From assembly GCF_030268685.1 (NCBI RefSeq), contig NZ_BSRQ01000002.1:372001-436000 (forward strand): a stretch of 64,000 nucleotides of DNA, given 5' to 3'. Source of the stretch: Microtetraspora sp. NBRC 13810. GTDB lineage: Bacteria > Actinomycetota > Actinomycetes > Streptosporangiales > Streptosporangiaceae. Below are positions 1 through 64,000 of this stretch, one piece after another; position 1 is the first letter of the stretch; every line of letters starts with the position of its first letter. A model generated the notes under the pieces. The model saw only the letters and a list, made by a program, of their open reading frames with translations, did not search any database and had not been told where the DNA came from. The position numbers and the translations under genes were made by a program.

Positions 1-1
1 C

Positions 2-883
2 CTCGCCGCCGCGGCGGCCCGGCACGGCGCCCGCTGTGTCTACGGGTCGCCGCACGGGACCGGCCTGCACGGCGACCTCGTCCGGGCCGCGCTGGCGGAG
101 GAGGGCATCGAGGCGGCCGGCGGGCGCAGGGACGGCGGCGACACCGGGTTCTGCCTGATCATGGTCGAGCCGGACGGGGAACGCACGTTCGTCACGATGC
201 CCGGCGTGGAGGCGTGCCTCACGCCCGGCGACCTGGCGACCTTACGGCCCGGTCCGGCCGACTTCGTCGCGGTGTCCGGTTACGACCTCGCCTACCCGGT
301 GAGCGGGCCGGTCCTGGCGGCGTGGCTCACCGGGCTGCCGCCGTACGCGCGGGTCGCGCTGGACCCCGGCCCGCTGGTCGCGGAGATCCCGGCCGACCGG
401 CTCCGGGCGGCCCTGGGCAGGCTGTCCGTGCTCACCCTCAACCAGCGCGAGGCCCGCCTGCTGGCCACCCCGGCCCGGCCGGACGAGACGGACGGGGCGA
501 CCGAAACCGGCGGTACCAGCGGGACCGGCAGGGCAGACGGGGCGGGCGCCGGGGTGGACCGGCTGAGCGGTGCCGCGCTGGTCGAGGCGGTGCGGCGGCA
601 CCCGGCGCTGGCCGCGGACGCGGTCGTCGTCGTGCGCGAGGGGGCGCTGGGCTGCCACGCCGGCGGCGGCCCGCTGGGGGACCGGATCATCGCCGTCCCG
701 GCGCCCCGGGTGAAGGCCGTGGACACGACGGGAGCCGGTGACGCCCACACCGGGGTCCTGCTCGCCGAACTCGTCTCCGGCACCGCCCTGGACGAGGCGC
801 TCGTGGCGGCCAACAGGGCGGCGGCCGTCGCGGTGACCCTCCCCGGCTCCGCCACCGCCCCCCGCCGCCCGCCCAGCCCCTGA
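2..883 (+). CDS. PfkB-family carbohydrate kinase, 5' end outside window
   Basis: Reading frame is open from base 2, so the N-terminus is missing; 293 residues remain. PfkB kinases phosphorylate sugars or nucleosides with ATP in the cytoplasm. The C-terminal family signature DTTGAGD is at 722-742; its Asp is the catalytic base and the glycines form the anion hole. A stretch rich in Gly, Thr and Asp at about 480-570 looks like a low-complexity loop insert. The sugar cannot be told from the sequence. The stop codon TGA (881-883) is also the first base of a duplicated 24-bp segment. Family assignment is firm; substrate is unknown. Confidence 0.9.
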   Translation, partial: LAAAAARHGARCVYGSPHGTGLHGDLVRAALAEEGIEAAGGRRDGGDTGFCLIMVEPDGERTFVTMPGVEACLTPGDLATLRPGPADFVAVSGYDLAYPVSGPVLAAWLTGLPPYARVALDPGPLVAEIPADRLRAALGRLSVLTLNQREARLLATPARPDETDGATETGGTSGTGRADGAGAGVDRLSGAALVEAVRRHPALAADAVVVVREGALGCHAGGGPLGDRIIAVPAPRVKAVDTTGAGDAHTGVLLAELVSGTALDEALVAANRAAAVAVTLPGSATAPRRPPSP

Positions 884-942
884 CCGGGTCCTCCTCCGCG
901 CCCCCGCCGCCCGTCCCTCCCCTGACCGGGTCCTCCTCCGCG
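877..942. repeat. 24-bp direct repeat containing the kinase stop codon
   Basis: An identical 24-bp segment, CCCC followed by TGACCGGGTCCTCCTCCGCG, occurs at 877-900 and 919-942, a period of 42 bp. The first copy contains the TGA stop of the upstream kinase gene. The second copy supplies the left arm of the hairpin at 930-976. It belongs to a class of stop-codon-containing repeats that recurs in this window. Confidence 0.85.
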
Positions 943-996
943 GGCCGCGACGCGGACGCGGGCCGCGGAGGAGGACGCGCGGCCCGCGTCCGCGTC
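930..996. terminator. Two mutually exclusive GC-rich hairpins between convergent genes
   Basis: Hairpin A pairs GTCCTCCTCCGCGG (930-943) with its perfect complement at 963-976 (14 bp, 19-nt loop). Hairpin B pairs GACGCGGACGCGGGCCGCG (949-967) with 978-996 (19 bp perfect, 10-nt loop). The arms share 963-967, so only one can form fully. The position between the rightward kinase and the leftward XpaC-like gene suggests a bidirectional terminator. There is no U-tract, which is common in actinobacteria. Confidence 0.7.
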
Positions 997-1007
997 GCCG
1001 AGCCCGG

Positions 1008-1628
1008 TCAGAGGTCGAGGTCGCCGCGGCCGAACCGGTCCTGGAGGAAGCGGCCCTGGTCGCGGAGCGCCTGTTCGTCACCGCGGTGGACCGCTTCGGC
1101 GATCTCGCGCAGTCTGCCGTCGAGCAGGTCGAGCTGGGCGAGCAGTTCCTCGTGCGCGCTGCGCCTGCCCTCGACGCGGCGGGTGAGCGCGTAGGTCCTG
1201 GGCAGGTTGGCGTAGGACTCCAGGCCGGCGGGCAGGTAGTCGCGGATCGTCTGCGACACGACGTGCAGGTGGTCGGGTGAGGAGGTGAGCACCTCCGCGC
1301 GGTCGAGGATGCCGCCGAGCACCTCGGCCAGGCCGGTCAGCCGGTCGAGCACGTCCGCCGGGAAGCGGCCGGACTCGACGGTCCCGCGCACCAGGGCGTC
1401 GAGGTCGGCCCGCAGCCGCCGGGTCTCCACCTCGCCGTGCGAGATCGTCAGCCGCACCCGGTCCGGCGGCGCCAGCAGCGCGCCCACCCCGTACAGCCCG
1501 GCCACCACCACCGGCCACAGGTCGCCGGCGAGGCCCAGGAAGTACCCGACCAGGCCGAGCAGCGCCAGCACGCAGCCGGTGATGTTCCTGGTCGAGCCGA
1601 GATAGGCCAGGGCCCTACTGGTAGCCAC
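1008..1628 (-). CDS. XpaC-like membrane protein
   Basis: 206 residues, last gene of a four-gene leftward operon. The N-terminus carries two hydrophobic segments (about residues 14-33 and 38-54, rich in Gly/Leu/Val), followed by a charged, probably coiled-coil cytoplasmic region. The arrangement resembles XpaC-type proteins, which sit next to TelA-type genes in many Gram-positive bacteria; here TelA is two genes upstream. Its start overlaps the end of the VWA gene by 14 bases, so translation is probably coupled. No enzyme motif is visible. The XpaC label rests on size, topology and context, not on a diagnostic residue. Confidence 0.6.
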   Translation of the reverse strand: MATSRALAYLGSTRNITGCVLALLGLVGYFLGLAGDLWPVVVAGLYGVGALLAPPDRVRLTISHGEVETRRLRADLDALVRGTVESGRFPADVLDRLTGLAEVLGGILDRAEVLTSSPDHLHVVSQTIRDYLPAGLESYANLPRTYALTRRVEGRRSAHEELLAQLDLLDGRLREIAEAVHRGDEQALRDQGRFLQDRFGRGDLDL

Positions 1629-3201
1629 GGATCTCCTTGAAAGCCGCGGCGAGCGAGCCGGTGCGGGCGTCGAAGGTGGCGCCGCCGGTGAGCGCGGCCA
1701 GCTTGGTCATCTCGGCCACGTCGCTCTCGCCGAACAGCACGACGAACGTGCGCACCCGCCGCTGTTCCGCGGGCAGCGCCCGGTAGAACGCCTCGAAGGC
1801 GGCGTAGTCGGCGCCCTCGGTGTTCTCGCCGTCGGTCATGAGCACGACGGAGGTGTAGGAGCCGGGAGCGGCGGCGAGCTGCTCCCCCGCCCGCTCGTAC
1901 GCCACGCGCAGGCCGTCGTAGATGGCGGTGCCGCCGCCCTCGCGCAGGCCCTCGGCGAAGCCCCTGATCTGCCGGAGCACCGGCTCGGGCGCCTTCTCCG
2001 GCAGGGTGAACTCCTCCGGCGCCGCCGGAGCCGAGTTGAACGGGATCATCGTCACCTTCTCCCTGTTCCGGAAGCGGGAGAAGGTGCCGGAGGCGGACGT
2101 GTCGGCGCCGGTCAGGGCGACGAGGGCCTGACGCAGGCCGTCGATGCGCGCGCCGGCCATCGAGCCGGAGGTGTCCAGCACGAACAGCGCCTGCGAGGGG
2201 ACGCTCACCTGGTTGAGATAGGCGTCGATCAGGCCGTCGGCGGCGGCGCGCCGGTTGGGGAACGGCAGCTCCAGGAGCTGGGCGGTGCCGAACCTCGCGT
2301 CGGGCCGCACCGAGGGCACGATCGGCCGCCGGAACGTCGTCGTCATGATCTCCTGCTGGACCGGCGTGGAGCGCAGCCACGCCGCCGCCTTGTCGTACAA
2401 CGCCTTCTTCTCCGGCGCGGCCGAGGCCAGCAGGGTGAGCGGGTAGTCGGCGGTGACCACGCCGTCGGTGGGATAGATCAGCGTCAGCGGCTCGGGCAGC
2501 CGGGCGCCGAGGCCGAGCAGCACCGACTCGTAGTTCACCAGGCCGTCCACGCCGCCCTGCCGTACGTAGGCGTCGGCGAGCCAGCCGGAGGACCCGGCGG
2601 TGAGCCGCTGCGCGGAGAAGAACTCCTTCAGCCGCGGGGTGACCGAGGTGATCCGCGCGGCGTCCAGCGCCCCGTCCGCGTCGGACAGCGCGGCGGTCAC
2701 CCCGACCAGTGCGGAGAAACCCGAGTTGGAGGAGGCGGGATTGGTCATGCCGAAGGTGAACCGGCCCTCGCGGGCCGCGTCCGCGATGTCCGACCACGTC
2801 ACCGGCCTGCCGTCCCAGCCCAGCTCGCGGGCCTTGGCGGCGGTGAGGCCGAGCACCACCGGCGAGGCCATCACCTTGGTCTGGGTGGACAGCCGGGCGT
2901 TCGCGCCGTCGATCAGCGACAGGTACCGGTTGGAGGAGAACCAGATCGCGTCGTACGAGCCGTCCGCGCCGCCGCTCGCCACCCGCTCGGCGCCGTCCAG
3001 GGTGCCGGCGTAGCTCAGCGCCAGCCGTACGCCCGCCTGGTCGGCGGCCCTGGCCAGCAGCGGTTCCAGGTCCTTGACCTCGCTGCCGGCGAGCACCCGC
3101 AGCACGTCGGGGCCGTCCTCGATCTCCCCCGGCGTGTCCGCCGAGGCGCAGGCGGTGAGCGTCAGGGCCGCCGTGAGGAGCACGGCCGCGAGCCGCCTCA
3201 C
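1615..3201 (-). CDS. Lipoprotein with solute-binding and von Willebrand factor A domains
   Basis: 528 residues. An N-terminal signal ends in a lipobox-like LTAC at residues 15-18, so the protein should be anchored outside the membrane. The first two thirds look like a periplasmic-binding-type fold (repeated substrate-binding-like segments such as FWFSSNRYLSL-type motifs). The last third is a VWA domain: FVLDTSGSMAG is the metal-binding MIDAS motif D-x-S-x-S, followed by a conserved LMTDGEN segment. Such proteins bind a ligand or partner through a divalent metal. It overlaps the TelA gene by four bases (ATGA-type junction), so both belong to one translation-coupled operon. Confidence 0.85.
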   Translation of the reverse strand: MRRLAAVLLTAALTLTACASADTPGEIEDGPDVLRVLAGSEVKDLEPLLARAADQAGVRLALSYAGTLDGAERVASGGADGSYDAIWFSSNRYLSLIDGANARLSTQTKVMASPVVLGLTAAKARELGWDGRPVTWSDIADAAREGRFTFGMTNPASSNSGFSALVGVTAALSDADGALDAARITSVTPRLKEFFSAQRLTAGSSGWLADAYVRQGGVDGLVNYESVLLGLGARLPEPLTLIYPTDGVVTADYPLTLLASAAPEKKALYDKAAAWLRSTPVQQEIMTTTFRRPIVPSVRPDARFGTAQLLELPFPNRRAAADGLIDAYLNQVSVPSQALFVLDTSGSMAGARIDGLRQALVALTGADTSASGTFSRFRNREKVTMIPFNSAPAAPEEFTLPEKAPEPVLRQIRGFAEGLREGGGTAIYDGLRVAYERAGEQLAAAPGSYTSVVLMTDGENTEGADYAAFEAFYRALPAEQRRVRTFVVLFGESDVAEMTKLAALTGGATFDARTGSLAAAFKEIRGYQ

Positions 3202-4367
3202 GGGGCGACCTCGCCCGCCGGGCGCCTGGCCCGTTCCAGGTGGGTCCTGGCGTGGTCGAGCTCGACGGTGAGGTTGTCCACGGTGGCCGCCATGCTCTCC
3301 ACGGCCTTGGCCTTGAAGGCGTCGATCATGTCCATGGTGGCGTAGACGTTGTCGAACGCCCGGCGCAGCGTGTCCATGTCGATGGTGGCCGAGGCGGCCT
3401 GGGTGTGGATCTCGGCCGCCTGGGTGCGCAGCATCTCGCTGGTCGCCAGGATCAGGTCGGAGGTGGTCGCGTTGAGCGCGCCGATCTGGTCCAGGACCAG
3501 CTTCTGGTGGGCCAGCGCCTGGGCGACGGTCACCGCGGTGCGCAGCGCCGAGATCGTCGTGGTGGTGGCGCGGTCCACGCCCTTGCTGAGCTCCAGGTTG
3601 TTCCTGCGTACCAGGTCGAGGGCGAGGTAGCCCTGCGCGGAGACGGCGAGCTGGGTGAGCAGGTCCTGGTGCTTCTGGCGGACGCCGAAGAGGGCGTCCG
3701 CGCGCAGCCCCTTGGCCTGCTCGGGCTGGGTGGCGTCGATGCGCAGGATGTGCGCCTCAAGCTCGGCGTCGATGGCCGCGGCGAGCACGGCGTACTCCTG
3801 GAGCCGCTGCATCGTCTCCCACAGGTGGGCCTTCTCGCCCTCGATGGCGGCGTTGTCCTTCAGCAGCTCGTCCTGCCCGGACTTCAGGGCGCGGATGATG
3901 TCGTCGATGTGCCGCTGCGCGGAGTGATATTTCGCGAAATAGTCCCTTAAACGGTCGCCAAAGGGGATAAGTCCCAACAGCTTCTTGGGCCCGCTCACCG
4001 CCTGCTTCGGATCGAGGTCCACGATCGTACGGCGGAGCGCCACGAGCTGCCCCGCCACCTGCGCCTGGGCGTCCGAGCCCTCCCCCTTGACCGCGGTCAG
4101 GGCCGCGACCGGGCGCTTGAGCATCCGGTTGGCCACCTGGGAGGCGGCGCGGATCTCGGTGTCGCCCATCGAGGAGATGTCGTGCACCTTGCGGCCGAAC
4201 TCCGGCGCCCGCGGGTCCAGCCCGGCCAGCTCGGCCGCGAAGCCCCTGGCCTTCTCCGCCAGTTCCTCGGCCCGCCCGTCCGGCAGCGGCAGCATGGTCG
4301 CCGCCTTCTCGGCCGGCACCGCCGCCACCGGCTCGGGCGGGGTGAGCACCAGATCGTTGTCTGCCAC
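3198..4367 (-). CDS. TelA-family (toxic anion resistance) protein
   Basis: 389 residues, about the usual length for the TelA family. It is almost wholly helical and charged, with long heptad-like stretches and no membrane segment. TelA proteins were named for tellurite resistance and often lie with stress or VWA-domain genes; the molecular role is poorly known. The context fits that pattern: a membrane-anchored binding-type protein upstream, a VWA lipoprotein overlapping downstream, and an XpaC-like protein at the end. The start ATG at 4367 lies 29 bases after the preceding stop, preceded by an AGGAG-like site on the minus strand. Confidence 0.8.
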   Translation of the reverse strand: MADNDLVLTPPEPVAAVPAEKAATMLPLPDGRAEELAEKARGFAAELAGLDPRAPEFGRKVHDISSMGDTEIRAASQVANRMLKRPVAALTAVKGEGSDAQAQVAGQLVALRRTIVDLDPKQAVSGPKKLLGLIPFGDRLRDYFAKYHSAQRHIDDIIRALKSGQDELLKDNAAIEGEKAHLWETMQRLQEYAVLAAAIDAELEAHILRIDATQPEQAKGLRADALFGVRQKHQDLLTQLAVSAQGYLALDLVRRNNLELSKGVDRATTTTISALRTAVTVAQALAHQKLVLDQIGALNATTSDLILATSEMLRTQAAEIHTQAASATIDMDTLRRAFDNVYATMDMIDAFKAKAVESMAATVDNLTVELDHARTHLERARRPAGEVAP

Positions 4368-4396
4368 GGCTCTCCTTCGGGGGGTGGCGCGGGGGG

Positions 4397-5482
4397 TCAG
4401 GACGCGGGGACGGCGTTGCTCGCGTAGAGCCGCTCGATCCCGGCGATCAGCTCTTCCAGCCGGTCGAACGTCGGCGGCTCGACGACGTCCACCAGGTCGG
4501 CCGCGACCGGCGCCCCGTGCTGTGCGGCCAGGTCCGCGAACGCCTTCGGGTCGCCGGTGCGGAAGCCGTGCCTGGCCGCCAGCGCGGTCAGCTCGGGATC
4601 ACCGGTGAGCAGCTCGCCGACCTTGACCGCGTCGGCGTCGAACGGCACCAGCGTGTGCTTGCTCAGCACGGTCGGGGCCGGGTAGAGCAGCCGCATGTCC
4701 GGCCGGATGGACCCGTCCCCGGCGAAGATCCGGGCCGCGTACTGCGCCTCGTAGATCATCACCATCGGCGTCTTGCCGGCGCCGAGCGCCAGGTAGTCCT
4801 CGAACGGCGCCTCGCTGCTCGACTCCGAGTACCCCTGGTCCAGGAAGGTCGGCGCGACCGCCCTGGCCACGGCGTCGATCTGGCCCGGCGCGTTCACCAC
4901 GTCCTCGCCGTTGGCGACGTAGCTGGTGAGGGCGAGGTACATCGACGCGGAGTTGGAGGTGCGGATGTCGGTGGTGGTCAGGAGCACCCGCTTGCGCGCC
5001 GGGTACGCGGTGTTGCCGGGAAGCCGGTCCCACCGGGCGCCGCCGGCCACGAGCTCCAGGTACTTCTTGACGTCGAACACCTGGCCTTTGACGACTCCCG
5101 CCCGGGTGAGGATGCCCACGATGGGCTCGAAGGTCGCCACGGCCATCGGGGAGTAGAACGGGGAGAAGGTCCGCGCGGCCTTGCGGTCGGCCTTGATCTT
5201 CTCGGCGGCGGGCGCGCTGCTGGGGAAGGCGAAGCCGTACCTGCCGAGGTCCACCTCGGTGGCGATCTGCCGCGACCCCGCGGTGTCCACCTCCACCCGC
5301 AGCCCGTGCTCGGCGAACGCGGCCCGCACCCGCGGATCGTCGAAGAACGGCTTCTTCTCCGACCCGATGACCCCCCTGACCACCTTCAGCTCCGGCTCGC
5401 CGCCCCCGTTGTCCCAGACGACGGCCACCACGACCACGGCCCCGAGCACCAGCGCAAGGACGACGCCGACCCACCTCTTCAT
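4397..5482 (-). CDS. Membrane-anchored solute-binding-like protein, first gene of TelA operon
   Basis: 361 residues. One hydrophobic segment at residues 4-24 (rich in Val/Ala/Leu) directly follows a positive start MKRW, so it is a signal anchor or signal peptide; there is no lipobox Cys. The rest resembles extracellular substrate-binding proteins in pattern (alternating beta-alpha segments, FAFPSSAPA and MVMIYEAQYAA). It shares this general fold with the N-terminal part of the VWA lipoprotein two genes downstream, so the operon encodes two binding-type proteins facing outward. The ligand is unknown. Confidence 0.65.
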   Translation of the reverse strand: MKRWVGVVLALVLGAVVVVAVVWDNGGGEPELKVVRGVIGSEKKPFFDDPRVRAAFAEHGLRVEVDTAGSRQIATEVDLGRYGFAFPSSAPAAEKIKADRKAARTFSPFYSPMAVATFEPIVGILTRAGVVKGQVFDVKKYLELVAGGARWDRLPGNTAYPARKRVLLTTTDIRTSNSASMYLALTSYVANGEDVVNAPGQIDAVARAVAPTFLDQGYSESSSEAPFEDYLALGAGKTPMVMIYEAQYAARIFAGDGSIRPDMRLLYPAPTVLSKHTLVPFDADAVKVGELLTGDPELTALAARHGFRTGDPKAFADLAAQHGAPVAADLVDVVEPPTFDRLEELIAGIERLYASNAVPAS

Positions 5483-5612
5483 CGCAACCGCCTCGTCAGA
5501 CGAGAACCCCCGCTGCCCCGAATTATGGGAGACCCCGAAAAACGGCGAGTGACCTCAAAGCGGCCCAGAAGAAATTTCAGCGCCTATTCACTGACCTGTA
5601 ACTCAGCCGGAA

Positions 5613-5639
5613 GCCCCCACCGGCCACCCCGGTGGGGGC
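5613..5639. terminator. Hairpin terminator downstream of the DUF397 gene
   Basis: GCCCCCACCGG (5613-5623) pairs perfectly with CCGGTGGGGGC (5629-5639), an 11-bp stem with a 5-nt loop. It lies 15 bases past the stop of the leftward DUF397 gene and about 130 bases before the start region of the TelA operon, so it most likely ends transcription of the HTH-DUF397 pair. Confidence 0.75.
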
Positions 5640-5654
5640 GCTCCCCCGGCTCGG

Positions 5655-5882
5655 TCAGAAGTCGAACTCGCCGCGCTTCGCCCCGTCCAGGAACGCGTCC
5701 CACTCACCGGGGGTGAAGACGTGCACGGGGCCTTGCCCCTTGTCCTTGGTGTCCCGCAGAGCCACCCGCCCGCCGGACAGCGGAGCGACCTCCACGCAGT
5801 TGCCGCCGTTGCTGCTGGTCTTGGTAGCGGTCCGCCAAGCCGCGGTGGCCAGCTCAGACGCCATCTCATCCTTGAGGCTCAT
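5655..5882 (-). CDS. DUF397 protein
   Basis: 75 residues with the hallmarks of DUF397: W-x-T/K-SS-N-GGNCVEVA, then VALRDTKD and a C-terminal F-T-P-x-E-W-x-A-F segment. DUF397 proteins are small actinobacterial partners of Scr1-type XRE regulators and are thought to antagonise or tune them. The gene follows the regulator with a 17-base overlap, so the two are translated together. This is the standard layout of abaA/whiJ-like clusters linked to development and antibiotic control; the specific target here is unknown. Confidence 0.92.
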   Translation of the reverse strand: MSLKDEMASELATAAWRTATKTSSNGGNCVEVAPLSGGRVALRDTKDKGQGPVHVFTPGEWDAFLDGAKRGEFDF

Positions 5883-6678
5883 ACTTCACCTTCATCTCTC
5901 GTATGACCTGCTCCGACACGTGCTGTGGGTGCGCCCACGCACGGACCGCGTCAAATCGCAGTGTAATCGCGTGGACCTCGTCCTCGCGATCGGTTACCTG
6001 GCCATTGATGGGGTTGTCCAGGTAAGCGGCATCTCGCGCACCGGCTACCTGAGCGAGGGCGAACGCTCCCGACAGACCTGCGGTCGCGCCCACCGCCACC
6101 GGCACGACCTGTACGGTCACGCAGGGGCGGGCCATCATTTCCACGAGGTGTTCCAACTGCCGGTGCATCACCGCGACCCCGCCGACGGGCCGATACAGCA
6201 CGCCCTCGTCTATAAGCACCGACACCACCGGCGGCGACGGCTGGTCGAAGACGTTCTGCCGCTGGATGCGGGCTTTCAGGAGTTCTTCCACGCGCTCCCG
6301 GCTGACCGCCGGTTCGGCGCTCAGAACGGCGCGGGCGTAGTCGTGGGTTTGCAGCAGCCCCGGAACGAGCAGCGGCTCCCATATCCGGATGGTGCGCGCC
6401 TCGGCCTCGATCTTGGTCCAGGGGCGAAACCATCTCGGCGCGTTCTTCGGAGCACACTCACCCCAAAGAGGCTGTAGCGTACGCGCCCCAAGCGCGGCTT
6501 CGCACCGCGCGACGAAATCCTGCGTGGGAGTGCGTTCACCCCGCTCGACAAAACCCACCATCGCGGGCGAGAACTGGATTTTCGCGGCCAGATGCTCCTG
6601 GCTTATCCCCTGCTCATGACGCAGGCGTCGAATCTCGGCCCCCAGCAGTTTCTCCGGGGTTGACACCGAATTCCCCAT
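5866..6678 (-). CDS. Scr1-type XRE regulator (HTH plus DUF5753)
   Basis: 270 residues. The N-terminal helix-turn-helix covers about residues 10-65 (LGAEIRRLRHEQGISQEHLA then FSPAMVGFVERGERTPT). The remainder is the DUF5753 (Scr1) ligand or partner domain, with the W-x-x-x-E-A-x-x-I-R, LVPGLLQT and YLDNP-type motifs. These cytoplasmic regulators work with the overlapping DUF397 gene downstream and commonly with a small ATPase-like gene, which lies divergently here at 6907. The start is ATG at 6678; no strong alternative is closer. Confidence 0.92.
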   Translation of the reverse strand: MGNSVSTPEKLLGAEIRRLRHEQGISQEHLAAKIQFSPAMVGFVERGERTPTQDFVARCEAALGARTLQPLWGECAPKNAPRWFRPWTKIEAEARTIRIWEPLLVPGLLQTHDYARAVLSAEPAVSRERVEELLKARIQRQNVFDQPSPPVVSVLIDEGVLYRPVGGVAVMHRQLEHLVEMMARPCVTVQVVPVAVGATAGLSGAFALAQVAGARDAAYLDNPINGQVTDREDEVHAITLRFDAVRAWAHPQHVSEQVIREMKVKYEPQG

Positions 6679-6906
6679 GCCCCCTCCAGGCCGCTACAAG
6701 AGTAGTGATTACTACAGCCAACACCGGCACCCATGTGTCGTGAAGCTGTAGTGCCATTGCCATGTAAAACCTAGCGGGCGGGAGGCAACCTTGGAATACC
6801 CCAAGGGGATACAACGAGCACCACAACTCCTTTGAGCACCCCGACGACACGACCGATACGGAACCGGGCAAACATGGCGCATCGCACACAGATGGGAAGT
6901 TTCAAA

Positions 6907-7341
6907 ATGCGCGTTATCCCATTCCAGGCAACCCTGCTGGGCGAAATCCACCTGCCGTATTCCGCGGACTCTCCCGGGCTCGCCCGTGCGCGGTTCACCT
7001 CCTGGGTCGGCGAAACCCATCCGGCCGCCTTCACCGTGCAGTTGGTCGTGTCCGAACTGGTGACGAATTCGGTACGGCACTCCGACCCGGGAGCGCGTCC
7101 CTCCATCGGCGCCCGGCTGTTCGCGTACGGCGAGTACTTCCGCCTGGAAGTCACGGACTCCGGATCCGCCTATTCAGCGCCGCACATCGCCCTGCCCCCG
7201 GGTGTCTTCGAGAACTCCACGGACGAGTCGGGCCGCGGCCTCGCCCTGGTCGACAGGGTGTCCGCCGCGTGGGGCGTCCGCACCACGCGGAACCCTCGCG
7301 GCTGCCTGGTGTGGAGCCACATAGCCGTGACCGGCGAGTAG
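6907..7341 (+). CDS. Anti-sigma-type ATP-binding regulator (HATPase_c)
   Basis: About 144 residues. The GHKL ATPase fold is recognisable by the N-box VVSELVTNSVRHS, the G1-like box LEVTDSGSA and the G2-like box GRGLALVDRVSAAWG. Stand-alone proteins of this type act as serine kinases or anti-sigma factors. It is divergent from the Scr1/DUF397 pair and completes a three-gene actinobacterial regulatory cluster. I chose ATG 6907 because GGGAAG lies 7 bases upstream; a TTG at 6832 and ATGs at 6874 and 6892 are in frame but lack a comparable site. Confidence 0.88.
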   Translation: MRVIPFQATLLGEIHLPYSADSPGLARARFTSWVGETHPAAFTVQLVVSELVTNSVRHSDPGARPSIGARLFAYGEYFRLEVTDSGSAYSAPHIALPPGVFENSTDESGRGLALVDRVSAAWGVRTTRNPRGCLVWSHIAVTGE

Positions 7342-7385
7342 GTCTCCCGGAGGCATCGGCACACCCGGGCAGCCGCGTCGGGAGG

Positions 7386-8321
7386 TCATTCTTCAGGTAG
7401 GAAATGCACCCTGATGTCGGCGTTGTAGGGCAGGACGAGGGTGCCGGAGGAAGCCGTCCACTTCTCGGGCACCAGGAAGAGCCGGCCGCCGGCTTCGGTC
7501 AGCAGGCGCATGCCGCGGTAGCGGTACTTGAACTTCTCCCCCTTCGCGGTGGGCAGGAGTTGCATCCTGTCGGGTGCCGCCAGGGTCTTCAGCCGCTCGG
7601 TGGTGTCGATCACCGCTTCGGGATATTCGTGCAGGTGACGCGAGATGGTGATGCCCACACCCCGGCCGAACGCGGACGCGAAACTGTTGGTGGCCCAGAC
7701 CGCGCCCGACATGACGAGGCCCACGGTGGTGAGGACGGCCAGCACGGTCACCCAGCGCGGCCGGCTCCACGTCCGCATCACGACGTACCCGCCGTAGGCG
7801 ATCAGCAGCGCGCCCACGCTGAGGGAGAGCGGAGTGACCCCGGCGGTCTCGTCCCGCGCCACCTGGGGCACCACCACTCCGACCACCGAGCGGATCACCA
7901 GCCCCAGTCCCACCACCATCATGACGATCCCGGCGCCCCGCACCCGCCTCGGCCATTTTCCAGTGGCGATCAGTCTCAGGTGCACGGCGTGGATGCCGAC
8001 GAAGGCGAGGACCAGCAGCAGCAGCGTGGCGAGGGGCACCCACATGGTCTCCGTGCCGTAGAGGATCAACTCCTGCACCGTGAGGTCCATGGCCTCCAGC
8101 GCGATCCCGAAATACCGGAACTTGGCATAGGTCGCCACGTAGCCGTAGTAGATCATGAGCCCGGTGACGAGCGTGGTGGGCGCCAGGACCTGGGCCACCT
8201 GCATCAGGCGTTCCCACGGAGGCGGGCCCTCCTGGGGTTCGGGCGCGGGACTTCTCTCCGGCGGCCGGCGCCGGACGTACCGGGGATCGCCGCCGATGGT
8301 GATCCGCCGCCTCCGGCTCAC
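7386..8321 (-). CDS. Multi-pass membrane protein of unknown function
   Basis: About 311 residues from a GTG at 8321 that overlaps the TGA of the upstream lipoprotein gene (GTGA junction). Four hydrophobic segments are visible: after the basic N-terminus at about residues 40-60, then near 85-105, 125-145 and 155-200, followed by a soluble C-terminal domain of about 110 residues with LHEYPEAVIDTTERLK. No known family motif was recognised. The coupled start with the lipoprotein suggests the two form a membrane complex. A longer frame begins at 8516, but its first 65 codons lie inside the lipoprotein gene and look like a shadow. Confidence 0.7.
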   Translation of the reverse strand: MSRRRRITIGGDPRYVRRRPPERSPAPEPQEGPPPWERLMQVAQVLAPTTLVTGLMIYYGYVATYAKFRYFGIALEAMDLTVQELILYGTETMWVPLATLLLLVLAFVGIHAVHLRLIATGKWPRRVRGAGIVMMVVGLGLVIRSVVGVVVPQVARDETAGVTPLSLSVGALLIAYGGYVVMRTWSRPRWVTVLAVLTTVGLVMSGAVWATNSFASAFGRGVGITISRHLHEYPEAVIDTTERLKTLAAPDRMQLLPTAKGEKFKYRYRGMRLLTEAGGRLFLVPEKWTASSGTLVLPYNADIRVHFLPEE

Positions 8322-9244
8322 GACTCCGCCGGCGGCGGCGAATCGGCCGGGAACTCCTCGACCGGGTCCTCGGTCTCCTCTGGGGTCTCGTCCGTGGTCT
8401 CCTCCGAGGTCTCGGACTCTTCGGACGGGGACGAGGTCAGCCCCTGTTCGGCACGGAGCTCGTCGCAGGACCGCTCGAACTCGCCTCCCCCGCGGGGACG
8501 CGGCTCGGCGAGGCACGCCCGCAGTTCGAGCGTATGCCTGCTTCGGAAGGTGATCGGGCGTTCCACCGGGGAGTTCGCCCGATCTCTGGCCTCCGCGCAG
8601 ATCGGGCCGCCCTCCTCACCCGCGGCACAGTCACCTTCCACCGTTATGGCGACCGCCCCGTAGTAGTCACCCACCGCGTCCGGGCGCAGTTCGACCCACA
8701 GCTCGCAGAAAACCAGTTGGTCTCCGGAGCGCGGCAGTTCCGCGCCCTGGCAGGGTCCGGCACCTTGCGCGGCCGCTCCTGCCTGGCTCAACCCGTTACA
8801 GGCCCGGCCGGCTTTCGACCCGACGAAGAAGACCTTCGGCGAAGAACGCCGCGCGCTCGTCTCCACCCGGGTGACACGCAGAGTCCCGGGATGCCCCTCG
8901 TTGTTCACGGCGCGGCATTGGACGCGCTCTTCGTCCCGGAACTCGCCGAACACCTCGGGGTAGAAACCGCTCAGCAGCGGACTGGACACTTCGATCGACT
9001 TTTCCTGTCCGCCTCCGTCCGGCGGCCCGGGGTCCGGGTTCTGGCCTCCGCCGCCGTTCCCGTTGTGCTCCTGCTCGCCCTCGCCGCCCGATTCCGGAAG
9101 CGATTCCCCGCCCTGGCCGTCCGAGGTGGCACCGGAACCCTGGTCAGACCCGTCGGGTACGGTACCCGCGCCGGAACCGCATCCGGCGAGGAGAAATGCG
9201 GCAAGCATCAAACAGACGATTTTCACCGAAGGGCGTCGTGACAT
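8318..9244 (-). CDS. Secreted lipoprotein of unknown function
   Basis: 308 residues. The signal peptide MSRRPSVKIVCLMLAAFLLA is followed by a lipobox Cys (LAGC), then a long Gly/Ser/Asp/Glu-rich linker (about residues 25-85), and a domain with several cysteines that could be disulfide-bonded outside the cell. The C-terminus is acidic and Thr/Glu/Pro-rich. GGGAG lies 6 bases before ATG 9244, which decides this start. It is the first gene of a two-gene unit with the membrane protein at 7386. No homologous family was recognised. Confidence 0.8.
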   Translation of the reverse strand: MSRRPSVKIVCLMLAAFLLAGCGSGAGTVPDGSDQGSGATSDGQGGESLPESGGEGEQEHNGNGGGGQNPDPGPPDGGGQEKSIEVSSPLLSGFYPEVFGEFRDEERVQCRAVNNEGHPGTLRVTRVETSARRSSPKVFFVGSKAGRACNGLSQAGAAAQGAGPCQGAELPRSGDQLVFCELWVELRPDAVGDYYGAVAITVEGDCAAGEEGGPICAEARDRANSPVERPITFRSRHTLELRACLAEPRPRGGGEFERSCDELRAEQGLTSSPSEESETSEETTDETPEETEDPVEEFPADSPPPAES

Positions 9245-9474
9245 GATCCGCTCCCGGAAACGACGACGTGGCCTCCATTTGACGCCCGCCGGCCCTCCCC
9301 AGAGCACCCGGCTTCGACACGGATACATAACCATCCGCATTCGGCGACGACTTGGAAAGCGCCTGGCCGCCGATCGTGACCCGGCCTGGAGATCGTGGAG
9401 TCTGGTCGGCTGGGCGGGACCGCTCGTTCCGCCGTGTCCGCCTGTACGGCGGTGCCGCGCTAAGATCGCGTCCC

Positions 9475-11253
9475 GTGCTTTCGGATAGTTTCTGGCGGAT
9501 TATCAGAATTGGATTAGTGGGTCTGGTTCTTGCGGCGGCGGTCGCGGGCCTGGTGCTCGGTGACGCCTGGCTCTGGATGGCCGTCGAATGGTCGCCGCCG
9601 GCGTATGCGGATTTCCACACGCGCGGCGGATTGGACACCTGGGAGACTGTGGCGCTGCTCGTGGCCGCCCTGGTGAAGGCCGCGTTCCTGTGGCTGATCC
9701 TGCGTGCCCCCGCGCCGGGACCGCTGGACCGCCGGGAGAAGGCGCTGCGCCGGCTGCTGTATCTGGCGGTGGCGTACTCCCTCGTGCTGTGGTACCCGAT
9801 CGCGCTGCTCCCCGACGCGGTCGACGCGGCATTCCAGCTCGCGCTGTGGACCGCGATCGACGTCCTCTTCCTGCTCGTCATCCGCTGGCGGTCCCGCCTG
9901 CTGCGCGCGACGGCCGGAGCGATGTTCGCGGTCGAGCTGGCCGGGATGGCCGACGAACTGCTCGACGAACTCGACCTCCCCGAGCTCGGCACGGGCGGCA
10001 TCGTCGAACTGGGCTTCCTGCTGGGCGTAGTGACGGCGAACGTCGTCACGATCGCCGGGCAGCGGCGCGACGGCCGGTGGAGCCGTGGCACGCAGGCCAC
10101 CGGGTGGTTGTCGGTGGGCGTCTACGCGCTGGTGATCCCGCTCAACTTTCTCCTCGTGAGGATCTCCGGCGGCAATCTGGCGATCACGGTCATGATGGAC
10201 GCGGTGGCGCTCCTCAGCACCGTGTGGCTCGCGGCGACCGCCCGTGAACTGCCCGCCGAGGGCCGCCCGGCGGACCTCCCGCCCGCGCGGCGGCGCGTGA
10301 CCCGCGTCGCGGTGGCGGCCGTGACCGCACTGCCGATCATCGCACTGATCCACCCGGAGCACAGCCCGCGCCTCACCTACACCGGCTGGTCGATGGACTG
10401 CCACGACCGGCCCAGCTTCGGCGACCTGAAACCCGCGGAACGCGACGCCGCGTTCCTGTGCCGGGCGCGGAGCATGGAGGGCGGAGTCCCGCCCATGTTC
10501 CCGGACAGCCTGTCGGACCAGGCGATCCTCGCGTACGGGCGGGCGCTGTGCCGTACGAAGGACCGCGCCGGGCAGGAGGCGGTTCTGACCCGGGCCGGGA
10601 GCGCGCGGCCCGCCTGGGGCGCGGACCCGTGGGACCTCGTCTACGTGTGCCCGGAGATCATCGGCGCGACCCATCCCGAACTGCTGCGGTCGACCGAGGA
10701 GACGGAGGCGGCGAACGCCGCCTACCTCGCCGAGAAGAACGCGACGTGCCGCGACCCGTGGCCCCGGACGAAGGGTGTCGTCCAGGCCACGGCCAGATAC
10801 TTCCTGTTCGTCGACGGCGATCCCGGCTATCTGGTCCACGACCCCGAAGACGAAGCGGCCCACGAGGCGGCGGACCGGGCGATGGACAAGGTCTACGACG
10901 ACAGCACCCTCATCGGGGTGGCCGGCAGCGCGGTGCTCGTCGGGCACGTCGAAGACATCGTCGATCTGTGCCTTACGGTCAAGGCCCTCCGCACCGCGCC
11001 GCCACGGCGGACGGCCGGGTGGGATCAGGTCAACGAGGTGCCGATCGTCAGCCGCAGCGGCCGGCTCACCGTGCCGGAGATGGGCGACGGCGGAGATGTG
11101 GGCGCGGGTGCCCCGATGCCGAACCTGGCGATCACGGGGAAGGGCCGCTACCGGCTCCGTGTCTACGTCCGGGTCGACGACACAGGAGAGGAGCAGCACC
11201 TGGTCGTCGTGTTCCCGGGCGCGTCGGGGAAGCGGCTCAAGCTGAAGCCGTGA
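9475..11253 (+). CDS. Large membrane protein with soluble C-terminal domain, function unknown
   Basis: About 592 residues. The first 290 hold some seven to eight hydrophobic segments; a last one (VAAVTALPIIALI) precedes a soluble domain of about 290 residues with scattered Cys (MDCHDRP, LCRARS, LCRTKD, VCPEI, TCRDPW), which may be extracellular. GTG 9475 lies 8 bases after TAAGAT (9461-9466), a -10-like box, so the mRNA is probably leaderless; this decides the start over the ATG at 9352. A strong hairpin ends the unit. Family not recognised. Confidence 0.72.
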   Translation: MLSDSFWRIIRIGLVGLVLAAAVAGLVLGDAWLWMAVEWSPPAYADFHTRGGLDTWETVALLVAALVKAAFLWLILRAPAPGPLDRREKALRRLLYLAVAYSLVLWYPIALLPDAVDAAFQLALWTAIDVLFLLVIRWRSRLLRATAGAMFAVELAGMADELLDELDLPELGTGGIVELGFLLGVVTANVVTIAGQRRDGRWSRGTQATGWLSVGVYALVIPLNFLLVRISGGNLAITVMMDAVALLSTVWLAATARELPAEGRPADLPPARRRVTRVAVAAVTALPIIALIHPEHSPRLTYTGWSMDCHDRPSFGDLKPAERDAAFLCRARSMEGGVPPMFPDSLSDQAILAYGRALCRTKDRAGQEAVLTRAGSARPAWGADPWDLVYVCPEIIGATHPELLRSTEETEAANAAYLAEKNATCRDPWPRTKGVVQATARYFLFVDGDPGYLVHDPEDEAAHEAADRAMDKVYDDSTLIGVAGSAVLVGHVEDIVDLCLTVKALRTAPPRRTAGWDQVNEVPIVSRSGRLTVPEMGDGGDVGAGAPMPNLAITGKGRYRLRVYVRVDDTGEEQHLVVVFPGASGKRLKLKP

Positions 11254-11264
11254 AGGGTCGCGCG

Positions 11265-11290
11265 CCCGGTATGACATCCGTCATGCCGGG
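11265..11290. terminator. Hairpin terminator after the large membrane protein
   Basis: CCCGGTATGAC (11265-11275) pairs with GTCATGCCGGG (11280-11290): 11 pairs, one of them G-U, around a 4-nt loop, 11 bases past the stop codon. It separates the membrane-protein gene from the ABC exporter operon. Confidence 0.8.
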
Positions 11291-11344
11291 AGGCGTGGCA
11301 CGCGGCACTACATCGGAACGGCGCCGCCGACCAGGCTGGACGGC

Positions 11345-12232
11345 ATGGAAACCGCGATGAGACTCACGGACGTGCGGAAACGATACGGCGGGGTAGCCGC
11401 CCTGGACGGCGTCGACCTGGAGATCCGCCCCGGGGAGACGGTGGCCGTGCTCGGCCCCAACGGGGCGGGCAAGACGACGCTGCTGTCGGTCGCCCTCGGC
11501 CTGGTGGACCCCGACGCGGGGACGGCGAGCCTGCTCGGCGGGTCGCCGGCCGCGACCGTCGGGACCGGCCGGGTGGGCGCGCTGTTGCAGGACGGCGGGC
11601 TGATCGACGACGTGCGGGTGGACGAGCTGGTCACCGCCGTGGCGGGGATGTACCCGGCGCCGGTGCCGGTCCACGAGGTGCTCACCGCGGCGGGGCTGAC
11701 GGAGTTCGCGACCCGGCGGGTGCACGGGCTGTCCGGCGGCCAGCGGCAGCGGGTCAGGTTCGGCCTCGCGCTGGCCGGTGACCCCCGGCTGCTCGTCCTG
11801 GACGAACCGACCGTCGGTCTCGACGTGGAGAGCCGCCGCGCCCTGTGGCGGCGGGTGCGCGAACGCGCGGCGCTGGGACATACGGTGATCTTCTCGACGC
11901 ACTACCTGGCCGAGGCCGCCGACAACGCCCACCGGATCGTCCTGCTGGCCCGGGGGAAGGTCATCGCGGACGGCGACGTCGCGCGGATCACCTCCATGGT
12001 CGGCGACGGCGAGGTGCGGTTCCGGCTGGACGGGGCGGACCGCCAGGCGCTGAACCGGCTGCCCGGCGTGCACGCCGTACAGGTGGACGGGACGGCGGTC
12101 ACCCTGACGACGGGCGACCCGGACGCCACGCTGCGCGCGCTGTTCGCCGCGTACGACGGCGTCCGGGGGGTGCGGACGGCCGGCGCCGACCTGGAGACCG
12201 CGTTCGTGCGGCTCACGGGAGGGGAGCTGTGA
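11345..12232 (+). CDS. ABC transporter ATP-binding protein
   Basis: 295 residues, the ATPase of a two-component ABC-2-type exporter. Visible motifs are Walker A GPNGAGKTT, the signature LSGGQRQR, Walker B LLVLDEP, and the H-loop in FSTHYLAEA. The C-terminal 70 residues form the extension typical of drug or lipid exporters. Its TGA overlaps the ATG of the permease by one base (TGATG). The start could be ATG 11345 or, four codons on, ATG 11357. With the kinase and regulator downstream it forms a four-gene unit, so the exporter is likely controlled by its own two-component pair. Confidence 0.95.
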   Translation: METAMRLTDVRKRYGGVAALDGVDLEIRPGETVAVLGPNGAGKTTLLSVALGLVDPDAGTASLLGGSPAATVGTGRVGALLQDGGLIDDVRVDELVTAVAGMYPAPVPVHEVLTAAGLTEFATRRVHGLSGGQRQRVRFGLALAGDPRLLVLDEPTVGLDVESRRALWRRVRERAALGHTVIFSTHYLAEAADNAHRIVLLARGKVIADGDVARITSMVGDGEVRFRLDGADRQALNRLPGVHAVQVDGTAVTLTTGDPDATLRALFAAYDGVRGVRTAGADLETAFVRLTGGEL

Positions 12233-12954
12233 TGGGCTCGCTGCTGCGGCTGGAGATCGCCAGAACGTTCCGCAACCCGGTGAGCATGGTCTTCCTGATC
12301 GGCTTCCCGCTCGCCCTCTACCTGCTGTGGACGAAGGTCCTCCCGGTGTCCGCCGGCACCGGGATCACGGACTTCGCCGCCTACTCCATGGTGTCGATGG
12401 CCACCTACGGCTCCCTGGGCGGCGCGCTGTTCATCGGCGGCGCCATCGCCCTGGAACGCACCGGCGGGTGGCTGCGCCAGCTCGCCGTGACGCCGCTGCC
12501 CGGCCACGGCTACGTCGTCGCCAAGCTGGTCGCCGGCATGCTGGGCGTGCTGCCGAGCATCGTCGCCGTACTCGCCGCGGGCGCGGCGCTGGGCGGGGTA
12601 CGGCTGGCCGGGACGACGTGGGTGGTCCTGGTGCCGCTGATCTGGCTGGGCGTGCTGCCGTTCGCCGCGCTGGGCGTCGCCCTCGGCTACTCGCTGGCGG
12701 GGCAGTCCGCCAACATGGCGATGATCGTGGTCTACTTCGGGCTGTCGGTCCTCGGCGGCCTGTGGGTGCCGGTCGAGGCGCTGCCGGACGGGTTGCGGGC
12801 CGTGGCCGAGTACAGTCCGGCGTACCAGGCGGGGTCGCTGGGCTGGCGGGCGCTGGACGGGCTCGCGCCGACCGGTACGGCGGTCGCCGTGCTGGCCGGC
12901 TGGACACTGTTGTTCTGCGCGCTGGCGGTGTGGCGCTACCGGCGAGCCCTGTGA
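12232..12954 (+). CDS. ABC-2-type transporter permease
   Basis: 240 residues with six predicted membrane spans, typical of ABC-2 permeases of the drug-exporter group. It pairs with the ATPase just upstream through a one-base stop/start overlap. The segment ALERTGGWLRQLAVTPLPG after the second span matches the cytoplasmic coupling helix seen in this family. The substrate is unknown. Context: the DesK-like kinase follows 19 bases downstream. Confidence 0.93.
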   Translation: MGSLLRLEIARTFRNPVSMVFLIGFPLALYLLWTKVLPVSAGTGITDFAAYSMVSMATYGSLGGALFIGGAIALERTGGWLRQLAVTPLPGHGYVVAKLVAGMLGVLPSIVAVLAAGAALGGVRLAGTTWVVLVPLIWLGVLPFAALGVALGYSLAGQSANMAMIVVYFGLSVLGGLWVPVEALPDGLRAVAEYSPAYQAGSLGWRALDGLAPTGTAVAVLAGWTLLFCALAVWRYRRAL

Positions 12955-12973
12955 CGATCGGGTGGGAGGACGG

Positions 12974-14116
12974 ATGTGGCCACAGGAGTCGATGATCCAT
13001 CGCGGCAGGCGGTTGCTGCGGGTGGCGTCGCTCCTGTGGCTGCTGCTGCTCTGCTGGCCGCTGGCCGTGTTCCTCGGCGAAGGGCCCGGCCCCGCCGAGA
13101 TCGCCTGGGCGCTCGCCGCCTCCGCCGGGCTCGCCTGCTGCTGGCTCCGGATCAACTGGCGGGCGCTGAGCGTGCTGGGGATGCCCCTGCTGCCGTGGGA
13201 ACTGGCCGGGCTGTGCGCCGCCGTGCTCGCGCTGTTCCCGGTGCTCGGCCACCGCTGGGCCTACTGCTCGTTCCTGTTCGTCGTGTCCGCGCTCGCCATG
13301 CTGCCCGGGTGGGTCTTTCACGCCGGGGTGGCGGCGACGGCGGCCGTGGAGGTGTCCGCGCTGCTCGTCTTCGGCGTCCCGGTCGCGGACTTCTGGTGGG
13401 TGCCGGTGCTGGTCGTGGTCCAGGCGACGGTGGTGCGGGCGCTGCTCGGCATGGGGAGGCTCGTCCACGAGCTCGCCGCGGCGCGGGCCGAGGTCGCCCG
13501 GCTGGCGGTGGACAACGAACGGCTGCGCTTCGCCCGTGACCTGCACGACATCCTCGGCCACACGCTGACCTCGATCACGATCAGGAGCCAGTTGGCCGCC
13601 CGGCTGGCCCGGCGCGACGCCGAACGGGCCGCCGCCGAGATGACCGTCGTCGAGCACACGGCCCGCCGGGCGCTCGACGAGGTACGGGACGCGGTCGCCG
13701 GCTACCGCGCCCTGTCCCTGCCGGACGAGCTGGACAACGCCCGGCACGCCCTCGGCGGCGCCGGGATCAGCTGCGAGGTGGCACCGCCGGGTGATCCCGT
13801 CCCGGTCCTCGCCGAGTCGCTGCTCGCCTGGGCCGTACGGGAGGGCACCACCAACGTGCTGCGGCACAGCGGGGCCGGCCGCTGCGCCATCTCGGTCCGC
13901 GTCGATCCCGCGCAGGCCAGCGTGGAGGTCCGGGACGACGGCCCCCGCACGAGCCGCCCGGCGGACGCGGCCGGCGGCCCGGAGCCGGGCCGGCGGGGCA
14001 ACGGGCTGACCGGCCTGGCCGAGCGGGTGGCGGTGGCCGGGGGCACACTGGACGCGGGACCGCTGCCCGGCGGTGGCTACCGGCTGCTCGCCCGGATACC
14101 GCTGGAGGCGCGATGA
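12974..14116 (+). CDS. DesK/NarX-type sensor histidine kinase
   Basis: About 380 residues. Five to six hydrophobic segments fill the first 150 residues, then the HisKA_3 dimerisation helix with RFARDLHDILGHTLT; the His of LHDILGH is the phosphorylation site. The ATPase domain shows the N-box REGTTNVLRHS, G1 VRDDGP and G2 GNGLTGLAERV. ATG 12974 has GGGAGGA just upstream; GTG 12962 is an alternative. The 3' end is the first unit of a tandem repeat, and its TGA overlaps the ATG of a repeat-encoded mini-ORF rather than the regulator directly. Confidence 0.93.
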   Translation: MWPQESMIHRGRRLLRVASLLWLLLLCWPLAVFLGEGPGPAEIAWALAASAGLACCWLRINWRALSVLGMPLLPWELAGLCAAVLALFPVLGHRWAYCSFLFVVSALAMLPGWVFHAGVAATAAVEVSALLVFGVPVADFWWVPVLVVVQATVVRALLGMGRLVHELAAARAEVARLAVDNERLRFARDLHDILGHTLTSITIRSQLAARLARRDAERAAAEMTVVEHTARRALDEVRDAVAGYRALSLPDELDNARHALGGAGISCEVAPPGDPVPVLAESLLAWAVREGTTNVLRHSGAGRCAISVRVDPAQASVEVRDDGPRTSRPADAAGGPEPGRRGNGLTGLAERVAVAGGTLDAGPLPGGGYRLLARIPLEAR

Positions 14117-14232
14117 TCCGGCTGCTCGAGCGGATACCGCTGGGGGGCGCAGTGATCCGGATGCGCGCCCGAGTACCGCTGGAGGCGCTGATCCGGATGC
14201 GCGCCCGGGTACCGCTGGAGGCGCGGTGATCC
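14082..14232. repeat. Four tandem 36-39-bp repeats at the kinase/regulator junction
   Basis: Units run 14082-14119 (38 bp), 14120-14158 (39), 14159-14194 (36) and 14195-14232 (38). Each contains the element TACCGCTGGAGGCGC or a near copy, followed by TGATCC. Unit 1 codes for the end of the kinase including its stop; unit 4 contains the start of the response regulator. The array looks like repeated duplication of an original overlapping stop/start junction. Confidence 0.9.
14113..14229 (+). CDS. Repeat-encoded mini-ORF bridging kinase and regulator genes
   Basis: 38 codons. The ATG (14113) overlaps the kinase TGA as ATGA, and the TGA (14227-14229) overlaps the regulator GTG as GTGA. The product is a repetitive basic peptide with three copies of an I-R-(L/M)-x-x-R-(I/V)-P-L pattern. 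It is probably a by-product of junction duplication that keeps ribosomes moving from kinase to regulator; a function for the peptide itself is not supported. Each unit also carries a GGAG sequence near the internal start-like codons. Confidence 0.45.
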   Translation: MIRLLERIPLGGAVIRMRARVPLEALIRMRARVPLEAR

Positions 14233-14819
14233 GGGTGCTCATCGCGGACGACCAGGACCTCGTGCGCGGCGGCCTGGCCGCGCTGCTCGGCCTGGAGGAC
14301 GACATCGAGGTGGTGGCCGAGGTGGGCCGGGGCGACGAGGTGCCGCCCGCCGTGGCCGCCCACCGCCCCGACGTCGTGCTGCTCGACATCGAGATGCCCG
14401 GCCTGTCCGGACTGGAGGTCGCCGAACGGCTGACCGGCTGCCATGTGATCATCGTCACCACCTTCGGGCGACCCGGTTACCTGGGCAGGGCGCTGCGCGC
14501 GGGCGTCGCGGGCTTCGTCGTGAAGGACGCGCCCGCCGCCGAGCTGGCCGGCGCCGTACGGCGGGTGATGAACGGCGAGCGGGTGTTCGACCCCAGGCTC
14601 GCGGCCACCGCCCTGACCGTGGGCCCGAGCCCGCTGACCGCCCGCGAGGGCGACGTGCTGCGGGCCGCCGCGGACGGCGCGACGGTGGCCGACATCGCCC
14701 GCCGGCTGTTCCTGACCGAGGGGACGGTCCGCAACTACCTGTCGTCGGCGATCGGCAAGACGGGCGCCCGCAACCGCGCCGAGGCCACACGCGTCGCCGA
14801 GGCCCGCGGCTGGCTCTGA
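14226..14819 (+). CDS. NarL/LuxR-type response regulator
   Basis: 197 residues from GTG 14226, the first codon that gives a complete receiver domain (VIRVLIADDQDLVRGG). The phospho-acceptor Asp is in VVLLDIEMPGLSG; Lys of VVKDAPA is the conserved switch residue. The C-terminal LuxR helix-turn-helix is LTAREGDVLRAAADGATVAD with TEGTVRNYLS. It is the partner of the DesK-like kinase and probably controls the adjacent ABC exporter. A frame open from 14073 is only the repeat array read through. Confidence 0.95.
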   Translation: MIRVLIADDQDLVRGGLAALLGLEDDIEVVAEVGRGDEVPPAVAAHRPDVVLLDIEMPGLSGLEVAERLTGCHVIIVTTFGRPGYLGRALRAGVAGFVVKDAPAAELAGAVRRVMNGERVFDPRLAATALTVGPSPLTAREGDVLRAAADGATVADIARRLFLTEGTVRNYLSSAIGKTGARNRAEATRVAEARGWL

Positions 14820-14956
14820 CCAGCGGGCCTTCTCCTCGGCCGCGTCGTCAGCCCCGTCGTCGGCCGGGGCGTCGGCCACGGCACCGGCCGCGTCCGCCGC
14901 CGGGTGTGCCGCCGTCGTGCCGGGACAGGGAGTGCGGCTCTGAGTAGATTTGACCG

Positions 14957-15478
14957 GTGCGACGTGTGTCCGTGGTGGGGAACTCAGGCTCCGGCAAGTC
15001 AATCCTGGCCGCCGGGCTGGCCGGCCGGCTCGGCGTGCCCTGGCTCGAACTCGACTCGATCTTCCACATGCCCGGCTGGCGGCCCCGGCCGCGCCAGGAG
15101 TTCCGTGCCGAGGTCGAGCGGTTCACGGCCGGCGACGCGTGGGTGGTGGACGGCAACTACTCCGCGGTCCGCGACCTGGTCTGGTCACGCGCCGACACCG
15201 TGGTGTGGATCGACCTGCCGAGACACACGGTGATGCGCCAGCTCCTGTCCAGGACCCTGCGGCGGATGGCCACCGGCGCCGAACTCTGGAACGGCAACAA
15301 GGAGTCGTTCCGCTTCCTGCTCGACAAGGACGAGTCGATCATCCACTACGCCTGGACCAAGCACGCCGCCTACCGCGACCGCTACCGCCAGGCGTCCACC
15401 GACCCGGCCAACGCCCACCTGACCTTCGTCCGGATCGCCTTCCGCACCGACGCCACCCGCCTCATCGACGGAGGCTGA
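14957..15478 (+). CDS. Small P-loop kinase (FlaR/adenylate-kinase-like)
   Basis: 173 residues. Walker A is GNSGSGKS at residues 8-15. The segment LELDSIFHMPGW is characteristic of the topology-modulation/FlaR group of P-loop NTPases, and WVVDGNYS with DTVVWIDLPR is the expected Walker-B-like part. The substrate is not known for the family. GTG 14957 lies 6 bases after TAGATT (14945-14950), so transcription and translation probably begin together. It is the last intact core gene before the fragment-rich region. Confidence 0.85.
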   Translation: MRRVSVVGNSGSGKSILAAGLAGRLGVPWLELDSIFHMPGWRPRPRQEFRAEVERFTAGDAWVVDGNYSAVRDLVWSRADTVVWIDLPRHTVMRQLLSRTLRRMATGAELWNGNKESFRFLLDKDESIIHYAWTKHAAYRDRYRQASTDPANAHLTFVRIAFRTDATRLIDGG

Positions 15479-15627
15479 ACCGGTCCGCTGAAACGCGTCC
15501 GCCCTGACCTCGGCCCCCTGTCCAGCCGTAGAATTCGCCACTGCCCAGGAGGCCGTGTTCCCTGCTTCCGCGGGCCCATCCAAGCGCTCACGGTCGTGAA
15601 TGACGGTCGCCGGTCGGTCACGAGCCA

Positions 15628-15830
15628 TCCCTTCCGGCCGTACACCACGTCATCCAGGCCCTGGCGGCCGGGAGGCGCCGGCTCGTTGACCGTGGTCCAG
15701 GCGACGCCATCGGTACTGGTTCAGATCCCGGCAACGCCGGTCCGTCGCGCAAGGCACGGTGGATCAGGCGGCGGCCGAGCCCTTGGCGCTGCCATTCCTG
15801 GTCGATGGAGATCTTGTTGATGCTGCCGCA
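15628..15830 (-). pseudogene. GNAT acetyltransferase fragment
   Basis: On the minus strand the stretch INKISIDQEWQRQGLGRRLI is a GNAT motif A, with the acetyl-CoA-binding Q-x-x-G-x-G/A. It is followed by a region readable only after frame changes. The N-terminal part of the domain is missing because at about 15838 the sequence switches to an unrelated gene fragment on the other strand. I regard it as a decayed remnant. Confidence 0.55.
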
Positions 15831-15837
15831 GCGGCAG

Positions 15838-16059
15838 AGCAACCTCTGGGCCCGGCACCGGATCTACTACAGGAACATCCTCGGCAACTTCGTGAAGCAC
15901 TTCGAGGGCCTGGTGCCGCCGGGGCACCACCAGGCCGTGGTGAAGTCGGGCGCGATCAAGCGGCACCGCACGGTCTCCTACGACGACGCCTGGAACGCCG
16001 ACCCGTCCTGCGGCGGCGGCACCTGCGTCTACGCTCGTGAGGGCCGTTTCCGCAGCTAG
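15838..16059 (+). pseudogene. C-terminal fragment of an unidentified protein
   Basis: About 73 codons ending in TAG, with almost every third base G or C, as in genuine genes here. The peptide includes YYRNILGNFVKHFEGLVPPG and DPSCGGGTCVYA. The frame can be opened to an ATG at 15805, but bases 15805-15837 read as GNAT remnant on the other strand, so the true N-terminus appears lost. Family not recognised. Confidence 0.4.
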
Positions 16060-16148
16060 AAGCTCGGCGGCCGCTTCTCGCGCAGCGCCCGCCCTCCTGC
16101 ACGTCAGGCCCGGAGAACCCGAGGAACGGGAGCGGTTCTAGGGCGCGG

Positions 16149-16385
16149 ACCTTCGTGCTGGGCGGCTCATACCTGCTGGGCGCGCTGGTGGCGGCCGCCG
16201 CGCACGGTCAGATGAGCGGTCCCTGGCTGGCGTTCGCCGCCGTCATGACCGCCGGGTCCGTCACCGGTGCGCTGTTGGGTGGCCTGATCGTCGGCGTGAT
16301 CCCCGACCTGATCCTCATCCCTGCCCTCGCCGCCATCCAGCTGATCTCAGCGGTCAAGCTGGCTCGCCACACGGCACCAAGTTGA
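16149..16385 (+). pseudogene. C-terminal fragment of a TauE/SafE-type permease
   Basis: About 76 codons with two to three membrane segments. The end, GALLGGLIVGVIPDLILIP then ISAVKLARH, matches the characteristic end of TauE/SafE anion permeases (GGxLLGxVPxxxLIPLL...SAVKxWRH). These are normally about 250-300 residues long, so two thirds are missing; an in-frame TAG sits just upstream. The 229 bases after it (16386-16614) hold nothing I can identify. Confidence 0.6.
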
Positions 16386-16614
16386 TCACCCACGGGCCTA
16401 CCGCTAATTCCTGCACTCAGCCAGTCCCCAAGGCCAGAACCGGTCCGCGAGGGACAGGCGACCGCGCGGTTTCGCAGGTGTCTGGTGAGGAAACTGCCCA
16501 GCTTCGTGATGATGTACCCCGAGTTTGGTGGCGGCCGTGGTGTGCCCCTGGTCTTTGGAGACCAAGGTCCCCATCTAAGCCGGGGCGGTTCGCTGAGCCA
16601 GGACTCCGGGGCCT

Positions 16615-17220
16615 TCATGGGCCGATCATCGCGGTGTCGAGGTGTTTGCGGATGGCGGTTCTGGCCCGCTCATAGGCGTTCGCGTCGTCGTGCAGCAAGG
16701 AGGTGACGTTGGCGGCCTCCAGGAAAGCGATCAGCTCGAAAGCGAGCTGATCGGCGTCCGTGTCGTCGGCGATCTCGCCGAGCTGGCGGGCGTCGTCGAT
16801 GGCGCGCGCCACGAAGCGGGCCCATTCGAGGCCGGCCTCGGCGATGGCATCCCGCACACGGCCCGGCCGGGCATCGAACTCCGCGGCGACGGCGAAGAAG
16901 AAGCAGCCGCCCGGAAAGACCCGCCGCTGCGAGTAGCCCAACCAGTTCTCGCACAGTCGGCGCACCCGCCCCAGGCCCGGCGGCACGGTCAATGCGGGCT
17001 GGACGACCTCGTCGACGTACACGCCCATCGCGGTGCGGATCGTGGCGAGCTGAAGCTCTTCCTTGGAACCGAAGTAGCCGAACAGGCCGCTCTTGCTCAC
17101 GCCGAGATCGGCGGCCAGTCGACCGATCGACAGCCCTTCCAGCCCGTCCTGAGAAGCGATGTCCGCCGCCCGGCGCAGGATCACGTTGCGTGCTCGCTCG
17201 TCCCGCGGCCTTCCCGGCAT
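16615..17220 (-). CDS. TetR-family transcriptional regulator
   Basis: 201 residues from ATG 17220 (MPGRPRDERARN). The HTH is at about residues 15-60: LEGLSIGRLAADLGVSKSGL then FGYFGSKEEL. The C-terminal ligand domain includes GCFFFAVAAEFDARPGRVRD, typical of TetR proteins with a TetR_C_6-like domain. Divergent from the 17326 gene over a symmetric control region, so it most likely represses itself and that gene. A longer frame from 17577 runs through the neighbour's 5' end and is a shadow. Confidence 0.92.
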   Translation of the reverse strand: MPGRPRDERARNVILRRAADIASQDGLEGLSIGRLAADLGVSKSGLFGYFGSKEELQLATIRTAMGVYVDEVVQPALTVPPGLGRVRRLCENWLGYSQRRVFPGGCFFFAVAAEFDARPGRVRDAIAEAGLEWARFVARAIDDARQLGEIADDTDADQLAFELIAFLEAANVTSLLHDDANAYERARTAIRKHLDTAMIGP

Positions 17221-17230
17221 CTTCGACCTC

Positions 17231-17315
17231 CTTTGTACGCACGTTCGGTTCAGAATAGCCGCTTGACCTGGGGTGTGATACGACCCTAATCTCAGCACGA
17301 ACGTTCGTACAAAGA
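17231..17315. promoter_or_regulatory. Divergent promoter with paired TetR operator-like palindromes
   Basis: The perfect palindrome ACGAACGTTCGT is at 17297-17308. A 10/12 match, ACGCACGTTCGG, is at 17237-17248. Flanks are mirrored (CTTTGTACG at 17231 and CGTACAAAG at 17305), so the region has overall dyad symmetry. For the rightward gene TTGACC (17263-17268) and TAATCT (17287-17292) form a -35/-10 pair with 18-bp spacing, and the palindrome lies at the expected transcription start. Confidence 0.75.
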
Positions 17316-17325
17316 AGGGTTGGCG

Positions 17326-17640
17326 ATGACTGTTCCCACCGCTGTCGATGTCCAGGACCTGGATCGGCGCGCCTTGGACATTGCCGGAGAGGTGATCGCC
17401 CAGGTCACTATCGCGGACCTCGATCGGCCCACACCGTGCGCGGCGTGGAACCTGGGCGAACTGTTGTGGCACATGGTCGGCGAAAACCGCAGCTTCGCCG
17501 CCGCCGTGGGCACGCGGGCGCAGTGGTCCATCGAGGATGGCGGCGACCTCGGAATCGACCCGCTCCGTGCCTGTCACGACTCCGCCGCCGCGGTCACGGC
17601 GGCGTTCGCCCGCTCCCCGTCGTGGCAGGCGTCATGCTGA
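17326..17640 (+). CDS. Truncated MDMPI/TIGR03086-type protein (N-terminal part)
   Basis: 104 residues. The N-terminus matches the DinB-like mycothiol-dependent maleylpyruvate isomerase/TIGR03086 family: DLDRPTPCAAWNLGELLWHMVGEN carries the metal-binding His. Normal members have about 190 residues, so the C-terminal half is missing and the frame stops where the next gene begins. AAGAAGG lies upstream of ATG 17326. Probably controlled by the divergent TetR. Confidence 0.7.
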   Translation: MTVPTAVDVQDLDRRALDIAGEVIAQVTIADLDRPTPCAAWNLGELLWHMVGENRSFAAAVGTRAQWSIEDGGDLGIDPLRACHDSAAAVTAAFARSPSWQASC

Positions 17641-18029
17641 GAACGCGCTGGACGCCTGGGCAGGCGGCCGCCGTCGCCGGCCCGGTACTGGTCAGCGTCA
17701 CAGACTTCCGGGTCAGTCGGCTACACGATCTGCCCGGTGTCTACCAGGCCGGGCTCAGCCTGCGCCGTGACTGGCTCCGTCTGCCCGGAGCGGTCGGCAT
17801 GTGGCTGTGGACGGAGCCGCTACGGGGCAGATGCGGCTCGGTGGCGATCTGGCAGAACGAACAAGCCCTGCGCGATTTCGTCGCCTGGCCGGACCACGTC
17901 ACCATCATGCGGCGCTACCGAGGGCGGGGACGGATCAGGTCCATCACCTGGACAGCCATTCAACCCGACCGCGGCATCTGGGCACAGGCCCGCTCCTACC
18001 TGTCCGGCGACGGTACTCCGGCACCATGA
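17634..18029 (+). CDS. Hypothetical protein resembling a small monooxygenase-fold domain
   Basis: 131 residues, overlapping the preceding gene by 7 bases and the following patatin fragment by 4 (ATGA). The pattern VSVTDFRVSRLHDLPG, then GSVAIWQNEQALRDFVAWPDH and MRRYRGRG, resembles the ferredoxin-like fold of antibiotic-biosynthesis-monooxygenase/spheroidene-monooxygenase-like proteins; this is a weak call. Tight overlaps on both sides suggest a TetR-controlled operon. Confidence 0.5.
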   Translation: MLRTRWTPGQAAAVAGPVLVSVTDFRVSRLHDLPGVYQAGLSLRRDWLRLPGAVGMWLWTEPLRGRCGSVAIWQNEQALRDFVAWPDHVTIMRRYRGRGRIRSITWTAIQPDRGIWAQARSYLSGDGTPAP

Positions 18030-18289
18030 CCGGCGCCGCGAAACGAGAAGGGCATACACAACGCGAACCGGTGACCGAGCCCGGCCGGCATGAGGTGCTG
18101 CGCGTCCTGGCCGACCGGGTCCGCCGCGGCAGCCGCCCGGGTGAGCGCCGAGACGGCCACCGGGTGGCCCTGGCCATCGAAGGCGGCGGCATGCGCGGCA
18201 CGATCTCCGCGGGCATGGCCCTCGCCCTGTACGAAAGCGGAATGACACACGCCTTCGACGCGGTCTACGGAGCGTCGGCAGGCCGCGCG
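18026..18289 (+). pseudogene. Patatin-like phospholipase, N-terminal fragment cut off at attL
   Basis: 88 codons ending exactly where the tRNA-derived repeat begins. The oxyanion-hole motif GGGMRG and the nucleophile elbow G-A-S-A-G (YGASAGR) are both present, but the catalytic Asp domain is gone; full patatins have 280 or more residues. The frame continues into the tRNA sequence and beyond, which is not biological. The break shows that DNA was lost or replaced at the integration site. Confidence 0.85.
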
Positions 18290-18331
18290 GCGCCGCCAGG
18301 GACTCGAACCCCGGACCCGCTGATTAAGAGT
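18290..18331. repeat. attL: 42-bp copy of the 3' part of tRNA-Lys
   Basis: Identical over all 42 bases to 39847-39888 in the intact tRNA-Lys gene. It covers tRNA positions from the end of the anticodon stem to the acceptor end. The next base differs (G at 18332, C at 39889). This is the usual mark of integration into a tRNA 3' end by a tyrosine integrase. Confidence 0.92.
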
Positions 18332-18642
18332 GGGCTGCATCAGGTGTCGGCAACTGCTGAAGGGTGCCGCGCATTAGCGTTTCAGGCCGGTCTGGATACG
18401 AACAACCGATTCTCCATGCCGGGTAGGGCCACGCTCGACCACCCTGTCGCGGGACATACGAGCCCGGACCGAGCCCGCAACACCACCGTCGCCAAACCGT
18501 AGGAGGTTGATCCCGGTGCAGCGAGCGCTTATCCGGATCGGCGATCGCCTGGTCGGTCCCGGCCGATGGGGCGCAGCTCGTATTCGACGGGGTGAGCGAT
18601 TCCCGCAGAGGCACCGCACATGCCAGGCTATCCTGGATCTTC
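18332..18642. other. Non-coding stretch inside the left end of the element
   Basis: 311 bases between attL and the CcbP-like gene. I see no convincing frame. A -10-like TATCCT at 18629-18634 belongs to the next gene. Confidence 0.5.
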
Positions 18643-18957
18643 GTGACCCCTCGTGCGGACCTGGCACGGCTCGACGCCCTGATCGAGCAGGCGACTGTCG
18701 ACGCCTACGACGAAGACGAACAGCGCACCGGCTTCCACGTGATGCTCGAAGAACAGCTCGCCATGCCGTTCCAGACGGTCGTGCTCGGCGTCGAGGTCAC
18801 GGTTGAGAAGATCGACCCGCTGGCCGGGACGGGGATCGTCGCGATCTGCCGACGTGGCCGGGACCGCCAGGCGATCGGCATCCTGGACCTCCCGCTACCG
18901 ACCCCACGCCCTGTGGGGGCCGAGTGGATCGACGCCTACCGCCGATGGGAGGGCTGA
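18643..18957 (+). CDS. CcbP-like calcium-binding protein
   Basis: 104 residues. The pattern VDAYDEDEQRTGFHVMLEEQ then LAMPFQTVVLGVEVTVEKID resembles the CcbP calcium-binding family first described from cyanobacteria; the acidic N-terminal helix would hold the metal. The C-terminal LPLPTPRPVGAEWIDAYRRW is shared among actinobacterial members as far as I recall. GTG 18643 lies 8 bases after TATCCT, a leaderless arrangement, so I prefer it to GTG 18592. Four bases separate it from the next gene, so the two form an operon. Confidence 0.65.
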   Translation: MTPRADLARLDALIEQATVDAYDEDEQRTGFHVMLEEQLAMPFQTVVLGVEVTVEKIDPLAGTGIVAICRRGRDRQAIGILDLPLPTPRPVGAEWIDAYRRWEG

Positions 18958-18961
18958 GCCG

Positions 18962-20143
18962 GTGAGCGAGTTCCAGTACTACGAGTTCCTCACCATCGAC
19001 CGCCCCCTGAACACCGCCCAGCAGGCCGAGGTCCGCGCGCTGTCCACCCGCGCCCGGATCACCTCCACCAGCTTCACCAACGAATACCACTGGGGCGACT
19101 TCCGCGGCGACCCACGCCGGATGATGGAGCGCTACTACGACGCCCACCTCTACGTCACCAACTGGGGCACCCAGCAGGTGATGCTCCGCCTGCCACGCAC
19201 GCTCCTGCCCCCGGACGTCGTCGAGCCCTACTGCGCCGGCGACCAGGTGACCGCCTGGACCACGCGCGAGCACCTGATCCTCGACCTGACCAGCGAGGAC
19301 GAGGAGGCCGACTTCGACCAGGACCCCGAAGGCCTGCTGGCCGCCCTCGTCGGCGTCCGCGCCGAACTCGCCGCCGGCGACCTGCGCCCGCTCTACCTGG
19401 CCTGGCTGTCGGCCTACGGCGCCTGGGAACGCGACGAGGACGCCTTCGACTACGCCGACCAAGAGGCACTCGAACCTCCCCTACCAGCAGGACTGGGCTC
19501 TCTCACCGCGCCGCAGCAAGCCCTGGCCGATTACCTCCGTCTGGACCCCGACCTGCTCACCGTCGCCGCCGAGGCCAGCCCGCCGATGCCCCCCGCGCCC
19601 ACCGGCGACCGGCGCGCACTCGCCGCGTGGATCACCGCGCTTCCCGCGGCTGAGAAAGACGTCCTGCTCCTGCGGGTTGTCCAGGACCGGGCCGCCCAGG
19701 TCCGGATGGAACTGCTACGCCGTTTTCAGGGCGAACCCGCCGGTGGCACGGTGCCTCCCAGCCGTACCGTGGCCAACCTGCTGGACGCCGCGACCGAACG
19801 CCGCCAGGACCGCAAGCGCCGGCGCGCCGCCGAACACGCGGCCGAACAGGCCCGTCTCGAACGCCAACGGGCGCAGGCCCGCGAAAAGCGGCTCACCGCA
19901 CTGGCACAGGACGAGGACACCGCCTGGGCACGGATCGACGCGCTGATCGCCACCAAGAAACCCACCGAATACGACAAGACCGTCGAACTCCTCAAGGACC
20001 TTCAAATCGTGGCCCAACGCGCCGGCCGCTCCGACGAATTCACCCGTCGCTTCGCGCCCCTGCGTCAGAAACACCTCCGTAAGCCAAGCCTCATACAACG
20101 ATTCGACCGCGCAGGACTCATCACCCCTTCGGCCATGGGGTAG
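18962..20143 (+). CDS. Uncharacterised conserved-looking protein with coiled-coil C-terminus
   Basis: 393 residues from GTG 18962. It opens SEFQYYEFLTIDRPLNTAQQ and continues with an aromatic, acidic domain (about residues 1-190: NEYHWGDFRGDP, YDAHLYVTNWGTQQVMLRLP). A helical linker follows, then a highly charged coiled coil (about 275-340, ERRQDRKRRRAAEHAAEQAR). No catalytic motif was recognised. Partner of the CcbP-like gene just upstream. Codon use is like the core genome, so this pair is less foreign than the RHS module. Confidence 0.6.
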   Translation: MSEFQYYEFLTIDRPLNTAQQAEVRALSTRARITSTSFTNEYHWGDFRGDPRRMMERYYDAHLYVTNWGTQQVMLRLPRTLLPPDVVEPYCAGDQVTAWTTREHLILDLTSEDEEADFDQDPEGLLAALVGVRAELAAGDLRPLYLAWLSAYGAWERDEDAFDYADQEALEPPLPAGLGSLTAPQQALADYLRLDPDLLTVAAEASPPMPPAPTGDRRALAAWITALPAAEKDVLLLRVVQDRAAQVRMELLRRFQGEPAGGTVPPSRTVANLLDAATERRQDRKRRRAAEHAAEQARLERQRAQAREKRLTALAQDEDTAWARIDALIATKKPTEYDKTVELLKDLQIVAQRAGRSDEFTRRFAPLRQKHLRKPSLIQRFDRAGLITPSAMG

Positions 20144-20333
20144 GAGAGGTACCCTCGCCGGGCCGCCGACCGTTTCCACCGATGTTGAGCTGTGCTGAGG
20201 CACCAGCGCCACCGGCAAGACCCCGCGGCCGCACAACGCCCCGCCGCGATGTACGGCAGCGCCACCACGACCCGCCCTCTGGCTGTCCGGCCATCCGGGA
20301 CAGGTCCACTCAGCTCACTGGTCGGAGTTCATG

Positions 20334-21326
20334 TCACGATGAGGGTGAGTCTGGAGGGCCTGCCGGCGTCTCCTCCAGTTCCGTAAGTTCGTCCTCCAGC
20401 ATTTTCAACTGGATATGAGCCACGCGGATTTCTTTCCGGAGATCGTCCGCGTACAGTCTCCGATAAAGAGCGGTGCCTTCATCGAGATGAGTGAAGACCT
20501 CGATGCCGTCGCGATGGCACACGACCCGATCAACCAGCAGCGCTCGTCCGAGATCCGTAAACACGCCATCATCGCGCGTCGGCCTGTCGCGCCAGGGCTC
20601 CCGCACAAGTGCATCCAGGCCGGCCACCGTGAACACTCCGTGTTCCTGAATCATCCCGACCTGCTCCAATCGCGCCACCAGGTCGGTGCGCTGCCGCGAA
20701 AGAGCCGCGTCTGCCTTCGCCGCGCCGATGTGCGCATCGTAAGTTGCGATCTTCGCCGTGAGATAGTCGGCATAGGCGACCAGGGCAGCGGGAGCCGGCG
20801 CCAGCTCGGGCGCCATCACCCAGGAGATGCGTCCGTTGAGCGCGTCGAGCAAAACGCGGTCGACCACACGGTGGATATCAGCCTTCTCCTCGCGGCGGAA
20901 ACGACCATCCGTATGCCGGTGCCCGCACGCATACACCGAGGGCACGTCCGCACGGCTTTCCCTCTCGTGGAGCGCCATCCGCCGATCGCACAGCCCACAC
21001 CGAACGTTGAGGCCGAGGTCCATGGGCTGCGGGTTCGCTTCCTCGAAAGCCCGTAGCGCGGCGGTCACCGATCGCCAGTCGTCTGCCCGGGTGCCGTAGA
21101 CCTCGCTCCAGCGCGAGTCACCCTCAGCGATCAACGAGGCGATGAGGGCAAGAGTGTCGTATTCGACCTCATCCCAATGCTTCCATACCTCGTAGGTCTC
21201 GTCATCCCAGGCCAGTCGGCCATGCATCGAATTGGCCCGGCACCGGAAATCGACCTTCAGCGTGCGCGGATCGAACGACACGTCGGCTTCTGCCGTGCAC
21301 GTCCCGTCCTCGCAGCAACGAGTCAC
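20334..21326 (-). CDS. Cys-rich protein with zinc-ribbon-like segment, function unknown
   Basis: 330 residues from GTG 21326. The N-terminus has a Cys cluster (MTRCCEDGTC) and the middle a C-x2-C...C-x-H pattern (VRCGLCDRRM then YACGHRH), which could bind zinc. A helical segment and DRVVCHRDGIEVFTHLDEG near the end recall the zinc-ribbon and terminal strands of large serine recombinases, but there is no catalytic domain. Follows the 21332 gene with a 5-base gap, so the two are co-transcribed. Confidence 0.5.
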   Translation of the reverse strand: MTRCCEDGTCTAEADVSFDPRTLKVDFRCRANSMHGRLAWDDETYEVWKHWDEVEYDTLALIASLIAEGDSRWSEVYGTRADDWRSVTAALRAFEEANPQPMDLGLNVRCGLCDRRMALHERESRADVPSVYACGHRHTDGRFRREEKADIHRVVDRVLLDALNGRISWVMAPELAPAPAALVAYADYLTAKIATYDAHIGAAKADAALSRQRTDLVARLEQVGMIQEHGVFTVAGLDALVREPWRDRPTRDDGVFTDLGRALLVDRVVCHRDGIEVFTHLDEGTALYRRLYADDLRKEIRVAHIQLKMLEDELTELEETPAGPPDSPSS

Positions 21327-21331
21327 GGCGT

Positions 21332-21814
21332 TCAGGACATCGGCGGATCGTCCTTCAGCCGCTGCCGCTCCTCAGCGAGTCTCCACTCCCACCCATCGAG
21401 GATCGCCCGTGCCCGCTCATCGAGTGCATCAGCAGCACGCACCCGAGCCACCACGACGCGTTCGGCCTCAGCCCTCCGCTGCGCCGCCTCCAACCGTGGG
21501 GGCAGTAACGACGCCAGCTTCTCAACGCTTGCAATCTCCTCCGGGCTCAACGCAGGCAGGTCCGCGCCGCCACATGTTCGGCACACCCGCTCGTGATGGC
21601 GATGTTCCCGAAACTCCTTCAAGCTCGTGGTAGTCGGTTCCGCCGCGTGTTTTCCCCGCTGTCGGCAGGAAGGGCTGTGCGAGCAGCCCTTCTCTTTCAC
21701 CGAGCAGGTGATGGCTATTTGCCCCAGAGGCCCAAGCTCGTCAAGGGTGAACAGCGGAGAGAACAGGATTTCCGCAACCTGCAGGCTGCTCTTCCCCGCC
21801 TGATTGTTGGTCAC
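21332..21814 (-). CDS. Cys/His-rich protein with coiled coil, function unknown
   Basis: About 160 residues from GTG 21814 (VTNNQAGKSSLQVAEIL), preceded by AAAGG; the frame is open up to 22030, so the start is uncertain. Visible are C-x5-C-x4-C (CSVKEKGCSHSPSC) and a second C-x2-C (VCRTCGGA), possibly metal-binding, then a charged helical tail. Upstream member of a two-gene unit with 20334. Not recognised as any known family. Confidence 0.45.
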   Translation of the reverse strand: MTNNQAGKSSLQVAEILFSPLFTLDELGPLGQIAITCSVKEKGCSHSPSCRQRGKHAAEPTTTSLKEFREHRHHERVCRTCGGADLPALSPEEIASVEKLASLLPPRLEAAQRRAEAERVVVARVRAADALDERARAILDGWEWRLAEERQRLKDDPPMS

Positions 21815-22130
21815 AGTTTGTTGACCTTTCCGCCCGGCATCGGACTCCAGGGTATGACCGTCATCGCCGTCTTTCCTGTGATTGAGAGATTGCATCGGTG
21901 CGGCGCGCATTGGGGCCCGAGCGGCGCGGTCCAGCGCCGGCATCTCGACAACCGTCCGTTCCCCCGGTCGTCCCGCGTGCTCGTGGGACGGCCACGGGAT
22001 CAGGTGCATGGCGCTGCCGCGCTGGCGCAAACCAGCAGACCGGAGCGGGGACGAATCAGTGCCCGGCTAGCGTCGAGACCACCCTGAGACCTCCGTCCTC
22101 GTCAAAAGCTTGCCGGCGGCTCCGCCCAGA

Positions 22131-22580
22131 CTACGGAGACGTGGGCCAGAATTTGGGCGAATTCAGCGCAGGATCGATCACCCGCAGCCGACTCGCCAAC
22201 GTGGGATCGACGCCACGCAAAGTGATCAAACGTGACCCGCTGGATTCCTCCAGCAACGCCAGCGCGCTCGGCAATCCAGCGGCGACCGTCGCGATCGCGG
22301 CACCCATCCCGACCAGCCCAGGGTGCTTGTGCGGATATTCGATCCGGTGCAGACCAGAGGCGGCGATAGCGGCCACTTCCCGCGGTCGCTGCATCTGACG
22401 ACCGTCGTTGGTGAGAACCACGTGGAACCCCTCGGCCGCGGCTCGCGGATACAGGCTCTCATCGCGCGTGCCCGACCAGCCAGGAAGATCCAACAGGTGG
22501 ACGATGTCGTGATTCAGTACGAAGCTCGTCAGGACCTGGTGCAGCGGGCGGGGGACGTTCTCATCCAGCAGCAGCCTCAC
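22131..22580 (-). CDS. PIN-like toxin (DUF5615 type)
   Basis: About 149 residues from GTG 22580. The start VRLLLDENVPRPL with its acidic D-E-N-x-P and the later HVVLTNDGRQM are the two acidic motifs of DUF5615 PIN-like proteins, a branch of the PIN nuclease fold found as toxins. The gene overlaps the upstream DUF433 gene by 20 bases, the usual layout of this toxin-antitoxin pair. A longer frame to 22697 lies inside the partner gene. Confidence 0.72.
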   Translation of the reverse strand: MRLLLDENVPRPLHQVLTSFVLNHDIVHLLDLPGWSGTRDESLYPRAAAEGFHVVLTNDGRQMQRPREVAAIAASGLHRIEYPHKHPGLVGMGAAIATVAAGLPSALALLEESSGSRLITLRGVDPTLASRLRVIDPALNSPKFWPTSP

Positions 22581-23214
22581 GCTGCTCCCTTGGAGGTTCG
22601 TAACTGTCGACGTAGTCGGCGAAGTCGGCGGCGTCCAACGCCGCGGTGGCCGACACGCTCGGGTAGTAATCCGCGATCCGCTCAGCCGGAACACCATCCC
22701 GCAGCAGCGCCGCGATCTCGTCGTACGGCACGCGGGTCCCTTCGATCACCGGCATCCCACCGCGGACCGCCGGGTCGACCGTGACGTGCTCCCGGGGACG
22801 TAGCAGGTCCGGAATGTGCCGTCCATCGCGGTAGAACGGCCGCAACACCTCGACCATGTCATGGATGACGAGGTGGGCCTTGCGATGCACCAGATCGGTG
22901 GCCTGACCCTGCTCGACCAAGTAGATCGTCGAACCATCGGTCACCAACTGATAAGCCGACAGATGCTCACGCTCCTGCAGGTCGTCGCGAAGCGTGTCCA
23001 AAGCCCGGCGAATCTTCTGCAAGGACGCGTCATTGCGCAGCTTCACACACGTACGCAACGCCACCAGATCCCGAAACGAATACAGCACCGGACGCACCGA
23101 CGAGACCTCCGGCTCCAGCACTGCGCCACGGCCAGAACCGGCCTTACGCCAATGCGCGAGCTGACGAAGCGTGGCACCCGACAACGCCGCCGCCAACTTC
23201 GGACTGTAGGACAC
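22561..23214 (-). CDS. DUF433 antitoxin with MerR-like helix-turn-helix
   Basis: About 217 residues from GTG 23214, which has a G-rich site (AGGGGGG) upstream; an ATG at 23277 is the alternative. The N-terminus is MerR-like (LAAALSGATLRQLAHWRKAG). The C-terminus is DUF433: DPAVRGGMPVIEGTRVPYDE and LRDGVPAERIADYYPSV. In such pairs the DUF433 protein neutralises the PIN-like toxin and represses the operon. Confidence 0.78.
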   Translation of the reverse strand: MSYSPKLAAALSGATLRQLAHWRKAGSGRGAVLEPEVSSVRPVLYSFRDLVALRTCVKLRNDASLQKIRRALDTLRDDLQEREHLSAYQLVTDGSTIYLVEQGQATDLVHRKAHLVIHDMVEVLRPFYRDGRHIPDLLRPREHVTVDPAVRGGMPVIEGTRVPYDEIAALLRDGVPAERIADYYPSVSATAALDAADFADYVDSYEPPREQREAAAG

Positions 23215-23310
23215 CCACTTCACCCCCCCTCGCTTGACCCGGCCCCCTTCATCATCGCAAACATCCCCACGATTCACTCACCATTACCTCATCTTGATCG
23301 GAGTGTCGCC

Positions 23311-23508
23311 ATGCCCGTCACCGGTCACGTCCACAAGCGCTGCGGCTACCGGAATCCACAAACCGGACGTCAGCTCGGCGCCCACTGCCCCAAGCTGACA
23401 ACCGGCGCCCACGGCAACTGGTACCTCACCCTCGATATTCCCGCCGGTCTCAACGGTGTCCGCCGCCGCGTCCGTAAGGGCGGCTTCACCAGCCGCGGAT
23501 CCCGAGGT
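23311..23508 (+). pseudogene. int: Tyrosine integrase, N-terminal stump
   Basis: About 66 codons from ATG 23311 with GGAG 7 bases upstream. The peptide HVHKRCGYRNPQTGRQLGAH, then CPKL, GNWYLTLDIPAG and RRRVRKGGF, is the N-terminal zinc-ribbon-like and arm-binding region of actinomycete site-specific integrases. It breaks off at about 23508, where IS5-type transposase sequence begins on the other strand; the catalytic R-H-R-Y domain is absent. It is the only trace of an integrase for the tRNA-Lys element. Confidence 0.72.
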
Positions 23509-23940
23509 CCACAGCGGTGTGCCGTCCGGAGCGGCGATGACCTGGACGTTCATGCCGTGGTGCTTGTGCTTGCCGGAGTAGTACGGGCGATCGGCGGCGA
23601 CGCGGTCGATCGGAATGAGCGTGCCGTCCAGGACGACGAAGGCGTATCCGGTGCGCTTGGCTGTTAGCAGTGCCTGGTCCAGGGTGGGCGAACGCTGAGC
23701 GAGCAGGGTGACGGCCCCGTGAACGTAGCGCCAGGCGATGGCCACCCCGACGCCGAATCCGGCGGCGACCTCGGCGAATGTCTCACCCTTGCGCAGGTGG
23801 ACGAGGACGAGCATGGCCTGCTGTCCGGGGTTGAGCCGGCGCCAGGTTGAACCGATCGAGGCTCGATGGCGGCGGATCACGCCGGCCAGGTAGGTCAAGG
23901 TCCGGCGTGACAAGGGCAGCGCAGCACGATAGAACAGCAA
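23509..23940 (-). pseudogene. IS5-type (DDE_Tnp_4) transposase, N-terminal part
   Basis: Reads from ATG 23940 (MLFYRAALPLSRRTLTYLAG) through a helix-turn-helix (EVAAGFGVGVAIAWRYV) and the first DDE region (VVLDGTLIPIDR, YYSGKHKHHGMNVQVIA). It ends at about LWTSG, where the sequence joins the integrase stump. The C-terminal half is missing. A C-terminal remnant of the same type, in the opposite orientation, lies at 24248-24406. Confidence 0.8.
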
Positions 23941-23943
23941 CTC

Positions 23944-23997
23944 GAAGCCTCTGGTTACAGGTTGATCTTGGTCGACAACCCTTCTACCAGAGGCTTC
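23944..23997. repeat. Inverted repeat beside the IS5-type fragment
   Basis: GAAGCCTCTGGT (23944-23955) pairs perfectly with ACCAGAGGCTTC (23986-23997) around a 30-nt loop that itself has a short GTTG/CAAC stem. It lies just upstream of the transposase start and may be an IS end or a hairpin formed where two insertions met. Confidence 0.6.
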
Positions 23998-24068
23998 TCT
24001 ACGTCAGGACCGAACCCAGCGATCCACAGCAAGCCCACGACCTGCCACATCCTGTTGGAATCAGCTCA

Positions 24069-24142
24069 CTGCGCCAGGGCCCTCTCGGCTTGATCAGCTC
24101 AGTCTTGTACAAGCCGATCTTCGATTCCATCAGCGCGTTGTC
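24069..24142 (-). pseudogene. IS3-family transposase fragment
   Basis: On the minus strand this reads DNALMESKIGLYKTELI followed by K-P-R-G-P-W, which matches the block after the last catalytic Glu in IS3-family OrfB proteins. Only about 25 codons are left. Confidence 0.65.
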
Positions 24143-24247
24143 GAGCGCCCACCGCCACGTCACGGACCACACCCAACGCGCCGCGAGTTAACCAGCAGGG
24201 TCAAGGACAGGAACAAAGCCGAATCACAGAAGCGGACCAACCGGTCA

Positions 24248-24406
24248 CACGCACGGCTGCGCGGTCCGGGCGAGCGCGCGAACGCCCAGCTCAAGAGCTG
24301 GCGCATCCTCCGAAAGCTTCGCTGCAGCCCCGGCAAGGCCGGCCACGTGTGCAAGGCCATCGCCGTCCTTCAAAATCACCGTGTCGCGCAGGCCGCACGA
24401 GGATGA
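24248..24406 (+). pseudogene. IS5-type transposase, C-terminal fragment
   Basis: About 52 codons ending in TGA. RGPGERANAQLKSWRILRKL matches the conserved end of DDE_Tnp_4/IS5-type transposases, where the Glu is the third catalytic acid. Opposite in orientation to the N-terminal fragment at 23509, so it comes from a rearranged or second copy. Confidence 0.7.
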
Positions 24407-24420
24407 AAGGAGCCCAGTGA

Positions 24421-24774
24421 TCAACAACCAGGAGCGGTCACATAGCCCTCAAGTCCAAGGCCTGAACGGTGCGCTTTCCTTTTTCGGTCAGGATGTTTCC
24501 CGGAGGCGAAGAGGCTCAGATTATCGAGCTTCCGCGCTGCTTCGGCGCACGTTTCCTGGCTGTGGACGCCGGTCGGCGTGTCCAGCATGGCCGAAAATCT
24601 GCTCTCCGCAATGTGATGCAGGACACGCTTGTCGGATCGATCACGCCATGTGTAGTTTTTGATCGTTTGCCCGAAGTTTTTTCTGTCAAAGCTTGAGCTG
24701 ATGCCTAGCACAGGAGCATAAGTCTCCGGAAGGAAGTGTGACGCCATATGCGTCAACAGGACCCCATACACCAT
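24421..24774 (-). CDS. Possible small gene upstream of the RHS gene, unidentified
   Basis: 117 codons with lower G+C than the core. The middle (SSFDRKNFGQTIKNYTWRDR and RVLHHIAESRFSAMLDTPTG) has a natural amino-acid composition, but the frame begins inside the RHS 5' end and I recognise no family. It may be the remainder of a cut gene. The alternative is that 24407-24747 is a non-coding RHS leader. Confidence 0.25.
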   Translation of the reverse strand: MVYGVLLTHMASHFLPETYAPVLGISSSFDRKNFGQTIKNYTWRDRSDKRVLHHIAESRFSAMLDTPTGVHSQETCAEAARKLDNLSLFASGKHPDRKRKAHRSGLGLEGYVTAPGC

Positions 24775-27700
24775 TTACCGGGCCGATGGAAGATGCGCTT
24801 AACCACCGGTTTCGTCTTAGCGATGATACCGGGGCTGACGGGTGTTTACGGAACGCCGGCGTGGGGGGAATCGGCGGCTTTCTCGGTCTCTCTTCCCGGT
24901 GTGGTCGCGCCAGGAGGTCCGATACCGGTGCAGGCGCTGGGATCGGCGAGCCGGCTGGGGTCGTCGACCTCCACCACGCGCTCCGCCTCGGCACCTGCTG
25001 ATGGATGGGGGACAGATCCGCAACCGCCGAGTGAAGCTGTTCCGGTGGAGGAACGCGGTGCGCCGGGCCCCGCCCCGGAGGGGGATCCGGTGGGTGAGGG
25101 CTTGCCGTCGGGGGTACGCCGGGCGGAGGCGGCGGACGCCGTCGCGGCGGCTCCGGCGTTGATCGATGTGTATCCCAAGCATGGTTATCTGGTGGATTCG
25201 CTGACCCCGGCGTTGCGCGCGTGGGGACAGGGTGGATCAGCGCTGTCGTACAACTTCAAGATCTGCGACGTCGAGACGATGTCCGGGACCGGGTGCACCA
25301 CCTCGCCATATCTCGGGCAACCGCAATACCTGGAGCGTTCCAGGCGGCAAGCTGAAGTGGGGTACCCAGTACTGGTGGACGGTCACAGTACGGGACTCAT
25401 CGAGCCTGACCACGACTTCGCCCGTGTTGTCCTTTGTGACCGGTGTTCGTCAGCCGGCGGTCAACTCTCAGTTGGCCGAGGCGGGCGTCAAGGGACTGGG
25501 TTTCGATCAGCAGTCGGGTAACTACACCACGACGGCTACCGATCTGACGGTCGCCTCCGCTGGTCCGCCGCTGTCGGTGGTGCGGACGTACAACAGCTTG
25601 GACCCGCGCACGGACGGCATCTTCGGGGCGGGATGGTCGACCCGCTGGGACATGAAGATCGTCAAGGAGACGCGCGGGACGTCGGTCTCGGCGCTGGTGA
25701 CGAACCCGGACGGTCGTCAGGTGCGGTTCCGGTCCAATGGGGACGGAACGTTCCAGCCGCCGCCGGGTATGTTCGCCACCCTCGCCGAGCAGACCGGGGG
25801 GACCTGGCGGCTGACAGACAAGGCGGCCACGACGTATCTGTTCGACGCGCAGGGCCGGTTGACGAAGGTGACCGATCAGCGTAACCGCAGCCAGGACCTG
25901 ACCTATGCCGCCGGCGGCAAGCTGGAGAAGGTGACCGCTGCCGGCGGCCGGGCGCTGCACTTCACCTGGACCGGTGACCACGTGGGGTCGGTGGCGAGTG
26001 ACCCGGTGAACGGTACCGCCCTGACGTGGACCTACACCTACGACGGCAACCGGCTGGTGCAGGTGTGCGCGCCGGTCGCGGCCCCGAACTGCACCTCCTA
26101 TGAGTACGGCACCGGATCGCAGTACCGCAGTTCCGTGCTCAACTCTGATCCGTTCGGCTACTGGCGGCTGGGCGAGGCCACCGGCAGCACGGCCACGGAC
26201 CTGGGTACCGGCGCCGGAAACGCCACCTACCAGTCGGTGACCCTCGGCCAGCCAGGAGCGTTGACCGGGACCACGGACACATCGGCGCGCTTCGCCGCCG
26301 GCTCGGCGATGAAACTCCTAGACAACACGATCCCGCACCTGGGCGACCAGCTGTCGGTGGAGACGTGGTTCAAGACCGGCCAGTCCGGTGTGCTGATGGC
26401 CGCGGGCACTCAGCAGACCAGCGGCATCGCCCGTGGCCCCATGCTGTATGTGGGCACCGATGGCAAGCTGCGCGGCTCCCTGGACGCCGTCACCGCGCCG
26501 ATCACCTCGGCTGGGGTGGTGAATGACAACGCCTGGCACCATGTGGTGCTGACTGTCGCCGGAGCGGAGCAGAAACTGTTCCTCGACGGCCAGCAGGTCG
26601 GCACGATCAATGGCCAGGTGTCCGCCTGGCGGCAGTTCGCCACGGTCGGCAACGGCGTCGCCGTCTCCGCCACCTCGCCGGCCGTTCCCTCCGGTACCGC
26701 GGCGTTCCCGTTCCAGGGCCAGATCGACGAAGTCGCGGTCTATGGCACGCCGCTGACGGCGGCTGAGGTGCAGGCGCACTACGCCGCCCGTGCCGAAGTG
26801 CCGCACAAGCTGACGAAGGTCACTCTCCCTTCTGGGCGGGTGCAGGCGGTCAACACCTACGACGAGCGCACCGACCGGCTGGCCACCCACGTCGACAACA
26901 ACGGCGGCACCTGGAAAATCGGCGCCCTGTCGGCAGTCGACGAGTGGGGTGAAGCCGAGGTCAAGGTGACCGACCCACACAACGAAACCCTGACCTACCT
27001 CTACGACGCATGGCGCGGCTACCGCATCCGCGGCGAGACCGACCAGCTCCTCAAAACGACCTGGTACGAGTACACCCAGGCGGGGTTCCTGACCAAGGTC
27101 ATCGACCGCAACGACATCCCCAACGACATCTACCAGGACGAGCGTGGCAACCAAATCGGCCACAAGTACTGCCGGGCGCCCGGCGAGTGCGCGATCGAAT
27201 TCTGGACCTACTACCTGAACGAGGACGACCCGTTCGACCCGCGCAACGACCGGGTGACCGAGTACCGGGACGGCCGGTCCGACGACGAGGACGACAACAC
27301 CTACCTCACCCGGTATGAGTACAACCAGTACGGCGAACGGACGAAGGAGACCACCCCGGCCACCCCGGACTTCCCCAACGGCCGCTCCACCACCTACACC
27401 TACACCGATGGCACCGAACCCGCCGCCGGAGGCGGCACCACCCCGGCCGGGCTGCCCAAGTCCAAGACCGCACCCAACCAGGCCATCTGGAGCTACAAGT
27501 ACACCGCCGCAGGCGACCTCGCGGAACAGGTCGAACCCGAAGGCCTGACCACGACGTTCGACTACGACGTGCTCGGCCGGGCGACGTCCAAGACTCAGGT
27601 GTCGGACTCCCAGCCGGACGGGGTGAAGACCACCTTCACCTACGACGGCCGCGGACGGGTCCTGACCGAAACCGGCCCCGGCGTGAAGAACGAAATCGCC

Positions 27701-30700
27701 AACGTCACCCACACCGCGCAGACCCGCTACACCTATGACCCGGACGGCAACAAGCTGACCGACACCCGGGCGGACCTCACCGGCGGCGACGCGGAGCGAG
27801 TGACCACCTACACCTACGACGACTACGGCAGGCTCGCCAGCACCACCGACCCCGAAGGCGGCGTCACCCGCCAGGAATGGAACCACCGCGGCTGGATCAC
27901 CCGCACCACCGATCCACGCGGCGCGATGATCGATCAGGCATACAGCAAGCGCGGTGAGCCGACCGTGCGCACTCTGAAAGGGTGGACCGGCAGCCCGGTG
28001 GCCCCGCAACCGGCCACCGACGTGACGCTGGAAACGCGCACGTACGACAATGGCGGCCGTCTCGCCTCGACGACCGACGCGATGAACCGCAAGACCACCT
28101 ACACCTACTGGATGGACAACCGGCTGTCGCAGAAGATCGGCGACAACGTCAAGCTCAACGGCGCCACCACCACCCGCGATGTCGTCCTGCAGGATGACGT
28201 CTACGATCCGGCTGGGAATCTGACCGAGCAGACCACCGGCGGCACCTCCACATCCACGCACACGCCCACCCGCATCGAGTTCGACTATGACGCCGCCGGG
28301 CGTCTGATCTCACAGAGCTTGGACCCGTCCGGACTGGATCGAACGGTCGCTCTCGCCTATGACGCCGTCGACAACCCGATCAAGGTCACTCGCGCCGGAG
28401 CGGGAAGTAGCAGAACCGAAGTCACCCAGTCCATCTACAACAAGACGGGACAAGTCACCCGCGAGACCATCGAGAACGGCACCGACGACCTCGTCACCAC
28501 CGCCACCTACGACGATCGCGGCCTGCTCACCTCAATCACCGACCCACGTGGCAACACAGGTGGTGCCGCAACTGATTTCACCACCAACCTTCGTCATGAT
28601 GCCTCCGGCCGCCTGGTGGAAGCGATCGCACCGCCGGTACAGGTCGACAAGTCGGGCCACGCCACCACGGCTCAGCCCATTAGTCGTTTTGGCTACAACG
28701 CCACGGGCGAAGAGACCCACATCACCGATTCTGAGGGCCGCACACGGACCACGAGTTTTGATAAGGCCGGTCGAATTGTCTCTACCACTGTCCCGGCTTA
28801 TGCACCGCCCGGTGGCATCCCCATCACACCAACTTTTCGAAGTACCTATGACGACGCTGGTCAGTTGATCAGCACCACCGATCCCCGCGGCTACAGCACG
28901 ACCTACGAGTATGACGCTCTCGGCCGGCAGGTACGCGTCACCGACCCCACGCCACAGGGCCAGACGCCAGGCCGCTGGGTCAAGGAGTACGACTTGGTAG
29001 GCGAAGTGCTCGCCACCGTTGACCCGAGCGGGGCCCGCATCGAGGCTACCTATGACGACCTCGGTCGTAAGATCACCGAAACTACGATCGAGCGGACGCC
29101 AGCCACCGCGGCCTACATCACGAAACTGGAATACAACGACGCTGGCTTCTTGATCAAGAGCACCGCACCAGGTCCAGGTAACAGGAGCACCGGCTACCAG
29201 GTCAACCCCGCTGGCGAGATCACTGATGTAACCGATCCGCTTGGCCACAAGACAACCTCGTTGTACGACCTGGCCGGACGTCTCACCAGAGTGACCGATG
29301 CGCTCTTCAACGCCACCACGATCGACTACGATCTTGCCGGACGTAAGGTCACGACAAAGGACCTGAATGCCTCCGGTGTGGTGCAACGTACCTATAGTTA
29401 CGGCTACGACGCCGCTGGCAACCAGACCAGTGTCACCTCTCCAGAGGGGCACGTTACTCGGAAAGCGTTCAACGCTCTTAACCTGCCCACCTCTCAAGTC
29501 GAACCCGTTTCGGCCACCGAGTCGATCACGATCAGCTTTGGCTACGACGCCACTGGCGCCCGAACCCGCCTTACCGACGGCCGTGGTAACACCACCTGGA
29601 CCAGCTACAACACCCTCGGCCTGATCGAAACGACTACCGAGCCCGCGACCACGGCTCACCCCGATCTCGCTGACCGCACTTGGACAAGCGTCTATGACGC
29701 GGCAGGTAACGAGACTGCGACGATTCAACCCGGCGGAGTACGAATCGACCGCACTTTCGACCACCTGGGCCGCCTAACCGCCCAAACTGGAACGGGCGCG
29801 GGAGTCGCCACCGCTGACCGAGCCTTCGGCTACGACCTGGTCGGACGAGCCACCATCATCGGCGACTATACGGTCGAGTACAACGATCGCGGCCTGCTCA
29901 CCAAGGTCACCAAGGCAGGCATCCAGGAGACCGCAGTCAACTACGACGCGCTTGGTAATCCCGCCCAGCGGGCCGACGCTTCGGGCACAGCCACCTTCAC
30001 TTGGGACAACGCAAACCGTCTGGCCACCGCCACAGATCCCGTAGCCGGCCGCACCCTCACCTACGGCTACGACAACGCCCACCGACTCACCTCCCTCACC
30101 GCCACCGGCCAGGCCAGCACCCAAATCTTCGACTACGACTCAATGAACCGACTCACTGCTCATACCCTGCGCGGTGCTACTGGAGCGCAGCTGGCGAAGA
30201 TCTCTTACGGATGGGATAAGGACGACAACCTCACCTCCAAGGACACAATTGGCTTCGCTGGAGCGGGTAGCAATACCTACAGTTACGACCATTCTGGGCG
30301 TTTAACTTCTTGGACCAACCCTGCCGGAGTTACCGCCGCGTACGAATGGGACGCTGCCGGTAATCGTACCAAAGCTCACAACGCGGCCTTCGTCTACGAC
30401 CAGCGAAATCGACTTACCTCGGGTGATGGAACCACCAATACATATACTCCTCGTGGCACCCTGTCCTCTCAGACTAAGGACGGCACCACTCAGAGTCTGA
30501 CTTTCGATGCCTTTGACCAGCTCATTGCCGACGGCGAAGCCACTTACAGTTATGACGCCTTGGGTAGAATGACGAGCCGGACTAAGGCGGGCGCCCACCA
30601 AAATTTCATATACAGCGGCCTAAGTAACTACATGTCCGCTACCACTGACCTCGCCGGCGTGGTGCGCTCTAAGTATGCCCGCGATCCCTTTGGAGAATTA

Positions 30701-32164
30701 CTCGGCGTCCAGGAAAGCGGCACAGTTGCGGCTGGCGCGCTGACAGACTTACACGGTGACCTGGTCGCTACCTTTTCTGCCGCAGCATTGATCAACTCAG
30801 CGGCCTATGATCCGTTCGGCCAGGTCGCGGCCAAAACCGGGGTACAGCAGGCTCTCGGCTACCAGAGTGGGTATACCGACCCGGACACCGGGAAGGTCAA
30901 CATGCATTCCCGGTGGTATCAACCCGGCACGGGAGGCTTCGCCTCCCGTGACACTCTCACTCTCGATCCCAGTCCGAGCGTTCAGGCCAATCGTTATACC
31001 TATGCCAACGCGGCACCACTTACCGGAGCCGACCCAAGTGGCCATGCCACGTTGAACGTTATCGTCGGCTACGGCTCCAACCCGGCTGGCTTTTCCTGTG
31101 ACTATTACTGTCAAAACGCCCCAAATACTCCGACTCCCGAAACTCCCATCGTGACACTCGGGTTTAACGGCCTACCGGGTCACGAACTCGAGTACAACTC
31201 CCAGATTCTAGATATTCGAGAATGGACCGCCAAGCAAGCCGGTGTCATGCTTGACGGCACGCCACTGCCAAAGGGAATGAGCGATTTCTGGGACCGCCAC
31301 AGTTACGAGCGCGATTTCTTCGTTATGAACTACAGGCCAAACATGAGCGAAGAAGGAGCTTCTTGGCTCTGGGGTACGATCAAAACCACCGATCTCGCCA
31401 CGATCGATGCTTGTCTTCAGGGGTGCGGCGGCGGAAAGATCGATACTTGGCAAGAATGCAAGAAGATTCATGGCGCAAAAATGTGCGAGGCGATGCGTCA
31501 GACCGTTGCAACAACTCAGCTCGCGCAAGCCTTCGCCAAGAATTGTCTCACGGAAGCACAGCTCAGAGACCAAAGGAATTACTCCAACTGCCGCGCTATC
31601 TCCACACAACTTGGCATAAAGGGTAAAGTGTGGGGCGACATGATGGTCGCAAACTTCAAGGATAGCGCACTTTATAAGGTTCTCGACTTAATTGTCGGAG
31701 ATGCAACGCGTTGCGCAGATGGCTATGTGACCAATTGCCTTCTTATGGCAATCACGGTAGCCGGCGGAGCGGCCGTCAAGGGAATTCGAATAGCAGGAAA
31801 AGCCGTACCCAAGTTAACCCAAGTATCGGCCGGACTCGCATCCGCATGTAGTACAAAATGCGACTGGGCTAAAATTAGCGGTATCGTTCGCGGGGCAGCT
31901 CAGGGGAAGGGAAACTTTGGCGTCGGTGTTGGCACGCGCGCAGAAGCGAGACTGGCAGGCGAAGCGTGGGTGGGCTCCGGCTACAGGACGGTAGTGAACA
32001 AGGAAGGGAAGGAAGTTTGGATTAGCGCAGACAATATGCGTCAGTATCGCCCTCCCAGCAACAAAGATAAGATAGGAAAAGTTCAAGCGAACTTCGAGTC
32101 GAGGGTGCCGGGGCAACTATCGAAACGCTGGCAAAACAACGGACATCTGGACATTGTGGATTAG
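24748..32164 (+). CDS. RHS/YD-repeat polymorphic toxin, with one frameshift near 25.31 kb
   Basis: Frame 1 runs from ATG 24748 with a signal peptide (basic start, then LTTGFVLAMIPGLTGVYG) to GTGCTTS at about 25308; frame 2 continues from about 25318 (GNRNTWSVPGGKLKWG) to 32164. Apart from this break the sequence is continuous and about 2,470 residues long. Order: secretion signal, Ig-like segment, DUF6531 region (SVVRTYNSLDPR), a LamG-like domain (about 26150-26800), many YD repeats, the RHS core ending GYQSGYTDPDTGKVNMHSRW and SGH, then a variable tip. The tip ends RQYRPPS, QANFESR, WQNNGHLDI, a pattern I associate with polymorphic-toxin tips; its activity is not known to me. The immunity gene starts 3 bases after the stop. 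Confidence 0.85.
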
Positions 32165-32167
32165 CGC

Positions 32168-32521
32168 GTGAGAGCAGAACTGAAGGGAATTCTCAGCCCC
32201 GACCTGGACTGGGAATCGGAATTTCCGAGCGATCCAGACAACTTCGAAGTATTCATCCAAGTCTTCGTAGGACCGGCAGAGGGGGGTGGTTCAGAGTCTT
32301 TCGACATAACAATCTACTCCCCTCTGCGTATCAGTGCGATCGTGTCGGAACACGGAATATTCGATGGCCGTCACAGCTTGATCGTTGCAAGGTTTGACAA
32401 AGATCAAATCGAAAGCTACCTGCGACGCCGTATCGATTCGTTGACAGCCAACGATTGGAGTTCATTAGCTGAAAAGGTGGCAAGGTTGGGCTACTGGGAA
32501 TTCGAGGACTATGAAGAATGA
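32168..32521 (+). CDS. Imm8-family immunity protein
   Basis: 117 residues from GTG 32168. SPDLDWESEFPSDPDNFEVF then IQVFVGPAEGGGSESFDITI fits the Imm8 family pattern. It should bind and block the tip toxin of the RHS protein in the cytoplasm. Three bases separate it from the RHS stop, so translation is coupled. Base composition is clearly lower in G+C than around it (29 of 60 bases G or C in 32221-32280), as expected for an exchanged toxin-immunity cassette. Confidence 0.82.
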   Translation: MRAELKGILSPDLDWESEFPSDPDNFEVFIQVFVGPAEGGGSESFDITIYSPLRISAIVSEHGIFDGRHSLIVARFDKDQIESYLRRRIDSLTANDWSSLAEKVARLGYWEFEDYEE

Positions 32522-32572
32522 GCCAGTCAAGCGAATGGATCTTCTGCTGTAATTAGTTAAACAAATAGAATC

Positions 32573-32619
32573 CCGAGGCTGACACCTATTGATATATGGC
32601 CTCTAGGTGTCAGTCTCGG
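32573..32619. terminator. Long inverted repeat after the immunity gene
   Basis: CCGAGGCTGACACCTA (32573-32588) pairs with TAGGTGTCAGTCTCGG (32604-32619): 16 pairs, one of them G-U, and a 15-nt loop. Its place 50 bases after the immunity stop makes it a likely terminator. Confidence 0.7.
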
Positions 32620-33059
32620 CACTCTGAATAATTGCAAGAGTCGAGCGCGAGCAAAGTATGAGGCGCCGACACGTGGCCCCCTCGTGTCACGGCCCGCCAT
32701 CTGCAACGCCGCGACGTTCAGGGCGGCATCATAATGGTTCAACATCGTATATCCGGTGGACACCCCGGCGGCGACGAACGTGCTCTACCCGCATGCCGGG
32801 CCGGAACGTGCGACCGATCACGGGTGACGGCCCAGCCGGCCCGGCACCCGCGCCTGCCCACCGCATCCGCATCGCACCCCTGCGTACAGGCCGCCCGCAG
32901 GCCGCTGCACCGGGTCAGCCGTCACTTATCCGCCTGGTCAGCAGCTCTTCGAGCCACTGGCTGGAACAGGAGGGGGTATCACTCCAGGTGTGGAAATGAT
33001 CACCAAACGTAGACGGGAGTCTAGAACGATCATTCACCATCTCGGGGGAGAACACGATC
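32620..33059. other. Remnant-rich spacer before the IS256 copy
   Basis: 440 bases without a supported gene. On the minus strand HYDAALNVAALQMAGR (around 32700) recalls the end of TnpB-type proteins, too short to call. The last bases, about 33000-33059, are probably the left end of the IS256 element. Confidence 0.35.
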
Positions 33060-33686
33060 ATGTCCACGACACGGGGAAGAGCCGCGCTGGCCGCGGTGGG
33101 GCAAGACCAGCGCGATGACGCATCGGTGCTGCTGGGGGCGGCTGCTCATTATGGCGGGGAAAAATCCCCCCATCGTGGCGGCGAGGTGCCGCTGCGGGAC
33201 CTGCTCGGCGATCAGGTGCTGGACCTGCTGCTGGAGCGTTCCCGCGATGGCGCGGGCGGGCTGCGGCTGACCGGTGAGGGCTCGATGCTCGGCGAGCTGG
33301 TCAAGGCGGTGCTGGAACGCGCGCTGGAGGGCGAGCTGTCGTCGCATCTGGGCTATGGCAAGCACGAGGTGGCCGGACACGGCAGCGGCGACTCCCGCAA
33401 CGGCAGGATCGGCAAGACGGTGCAGACCGGGGTGGGGCCGGTCCGGCTGGCCGTGCCCCGGGACCGGGCCGGCACCTTCGAGCCGATCCTGGTGCCCAAA
33501 CGGGCCGGCCGCGTCTCCGGCGGCCTGGACGACATGATCATCAGCCTGTACTCGCACGGCATGAGCGTGCGCGACATCCAGCACCACCTGCGCCAGATCT
33601 ACGACACCGAACTGTCCCACTGATGGCGCTCGCTGAAACTGGCTCTGGCGATCTTTGTGTGGTGCCGTCACGGATCGTGAGAACGT

Positions 33687-34553
33687 TCAGTGGGCGCAGA
33701 GGATGATCTTCCTGAGAAGGTCGAACTTGGCTCGGCCGTATCGGCTCCTCTTGAGCGCCTTGACTCTCGTCACGTTGCCCTCGACCGCGCCTGAGCTGTA
33801 CGGCAGGGTGAGGCCGTTGACGACCGCGTCCAGGTCGCGGCGGATGCCATGGGTGAAGGAGTGCAGGCCGGGCAGGTCGTCGGCGTCGACGGCCGCCATC
33901 CACGCGTGCAGGTTCTCGGCCGTGCCGGTCAGCGTGGTCATCATTTGAGCGAAGGCGGCGACATAGTCGGCGGTGGCGTCCAGGCGGGGACTGCGAGCCC
34001 GCAGATCGGCGAGTTTGGCCTGGTCGTCGGAGGAGAGCCGGTCGGGGTGGCTGGTGATCCACCGGGTGACCTCGCGGACGGTCGGGGCCGTGGATGGTGC
34101 CTGCGCCTCGGCGGCTGAGGACCGCAGCGGGTGCAGATACCGGCGGACGGTCTGCGGGCTGCCGCGATAGCCCTGGGCTCGGATCTCGCGGGTGAGGCGG
34201 GCGGCATCGGTGCAGCCGTCGTTGAACCGCTGGATCAGGTAGGGCAGGTAGGCAGTGAGCAGGTCGGACCGTCCGGTCGCCTTGGTCAGCAGGTCCTCCA
34301 CCACCTCGGCGTGGGCGAACCGGCGGACGGTGGGCCGGGACAGCCGTAGCTTGCGCGCGATCGCCGAGATCGTCCAGCCTTTGGCTGCCAGATCCTGCAC
34401 CGCGGCGTAGCGTTCACGCGTGCGGACGATGAGCCGGGTGTTCCTCCTGTGGTGGCTGATCTGACATCGGCTGGGGCTGGAGCGGCAAGTTGTCGCGCTG
34501 GTGGTCGCCGGGTTCCTCGTGGGCGGGCCCGGCGTCGTCGGCGTCGGGTTCAC
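33687..34553 (-). CDS. ISL3 transposase, downstream frame (C-terminal half)
   Basis: Protein sequence from about 34440 onward is clearly ISL3: [20 protein letters not shown], an HTH ([18 protein letters not shown]), then [20 protein letters not shown] with the last catalytic Glu, and [14 protein letters not shown] at the end. The first 40 codons of the open frame are shadow of the upstream frame. No good start exists at the crossing, so it is made by frameshifting or is defective. Confidence 0.75.
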
Positions 34554-35298
34554 GCAGGCCGGCGCGGCAGGTGATGACGTTTTTCTCGACCGCGTCGCAG
34601 AGGTTGCGCCACAGATGGAAGCGATCAGCGATTTGCGTCGCCTCGGGTGCCCCGGCTGTGGCGCCTGCCGCGTAGGCTCCGGCCCGGTCTCTGCAGATCA
34701 CCTGCACGCCGGGATGGTCGCGTAGCCAGTGCTCGAAAGTGTCGGCGGTCCGGTCGTCCAGCACGTCGATGGGCTGGTGGGTGTCCATGTTGATCAGCAC
34801 GGTGGCGTAGGAGTGCCCGCGTTTCTTGGCGAAGTCGTCGACCCCGAGCACGGTGACCTGGCCGATCTCGGGGTCGGGCAGGGCGCGGACGAGCCGGATC
34901 AGGGTGTCCTTGCCGACGTGTACGCCGAGTAAGCCCAGTAGCCGGGAGGCGGCGCGCCCGGCCAGGGCCAGCGCCATCAACTCCAGCAGCCGCCGCAGCA
35001 GTTGCGTGCGGCGGGCATAGCGCTGGGTGAGACCGGGCACGGGTTCGGCGAACGTCCGGACCGGGCACTCCGGATTCTGGCAGGTTAGGCGGCGGACCGT
35101 GAGGGCGATCAGGACTGGGCGGCCCCCGGCGGGCAGATCGTTCAGCAGCCGGCGGTAGTGGCCATGCACTCGAGATGAGGGTGTTCCGCACGTCCGGCAG
35201 GGCGTCGGCCCGTCACCGATGTGTGCCGTGACCAGCACGTGGTTCCCATGATCGGTCACCTTGTCGACGACCAGCTCGGCCAGATGGGGGAAGAACAT
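34414..35298 (-). CDS. ISL3 transposase, upstream frame (N-terminal half)
   Basis: Starts probably at ATG 35298 ([14 protein letters not shown]); the frame is open to 35346. A zinc-ribbon ([26 protein letters not shown]) precedes the DDE region [20 protein letters not shown], then [12 protein letters not shown] and [10 protein letters not shown], all standard for ISL3. It ends at 34414 after entering a Pro/Glu-rich linker, where the other frame takes over. Confidence 0.82.
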
Positions 35299-35792
35299 CC
35301 TCAGGCAGCAGGCATCGCCCGCCACCGCATGCTGCGCACAGGGCACAATGAACCTCGCGGCCGCTCAAGTGGTGATCACGTTCTTGGTCGAACAAGATCC
35401 TCACGGGGCGGCCGCTCCTGCACGTGGCCAGTTACACGATTGCGATCAGCCCCTGACTCGAGGTCTCGGCCACCGTCTGTGACGGCACCACACAAAGATC
35501 GCCAGAGCCACTTCCGCTGAGCCTCATCACCACGAGGCCATCTCCAACATCACCGACGCCGTGCTGGAGAAGGTCCGCGCCTGGCAGGCCCGGCCGTTGG
35601 AGGCGGGGCGGTCTACCCGGTGGTGTTCCTGGACGCCATCGTGGTCAAGGTCCGCGACAACCACAGCGTCCAGGCCAAGCCCGCCTATCTGGCGGTCGGC
35701 ATCGACGCCGACGGCGACAAGCACGTGCTGGGGATCTGGCTGGCCAAGACTCTGCCGCCACCGCCGGCGAGTCCGCCCGGTTTTGGACGTCG

Positions 35793-37226
35793 GTGATGAC
35801 CGACCTGCGCAACCGGGGCGTGCGTGACATCCTCATCGCCTGCACCGACGGCCTGGCAGGTTTCGAAGACGCCATCCACCACGCCTTCCCGCACACGCGC
35901 GGCACCCTCACCTCGCAGACTAAGGACGGGGCTACCCGCAACCTGGCTTTTGATGCTTTCGACCAACTCATCACCGATGATGACACAACATACAGATACG
36001 ACGGCCTAGGACGCATGACCACGCGGACTAAGGATGTTAGCCAGCAGAATTTCTACTACACCGGCCTGAGTAATGACATCGCCGCGATCACCGATGGCTC
36101 CAACACCCTTCAGGCCAAGTACAGTCGCGACCCATTCGGAGATATCCTTGGGCTTCAGGAAGGTGCTACACCCGGTGGAGCACTGACCGACTTGCACGGC
36201 GACCTTGTTGCCACCTTCTCCGCGAATGCCCTGACCGGCTCGACTGCTTACGACCCCTTCGGTCAGGCTACCTCCTCTGGCTTACCGCGTGCCCTCGGCT
36301 ACCAAAGCGAGTACACCGATCCCCACACCGGCAGCGTTAACATGCACTCTCGCTGGTACCAACCCGGTAGTGGAAGGTTTTCTTCCCGAGATACCGTCAC
36401 CATTGCCCCCTTTCCCTCTGTCCAGGGCAACCGATATACCTATGCCAACGCCTCTCCTCTCACTGGAACTGACCATAACGGTCATGAGACGATGAACGTC
36501 ATCGATTACGGTTCCAATCCTGGCGGTTTCCCGTGCAACTATTACTGCCAAAACGCGCCCGACACTCCTACGCAAGCGACGCAGATTGCAGACTTGCGCC
36601 CTTCGGATGGCTCTACCCCTTGGGATCTCCTCGATATTCGAGACTGGACTGCAAAAGAAGCAGGCAAGCTGCCTAACGGCTATGATATACCCCCCGGCAT
36701 GACGGCCCGAGAATTTTGGCTCCAAGAAACCGATGTCCGAGTTCGATTCATGATCGGGTACGAACACACTAGGGAGTCTATGACAAAAGAGGAATTTTCT
36801 GCACTTGGCGAGGGAGACTGGCGTACCGCCTGGATTGGCTCTATAGACCCCTGTTCTTTAGGGTGCGGCGGCGGTGGCGTCCCAAAGCTTAAAAGTTATG
36901 GAACTTGCAAAGTGGGCTTATATAAGACGAGGTGTGAAATCTATCTAACGTCGGACGATGCGGCCGATCTGGCCGACAAGCTAACCGTCTACGCTGCAAT
37001 GTCCGGCGCATGCGCTGGTGTCGCCGGCATAACTCCCGGCCCTCTTGCTAAAGGTATTGCGCTGGCATGTACTGGGGCGGCGGCCCGCTTCACCATTGAC
37101 GTTGTAAATATATCTGCTGCTAATCGTAAAAGCGGGGGGGATGGTGTACGTCTAACGTGTGACAATTACAATATACCCTTGATGGAGGATAAGTGTAATG
37201 CTCGTCCAGCGGAGCTGGATGCATAA
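35793..37226 (+). CDS. Orphan RHS tip fused in frame to IS256 sequence
   Basis: 477 codons. The first 35 or so are IS256 transposase (MTDLRNRGVRDILIACTDGL). From about 35896 the frame is RHS: LTSQTKDG, DAFDQLI, then the core GYQSEYTDPHTGSVNMHSRW and GHETMNVIDYG, closely parallel to the main RHS gene at 30450-31100. After the core the tip differs and includes CSLGCGGGG and a hydrophobic Gly/Ala-rich segment (SGACAGVAGITPGPLAKGIA). This is the usual form of a displaced RHS tip, silent unless recombined with the full gene. No start codon or secretion signal of its own is evident. Confidence 0.75.
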   Translation: MMTDLRNRGVRDILIACTDGLAGFEDAIHHAFPHTRGTLTSQTKDGATRNLAFDAFDQLITDDDTTYRYDGLGRMTTRTKDVSQQNFYYTGLSNDIAAITDGSNTLQAKYSRDPFGDILGLQEGATPGGALTDLHGDLVATFSANALTGSTAYDPFGQATSSGLPRALGYQSEYTDPHTGSVNMHSRWYQPGSGRFSSRDTVTIAPFPSVQGNRYTYANASPLTGTDHNGHETMNVIDYGSNPGGFPCNYYCQNAPDTPTQATQIADLRPSDGSTPWDLLDIRDWTAKEAGKLPNGYDIPPGMTAREFWLQETDVRVRFMIGYEHTRESMTKEEFSALGEGDWRTAWIGSIDPCSLGCGGGGVPKLKSYGTCKVGLYKTRCEIYLTSDDAADLADKLTVYAAMSGACAGVAGITPGPLAKGIALACTGAAARFTIDVVNISAANRKSGGDGVRLTCDNYNIPLMEDKCNARPAELDA

Positions 37227-37310
37227 CGACGGCCGTAACTCATCGGGAATTCTATGTGTGATATAAAGTTCGCGCCGCAGGCGACCTGAGTGAATGGAAA
37301 GATAACAGTC

Positions 37311-37520
37311 ATGCGGAAAGTTGCTACGTGGAGCCTGGTAATCATTGGCGTAGCAATAATGGTAGCCGGACTAGTCGTCAGAAGCGGCGCGCAAGATCTG
37401 GAGCGCCTCACCTGGGGGCAGCAGATAACGGCGATTGGTATAGCCGTCTGGGCTGTAGCGCCAGTAGTTCATCTGCTTTTTCGATGGATCGAAAAATTTC
37501 GAAATGGAGACTCCTCTTAG
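37311..37520 (+). CDS. Small two-span membrane protein, candidate immunity protein for the orphan tip
   Basis: 69 residues from ATG 37311 (GGAAAG about 9 bases upstream; GTG 37290 is an in-frame alternative). Two membrane helices: about residues 6-25 (SLVIIGVAIMVAGLVV) and 40-58 (ITAIGIAVWAVAPVVHLLF). It follows the orphan RHS tip by 84 bases, the place normally held by the immunity gene. A membrane immunity protein would suit a tip with a hydrophobic segment. This role is inferred from position and topology only. Confidence 0.5.
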   Translation: MRKVATWSLVIIGVAIMVAGLVVRSGAQDLERLTWGQQITAIGIAVWAVAPVVHLLFRWIEKFRNGDSS

Positions 37521-37796
37521 CTGAAGTCGAATTCAGATATAGCGCCGCCGATGCGGCCTCCTTCGGAAAATCAAAAGACCTTCTTTTCCGAAGGAGGCCG
37601 TGGAGTAGGCGACAGTGCACCCTACAGCTCAAGGTTTGTCATAGAATACCCAGTATTTCTGAAGGGAGCTATTCAGGTGCAGGTATAGACACTCACACGA
37701 CTTGTTCGGTCCGGCCTGCGTCGGGGATCGTGCAGCGCGATGGTAATGGGCTCCTGGCGACTAGATGCTTGAGTCCAAGGGATATGTAGGTCACGT

Positions 37797-38174
37797 TCAG
37801 TTGTCGTAGGCGATCAGTGATCGCTTGATCGGCTCACCCGATCTGTCGTTGTGCCATATAACCGCCGTCAGCGCCAAGACCCGGATCAGCACTCGGGCGA
37901 TGACGCGGGCAGGGGTACGATCGCCGTGACGCTCCGGGTCAAGCTGTCCTTTGAAAGTCTGAATGATCAACTCGATGATCTGCCGCAACGGTTTGATCAA
38001 AGACGCCCCGGCCCGCTCGGGCTCACCTTTGCGGGCCGGGCGCAGCAACCACAGACCACGTCCGGACAACTCGACCTCGAAACGCTGGCCGTAATAGTTA
38101 CGATCATCGATGTCGTCTTGAACCGCCCCGGCATCGGTGGAGACTTTGATGTTCCCCGGCTTTCGTGGAGTCAC
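37797..38174 (-). pseudogene. IS982-type transposase, C-terminal fragment
   Basis: 125 codons. NYYGQRFEVELSGRGLWLLR, then PARKGEPE, IKPLRQIIELIIQTFKGQLD and RHGDRTPARVIARVL match the end of IS982-family transposases. The first half, with two catalytic acids, is missing. The 276 bases before it (37521-37796) show no gene. Confidence 0.75.
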
Positions 38175-38350
38175 TTTGGTTGACTTGCCTCGATCTTTCG
38201 TGATCTTCGTGTGGTCGGTTGAGTGGTTCGGCTGGTATTAAGATGCGTGTCCTGGTCAGCGTTGCGTCCCGGCTGTCGCGCCGGGTGGGCGGGGTTCCAC
38301 GGGCCCGCGGGTTTGTCCTTCCTGGGTTTTGTCGGGTCGGTGGGGGCTGG

Positions 38351-38470
38351 TCAGGGCGCCGGTAGTGTCTGCAAGTGGGTGATCGCGGAGGCGATCAGGG
38401 TGGCCCATTGCCAGCGTTGAGCGAGGCGGAGCCGGAGCCTTCTGCCGCCTTTGACCAGGCGCCTGGCAAC
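38351..38470 (-). pseudogene. Transposase C-terminal fragment, possibly IS1380-like
   Basis: On the minus strand [20 protein letters not shown] then QWATLIASAITHL resembles the basic end of IS1380-type transposases. Only about 39 codons; the rest of the longer frame to 38560 is shadow of the ISAs1 gene. Confidence 0.35.
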
Positions 38471-39296
38471 GGAGAACATGACGCGCCCCGCCCCCACAGG
38501 CACCAGAACACCGCTGCTCGGCCTGGCCGTGGACGGCAAGACCCTGCGTGGCAGCCGCACCGGCGAAGACGTGACCCATCTGCCGGCCGCCGTCCGTCAT
38601 GACAGCCAGATCGTCGTAGCCCAAGCCCAGGTCACCGCCAAGAGCAACGAGATCCCCGCGTTCGCGCCACTACTGGCCACCCTGGACCTGTCCGGAGTGG
38701 TGGTTACCGCCGACGCCCTGCACACCCAGCATGAACACGCCCGCCACATCGTCACCGCAGGCGGCCACTACCTGCTCATCGTCAAGGGCAACCAGCCCAC
38801 CCTGCACCGCCGGTTCAAAGCCCTGCCCTGGCGGGAGGCCATCCTCAACGACCGCACCGACGAGACCGGACACGGCCGCCGCGAGATCCGCCGCCTGAAG
38901 ATCTGCACCGCACGCCGGGGACTGCCCTTCCCACACGCCGCTCAGGCCATCCAGGTCAAACGCCGCCGCACCGATCGCAAGACCGGCAAGATCACGATCG
39001 TCACGATCTACGCAGTCACCAGCCTCCCACCGGGCCGGGTCCCCCACGCGCCGCAGCTCGCCACGCTCATCCGCGGCCACTGGAGCGTGGAGATCTTGCA
39101 TTACATCCGAGACGTGACCTACAGAGAGGACGCCTGCAAGGTGAGAACCGGCGCCGCTCCCCGAATCCTGGCGAGCCTGCGCAACCTGGCCATCGGCCTG
39201 GCCCGCCTGATCGGCTGGACCAACATCGCCGCCGCCACCGACCATTACCGCAGCCACCCCGACGACGGCCTACAGCTACTCGGTCTTACAACATGA
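38451..39296 (+). pseudogene. ISAs1-family transposase lacking its N-terminus
   Basis: 281 codons. [16 protein letters not shown] with the first catalytic Asp, [17 protein letters not shown] with the second, [12 protein letters not shown], and [18 protein letters not shown] with the Glu are all typical of ISAs1/H-repeat transposases. Full members have about 370-400 residues with an N-terminal domain that is replaced here by a fragment of another IS. Third-codon G+C is high, so the loss is fairly recent. Confidence 0.82.
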
Positions 39297-39364
39297 GAAC
39301 GCTGCCCTGGGGTCTGTCCAGTGACCGGCTCTGGCCCGTAATCGGTGGTGGCGTTGAGTGATCT

Positions 39365-39424
39365 TCACTGCAGCAGGATGCGGTGGCGCAATAGGTCGAA
39401 CCCGGCACGGCCGTGCATCCTGAC
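39365..39424 (-). pseudogene. ISL3-type transposase, last 19 codons
   Basis: On the minus strand RMHGRAGFDLLRHRILLQ and a stop matches the conserved end of ISL3 transposases; compare [14 protein letters not shown] in the copy at 33687. A second, nearly erased ISL3 element. Confidence 0.6.
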
Positions 39425-39845
39425 GGGGGCACGCGCCTACCACGGCGCATGCCCCCGTTGCCATCGGTGTGGCATGGCCTCCAGCAAGCTTCTGGAGGGG
39501 CCACCTCTTCGGACCCTGCTCCCTGCCCAGGCGAACGTTACTGGCTGGGAAGGCCGCCACTACACCATCACCACAGCACAAACTGGCGGCCTACCTCCCA
39601 GGCATCACCGCCGGGGCCAACCGCTCGACCCGGCAAGAAACGATCATGGAAAGATTGTCAGAATTTTCGCGGGGGCCTGGTACTGGAGCGCACCGGCGAC
39701 CGGTCCCGCACCCGGCCCAGCTGACCTTTAGTGATCATGAAACGAGCAAGATCACGACAAACGAGCACCCAGCAGCACCCAGAACGCACAAACGACTGTG
39801 GGCATCCCCACCGAAGCGAGAATGCCCACGTCAACCGCATATGGG
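39425..39845. other. Spacer between IS remnants and tRNA-Lys
   Basis: 421 bases without a supported gene. Short frames here show no natural protein sequence. It contains the region just 3' of tRNA-Lys, so it should hold its terminator; no strong hairpin was seen. Confidence 0.4.
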
Positions 39846-39919
39846 TGCGCCGCCAGGGACTCGAACCCCGGACCCGCTGATTAAGAGTCAGCTGCTCTAA
39901 CCAACTGAGCTAGCGGCGC
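39846..39919 (-). tRNA. tRNA-Lys (anticodon CTT)
   Basis: 74 bases on the minus strand. The 5' end GCGCCGC pairs with GCGGCGC at the 3' end, discriminator A at 39846. The D-arm has TAGCTCAGTTGGTTAGAGCA; the anticodon stem GCTGA/TCAGC holds the loop CTCTTAA, giving CTT for Lys codon AAG. The T-arm has GGTTCGAGTCC. CCA is not encoded. The gene is intact although its 3' 42 bases form attR. Confidence 0.95.
39847..39888. repeat. attR: 42-bp repeat inside tRNA-Lys
   Basis: Perfect copy of 18290-18331, from the acceptor end to the anticodon stem of the tRNA. The 5' part of the tRNA (39889-39919) is host sequence, the 3' part was brought in by the element. Confidence 0.92.
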
Positions 39920-40314
39920 TTGCGACGGGTGTAACTCTAGCAGCAGCCGGACCGTGGTCGCACATCCACAAGAGCGCGGGAGCGGGGCGGTGTGTCCTTG
40001 CGAAGATCCATGGGGGCGGGAGAGGAGAGGAAAGGTGGGGGGAAAAGGTTCGGGGCCGGCCAGTCCCCCAACTGTCCGGCCCCGATCTACCGGGACCTGC
40101 CGATATCTCCCCCCAGAGATCGCCGGTCCCGTCGGCAGATGGCGTTCCCCCAACGCATCCGCCTTCGGTAGAAAGTCTTCTGTTGTGCCGGCTTCGGGGC
40201 GATCCTGGCCCCTTGACCTGACTAAACAGTACCGAGGGCAGGGCAATGGGGGCGTCATATGAGGGTTGTTTTTCGGGCTACACCCGGGGTTGACCCGGTA
40301 TGCCCGGCGGGGGG
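39920..40314. other. Spacer between tRNA-Lys and the OsmC gene
   Basis: 395 bases with no gene. A frame on the minus strand (39881-40258) ends in the tRNA and is not a protein. It should hold the tRNA promoter and the OsmC terminator hairpin at 40050-40085. Confidence 0.6.
40050..40085. terminator. Hairpin in the tRNA/OsmC spacer
   Basis: TCGGGGCCGG (40050-40059) pairs perfectly with CCGGCCCCGA (40076-40085), 16-nt loop. It is 230 bases past the stop of the leftward OsmC gene; a terminator role is likely but not certain. Confidence 0.5.
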
Positions 40315-40713
40315 CTACTCGGGGAGGACGACCTTGACCTCGGTGCCCTTCTCCAGGGTGCGGCTGACGGTGCAGTGCCGCTCGTGGACGCGGTGGGCGA
40401 CGGCGCGGAAGACCTCGTCGGCCTTGGCGTCGCCCTCGGGCAGTTCCACGTCGTAGGTGACGGTGACCGGGCCCAGCAGGTTGGACTCGACCTTGTCGGC
40501 CTGCACGGTCATCGCGAGGCGGACGAGACGGTGGCCGCGCTGTGCGGTCAGGGGTTCCACGGTCACGATGTTGCAGCCGCCGACGGCCGCGAGGAGCAGT
40601 TCCACGGGGGTGAAGACGCCCTCCTCGGTCGAGCTCCCCATCCGCACCTCACCACCCCGGTCGTTGCGCGCCACGAAGCCGTCATCGGTACGTTCCACAT
40701 TTACGATCGCCAT
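40315..40713 (-). CDS. OsmC-family peroxidase-like protein
   Basis: 132 residues. OsmC-like proteins reduce organic hydroperoxides or act as thiol-dependent stress proteins. The pattern FTPVELLLAAVGGCNIVTVEPL contains the conserved second Cys of the family; the first Cys is replaced by other residues, and HERHCTVSRTLEKG is the conserved end. With a single canonical Cys it is closer to the YhfA-like subgroup than to true Ohr. Start ATG 40713. Confidence 0.85.
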   Translation of the reverse strand: MAIVNVERTDDGFVARNDRGGEVRMGSSTEEGVFTPVELLLAAVGGCNIVTVEPLTAQRGHRLVRLAMTVQADKVESNLLGPVTVTYDVELPEGDAKADEVFRAVAHRVHERHCTVSRTLEKGTEVKVVLPE

Positions 40714-40750
40714 ACCCGCAGCCTACTGACCACCCTGGCATTCGGACGCG

Positions 40751-41899
40751 TCAGGCGAAAGCGGGCAGGGTCAGCCGGATGAGGGTGCCGCCGCCGGGGG
40801 CGGGATGGGCGGTGACCTGGCCGCCGTGGCTGTCCACGATCTGGCGGACGATCGCGAGGCCGAGCCCGGAGCCGGGCAGGGAGCGGGCGTCGCGGGCACG
40901 GTAGAAGCGGTCGAAGACGTGCGGCAGGTCCTCGGCGGCGATGCCGGGGCCGTGGTCGCGCACGGTCAGCACGCCGCCGCGGAGCCGTACCTGGACCTCG
41001 GTGCCGTCGGGGCCGTATTTGCCGGCGTTGTCCAGCAGGTTGGCGACGGCGCGGGACAGGCGTTGCTCGACGCCGCGCACGACGGTGGGTTCGAGGTCGT
41101 GCCGGAAGCGGATGGCGGGCCAGTAGGCGGCCGAGCGTTCGACCTCGTGGCCGACCAGCTCGTCGAGGCGCACGTCCTCGACCAGGGCCACCGGCTCCTC
41201 GTCCCTGGCGAGTTCCACCACGTCGGAGACCAGCGCGGTCAGCTCCTCGAAGCCGGAGACGACGGCCTGGCCGATCTCCCTGCGGTCGTCCTCGCCCAGG
41301 CGGTCGGCGCGCAGCAGCAGTTCCACGTTGGTGCGCAGGGCGGTCAGCGGCGTGCGCAGCTCGTGGGAGGCGTCGGCGACGAGGCGGCGCTGGGCGTCGG
41401 CGGAACGTTCGAGGGCGTCCAGCATGGTGTTGAAGCTGCGTGCCAGGCTGCCCAGTTCGTCGTCCCCGGTGTGCAGGCCGACCCGCAGCTTGAGGTCGCG
41501 GGTCTCGGCGACGTGCTCGGCGGCCCTGGTGAGGTCGGCGACCGGGCGCAACGCCGTACGGGCGGCGGGCCAGGCGAAGAGGGCGGCGAGGACCAGGCCG
41601 CCCAGCGAGACGGCGACGAACGGCCAGCCCAGCGAGGTCTGCATGGCCGCGACCCGGTCGAGCAGGCCGGTCGGCGGCGGCTCCTGGCCCTGGTAGCCGC
41701 CGAAGGTGTCCTCGACCCGGTTGCACGCGACGAAGTACGCCAGGGTCATCACCGCGATCACGCTGAGCGCCGCCGCCACCCCGGCCGCCAGCGCGAGCCG
41801 TACCCGCAGCCGCAACCGGACCCGCCACCCGAACCCGGCGCCGCCGGAACGCGCGCCCCCGGCGACGGCCGCCGCGCCGCCCGCGGTCGCGCCCGTCAC
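40751..41899 (-). CDS. MprB-like sensor histidine kinase
   Basis: 382 residues from GTG 41899, overlapping the regulator TGA (GTGA). Two membrane spans (about residues 31-56 and 93-113) flank a short outer loop; HAMP follows, then HisKA with DASHELRTPLTALRT (phospho-His), N-box RAVANLLDNAGKYG, G1 VRDHGPGI, G2 GSGLGLAIV. Signals at the membrane and phosphorylates the OmpR-type partner upstream. The short sensor loop and gene order are like MprAB, an envelope-stress system. Confidence 0.94.
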   Translation of the reverse strand: MTGATAGGAAAVAGGARSGGAGFGWRVRLRLRVRLALAAGVAAALSVIAVMTLAYFVACNRVEDTFGGYQGQEPPPTGLLDRVAAMQTSLGWPFVAVSLGGLVLAALFAWPAARTALRPVADLTRAAEHVAETRDLKLRVGLHTGDDELGSLARSFNTMLDALERSADAQRRLVADASHELRTPLTALRTNVELLLRADRLGEDDRREIGQAVVSGFEELTALVSDVVELARDEEPVALVEDVRLDELVGHEVERSAAYWPAIRFRHDLEPTVVRGVEQRLSRAVANLLDNAGKYGPDGTEVQVRLRGGVLTVRDHGPGIAAEDLPHVFDRFYRARDARSLPGSGLGLAIVRQIVDSHGGQVTAHPAPGGGTLIRLTLPAFA

Positions 41900-42594
41900 G
41901 ACGGGTCCCGCAGCGCGTAGCCGAGCCCGTGCACGGTCTGGATGATCCGCGGCTCGCCGCCCGCCTCGGTCTTGCGGCGCAGGTAGCCGATGTAGACCTC
42001 CAGCGAGTTGGACCCGGGAGCCGACGCGTAGCCCCAGATCCGGTCGAGGATGACCTCCCTCGTCAGCACCTGGCCGCCGTTGCGGATCAGCAGGTCGAGC
42101 AGGGCGTACTCGGTACGGGTCAGGTCGAAGACGCGGTCGCCGCGGACGCCCTGCCGGCCGCGTGGCAGCAGCCGCACGTCGCCGTGGGCGGGCGGGGTGA
42201 CGTCCTCGCCGGGAGGCGTGCGGCGGAGCAGCGCGCGGACCCTGGCGAAGAGCTCCTCCAGGGCGAACGGCTTGATCAGGTAGTCGTCGGCCCCGGCGTC
42301 GAGCCCGGCCACCCGGTCGCGTACGCCGTCCAGCGCGGTGAGCATGAGCACCGGCGTGCCGTCGCCGTTCTCGCGCAGCCGGCGGCAGACCTCGATGCCG
42401 CTCATCCGGGGCATCATCAGGTCGAGCAGCACGAGGTCGGGCCGGTCGGCGGCCACCGCCCCGAGCCCGGCCCTGCCGTCGGCCGCCACCGCGACCCGGT
42501 ATCCGGCGAGGCGCAGCGCGCGGGACAGCGCGTTGCGCAGCTCGGGTTCGTCGTCCACGACGAGGAGCCGGGCGCTGGTGTCGGTCTCGGCCAT
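41896..42594 (-). CDS. OmpR-family response regulator (MprA-like)
   Basis: 232 residues. Receiver domain with DDE at residues 14-16, phospho-Asp in LVLLDLMMPRMSG and Lys in YLIKPFAL; the winged-helix DNA-binding domain has DLTRTEYALLDLLIRNGGQV, then LEVYIGYLRRKTEAGG and VHGLGYALR. It is first in a two-gene unit with the kinase. Confidence 0.95.
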   Translation of the reverse strand: MAETDTSARLLVVDDEPELRNALSRALRLAGYRVAVAADGRAGLGAVAADRPDLVLLDLMMPRMSGIEVCRRLRENGDGTPVLMLTALDGVRDRVAGLDAGADDYLIKPFALEELFARVRALLRRTPPGEDVTPPAHGDVRLLPRGRQGVRGDRVFDLTRTEYALLDLLIRNGGQVLTREVILDRIWGYASAPGSNSLEVYIGYLRRKTEAGGEPRIIQTVHGLGYALRDPS

Positions 42595-42783
42595 GATCCC
42601 CTGTCTTCCGGGCGCGAGGGTTCTCCGGAGGGAGCTTAGGGCGCAGGGCCGGCAAAGCCGCGTAAAACGCTTAGGGGGACATTACGCGGCCCGTGGGATG
42701 CTGGCCGGGATCGTGCGGTCCGGCGCGCGGGTCCGCAACGCCGCCGGTCGGACGCGATGCCCGCGACAGGGAGGGATGGAACG

Positions 42784-43392
42784 ATGGCGTTTCCCGGAGC
42801 CGCCCGTGCCGAGCAGGTGTCAGGCGTTCCCGTCCAGGTGGACATCCGTACGGCGCTGCCGCCTCGCGAGCTGGATCCCGTGCTCGACGACGCCTTCACC
42901 TGGCTGCGCGACACCGGATCGGCCTTCGGCGCGAAGCGCGAGGTCAGGGAGGAGTCGGTGGAGCGCCTGTCCCGCGCCCTCCTCGCCGCCGGCGCGGTGG
43001 ACCACCAGGTGCGCGCGGGGAACGCGGTGCGGGTGCGCGGGTCGGCGACCCCGGGCCGGCGCTGGCGGGTCGAGGTCCGCGACCCGGGCACCGGCCGGGT
43101 GCGCACCGCCGTCTACGCGCACGACCTGGCGATCGCCACGGCGTCCGCCGCGGTGAACGACACGCGGGCGCCCGGCCGGTCGGTGACCGTGGTGGGGCCG
43201 GATCTCGTGATGGCCGGCGCCTACGCCTCCGCGATCTCGGCGCTGGGGCCGACGATGGCCAGGAGGTTCGCCGTGCGGCTCGCCGAGGCGGGGCCGTACG
43301 AGGTGCTGATCGCCGCCCCGGAGCGGCGGCCGGTGAGCACGCCGGGTTTCGCCGCCTACGGCCCGGTGGGGGGCACCCTGCTGGCGGGGTGA
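42784..43392 (+). CDS. ApbE-like protein, shortened
   Basis: About 202 residues from ATG 42784, which has GGGAGG 9 bases upstream; the frame is open to 42757. The start (SGVPVQVDIRTALPP...AFTWLRD) and end (VTVVGPDLVMAGAYASAISA with PYEVLIAAP) match the ends of FAD:protein FMN transferases. The middle, with the conserved FAD-binding segment and GxxKG, is absent or unrecognisable, and normal members have 250-300 residues. Probably catalytically inactive or a decayed paralogue. Oriented away from the MprAB-like pair. Confidence 0.6.
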   Translation: MAFPGAARAEQVSGVPVQVDIRTALPPRELDPVLDDAFTWLRDTGSAFGAKREVREESVERLSRALLAAGAVDHQVRAGNAVRVRGSATPGRRWRVEVRDPGTGRVRTAVYAHDLAIATASAAVNDTRAPGRSVTVVGPDLVMAGAYASAISALGPTMARRFAVRLAEAGPYEVLIAAPERRPVSTPGFAAYGPVGGTLLAG

Positions 43393-43407
43393 CCCCGCAC
43401 CCGGCGG

Positions 43408-43683
43408 TCAGGCGTCGGGATGCCGGTTGAGGTAGTCGATGTAGATCGGCCGCAGCGACTCGCCCAGGCGGCCCTCGCCCGCGGCCACGGCGTCACTGAG
43501 CAGGGCGGAGACCTTGCTCAGGTCGTTGACCGCCTCGTCCTCGTGACCGCTGGCCACCTCCGCGGCCGGGATCACCTTCAGCAGGTCCCACAGGAACCCG
43601 AGGTCCCCGTGCCGCACGGCATAACGGACGGCCCGGTCGTGCAACTCCTTGGCCGGCAGCGACTCCAGTTTCTCCGCTTCCAT
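43408..43683 (-). CDS. Small acidic helical protein of unknown function
   Basis: 91 residues from ATG 43683 (MEAEKLESLPAKELHDRAVR). Mostly helical, soluble, with RHGDLGFLWDLLKVIP in the middle. Convergent with the ApbE-like gene, 15 bases apart. A longer frame to 43800 has no start signal. Family not recognised. Confidence 0.65.
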   Translation of the reverse strand: MEAEKLESLPAKELHDRAVRYAVRHGDLGFLWDLLKVIPAAEVASGHEDEAVNDLSKVSALLSDAVAAGEGRLGESLRPIYIDYLNRHPDA

Positions 43684-43895
43684 CTCATGCCCACCCCCTC
43701 TCTTGCCTTCCCCGTCTCCGTGGTGATCACGCCACGCTACCCAGGGCCCCGCGCGGCTAATCCTCTCCCGGCGTTCACCTGGGAAAGGTCGTGTCCGCAC
43801 GGCGCCGGTCCCGGCGCGCTAGCCTCGAATCACCGGCGCTCCCCGGCCGGCGCGGCTCTATCGCTCGACCGATCGACATGGGAGGATGCCGCAGC

Positions 43896-44264
43896 GTGAA
43901 AATAGTCGTCAAAATCCTCATCGTGGCCGCCGCACTCTGGGTGGCGACACAGTTCGTCGCCGGGATCACCGTCTCCGGCAACACCACGACGAGGAACGTC
44001 CTCACCCTTCTCGCCGTCGCCCTCATCTTCGGCCTCGTCAACGCCGTGCTCAAGCCGATCATCCACACCATCGGCTGCGCGTTCTACGTGCTCACCCTGG
44101 GCCTCTTCGCACTGATCGTGAACGCCGCGCTGCTGCTGCTGACGAGCTGGATTGCCGAGCAACTGCACCTCCCCTTCCACGTGGACGGCTTCTGGGCCGC
44201 GTTGTGGGGGGCGCTGATCGTGGGCGTCGTGAGCTGGATCCTCGACCTGATCATCCCCGATTGA
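43896..44264 (+). CDS. Holin-family (phage_holin_4_2) membrane protein
   Basis: 122 residues from GTG 43896, with GGAGGA upstream. Four membrane helices and the family's LIFGLVNAVLKPIIHTIG, then LTLGLFALIVNAALLLLTSW. Chromosomal members are common in bacteria and not tied to phage; role unknown. It ends 16 bases before the lyase gene. Confidence 0.88.
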   Translation: MKIVVKILIVAAALWVATQFVAGITVSGNTTTRNVLTLLAVALIFGLVNAVLKPIIHTIGCAFYVLTLGLFALIVNAALLLLTSWIAEQLHLPFHVDGFWAALWGALIVGVVSWILDLIIPD

Positions 44265-44280
44265 CCGATAACGTACGCAT

Positions 44281-45747
44281 GTGAACCACCCGCACGTCCT
44301 TCTCGACGGCGACCACCTCACCTGTGCCCAGGTCTACCAGGTGGCCGTCGCCGGGGCCCGGGCCGAGGTCGGCGACACCGGCCGCGCCCGGGCCGCATGG
44401 CAACTGGCCGCCACGCTTCCCGGCCCCGTGTACGGCAGGCACACCGGTGTCGGGGCCAACGTGGCCGTGATGAGCGAGGACACCGGGCTCCGGGAGAACG
44501 CGCTCGACCTCGACCTGCTGCGCAGCCACGCCGGCGGCGCGGGGCCGCTGATCGACGAGGAGCGCGCCCGCGCCACCCTGGTCGTCCGGGCCAACCAGAT
44601 CCTGCGCGGCGGCTCGGGCATCGACCCCGGTGTCACCCACGCGCTCGCCGACGCCGTCAACCACGGTTTCACCCCGCCCATGCGCACCTACGGGGCCGTC
44701 GGCACCGGCGACCTCGCCGCCCTGGCCACCGCCGCCCTCTGCCTGCTGGGCGAGCTGCCCTGGCGGCAGGCGGGCGGCAGGCCGACCGGCGGGGAGGGCG
44801 GGCCGCGGTTCGCGCTCGGGTACGGCGAGGCGCTGCCGTTCATCAGCTCGGGGGCCGCGACGCTGGGGGACGCCGCACTGGCCTGCCACCGGCTGCGCCG
44901 CCTCCTGACCACCGCGATCTCGGTCGCCGCGCGGTCCTTCGTCGCGGTGGACGCCTCGGTCGAGCCGCTGGCCGCGGCCGTCCAGGAGGGCCGCCCGCAT
45001 CCGGGTCAGGCCGCCGTCGCCACGCTGCTGCGCGCGTCGCTGCCCGTCCCCGGCCCCACCGGCCGGGTGCAGGACCCGTACGGCTTCCGCGCGTTCGCGC
45101 AGGTGCACGGGGCGGCGATGGAGGCGATGGCGCGGGCCGAGCAGGTCGTCGAGGTGGACATGAACGCGGCGGCGGAGAATCCGCTGATCGGCGGCGACGG
45201 GCACGCCTGGCACAACGGCAACTTCCACTCCGGCCCGGTCGCGCTGGCGCTGGACGGGCTGCGCGCGGCCGTCGCGCAGACCGCGGCCCTGAGCGCCGCG
45301 CGGCTGGGCGCGCTGATGGAGCCGCGGTACACCGGGCTGGCGCCGTTCCTCGCCGAGGCCCCCGGGCGGTCCGGGATGATGATCCTGGAGTACGTCGCGC
45401 AGGACGCGCTGGCCGAGTTGCGGTTCCTGGCCCAGCCGGTGACCACGGGCTCCACGGTGATCTCGCGCGGCGCGGAGGACCACGCCGGGTTCGGCACCCA
45501 CGCGGCACGGCGGACGCTGGAGGCGATCCGGCCGCTGGAGGTCCTGCTGGCGTGCGAGCTGGTCGCGGCGATGCGCGCGATGCGGCTGCGCGGGATCCAC
45601 CAGCCCCCCGGCGACCCGGACCTCGACCTGTCCGACCCGCTCGGCCTGCCCGTCCAGGACCACTCGCTCGACGCCGACCTGGAGGCCGCCCGGTTGGCGA
45701 TCAGCCTGGCGGGCGACCGCGAACTCGGCCCCGCCCGAGGCCGCTGA
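44281..45747 (+). CDS. Aromatic amino-acid lyase (HutH/PAL) homologue without the MIO triad
   Basis: 488 residues from GTG 44281. Fold and flanking motifs match: PGPVYGRHTGVGAN (with the active-site Tyr), GAVGTGDLAALA at the cofactor site, NAAAENPLI, and the helical C-terminus. Active lyases have G-S-V-G-A-S-G-D-L-A; Ala-Ser-Gly cyclises to the MIO electrophile. Here one residue is missing and T-G replaces A-S-G (codons GTC GGC ACC GGC GAC), so MIO cannot form by the known route. Ordinary ammonia elimination is therefore unlikely. The stop codon lies in a seven-copy repeat. Confidence 0.85.
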   Translation: MNHPHVLLDGDHLTCAQVYQVAVAGARAEVGDTGRARAAWQLAATLPGPVYGRHTGVGANVAVMSEDTGLRENALDLDLLRSHAGGAGPLIDEERARATLVVRANQILRGGSGIDPGVTHALADAVNHGFTPPMRTYGAVGTGDLAALATAALCLLGELPWRQAGGRPTGGEGGPRFALGYGEALPFISSGAATLGDAALACHRLRRLLTTAISVAARSFVAVDASVEPLAAAVQEGRPHPGQAAVATLLRASLPVPGPTGRVQDPYGFRAFAQVHGAAMEAMARAEQVVEVDMNAAAENPLIGGDGHAWHNGNFHSGPVALALDGLRAAVAQTAALSAARLGALMEPRYTGLAPFLAEAPGRSGMMILEYVAQDALAELRFLAQPVTTGSTVISRGAEDHAGFGTHAARRTLEAIRPLEVLLACELVAAMRAMRLRGIHQPPGDPDLDLSDPLGLPVQDHSLDADLEAARLAISLAGDRELGPARGR

Positions 45748-45852
45748 CCGAGGCCGCTGAACGGGGGCGCCGCCCGAGGCCGCTGAACGGGGCCGCTGAC
45801 CGAGGCCACTGAACGGATGCGCCGCCCGAGGCCGCTGAACGGAGGCCGCTGA
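45736..45852. repeat. Seven copies of a GAGGCCGCTGA motif from the lyase stop onward
   Basis: (C)GAGGCCGCTGA or a close variant is at 45736, 45749, 45775, 45791 (shortened), 45801 (one mismatch), 45827 and 45842. The first copy is the last codons and TGA of the lyase. The array ends just before the leftward LacI gene's stop. Confidence 0.88.
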
Positions 45853-45870
45853 ACGGGCGGAGCCGCCGGG

Positions 45871-46884
45871 TCAGCGGGCGGCGAGCCTGCCGACCGAGCC
45901 GCGCTCGCGCAGCTTGGGGGCCTGCACGATGCGCCTGCGCCGGTTGTTGCCGTCCACCGCGGCGACCACCAGCCGGACGGCGGCCAGCACGATGCCGTCG
46001 ATGTCCCAGTCGACGGTGGTGAGACCGGGGTGCAGCAGCCGGGACATCGGATGGTTGTCGTACCCCATCACCGAGATGTCGCCGGGGATGCTCAGCCGGT
46101 GCTCGGCCGCCGCCGCGTAGACGCCGTAGGCGATGGAGTCGGCGAAGCAGAACACCGCGCTCGGCCGGTCCTTCTCCTCACCGAGGAGGTCCCTGGCCAC
46201 CTCGGTCGCGCCGGTGAGCGACTGGGGCGCGGTGACCATCTCGATGTCCAGGCCGAGCCGGTCGGCCTCGGCGGCCACGTGCACGTCGGCCGGGCGGTCG
46301 GGGGTGCTCGACCTGGTGGGGGTGAGCACGGCCAGCCGGTGGTGGCCGTTGTCCCGCAGGTGCTCCAGGGCCATCGTGGTGCCGAGGCGGTTGTCGAAGA
46401 CGACCTCGCCCGCCGTACGCGCGCCGGCCAGGGCGTCGCCGATGGCCACGACCGGCAGCGTCGCGCACAGGTCGGCCCAGAACCCGGCGGCGGGGTCCAC
46501 CGGCTGCACGATCAGCCCGTCCACTCGCTGGTCGCGGAGCTGCTGGGCGAGCCTGCCCTCACGGGAGGGGTCTCCGACGGCGTCGAGGATCAGCGCGTAG
46601 CGGTCCTTGTCCTTCAACGCCCTGCCGATCCCCACGGCGAGGGCCTGCTGCCAGAGGTCCTCCAGGGAGCCGCAGAGCAACCCGATCGTGCCGGTCCTGC
46701 CGCTGGCCAGGGCCCGGGCGATGGGGTCGGCTTCGTAGCCGAGCTCGGCGGCGGCCTGCTTGACCCGCTCGATGGTCTCCTCGGAGACCTGCATGCCCCG
46801 CAACGCGTAGGACACTGCGGCCGGTGACAAGCCCGTCGCCTTGGCCACCTCACGGATCGTCGCTCGCTTGCGTGGCTGCGTCAC
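45871..46884 (-). CDS. LacI-family transcriptional regulator
   Basis: 337 residues. The HTH is IREVAKATGLSPAAVSYALR at about 9-28, followed by the hinge helix; the rest is a periplasmic-binding-type effector domain ending with SVMGYDNHPMSRLLHPGLTT. GTG 46884 lies 6 bases after TAGGCT (46891-46896 on the minus strand), so it is probably leaderless. Divergent from the amidohydrolase gene across three operator-like sites; likely represses both directions. Confidence 0.94.
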   Translation of the reverse strand: MTQPRKRATIREVAKATGLSPAAVSYALRGMQVSEETIERVKQAAAELGYEADPIARALASGRTGTIGLLCGSLEDLWQQALAVGIGRALKDKDRYALILDAVGDPSREGRLAQQLRDQRVDGLIVQPVDPAAGFWADLCATLPVVAIGDALAGARTAGEVVFDNRLGTTMALEHLRDNGHHRLAVLTPTRSSTPDRPADVHVAAEADRLGLDIEMVTAPQSLTGATEVARDLLGEEKDRPSAVFCFADSIAYGVYAAAAEHRLSIPGDISVMGYDNHPMSRLLHPGLTTVDWDIDGIVLAAVRLVVAAVDGNNRRRRIVQAPKLRERGSVGRLAAR

Positions 46885-46965
46885 CTCGCAAGCCTACGCC
46901 GAGTACCGCCCGGAAGCCGAGTACGCCGTCGAGTCACGAAAGTGTACGGTTGACACGATTCGGGG

Positions 46966-47003
46966 TGAAACGGTTCACTGAAACGGATCACTGAACCGTT
47001 TCA
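46966..47003. promoter_or_regulatory. Triple LacI-type operator
   Basis: Three 12-bp sites at exact 13-bp spacing: TGAAACGGTTCA (46966-46977), TGAAACGGATCA (46979-46990), TGAACCGTTTCA (46992-47003). The outer two, with flanking G/C, are perfect inverted copies of each other (13 bp each). The cluster lies between the LacI gene and the amidohydrolase operon. Confidence 0.82.
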
Positions 47004-47081
47004 CATCTCTTCCATCTGGGAGGGTGTTAGTATTACCGTCATTCCGAGTAGGGAATAAGGGGAGCACCGGAAGGAGGCCCG

Positions 47082-48002
47082 ATGAGCGTTGACGTGCACC
47101 AGCATGTCTGGACGCCGGAGTTGCTCGACGCGCTCCGCCGCCGGGCCGCCGCGCCCCGGCTCGACGGGTGGACCCTCCACCTCGACGGGGAGCCGCCCTA
47201 CGAGGTCGATCCGCTCGACCACGACGTGCCCCGCCGCACCGAGCTGAACCGGGACCTCGACCTCGCCCTGGTGTCGCTGTCCAGCCCGCTCGGCGTCGAG
47301 CACCTGCCGCCCGGCGAGGCCTGGCCGATCATCGACGCCTACCACGCGGGCGCGCTCGCCCTCCCCGCGCCCTTCCGCGCCTGGGCCGCCACCTGCGTCG
47401 CCGACCCCGACCCCGACCGGCTCCGCCGGGACCTCGACCGGGGGCTCGTCGGCCTCCAGGTCCCCGCGACGGCCATGCTGGACGCCGCGGGCCTCGACCG
47501 GCTGGCCGGCGTGCTCGACGTGCTCGCCGAGCGGGACCGGCCGCTGTTCGTGCACCCGGGCCCGGCCGCCGCGCGCGGCGTGGGCGAGCCGGGCTGGTGG
47601 GCCGCGGTGGTGCCCTACGTGCAGCAGATGCACGCCGCCTGGTACGCCTTCCACGCGTACGGCCGGCCGCGACACGCCGGACTGCGGGTCTGCTTCGCCC
47701 TGCTCGCCGGCCTGGCCCCGCTGCACCTCGAACGCGTGATCACCCGGGGCGGCGCCGGCCGCGGCCAGATCGACACCCGCGTCTACGTCGAGACCTCCTC
47801 CTACGGCCCGCGGGCCATCGACGCCGTCGTCCGCGAGCTGGGCATCGACGTCGTGGTCAACGGTTCCGACCTGCCCTACGCGAGCGCCCCGCCCACCGGG
47901 CTGGGCGCCGCCGCGGACCACGCCATCCACACCGTCAATCCGTATCGATTGCTGGGCGTCTCGGCCATGCCGGGCCCGACACGAAAGGAGTCGCATCCAT
48001 GA
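47082..48002 (+). CDS. Amidohydrolase-2 family protein
   Basis: 306 residues from ATG 47082 with GGAAGGAGG upstream. The N-terminal metal motif is VHQHVW (H-x-H); later PLFVHPG and NGSDLPYA supply a His and the conserved Asp near the end. The family includes metal-dependent hydrolases and ACMSD-type decarboxylases; the substrate is unknown. The TGA overlaps the ATG of the cupin gene, so both are under the triple LacI operator. Confidence 0.85.
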   Translation: MSVDVHQHVWTPELLDALRRRAAAPRLDGWTLHLDGEPPYEVDPLDHDVPRRTELNRDLDLALVSLSSPLGVEHLPPGEAWPIIDAYHAGALALPAPFRAWAATCVADPDPDRLRRDLDRGLVGLQVPATAMLDAAGLDRLAGVLDVLAERDRPLFVHPGPAAARGVGEPGWWAAVVPYVQQMHAAWYAFHAYGRPRHAGLRVCFALLAGLAPLHLERVITRGGAGRGQIDTRVYVETSSYGPRAIDAVVRELGIDVVVNGSDLPYASAPPTGLGAAADHAIHTVNPYRLLGVSAMPGPTRKESHP

Positions 48003-48676
48003 ACCACTACCGAGGCGGTCAGCCGTGTGCCGGCGAGGCGCGGCTCCCGGAGGGCACGGCGACACTCACCCCGGTCACACCGAAGACACCCCGGACAACC
48101 GAGACACCAGAGACAACCGAGGCCGCCGAGCCACCGGCGTCCGTGACGCCGGCCCGGGACTGGGACGCGATCCCCGAGCGCAACCTCGACCGGCGCGAGC
48201 TGCGGGAGCTCGTGGACGAGCTGGCCGGTGACCCCGGCCGGTGGGCCGCCGAGGTCGACTTCCCCGAGGACGGCGGCGGGCGGCACTACGCCTCGCTCTA
48301 CCGTGACGCCTACGTCGACATCTGGCTGCTGTGCTGGCGGCCGGAGGACGACACCGGCTGGCATGACCACGACATCTCCTCGGGCGCGGTCCGGGTGGTG
48401 TCCGGCGCGCTGAAGGAGTGCAACCCGCGGATCGGCGGCGAGCACCTGGAGACCCTGGTGACGGACGGCGAGTCCTTCTCCTTCGGCCCCGACCACATCC
48501 ACCGCCTCACCGGCGCGCAGCCGGGCAGCGTGTCCATCCACGCCTACTCCCCGCCGCTGTGGCGGCTCGGGCAGTACTCGATCAGCGACTCGGGCGTCAT
48601 GCGGCGGGTCTCGGTCAGCTACGCGGACGAGCTGCGCCCGGTGGACGAGCCGGTCGACGCGGAACAGGTCGCCTGA
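47999..48676 (+). CDS. Cysteine-dioxygenase-type cupin protein
   Basis: 225 residues from ATG 47999 (AAAGGAG 8 bases upstream; ATGA overlap). The first 60 residues are a Thr/Pro/Glu-rich leader. The cupin follows, with GWHDHDISSGAVRVVSG (H-x-H metal ligands) and FGPDHIHRLTG (third His), as in bacterial cysteine dioxygenases and related thiol dioxygenases. Substrate could be Cys or another thiol. It is co-regulated with the amidohydrolase. Confidence 0.85.
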   Translation: MNHYRGGQPCAGEARLPEGTATLTPVTPKTPRTTETPETTEAAEPPASVTPARDWDAIPERNLDRRELRELVDELAGDPGRWAAEVDFPEDGGGRHYASLYRDAYVDIWLLCWRPEDDTGWHDHDISSGAVRVVSGALKECNPRIGGEHLETLVTDGESFSFGPDHIHRLTGAQPGSVSIHAYSPPLWRLGQYSISDSGVMRRVSVSYADELRPVDEPVDAEQVA

Positions 48677-48696
48677 ACCCTCGACAACCAGGACAG

Positions 48697-48730
48697 GCCC
48701 CCGGCGCGGCGCAGACCGTAGACCGGGGGC
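48697..48730. terminator. Hairpin terminator after the cupin gene
   Basis: GCCCCCGG (48697-48704) pairs with CCGGGGGC (48723-48730), 8 bp with an 18-nt loop, 20 bases past the stop. Confidence 0.65.
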
Positions 48731-48875
48731 TCGTTCGTGGGAGAGAGCTGACGGAGCACGAGGCGCTCGTGCGCGCGGCCCTGGCCGACCGCACCGCCTT
48801 CAGGCTCTCCGAGCGCGCGACCACGTTCGCGCCTGCCCCGGGAATCCCCCCGAAGGCGGCCCGCCGTCCGTCGCC

Positions 48876-50855
48876 GTGGATGCTCCGGCTAGAGTTTGCG
48901 AGCATTCGCTGTGGATCACGGAGTTGAGGGACATCGCCACCGAGAACGTTGCCTCTGCGGGGATACTGCAGTTCGACCCGCAGACCTGGGTCAGCGCGGG
49001 AAAAGGCGTCCGGGAGGCCGCTGACGATCTGGCCCAGGGCGTGGACGGGTTCTGCCGGGCGATGGACGAACGGCCCTTCGGTCAGGACGATCTGGGCCGT
49101 GCGCTGTTCGAGGGCGATCCTCAGGCGGGCAGGCCGGGGTTCGCCCAGGTACGTAATGATCTGCTGAAAGAGCTGGTCATGGCGGTGAACCTGCTACGCG
49201 GGATGGCGGCCGGGCTGGCCGTCTGCGGGGAGCGGTACGCCACGGCCGAGACGGCGAACAGCGGGACCTCGTACACGCAGTCGTGCCCGGCATGGTTGAA
49301 GGCTCCGGAGGAGTACAAGCCCGCGCTGAGCGTGGGTGCCCTGCCGACGACCACGCCACCGCCCGACTTCGTCAGCCAGGCGTTCTGGTTTCTCCAATCT
49401 GTGGGATTCGGGTCCGCGTGGCCGGATGCCGATCTCGACGGTGTGGCGCGGCTGCGGGATGCCGCGGCGGCGCTGGCCCGCGTGGTCGGCGACGTCAGGG
49501 AGCAGGTCGCCGGACAGGCCGGGCGGGCGGCCGGAGAGGGGGACGGGCCGGCCACGGCCGAGTTCGGACGGGCCGCGCAGGGGGTGCACGGCGAGCAGGG
49601 GCAGTTGGCGGACCTCCAGCGCCGGTGCGAGCATCTCGCCCACTGCGGCCAGATCGCCTATGACGCGATCGTCAAGGCCAGATGGCAGTTCACGGCATCC
49701 GCGGCGTTCGTGCTGTCACTGATGCTCGTCGCGAAGCTCCTGGCCCCCCGGCTCGGCCCTTTGCTCGACGTCGTGGTGAAGAAACTGCTCCGGGCGGAGG
49801 GCCTGGCCCTGCGGATCATCGTGCTGATCATCCGCCAGGCCGCGCTGGGCGCGATGTTCTCCGGTGGGCTGAGCGCGATCGATCAGTTGTTCGCCACCGG
49901 CACCGTCGATCCGGCGAAGCTGGTCCGGGACATGTCCTTCGGAGCGCTCGCCGGCGGGTTGATGGCCGGCGCGCACGCCGCGCTGCCCGCGCTCCTGCGC
50001 CGGGGCGGCCCCGGGCTCAAGGGCCTGGCCGAGGCCATGGAGTCGGCCACCTGGGAGCGGGCGTTGTCCCGGCTTCTGGTCGGGGGAACGGTGAGCACAA
50101 CGGTGCTGGCGACCGCGGGATGGGCCACCGGCGGCGACTGGAACTGGAAGCAGGCCGCCGAGATGGGCTTCGGCATGGCCGCGCTCAGCACCGGCGCGGG
50201 CCTCGCCGCCCGATCCTGGCCTGCCCCGAGCTATGCGAGCCTGAGAGGCAGGGACTGGAAGCAGAGTCCGGCCAAGCGGTGGCACGACATCAAGTGGGCC
50301 ACGGGCATCACCATGGTCACCGCTCCCGTGAACGCCATCTTCGCACTCGCCAAATTTGCCGAAGACGGAAAGAACCCTTTCTTCTTCCAGAAACGGATTG
50401 GCCAGTTCGGCCACGAATTCAACATGGCCAAGGGCCGTACGATGAAGACAACCGACGGCACGAAAGGCGGTGACGGCGAACGTACGTTGGTCGGTGGTCC
50501 ATGGTCGAAAAGCAGCTTGGACGAGGCCATCCAAGCGTTGTACAACATTTTGATCAAGGGAAACATGTCGCTCGTGGGCGACCGGCCGCTGCTGCCCCCC
50601 GATAGAGACGCAACCATAGCGGCCCTCGGGCCCATCCTGGGGCCACAATGGAGCAAAGCGGACCTGGCCGGAAAGCCCGGGTGGTTCGGCCCGTTCGCCA
50701 ACAAGACCGTCGAGCTCAATCTCAAGCGGGGGACACACCCGTACGACGTTCAGCGAGGCTTCACGGGCCTCTGGCATGACCAGCACGCGAGCCTGAAGTC
50801 GGACCGGGAGATCGTCTGGGAAGCCCTTTCCGCTTACTGGAAGCGCATCCACTAG
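48876..50855 (+). CDS. ESX-type N-terminus fused to bacterial sugar-transferase domain
   Basis: 659 residues from ATG 48876; TAGAGT at 48891-48896 looks like a -10 box, so TTG 48924 may be the real start. Residues 30-260 are helical and WXG100/CpnT-like (DPQTWVSAGKGVREAADDLA). Next, 265-440, come four hydrophobic segments like the membrane part of ESX-type polymorphic toxins. The last 200 are a Bac_transf domain: KRWHDIKW, FFFQKRIGQFGHEFNMAKGR, SLDEAIQALYNILIKGNMSL, VGDRPLLPP, GFTGLWHDQ. The catalytic Asp-Glu pair of phosphoglycosyl transferases (SLDE) is kept. Such enzymes join a sugar phosphate to undecaprenyl phosphate. No other glycan gene is near and no obvious immunity gene follows. Confidence 0.75.
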   Translation: MDAPARVCEHSLWITELRDIATENVASAGILQFDPQTWVSAGKGVREAADDLAQGVDGFCRAMDERPFGQDDLGRALFEGDPQAGRPGFAQVRNDLLKELVMAVNLLRGMAAGLAVCGERYATAETANSGTSYTQSCPAWLKAPEEYKPALSVGALPTTTPPPDFVSQAFWFLQSVGFGSAWPDADLDGVARLRDAAAALARVVGDVREQVAGQAGRAAGEGDGPATAEFGRAAQGVHGEQGQLADLQRRCEHLAHCGQIAYDAIVKARWQFTASAAFVLSLMLVAKLLAPRLGPLLDVVVKKLLRAEGLALRIIVLIIRQAALGAMFSGGLSAIDQLFATGTVDPAKLVRDMSFGALAGGLMAGAHAALPALLRRGGPGLKGLAEAMESATWERALSRLLVGGTVSTTVLATAGWATGGDWNWKQAAEMGFGMAALSTGAGLAARSWPAPSYASLRGRDWKQSPAKRWHDIKWATGITMVTAPVNAIFALAKFAEDGKNPFFFQKRIGQFGHEFNMAKGRTMKTTDGTKGGDGERTLVGGPWSKSSLDEAIQALYNILIKGNMSLVGDRPLLPPDRDATIAALGPILGPQWSKADLAGKPGWFGPFANKTVELNLKRGTHPYDVQRGFTGLWHDQHASLKSDREIVWEALSAYWKRIH

Positions 50856-50888
50856 GCTCGATAGGGCAGCTTGGCGATGCCCGGGCGC

Positions 50889-50906
50889 CGGTGCTCCGGA
50901 GCACCG
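50889..50906. terminator. Perfect palindrome between convergent genes
   Basis: CGGTGCTCCGGAGCACCG is an 18-bp perfect palindrome, 33 bases after the stop of the sugar-transferase fusion and 41 before the stop of the leftward FhuF-like gene; a bidirectional terminator is likely. Confidence 0.6.
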
Positions 50907-50947
50907 TCCGCTCGCACTGTGGCCGGGCAGGCCAAAGGGCTCGCCGG

Positions 50948-51706
50948 TCAGAGGCGGGAGCGGCCGATGCAGCACGTGGCGCAGGCCGTCGTGTCCGGGA
51001 CGGTGGCCCACAGGCAGCAGGTGCGGCGGCGGTAGCCCTCGGCGGTCCACTCCAGCAGGCCGTCCACCGGAGCGCCGACCGAGGCGAGCAGGGCCGGCGC
51101 ACCGGCCGCGGCGTCGCCGGGCAGGATCTCGGCGTGCGCGACCAGCGGATGGACCAGCGCCTCCGCGGTGGACCCCCACAGCGTGCGCTCCCCCACCCGG
51201 GTCAGCGCGGCGACGGCGTCGATCAGCGGCGCCTGGCCGGTGATCAGGGCCTCCCGTACGGCCGCGCCGAGATCGTCCACCACGACCGTGCCGGGCTCGC
51301 CCGCGGACGGGTCGCCGGGCAGCACGGCGGTGCGCACCGACGTCGCCGCGACCGTCACACCGCCGTCGGCGGGGCGGACCAGGGTGTCCTCGAAGCGCAT
51401 GATCGGCACCCGCCGGTTGAGCGCCCAGCCGAGCGCCATCGGCGCGGTGTGCCAGTAGCCGTATCCCTTCCACAGCAGCGCGCCCGCCACGTGCCGGGGG
51501 ATGCCGCCGCGGTGTTCGGCGGCGTCGTCGAGCACCGCGCCCAGCAGGAAGGGCTCGCGCGCCAGCTCGGCCGCCGGGATCCAGCCTGGCCCCGGCTCTG
51601 TCACCGGCTCGAGGACGACACCGAGAGCTCCCCCGCGCCGGGCCGCGATCAGCGTGAGCAGATCACGCAGTCCCGCGAGCGGATCGGTGAAGAGCGCGAG
51701 CGTCAT
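50948..51706 (-). CDS. FhuF-like siderophore-iron reductase
   Basis: 252 residues from ATG 51706. The C-terminus has C-C-x10-C-x2-C (CCLWATVPDTTACATCC), the [2Fe-2S] ligand pattern of FhuF-type ferric-siderophore reductases. Such proteins release iron from imported siderophores in the cytoplasm. An IdeR/DmdR-type iron box sits 25 bases upstream, so it should be induced by iron starvation. The longer frame to 51772 runs across that box. Confidence 0.9.
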   Translation of the reverse strand: MTLALFTDPLAGLRDLLTLIAARRGGALGVVLEPVTEPGPGWIPAAELAREPFLLGAVLDDAAEHRGGIPRHVAGALLWKGYGYWHTAPMALGWALNRRVPIMRFEDTLVRPADGGVTVAATSVRTAVLPGDPSAGEPGTVVVDDLGAAVREALITGQAPLIDAVAALTRVGERTLWGSTAEALVHPLVAHAEILPGDAAAGAPALLASVGAPVDGLLEWTAEGYRRRTCCLWATVPDTTACATCCIGRSRL

Positions 51707-51730
51707 CCGGCACACCCCGTCGTGCGTCAG

Positions 51731-51747
51731 TAGGTAAGGCTTACCTA
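51731..51747. promoter_or_regulatory. Iron box (IdeR/DmdR operator)
   Basis: TAGGTAAG, G, CTTACCTA: a perfect 17-bp palindrome, close to the IdeR/DmdR consensus TTAGGTTAGGCTAACCTAA. It lies between the promoter region and the start of the FhuF-like gene. Confidence 0.85.
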
Positions 51748-51791
51748 ATACGGTACCGCACACCGGCACCAACTGACCATCGAGATGACAG

Positions 51792-51813
51792 GGACCTCAG
51801 CCGGACCTCAGCC
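51792..51813. repeat. Two tandem 11-bp repeats carrying the MFS stop codon
   Basis: GGACCTCAGCC occurs twice head to tail (51792-51802, 51803-51813). On the minus strand each contains TGA; the one at 51808-51810 is the stop of the MFS gene. Confidence 0.8.
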
Positions 51814-52998
51814 GGGAGCCCGCCCGGCGAGGGTGCCGAAGACCGACTGGACGACGCAGAGGGCCAGGCCGACCAGGAGCGGCAGCGTCCAGCCGCCGGA
51901 GATCTCGTGGAGCAGGCCGATGAACAGCGGGCCGAGGGCGGCCAGCGTGTAGCCGAACGTCTGCGCCACCGCGGACAACGCGGTGACCGACGCCGGGTCG
52001 GGCGCGCGCAGGGCGATGATCAGCAGGGCGAGCGCGATCGACGCGCCCTGCCCCAGGCCCAGGATGACCATCCACAGCCACGGGACGGTCGTGGGGACCA
52101 GCCAGACGCCGAGGTACCCGGCGACGGTGAGCGCGCCGGCGACCAGGATGTGCGGCACCTGGGTACGCGACCGGCCCGCGTGCACGGGCACCGCGAGGGT
52201 GGCCGCGACCTGGGCGAGGTTGGTGAGGCTGAGCAGGTAGCCGCCCTCCTCGGCGGGCAGCCCGGCGTCCAGGAAGATCGTCGGCAGCCAGGCGAGCATG
52301 ATGTAGAAGGTCAGCGACTGCAGGCCCATGAAGGCCATGACGTACCAGGTCATCGGCCTGCGCAGCAGCGCGCGGTACGGGCGCGGGCCGTTGGCCGCCC
52401 GGCGGCCGGACGGGCGCAGCGCCTGCGGCAGCCACAGCAGCGCGGCGGCCACGGCCGGGACCGCCACCGAGGCTGCGGCCACCCGCCAGCCGGCTCCGGT
52501 GGCGCGTTCCAACGGGACCATCAGCCCTGAGGCCGCCGCCGCGCCCACCACCAGCCCGGAGACGTAGATCGCGGTGAACAGCCCGATCCGGTCGGGGAAG
52601 TGCTGCTTGACCACGCCCGGCATGACGACATTCATGATCGCGATGGCCGTGCCGGCGAGGGCGGCGCCGAGATAGAGCCCGGCCAGGCCGTCGAGACTGC
52701 GCAGCATCACCCCGGAGGCGAGCACGAGCAGCCCCGCCAGCAGCGTGCGGTCCAGCCCCATCCGGTTCACCAGCACCGGGGCGATCGGGGCGAGCACCCC
52801 CAGGAAGAGCACCATCACCGTGGTGATCGCCCCGCCCGCGGTGGCGCTCAGCCCCAGGTCGGCCATGATCTCGTCGAGCAGCGGGGAGATCCCGGCGAGC
52901 GCCGGCCGCATGTTCACCGCGGCCAGCACGAACCCCGCGACGAGCAGCCCGAACGCGACCTTTCGCCGTACCGGCGTTTCGAGCTGCGTCATAGGCAT
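51808..52998 (-). CDS. MFS transporter, CynX/NimT type
   Basis: 396 residues, twelve predicted membrane helices. FVLAAVNMRPALAGISPLLDE in the first helix and loop is typical of the CynX/NimT branch, which handles cyanate, 2-nitroimidazole and similar small compounds; the actual substrate is unknown. Start ATG 52998, with a second ATG two codons on. Upstream lies the wreck of a benzoylformate-decarboxylase gene. Confidence 0.9.
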   Translation of the reverse strand: MPMTQLETPVRRKVAFGLLVAGFVLAAVNMRPALAGISPLLDEIMADLGLSATAGGAITTVMVLFLGVLAPIAPVLVNRMGLDRTLLAGLLVLASGVMLRSLDGLAGLYLGAALAGTAIAIMNVVMPGVVKQHFPDRIGLFTAIYVSGLVVGAAAASGLMVPLERATGAGWRVAAASVAVPAVAAALLWLPQALRPSGRRAANGPRPYRALLRRPMTWYVMAFMGLQSLTFYIMLAWLPTIFLDAGLPAEEGGYLLSLTNLAQVAATLAVPVHAGRSRTQVPHILVAGALTVAGYLGVWLVPTTVPWLWMVILGLGQGASIALALLIIALRAPDPASVTALSAVAQTFGYTLAALGPLFIGLLHEISGGWTLPLLVGLALCVVQSVFGTLAGRAPG

Positions 52999-53061
52999 CG
53001 AATGTTAGCCGGTGCGTTTTCCGGTCGCCGAGGGGGCTGTGGCACTCCACGGCGCGGCGGT

Positions 53062-53596
53062 TCACGGGGTGAAGCCGGGGTCGGGTGTGACGGCCACGTC
53101 CAGGAGGAGGGGGTGGTTCCGGGTGGCGAGGGAGGGGATCACCTCGTCCAGGGCGGCGGTCAGGCCGGTGTGGCCGGTGATCCGGCGGGCCGGGCAGCCC
53201 AGGGCGGTGGCCAGGCCGGACACGCTGACCTCGGTGAACGGCGGCCACGGCACCCTGCCCGCGCCCGCCGCCTCGGCCAGCCGGTCCATCACGGCGTACC
53301 GCCCGTTGGACAGCACGACGAACAGCGTCCCCACGCCGTAGTGCGCCGCGCTCCACAACGCCTGGATGCCGTAGAGCGCCGCCCCGTCCCCGATCACGGC
53401 CACCACGGGCCGCCGCGGATCGGCCATCCTGAGCCCGGCGGCGGCCGGCAGCGCGAACCCGAGCCCGCCCATGGCCGCCGAGAGGAATGCCGACCACCGC
53501 CCCCTCGTGCAGCCCGAGCACGAACTCCAGGTCGTCGGGGAAGTCCGCGAGCAGCGGGATCTCGGTGGATCCGGGATTGGCGAAGACCGTCGTCAT
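53062..53596 (-). pseudogene. Benzoylformate-decarboxylase-like ThDP enzyme, internally deleted
   Basis: The frame from 53596 encodes the family N-terminus MTTVFANPGSTEIPLLADFP and FVLGLHEGAVVG, with the catalytic Glu of the ThDP site. At about 53480 the sequence passes to another frame with the C-terminal end: MGGLGFALPAAAG, VAVIGDGAALYGIQALW (ThDP motif GDG), ending 53062. About 350 middle residues are missing. It cannot make a working enzyme. The residue before the N-terminus is also cut compared with usual members. Confidence 0.85.
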
Positions 53597-53925
53597 CCCG
53601 GCACGATCACGGGCGCAGGATCAGGAGTGCCGTCGTCCTGCGAGCCGCGGGCGGACGCCGGGACGGACAGCACCACGGCGGTGATCGGTAAGCGGCGCAT
53701 GGGACCCCCTGGGCGGGAAAGTGTTCGGCATACGAACGCATATTCTGTGGACGAACGCCCCGATATCGCGGAAGTTTCACCTGCTGTCCGGGAGGTGTCA
53801 AGGATCATGGTGAGTATTCTGAACAGCCGTTCGCTACTCGAACGCGGGGTCCGTGCCGGCTCGCCGTACCGGGTGGACCATCATGGACCTCACCCCGGAC
53901 CTCACCCCGGACCCTGGAGGAGAAC
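53597..53925. promoter_or_regulatory. pca promoter region and leader with inverted-repeat operator candidate
   Basis: GTTCG-N5-CGAAC is at 53723-53737, followed by TATTCT (53741-53746), a -10-like box, and a further CGAAC half-site at 53752-53756. This suits an IclR-type operator for the regulator at the end of the cluster. A leader of about 170 bases follows, with the short repeat GGACCTCACCCC twice near 53884-53907. No gene is seen here. Confidence 0.5.
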
Positions 53926-55104
53926 GTGACCACCGACGTGTTCGTGCTGGACGCCGTGCGCACGCCCATCGGCAAACTCGGCGGAGCCCTGGCCGGCGTG
54001 CGGCCCGACGACCTGGCCGCGCACGTGGTGCGCGCCGTGACCGAGCGGGCGCCCGACCTGGATCCCGCGCGGATCGAGGACGTCTTCTTCGGCGCGGCCA
54101 ACGGCGCGGGCGAGGACAACCGCAACGTCGCCCGGATGGCCGCGCTCCTCGCCGGTCTCCCCGTCACGGTGCCGGGCACGACGGTCAACCGGCTGTGCGG
54201 CTCCGGCCTGGAGGCGGTCATCGCCGGGTCGCGGGCGGTGGCGGTGGGCGACGCCAGCCTCGTCGTCGCCGGCGGCTCCGAGTCCATGACCCGGGCCCCG
54301 TGGGTGCTGCCCAAGCCGGCCCGCGCCTTCGAGCGCGGCCCGCAGACCATGTACGACACCGCGCTCGGCTGGCGGATGGTCAACCCGGCGATGCCCGCGG
54401 AGTGGACGGTCGCGCTCGGCGAGAGCACGGAGATCCTGGCCGACAGGTACGGCATCACCCGGGAGGCCCAGGACGAGTTCGCCGTGCGCAGCCACCGGCG
54501 GGCGGCGGAGGCGTGGGAGCAGGGCGTCTTCGCCGACGAGGTCGTGCCGATCGCCGGCCTCGCCAGGGACGAGGGCCTGCGTCCCGACTCGACGACGGAG
54601 TCCCTGGCCAGGCTCAAGCCGGTGTTCCGGCAGAACGGCACCGTGACCGCGGGCAACTCCTCACCGCTGAACGACGGCGCGGCGGCGCTGCTGCTCGGCG
54701 ACGAGGCCGGGGCCGCGGGGGCCGGCCGCCGCCCGCTGGCCCGGATCGTCGCCCGCGCCGCCGCCGGGGTGGAGCCGCACCTGTTCGGCATCGGCCCGGT
54801 CGAGGCCGCGCGGACCGCGCTCAAGCGGGCCGGCCTGTCCTGGTCCGACCTGAGCGCCGTGGAGCTGAACGAGGCGTTCGCCGCCCAGTCGCTGGCCTGC
54901 CTGGCGGAGTGGCCCGAGCTGGACCCGTCGATCGTCAACACGCACGGCGGCGCCATCGCGATCGGCCACCCGCTCGGCTGCTCCGGCGCCCGCATCCTCG
55001 GCACCCTCGCCTGGGACCTGCACCGCCGCGGCGGCGGCTACGGCCTCGCCGCCATCTGCGTCGGCGTCGGCCAGGGCCTCGCGGTCGTACTCGAAGGCGT
55101 GTGA
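53926..55104 (+). CDS. pcaF: Beta-ketoadipyl-CoA/acetyl-CoA thiolase
   Basis: 392 residues from GTG 53926 with GGAGGAG upstream. Thiolase motifs: NRLCGSGLEAV with the acyl-carrying Cys91, ELNEAFAAQ, and the end GGAIAIGHPLGCSGARI with the catalytic His and Cys. In the beta-ketoadipate pathway it splits beta-ketoadipyl-CoA into succinyl-CoA and acetyl-CoA; that role is assigned from the neighbours pcaB, D and C. Stop TGA and the next ATG overlap (TGATG), but the ATG belongs to a repeat-encoded mini-ORF. Confidence 0.88.
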   Translation: MTTDVFVLDAVRTPIGKLGGALAGVRPDDLAAHVVRAVTERAPDLDPARIEDVFFGAANGAGEDNRNVARMAALLAGLPVTVPGTTVNRLCGSGLEAVIAGSRAVAVGDASLVVAGGSESMTRAPWVLPKPARAFERGPQTMYDTALGWRMVNPAMPAEWTVALGESTEILADRYGITREAQDEFAVRSHRRAAEAWEQGVFADEVVPIAGLARDEGLRPDSTTESLARLKPVFRQNGTVTAGNSSPLNDGAAALLLGDEAGAAGAGRRPLARIVARAAAGVEPHLFGIGPVEAARTALKRAGLSWSDLSAVELNEAFAAQSLACLAEWPELDPSIVNTHGGAIAIGHPLGCSGARILGTLAWDLHRRGGGYGLAAICVGVGQGLAVVLEGV

Positions 55105-55234
55105 TGACCCGGGATCTCCGCAGGGACGGAAGGCGTGTGATGACCCGGGATCTCCGCAGGGACGGAAGGCGTGTGATGGCCGGGATCTGCACGGGGACGG
55201 AAGGCGGGTGACGACCGGAATGTTCGCGGGGACG
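55093..55234. repeat. Four tandem 35-36-bp repeats at the pcaF/pcaB junction
   Basis: Units start at 55093, 55129, 55165 and 55200. Units 1 and 2 are almost identical; 3 and 4 are diverged. Each begins GAAGGCG(T/G)GTGA. Unit 1 holds the pcaF stop, unit 4 the pcaB start, so the whole junction was multiplied. Confidence 0.9.
55104..55211 (+). CDS. Repeat-encoded mini-ORF bridging pcaF and pcaB
   Basis: 35 codons. The ATG (55104) overlaps the pcaF TGA (TGATG); the TGA (55209-55211) overlaps the pcaB GTG (GTGA). The peptide is two copies of MTRDLRRDGRRV followed by MAGICTGTEGG, strongly basic. It is probably a translational bridge. Same design as the mini-ORF at 14113. Confidence 0.45.
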   Translation: MTRDLRRDGRRVMTRDLRRDGRRVMAGICTGTEGG

Positions 55235-56569
55235 TTCGCCCGCGGCGGCGCCGCCGCGGAGGTGTCCGGCGCGGCGTGGCTCGCGGCCATGCTCGACGTG
55301 GAGGCGGCGCTCGCCGCGGCGCAGGCCGGGATCGGCCTGGTGCCCGCCGAGGCCGCCGCCGCCGTCGCCGACGCCTGCGTGCCCGGCCGGCACGACCTCG
55401 CCGCGATCGCCGGACGGGCCGGGCCCGCGGGCAATCCGGCGATCCCCATGGTGGCCGCGCTGCGCGCGCTGGTGCCGCCGGAGTTCCGCAAGCACGTCCA
55501 CCTGGGAGCGACCAGCCAGGACGTCAACGACACCGCCGCGATGCTGGTCGCCCGGCGGGCGCTCGGCCCGATCCTCGCCGACCTGGGCGGGGTCGCCGCC
55601 GCCTGCGCCGACCTGGCCGGGGAGCACCGGGGCTCGGTGATGGCCGGCCGTACCGTGCTGCAACACGCCGTGCCGATCACCTTCGGCCTCAAGGCCGCCG
55701 GGTGGCTCTCCGCGCTGGACCGGTGCCGTGCCGGGCTGGCCGGGCTGCGGCTGCCCGCGCAGTACGGCGGCGCGGCGGGCACCCTGTCCGCGCTCGGCGG
55801 CCGGGGCCACGAGGTGATCGCCGGTTTCGCGGCGGCGCTGGACCTCGCCGAGCCCGCCCTGCCCTGGCACACCGACCGCACCCCGGTCGCCGAGCTGGCC
55901 TGCGCGCTCGGCACCGCCACCGGCGCGCTCGCCAAGATCGCGACAGACGTGAAGCTGCTCGCGCAGACCGAGGTCGCCGAACTCGCCGAGCCCGCCGCGC
56001 CCGGCCGGGGCACCTCCAGCGCGATGCCGCACAAGCGCAACCCGGTCGGCGCGATGTCCGCGCTGGCCTGCGCGCAGCGGGTGCCCCCGCTGGTCGCCTC
56101 CCTGCTCGACGGCATGGCCCAGGAGCACGAGCGCGCCGCCGGGTCCTGGCAGGCCGAGTGGGAGACGCTGAGCGACCTGCTCCGGCTCACCGGCAGCGCG
56201 GCGGCGTGGCTGCGCGAGGTGCTCGAAGGGCTGCGGGTGGACACCCAGCGGATGCGGGCCAACCTCGACCTCACCGACGGCCTGCTCATGGCCGAGCACG
56301 TCGTGGCCAGGCTCGGCGGCGGCCCGGACGCCCGCCGTACCGTCGACGCCGCCTGCGCCACGGCTGTGGAGCAGGACCGCCCGCTGCGCGAGGTGCTGCT
56401 CGCCGACCCGGGCGTACGGCTGTCGCCGGAGGAGATCGACGAGACGCTGGACCCGGCGCTCTACCTCGGTTCCGCCCAGGTGTTCATCGACCGGGCGCTG
56501 ACCGCCCACCACGACGCCGAGCGGGCCCTGGCGGCCGGCCCGGCCCTCCACCACTATGGAGCACCATGA
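55208..56569 (+). CDS. pcaB: 3-carboxy-cis,cis-muconate cycloisomerase
   Basis: 453 residues from GTG 55208. Fumarase/aspartase-superfamily signature GTSSAMPHKRNPVGA with the catalytic Ser loop, plus KHVHLGATSQDVNDTA near residue 97. It converts 3-carboxymuconate to 4-carboxymuconolactone in protocatechuate breakdown. Its TGA overlaps the pcaD ATG (ATGA). Confidence 0.93.
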   Translation: MTTGMFAGTFARGGAAAEVSGAAWLAAMLDVEAALAAAQAGIGLVPAEAAAAVADACVPGRHDLAAIAGRAGPAGNPAIPMVAALRALVPPEFRKHVHLGATSQDVNDTAAMLVARRALGPILADLGGVAAACADLAGEHRGSVMAGRTVLQHAVPITFGLKAAGWLSALDRCRAGLAGLRLPAQYGGAAGTLSALGGRGHEVIAGFAAALDLAEPALPWHTDRTPVAELACALGTATGALAKIATDVKLLAQTEVAELAEPAAPGRGTSSAMPHKRNPVGAMSALACAQRVPPLVASLLDGMAQEHERAAGSWQAEWETLSDLLRLTGSAAAWLREVLEGLRVDTQRMRANLDLTDGLLMAEHVVARLGGGPDARRTVDAACATAVEQDRPLREVLLADPGVRLSPEEIDETLDPALYLGSAQVFIDRALTAHHDAERALAAGPALHHYGAP

Positions 56570-57339
56570 CCCCCGTGCACCACGAGATCCTCGGCGACCC
56601 CGGCGCGCCCCCGCTGCTGCTCGCCTCCTCCCTCGGCACCACCGCCGCCATGTGGGACCCGCAGGTCGCCGAGCTGGCCGCCAGGTTCCGCGTGATCAGG
56701 TACGACCACCGGGGGCACGGCGGCTCCCCGGTGCCCGCCGGGCCGTACACGATCGCCGACCTGGGCGCCGACGTGCTCGCCCTGCTCGACCACCTCGGCA
56801 TCGGGCGGGCGCACTTCGCCGGGCTGTCGCTGGGCGGCATGACCGGTATGTGGCTCGCCGCCCACGCGCCGGAGCGGATCGACCGGCTGGCCCTGCTGTG
56901 CACCTCGGCCAGGCTCGGCCCGCCCTCCGTCTGGACGGACCGCGTCGAGGCCGTGCTGCGCGACGGGACCGGCTCGATCGCCGAGGCGGTGGTCGGCCGC
57001 TGGTTCACCCCCGGCTTCGCCGAGCGGCGGCCCGACGTGGTCGCCGCGCACGTGGACATGCTCAGGCGGACCCCGGCCGCGGGCTACGCCGCGTGCTGCC
57101 TGGCCATCCGGGACATGGACCTCACCGGCGACCTCCCCGCGATCACCGCCCCCACCCTGGTCCTCGCCGCCGCCGACGACCCCTCCACGCCTCCCGAGCC
57201 GCACGCGCGGACCATCGCCGCGGGCATCCCCGGCGCCCGGCTGGTCACCCTCGCCGACGCCGCGCACCTGGCGAACGTGGAACAGCCCGGACCGGTGACC
57301 GCGCACCTCATCGACCACCTCGACCACGCAGGGAGCTGA
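56566..57339 (+). CDS. pcaD: 3-oxoadipate enol-lactonase
   Basis: 257 residues. Alpha/beta hydrolase with nucleophile elbow GLSLGGMTG (Ser), Asp in AADDPSTPP and His in DAAHLANVEQP. It hydrolyses beta-ketoadipate enol-lactone to beta-ketoadipate. Separate from pcaC, not fused as in the PcaL form found in some actinomycetes. Start ATG 56566 is fixed by the overlap with pcaB. Confidence 0.92.
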   Translation: MTPVHHEILGDPGAPPLLLASSLGTTAAMWDPQVAELAARFRVIRYDHRGHGGSPVPAGPYTIADLGADVLALLDHLGIGRAHFAGLSLGGMTGMWLAAHAPERIDRLALLCTSARLGPPSVWTDRVEAVLRDGTGSIAEAVVGRWFTPGFAERRPDVVAAHVDMLRRTPAAGYAACCLAIRDMDLTGDLPAITAPTLVLAAADDPSTPPEPHARTIAAGIPGARLVTLADAAHLANVEQPGPVTAHLIDHLDHAGS

Positions 57340-57342
57340 CGC

Positions 57343-57744
57343 ATGGACCAGTGGACCGCAGGGAACGCGACGCGCCGGGCCGTGCTCGGGGACGAGCACG
57401 TGGACCGGGCGACCGCGGCGACCACCGACTTCACCGCCGACTTCCAGGACTTCATCACCCGCTACGCGTGGGGCGAGATCTGGACCCGCCCCGGCCTGGA
57501 CCGACGCACCCGGAGCTGTGTCACGCTGGCCGTGCTCACCGCGCTCGGCCACGAGAAGGAACTGGCCATGCACGTGCGCGCCGCCCTGCGCAACGGCCTG
57601 ACCACGGACGAGATCAAGGAGGTGCTGCTGCAGACCGGCGTCTACGCGGGGGTGCCCGCCGCCAACACCGCCTTCGCCGTCGCGCAGCGCACCCTCGCCG
57701 AGATCTCCGCCGAAGCCGGAGAGGCCACGGAGGACCGGGGATGA
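57343..57744 (+). CDS. pcaC: 4-carboxymuconolactone decarboxylase
   Basis: 133 residues, the normal length. RSCVTLAVLTALGHEKELAMH and GVYAGVPAANTAFAVA are the family hallmarks, with the active-site His at the end of the first. It makes the enol-lactone that pcaD uses. Three bases after pcaD, and its TGA overlaps the regulator ATG. Confidence 0.93.
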   Translation: MDQWTAGNATRRAVLGDEHVDRATAATTDFTADFQDFITRYAWGEIWTRPGLDRRTRSCVTLAVLTALGHEKELAMHVRAALRNGLTTDEIKEVLLQTGVYAGVPAANTAFAVAQRTLAEISAEAGEATEDRG

Positions 57745-58553
57745 CGGAGCCGGCCGACCGCGCGTCCGAGCACGTCCAGTCGCTGGTCCGTGGCCTCGCG
57801 GTGATCAAGGCGTTCAGCGCCACCACGCCCGAGCTCACGCTCAGCGAGGTGGCCAGGGAGACCGGGCTGACCAGGGCCGCGGCCCGGCGGTTCCTGCTCA
57901 CGCTGGTGGGCCTCGGATACGTGCGCACCGACGGGCGGCTCTTCGCGCTCTCGCCCCGGATCCTCGAACTCGGCTACGCCTACCTGTCCAGCCTGTCGCT
58001 GCCCGAGGTCGCGGAACCGCACCTGGAACGGCTCGTCGCCGAGGTGCACGAGTCCGCCTCCGTCGCCGTGCTCGACGGGGAGGACGTCGTCTACGTGGCC
58101 CGGGTGGCGACCACCCGGATCATGCGGGTGGCGATCAACATCGGCACCAGGTTCCCCGCGTACTGCACGTCGATGGGCCGCGTCCTGCTGGCCGGGCTCC
58201 CCGCCGGCGACCTGGCCGACTACCTGGAGCGCGCCGACCTGCGCAGGCTCACCGCGCGCACGGTCACCTCGGCGACCGCGCTCGGGGCCGAGCTGGCCAG
58301 GGTGCGCGCGCAGGGGTGGGCGCTGGTGGACCAGGAGCTGGAGGAGGGGCTGCGGTCCCTCGCCGTGCCGGTCCGGGACCGGTCGGGGAAGACGGTCGCC
58401 GCGGTCAACATCTCGACCCACGCCAGCCGTACGACGGTCGCCTCCGCCCGGCGCGACCTGCTCCCGCCCCTCCTCGCCACCGCCGCCCGGATCGAGGCCG
58501 ACCTGCACGCCACCGCCGCCGGCACCCCGCTGACCTCTTCGTCCTCCGGCTGA
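57741..58553 (+). CDS. pcaR: IclR-family regulator of the pca cluster
   Basis: 270 residues. Winged HTH LTLSEVARETGLTRAAARRF, then the IclR effector domain (RFPAYCTSMGRVLLAGLP, GWALVDQELEEGLRSLAVPV). Last gene of the pca unit. PcaR-type activators of this family bind beta-ketoadipate; by context it controls the cluster from the site near 53723. The symbol is assigned by context. Confidence 0.85.
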   Translation: MTEPADRASEHVQSLVRGLAVIKAFSATTPELTLSEVARETGLTRAAARRFLLTLVGLGYVRTDGRLFALSPRILELGYAYLSSLSLPEVAEPHLERLVAEVHESASVAVLDGEDVVYVARVATTRIMRVAINIGTRFPAYCTSMGRVLLAGLPAGDLADYLERADLRRLTARTVTSATALGAELARVRAQGWALVDQELEEGLRSLAVPVRDRSGKTVAAVNISTHASRTTVASARRDLLPPLLATAARIEADLHATAAGTPLTSSSSG

Positions 58554-58594
58554 CAACGTTGTCAGGGTGGCCGCGCATGGGAGATGATGCGGCC

Positions 58595-58966
58595 GTGACC
58601 GAGCCCCCTCGGGGCCGCCCGACCACCATCGGCCTGGTCATCGAGGACGTCTCCGACCCGTTCTACTCGGACGGCGGGGGCATGGACGGCGATGGGGGGC
58701 CCGTCGATCTTCACCGCGCGGGAGCGCGAGCATGGCTACCGCGCCGCGCTGGCCGAGGCGGGGCTCGCCGTGGACGAGCGGCTGATCGCCATGAGCCCGC
58801 CCGCACCGGACCGGTGCGGCGGGCGCTGGACGGGATGGCGGCCCTGCCCGATCCGCCCACCGCCCTGCTGACCGGCAACGGCCGCCTCACCGTCACCGCC
58901 CCGGCCGCGCCGCATCCGCCTGCCCACCCGCCTCATCCTCCGCGGCTCCGGCGAGCCCCGCGCTGA
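58595..58966 (+). pseudogene. LacI-family regulator remnant
   Basis: Pieces in different frames read TTIGLVIEDVSDPFYS, REREHGYRAALAEAGLAVDE and VRRALDGMAALPDPPTALLT with GNGRLTV, in the right order for the effector domain of a LacI protein. The HTH and much else is missing. Confidence 0.7.
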
Positions 58967-58981
58967 GCCCGGCCTGGCGGG

Positions 58982-59905
58982 TCAGGTCCGGGGCAGGTCG
59001 AGGATGGCCTTGCCGAGGACCTCGCGGGAGAACAGCGCCTTCGCCGCCTCCTGCGCCCGCTCCCAGGGGCCGCGCCAGCCGACCTGCGGGTCCAGCGCGC
59101 CCCGCGCCAGCAGGTCGAGCAGTCCGGCGAGGTCGCCGGCGAAGGGCGCGGCCACGGCGAACGGTTCGATGCGCTTCCTGCGGCCCTGCACGCGTTCGGC
59201 CTCCCAGTCGATGACGGTCGGTTCGAGGGACGCCATGCCGATGGACAGCGCGACCCCGCCGTCCTCCACCCGGTGGAACGCCTCGGCGAGCAGGGAGCCG
59301 CCCACGTTGTCGAGCACGCCGTACACGGTGCCGGTCAGGCCGCCGAGGCCGACGACGACCTCGGCCGCCCCGAGCCCGGTCAGCCCGGCGCCGCGGGCCG
59401 GCCCGCCGACCGAGGCGATCACGTGGGCCCCGGCCCGCGCGGCGAGCTGTACGGCGAAGCGGCCCACCCCGCCGGACGCGCCGGTGATCAGTACCCGGCG
59501 GCCGGTCACCGTGCCCAGCCTGCGCACCGCCTGGGCCGCGGTGACCCCGGCGGCGGGCAGCGCGGCGGCGGCCCCGAGGTCCACGCCCTCCGGCACGACG
59601 GCCAGGTTGGCCGTGTCCGCGGCGCGCAGCTCGGCCCACCCGCCGACGCCGCCGAACGTCGCCACCCGGCTCCCCTCGGCCGGCCCCGACCCGTCGGCCG
59701 CGGCCCGCACGACGACGCCCGCGGCGTCGTTGCCGAGCACGTCTCCCGGCCGCCGCCGGTCCTTGAACGCCAGCTCCCCGAAGTTGAGCGACACCGCCCC
59801 GACCCGGACCAGGGCCTCGTTCTGCCGCGGCTCCGGCTCGGGGACGTCGGCGAGGCGAATTCCCTGCGGTACGGCGGGATCGTAGACGAGAGCGCGCACT
59901 GCCAC
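58982..59905 (-). CDS. NADPH:quinone-reductase-like MDR oxidoreductase
   Basis: 307 residues. Medium-chain dehydrogenase/reductase without zinc ligands; GASGGVGRFAVQLAARAGAH is the NAD(P)-binding glycine loop and GNDAAGVVV the early family motif. It probably reduces quinones or enones. Divergent from the TetR gene with shared operator-like sites, so likely under its control. Confidence 0.9.
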   Translation of the reverse strand: MAVRALVYDPAVPQGIRLADVPEPEPRQNEALVRVGAVSLNFGELAFKDRRRPGDVLGNDAAGVVVRAAADGSGPAEGSRVATFGGVGGWAELRAADTANLAVVPEGVDLGAAAALPAAGVTAAQAVRRLGTVTGRRVLITGASGGVGRFAVQLAARAGAHVIASVGGPARGAGLTGLGAAEVVVGLGGLTGTVYGVLDNVGGSLLAEAFHRVEDGGVALSIGMASLEPTVIDWEAERVQGRRKRIEPFAVAAPFAGDLAGLLDLLARGALDPQVGWRGPWERAQEAAKALFSREVLGKAILDLPRT

Positions 59906-59979
59906 CTGCTTCCATCGTTGAACTAACCAGTAAGGTCAGTGGACAATATCAGACTGAACTCACCGGTTAGAATGGTCGG
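59906..59979. promoter_or_regulatory. Divergent promoter with inverted CTAACC/GGTTAG sites
   Basis: CTAACCAGT on the left and ACCGGTTAG (59962-59970) on the right form an inverted pair. The right copy overlaps TAGAAT (59968-59973), the -10 box of the leaderless TetR gene whose GTG starts 6 bases later. Autoregulation by TetR fits. Confidence 0.65.
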
Positions 59980-60570
59980 GTGGCATCATCTTCGACCCGT
60001 GCGGCGTCACCGGCCGCGACCCGGGAGCGGCTGTTGCGTTCGGCGCACGCGATGTTCTACGCCGACGGTTACGGCGTCTCGATCGACGCGCTCGCCCAGC
60101 ACGCGAAGGTCGCCAAGCCGACCGTCTACGCGCACTTCGCGTCCAAGGAGGCGATCCTGGAGGCCGTGCTGCGCAGGGCGGACGACGCGTGGTTCGGCAC
60201 ACTGGACGCCGAGCTCGCCCGACGGGAGGGCGACCCGGTCGAGCGGGTCATGGCTCCCTTCGACCTGCTGGTGGCCGACCTGCCCGACCCGGCCTACCAC
60301 GGCTGCCTACTGATCAACAGCGCCGCGGCGTCGCTGGCCGCCGACCATCCCGCCCACCGCGCGCTCACCGCCCACCACACCCGGATGCTCGCCGTCTTCG
60401 AGAGCCTCCTCGCCGACGCGGGAGCCGCCGGGCCCGCTCCCCTGGCCCGCCAGTTGCTCCTGCTCTACGACGGCGTCAAGGCCCGCGGCCTGATCGACCA
60501 CAGCGGCGCCGCCGCCCAGGACGCCCGCGCCGCCGCCACCGCCCTCCTCACCTCCGCCCTCCCCGCCTGA
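59980..60570 (+). CDS. TetR-family transcriptional regulator
   Basis: 196 residues from GTG 59980, probably leaderless. The HTH is VSIDALAQHAKVAKPTVYAH then FASKEAIL. The C-terminal domain has YHGCLLINSAAASLAADHPA, as in TetR proteins that govern oxidoreductase or efflux genes. Likely target: the divergent quinone-reductase gene. Confidence 0.93.
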   Translation: MASSSTRAASPAATRERLLRSAHAMFYADGYGVSIDALAQHAKVAKPTVYAHFASKEAILEAVLRRADDAWFGTLDAELARREGDPVERVMAPFDLLVADLPDPAYHGCLLINSAAASLAADHPAHRALTAHHTRMLAVFESLLADAGAAGPAPLARQLLLLYDGVKARGLIDHSGAAAQDARAAATALLTSALPA

Positions 60571-60693
60571 CGTCCCACCCGACGCCCCGCCCCCGCACCG
60601 GCCACCGAACCGGCCACTGAACCGGTCGCCCAGGCGTCCGCGCCGGGTTCGATAACGTGAGATCGCCGCACAGAACCGGAAAAGGGGTGGATC

Positions 60694-61197
60694 GTGGCAC
60701 AGGACTTCGTCGCGCCTCGGGAGTGGTACGCCGGTCTGCCCATGGTCTACGCCTCGGCGAGCATGCTCTTCACCGACGCCGACGACCGGGTGTTGCTGGT
60801 CAAGCCGAACTACCGGCCGGGCTGGGCCGTACCGGGCGGGGTGATCGAGGAGGGGGAGGCGCCGCACGAGTGCGCGGCGCGGGAGATCGAGGAGGAGCTC
60901 GGGCTGGTGGTGGCGGCGGGGCCGCTGCTGGTGGTCGACTGGGCGCCGCCGGAGGGCGACCGGCCGCGCACGATGGTGCACTTCATGTTCGACGGCGGCA
61001 CCCTCCCCGGTACGGCGGGCATCCGGTTACAGAGCGAGGAGCTCGACGACGTGGCCTTCCTCCCCTGGCCGGAGGCGACCGCGCGGCTGCTGCCGGTCGC
61101 CATGGCCCGGCTGCCCGCGGCCCGGCGTGCCCGGCGGGACGGCAGGACCGTCTACCTGCCGGGCGAGCCGGTGGCCGCGCCGCCGGTCAGCCCTTGA
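60694..61197 (+). CDS. Nudix hydrolase
   Basis: 167 residues. Complete Nudix box: GGVIEEGEAPHECAAREIEE followed by ELGL, with the metal-binding Glu cluster. Cleaves a nucleoside diphosphate linked to another group; substrate unknown. AAAAGGGG lies upstream of GTG 60694. Converges with the ABC permease gene, ends overlapping by 11 bases. Confidence 0.93.
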   Translation: MAQDFVAPREWYAGLPMVYASASMLFTDADDRVLLVKPNYRPGWAVPGGVIEEGEAPHECAAREIEEELGLVVAAGPLLVVDWAPPEGDRPRTMVHFMFDGGTLPGTAGIRLQSEELDDVAFLPWPEATARLLPVAMARLPAARRARRDGRTVYLPGEPVAAPPVSP

Positions 61198-62020
61198 GCG
61201 CCCCGGCCATCAGGCCGCGCATGAAGAACCGGCCGAGCAGCACGTAGACCACCATCGTGGGGATCGACGCCAGGATGGCCGCGGCCATCTGCTGGCTGTA
61301 CGGCGTGGCCTGGGCGCCGGCGATGTTGTTGAGCAACACGGTGGCCGGCCAGCTCTGCGGCCCGGTGAGGAAGACGGCGAACAGGAAGTCGTTCCACAGC
61401 GAGGTGAACTGCCAGATCACGACGACGGCGAACGCCGGTCCCGACACGGGCAGCACCACCGAGCGGTAGGCGCGCAGCATCCCGGCGCCGTCCACCCGGG
61501 ACGCCTCGATCAGCTCGTCCGGGATCGTCACGTAGTAGTTCCGGAAGATCAGTGTGCAGATCGGGATCCCGTAGACCACGTGGGCCAGGATCAGCCCGGG
61601 AAGGCCGCCGTAGATGTCCAGCGTGGTCATGAGCTGGACCAGCGGGATCATCACCCCCTGGTAGGGGATGAACATCCCGAACAGGAACAGCGTGAACACC
61701 ACGTCCGCGCCGGGGAAGCGCCACTTGGACAGCACGTAGCCGTTCATCGAGCCGAGCGCCGCGGAGATCAGCGCGCCGGGGACCGCGATGAGCACGCTGT
61801 TCAGCAGTCCGGGGGCGAGCTTCTCCCAGGCCACCCGCCACGCCTCGAACGTCCAGGTCCGCGGCAGGTTCCACGCCTGCCCGGGGTCGGCCTCGGTCAA
61901 CGGCTTGAAGCTGGTGGCCAGCAGGACGTACACCGGGACGAGGAAGACCAGGACGAAGGCGATGAGCAGGGCGAACCGCACGCCGGGCAGGACCCGCGCG
62001 CGCCGCGCGACGGCCGTCAC
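61187..62020 (-). CDS. Sugar ABC transporter permease (MalG type)
   Basis: 277 residues from GTG 62020, overlapping the TGA of the MalF-type gene (GTGA). Six membrane helices; the EAA loop is ELIEASRVDGAGMLRAYRSV then VLPVSGPA. With the other permease and the binding protein it forms a CUT1-type carbohydrate importer; no ATPase gene is in view (often a shared MsmX-like subunit). Confidence 0.94.
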   Translation of the reverse strand: MTAVARRARVLPGVRFALLIAFVLVFLVPVYVLLATSFKPLTEADPGQAWNLPRTWTFEAWRVAWEKLAPGLLNSVLIAVPGALISAALGSMNGYVLSKWRFPGADVVFTLFLFGMFIPYQGVMIPLVQLMTTLDIYGGLPGLILAHVVYGIPICTLIFRNYYVTIPDELIEASRVDGAGMLRAYRSVVLPVSGPAFAVVVIWQFTSLWNDFLFAVFLTGPQSWPATVLLNNIAGAQATPYSQQMAAAILASIPTMVVYVLLGRFFMRGLMAGALKG

Positions 62021-62907
62021 GACTCCCGCCTCTCCCGGCGCACCGACCAGATGAGGTACGGCACGACGAAGACGGTCACGGACAGCACGATGTACGCGGC
62101 GATGGTGGCCCCCTTGGCCGGGTCGTGGGAGTCGAAGACGGCGACCCACATGAAGACGGCGGGCACGTCGGTGACGACCTGCGTGCCGGCCACCGCGACG
62201 ATCAGGTCGAAGACCTTGAGCGAGATGTGCCCCAGGATGATCAGCGCGGAGAGGGTCACCGGCCGCAGGAGGGGCAGCACGATGTGCCGGTAGACCTTCC
62301 ACTCCGAGGCGCCGTCCACCCGGGCCGCCTCGCGCAGCTCATCGGGTACGCCCCGGAAGCCGGCCAAGAACAATGCCATGACATATCCGGACATCTGCCA
62401 GACGGCCGGGATGGCCATCGCGGCCATCCCCCAGTCCGGGTCGCGGAACCACTGCCATTGCAGGAAGCCCAGGCCCAGCCCGTCGAGCAGCGCGTTCAGG
62501 CCCACCGCGCGCTCGCCGGTGCCCGCGTTCATCAGCCAGCGCCACACGATGCCGGTCGCGACGAAGGAGATCGCCATCGGGAAGAGGTAGATCGCCCGGA
62601 AGGTGCCCTCGCCCCTGATCCCGCGCTCCATCAGGAACGCCAGCAGCCAGCCCAGCAGCAGCGCGCCGCCCACGAAGACGAGCGTGAACACCACCGCGTG
62701 CTCGACCGAGATGTGCCAGCGCGGCTGGTCCCACAGCTGCACGAAGTTGGTCAGGCCGACGAACCGCCCCTCCGAGATCTCGTCGTGCCGGTCCGTCATG
62801 GCCACCTGGAGGTTCCAGCCCAGCATGCCGTACACGAAGATCGCGATGGCTGCGATCGAGGGCGAAAGCAGCAGCAGCCCCGGCAGCCACCTGCGCATGC
62901 GAGTCAC
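62017..62907 (-). CDS. Sugar ABC transporter permease (MalF type)
   Basis: 296 residues, six membrane helices, EAA loop ELREAARVDGASEWKVYRHI then VLPLLRPVT. Partner of the MalG-type permease downstream and of the binding protein 72 bases upstream. Confidence 0.94.
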   Translation of the reverse strand: MTRMRRWLPGLLLLSPSIAAIAIFVYGMLGWNLQVAMTDRHDEISEGRFVGLTNFVQLWDQPRWHISVEHAVVFTLVFVGGALLLGWLLAFLMERGIRGEGTFRAIYLFPMAISFVATGIVWRWLMNAGTGERAVGLNALLDGLGLGFLQWQWFRDPDWGMAAMAIPAVWQMSGYVMALFLAGFRGVPDELREAARVDGASEWKVYRHIVLPLLRPVTLSALIILGHISLKVFDLIVAVAGTQVVTDVPAVFMWVAVFDSHDPAKGATIAAYIVLSVTVFVVPYLIWSVRRERRES

Positions 62908-62979
62908 GCGAAGACTCCCCCCAACGGGAAACGGCGGTGCGAGGGCGCTCGCGGCGGGAGCGCCCTCGCACCGGTCAGG

Positions 62980-64000
62980 TCACTGGGCGTTGGCCGCCGC
63001 CGCGTCGGCGAGCGCCGCCTGGAGCGCCGCGACGTCCTGGCCCGCCTGGAACAGGCCGACCGCCTCGTTGATCGCGGCCAGCCAGGGCTGGTTCGCGACC
63101 ACGCCGTGCTGGATGGAGCCGACGAGCCTGTCCTCGCTCCAGTCCTTCAGCGCGTCCGCGAGGTAGTCGGTGTAGAGGGCGGGATCGGCGTCCTTGCGGG
63201 CCGGGATGGAGCCTTTCTTCGGGTTGAACGCGTCCTGCCCCTCCTTGCTGGCCGCCACCTTGAGCCAGGCCACGGCGCCGTCGCGGTTCTTCGCCCCCTT
63301 GGGCAGGGTGAAGCTGTCCGACAGCCACATGAAGGTGCCGTCCGTGCCCGGCGCGGGGGCCCAGTCGAAGTCCACCTTGGACTGCTTGCCCAGCCCGCCG
63401 TCCGGCGGGTTGTGGAAGAAGCCGTAGGCCCAGTCGCCCATGATGTTGAACGCGGCCTCGCCGTCGGCGACCTGCTTGGACGCGGGCTGCCAGTCGTCCT
63501 GCGGCGGACCCGCGTAGGACACGATGGTCTTGAAGTCGGTCAGCGCCCTGGTGATCTGGGGGGTGCTCCAGTCGGCGCCGGGCGCCCACAGCGCGGTGTA
63601 GGCGTCGGGGCCCAGGGAGCCGAGGAGCACGCTCTCCAGCAGGTGGGTGAGCGTCCACTCCGAGCCGATCGAGAGCGGGATCTTACCGGTGGCCTTGACC
63701 TTCTCCAGCGCGGCGACGAACTCCGGGATCGTCGCGGGCGGCCCGGCGACGCCGGCCTCCCTCAGCACGGAGGGGCTGAACCACAGCACGTTGGAGCGGT
63801 GGATGTTGACCGGCACCGAGTAGATCTGCCCGTTCACCGTGATCTGCTGGACGAGCTGGTCGGGGAAGACGCCCTTGAGCTTCAGCTCGTCGTAGAGGAA
63901 GTTGACCGGCTCCAGGTCGCCGGCCTTGATGTACCCCTGCAACTCGGCGCCCGCGTGGCCCTGGAAGGTGTCCGGCGGGGTGTCGGCCTGGAGCTTGGCC
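62980..64000 (-). CDS. Extracellular sugar-binding protein, N-terminus outside window
   Basis: 340 residues visible; the gene continues past base 64000, so the signal peptide is not seen. Typical CUT1 solute-binding pattern: VNIHRSNVLWFSPSVLREAG, NIMGDWAYGFFHN, KNRDGAVAWLKVAASKEGQD, GSIPARKDA. Captures a carbohydrate for the two permeases. The sugar cannot be named. Confidence 0.93.
   Translation of the reverse strand, partial: AKLQADTPPDTFQGHAGAELQGYIKAGDLEPVNFLYDELKLKGVFPDQLVQQITVNGQIYSVPVNIHRSNVLWFSPSVLREAGVAGPPATIPEFVAALEKVKATGKIPLSIGSEWTLTHLLESVLLGSLGPDAYTALWAPGADWSTPQITRALTDFKTIVSYAGPPQDDWQPASKQVADGEAAFNIMGDWAYGFFHNPPDGGLGKQSKVDFDWAPAPGTDGTFMWLSDSFTLPKGAKNRDGAVAWLKVAASKEGQDAFNPKKGSIPARKDADPALYTDYLADALKDWSEDRLVGSIQHGVVANQPWLAAINEAVGLFQAGQDVAALQAALADAAAANAQ

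Follow-up and report, generated by a model that had tools for sequence, protein, structure and literature searches.

A kinase/regulator gene junction multiplied in tandem, probably by local duplication, in Microtetraspora

The locus and its repeat array

The window is a stretch of 64,000 nt from contig NZ_BSRQ01000002.1 (positions 372,001 to 436,000, forward strand) of Microtetraspora sp. NBRC 13810, whose genome is an 8.97-Mb draft in 114 contigs (GCF_030268685.1). All positions are those of the window unless stated otherwise. The locus is a two-component pair: by Pfam, a sensor histidine kinase (12962..14116; HisKA_3 and HATPase_c) adjoins a response regulator (14226..14819; Response_reg and GerE), both encoded on the forward strand. 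We take the pair to be of the NarL/DesR type. The kinase could also start at 12992, where it is placed by the home-made codon-usage caller with which gene starts were set. Genes for an ABC ATPase (11345-12232) and an ABC-2 permease (12229-12954) lie just upstream of the kinase on the same strand. Elsewhere in the window, the caller reports a single gene of about 2195 codons (25577-32164), within a 20-40 kb stretch that holds many gene-caller gaps.

Kinase and regulator are separated by a tandem array. Tandem Repeats Finder places it at 14080-14240, with a period of 38, 4.3 copies, 83% matches and a score of 208. This is far above chance: when the whole window was dinucleotide-shuffled 20 times, the best score at a period of at least 20 was 91. 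The original prediction of four units of 36-39 bp is upheld, the lengths being 38, 39, 36 and 38 bp. All units lie on the forward strand. (i) Unit 1 (14080..14117, 38 bp) is the native kinase tail and carries an SD-like GGAGG and an ATGA junction. (ii) Unit 2 (14118..14156, 39 bp) has a GTGA junction, and GGGGGG replaces GGAGG. (iii) Unit 3 (14157..14192, 36 bp) has its junction reduced to CTGA, with loss of the start codon. (iv) Unit 4 (14193..14230, 38 bp) carries an SD-like GGAGG and a GTGA junction, the GTG of which is the regulator start. A fifth, partial copy, CCGGGTGCTC (14231..14240, forward strand), is the native regulator head. GGAGG is present in units 1, 3 and 4. Owing to the lost start codon of unit 3, NTGA with a usual start is found only in units 1, 2 and 4; the claim that each unit repeats the junction stands for these and fails for unit 3. 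Pairwise unit identity is 74-92%, units 3 and 4 being most alike (35/38) and units 2 and 3 least (29/39). Since unit 1 and the fifth, partial copy are native (the tail of the kinase coding sequence and the head of the regulator, respectively), the net insertion amounts to three units, or 113 bp, and the kinase-regulator gap is 109 nt. The stop-containing end of the kinase gene recurs at shifts of 39, 75 and 113 (scores 21.0, 21.6 and 37.0), within 260 nt downstream, and the array belongs to the gene-end tandem duplications, a class defined in this analysis.

A mini-ORF of 38 codons (14113..14229, forward strand) bridges the kinase stop and the regulator start. At ATGA 14113-14116, the kinase TGA (14114-14116) overlaps the mini-ORF ATG at 14113. 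At GTGA 14226-14229, the mini-ORF TGA (14227-14229) overlaps the regulator GTG at 14226. Both hand-offs are NTGA overlaps of -4 nt. This succession of overlap, 38-codon ORF and overlap had been proposed beforehand and is borne out by the coordinates; as a predicted layout read from sequence, the coupling of kinase to mini-ORF to regulator is confirmed. The mini-ORF has no Pfam match, and its peptide probably has no function of its own. An extension of the regulator back through the array was also considered. That frame is open to GTG 14073, but the codon lies inside the kinase gene; no other ATG, GTG or TTG occurs in the frame before 14226, which makes an extended regulator unlikely.

Origin of the array

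In the 100 genomes searched, the closest regulator orthologues are those of G032 (84% identical) and G003 (73%). Since kinase and regulator overlap in both by a plain 4 nt, with no repeat array, the array was most likely derived in this lineage, to judge from these orthologues. Among 29 relatives' loci, the gap is -4 in 17, -1 in two and 5 to 242 in the other 10, some of these larger gaps stemming from mis-set starts or from another gene taken as the neighbour. A single named-genome scan with the kinase yielded 28 distant loci, with best segments 23-38% identical, which were left out of the comparison.

The array would be explained by local tandem duplication of a gene junction with translational overlap, a reading to which we assign a probability of roughly three in four. 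Two 10-mers, CCGGCTGCTC in the kinase tail and CCGGGTGCTC in the regulator head, are alike at 9 of 10 places. They encode R-L-L and R-V-L, respectively, in register, and would lie 38 bp apart without the insertion. The proposed mechanism is as follows. (i) The ancestral kinase and regulator genes would have overlapped by 4 nt (NTGA). (ii) Replication would have slipped between the near-identical CCGGCTGCTC at 14080 and CCGGGTGCTC, its presumed slippage partner. (iii) With both 10-mers in codon register, and with a frame shift of -1 imposed by the 4-nt overlap, the unit length would necessarily be 3n-1, here 38. (iv) Every exact copy would then be a short cistron, starting on the previous stop and stopping on the next start, so that a duplication of 3n-1 across NTGA would give rise to the hand-off, and to a bridging ORF, by itself. 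(v) Later indels of 1 and 2 bp, yielding the lengths 39 and 36, would have fused three units into one 38-codon ORF. (vi) The merged ORF would still terminate on the regulator GTG. Against slippage it counts that the case for it comes from a 10-bp near-repeat and that no intermediate copy numbers were seen. The mini-ORF that bridges kinase and regulator is probably a largely automatic outcome of local DNA duplication.

Gene-end copies and selection on the hand-off

The frequency of such duplications was estimated in a census of 1.236 of the 8.97 Mb of the source genome and of 0.4 Mb each of G030, G081 and G032. The census was limited to genes of at least 240 nt, since the mini-ORF, called as a gene, had hidden the present array. 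A tandem copy of the stop-containing end is found within 260 nt in 46 of the 2005 genes sampled: 29/1009 in the source genome, 7/336 in G030, 8/311 in G081 and 2/349 in G032. A cross-gene null, which ignores local composition, gave 0/707 at that score. Convergent ends, which have no start to serve, make up 22 of the 46; inside called genes lie 80 of the 127 arrays with a period of at least 20 in the first 0.8 Mb of the source sequence. Tandem duplication thus occurs generally here and is not caused by coupling.

Junction copies were also found at other loci. A second junction array in the window (55093..55234, forward strand) consists of 36-bp units and leads from a thiolase gene to a Lyase_1-family gene. 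Here a second mini-ORF, of 36 codons (55101..55211, forward strand), bridges the thiolase stop (55102-55104) and GTG 55208, which is overlapped by the mini-ORF TGA. This GTG is in frame with the downstream gene and was taken by hand as its start; the gene caller places the start at 55220. Among 59 other kinase/regulator loci, eight have a tandem repeat with a period of at least 15 within 250 nt upstream. Inspection of 10 of the 59 assigned the repeats of L037, L034 and L065 to the kinase coding tail; these are not junction copies. L032 (G030, reverse strand) carries an independent 77-bp duplication of the kinase/regulator junction upstream of the regulator, with a bridging ORF of 26 codons. 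L014 (G081) has its kinase/regulator junction duplicated over 24 bp, some 60 nt upstream of position 1501, and the regulator is thereby lengthened in frame. Five 24-bp junction steps lie on the reverse strand of G000 C2, between a called gene that ends at 226905 and one that begins at 227022. All five share the frame of the downstream gene, which could therefore start at any of several GTG codons.

Two gene-end arrays of the window may be recorded here in their own right. At 45737-45852, the 3' end of an aromatic amino acid lyase gene is arrayed in tandem, stop included, facing a convergent gene. At 843-942, 42-bp tandem copies of a PfkB-family gene end, stop included, are followed by a stretch that by eye resembles an inverted repeat and then by a convergent gene.

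Eight junction arrays were used to examine the hand-off. Six were named by rule: the present array, two from G030, and two from C1 and one from C2 of the source genome, the last built of 24-bp units that add an in-frame extension. The thiolase/lyase array was added with its hand-set start, and L032 was picked by eye from the 10 of 59 loci inspected. L014, likewise noticed by eye, was left out. At a score of at least 11, the pair listing holds 19 pairs, of which six are among the eight; the other 13, which either copy only the stop or show weak similarity, were left out, and one of these, a G032 pair, has an unbroken chain by the loose rule. One G032 'stop+start' array that is counted in the array census was also left out of the junction set. 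The loose rule accepts a next start from -4 to +4 nt from the stop; the strict rule accepts NTGA only.

A possible but doubtful alternative is that arrays at overlapping junctions survive only with an unbroken hand-off, the phase of the unit being selected. The chain is unbroken in all eight junction arrays by the loose rule and in 6/8 by NTGA only, as against 34/229 and 28/229, respectively, of array-free pairs that lie 70-140 nt apart, and as against 2/10 of codirectional arrays in which the stop alone is copied (loose rule, gap 20-250). The fair null is a re-phasing of the units of the same arrays, because a stop, and often a start as well, comes with each junction copy. With a random frame for each unit, the loose rule retains the chain in 44-100% of versions over the eight arrays, and the chain of the present array survives in 44% of versions, which is the probability of its being kept by chance. 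Against this null, 8 chains are kept where 5.5 are expected by the loose rule (P 0.044), an excess that leaves room for selection; the result depends on the rule, with 6 against 4.1 for NTGA only (P 0.087) and 6 against 4.6 for NTGA or TGATG (P 0.23). For the six rule-picked arrays, the product of the loose-rule fractions, multiplied by hand, is about 0.10. The phases of the first shifts point both ways. Over phases 0, 1 and 2 they are even at convergent ends (8, 7, 7), as selection on coupling would have it, but they are uneven (8, 2, 8) in codirectional stop-only arrays too, which by the classification used serve no start and whose bias coupling does not explain; a phase bias at junctions alone would therefore not mean coupling. 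There is at best a hint of selection for the coupled layout. The suggestion that the unit lengths imply such selection did not hold up, for a 3n-1 duplication across NTGA recreates the hand-off by itself, and 44% of re-phased versions keep it.

A related proposal is that junctions tile themselves: a duplication would usually yield a coupled mini-cistron or an in-frame extension, and chains of translated copies would grow in high-GC operons, with selection pruning the copies that break phase. We advance it tentatively, as something that would rather surprise us if it held throughout.

Expression, known systems and meaning

MIRUs were reportedly described in the mycobacterial senX3-regX3 intergenic region by Supply et al. 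in 1997. As far as passages of the sources cited below reach, they are the closest precedent, in which tandem units likewise separate the gene of a histidine kinase from that of its response regulator. The likeness extends to the hand-off: passages of PMC12548453 describe a MIRU repeat ORF coupled to the downstream gene by a -4 nt overlap, the spacing also observed in the present array. The differences are equally clear. MIRUs are interspersed, appear mobile and, in the passages available, have units of 77 and 53 bp at senX3-regX3, whereas the present unit copies the local junction and is not found in full anywhere else in the genome. The unit has 41 matches in the whole 8.97-Mb source genome, and only the locus itself is matched at full length. 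The other 40 matches cover 16-57 nt (E 2e-4 or worse), the best two at the starts of other regulator genes. Copies at many genome loci, the mark of MIRU dispersal, are thus not found, and for this reason the array is not classed as a MIRU. What is new relative to MIRUs is that the junction itself has been multiplied.

The array may bear on translation of the regulator. Reinitiation almost vanishes at gaps of about 20-38 nt in Haloferax and Escherichia coli, according to passages of PMC10666635, and with a bare gap of 109 nt the regulator should therefore no longer be coupled to the kinase. Two ordinary -4 overlaps would let the mini-ORF close this gap. After completing the kinase, a ribosome could re-initiate twice, first on the mini-ORF and next on the regulator. 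The regulator may also start without coupling, from its own GGAGG in unit 4. A scan for sigma-70-type sites, the one type covered, found no promoter-like site of that kind in 12900-14900. A structured leader was tried and set aside: the stability of the 14060-14280 fold exceeds that of shuffled sequences only mildly (z -1.67; 8/200 at least as stable).

By analogy with mycobacterial repeats, array copy number might vary between strains and set the kinase:regulator ratio. There is precedent for such tuning: in passages of the respective sources, the copy number of promoter tandem repeats varies within Mycobacterium tuberculosis populations (PMC12817950), and the MIRU make-up of senX3-regX3 differs between strains H37Rv and CDC1551 (PMC4213456). 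The senX3-regX3 region can also drive senX3-independent expression of regX3 in M. tuberculosis, according to passages of the latter source, whereas the scan of the present locus gave no sigma-70-type promoter-like site. That result, together with a unit identity of only 74-92%, which speaks against recent rapid turnover, makes tunable expression improbable here. Insertion of a MIRU-like mobile element at the start codon, followed by its multiplication, is more improbable still, for all its likeness to the MIRU layout of PMC12548453, where the repeat ORF meets the downstream gene at -4 spacing: the unit is not dispersed in its own genome, and no foreign sequence is needed, since the unit consists of kinase tail and regulator head.

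Local duplication of the junction can be set beside two further systems. Each hand-off in the present chain is an ordinary -4 overlap, like those of the NTGA termination-reinitiation pairs treated in passages of PMC10666635 and PMC12548453; unlike in those pairs, the overlap has been multiplied, which adds a cistron built of junction copies. Passages of PMC9879509 describe tandem repeats in archaeal Borgs whose first unit lies within or partly within gene ends, and the repeat regions thus begin in a gene end, as here. Borgs differ in being extrachromosomal elements of archaea, and the same passages mention no copied stop/start junctions. In the open-access literature, among the matches listed and in the passages they gave, tandem copies of a stop/start junction are described only for MIRUs, which is not proof of absence elsewhere.

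These arrays suggest a simple rule for the tolerance of overlapping-gene operons to the growth of repeats at a junction. Since the duplicated unit brings a stop, a start and a ribosome-binding site of its own, both proteins remain intact and ribosomes are often still handed on. Unit phase, compared between junctions on the one hand and re-phased arrays and convergent ends on the other, offers a clear genome-wide test of selection on translational coupling. Junction duplication would, in addition, be one way for new short translated ORFs to arise.
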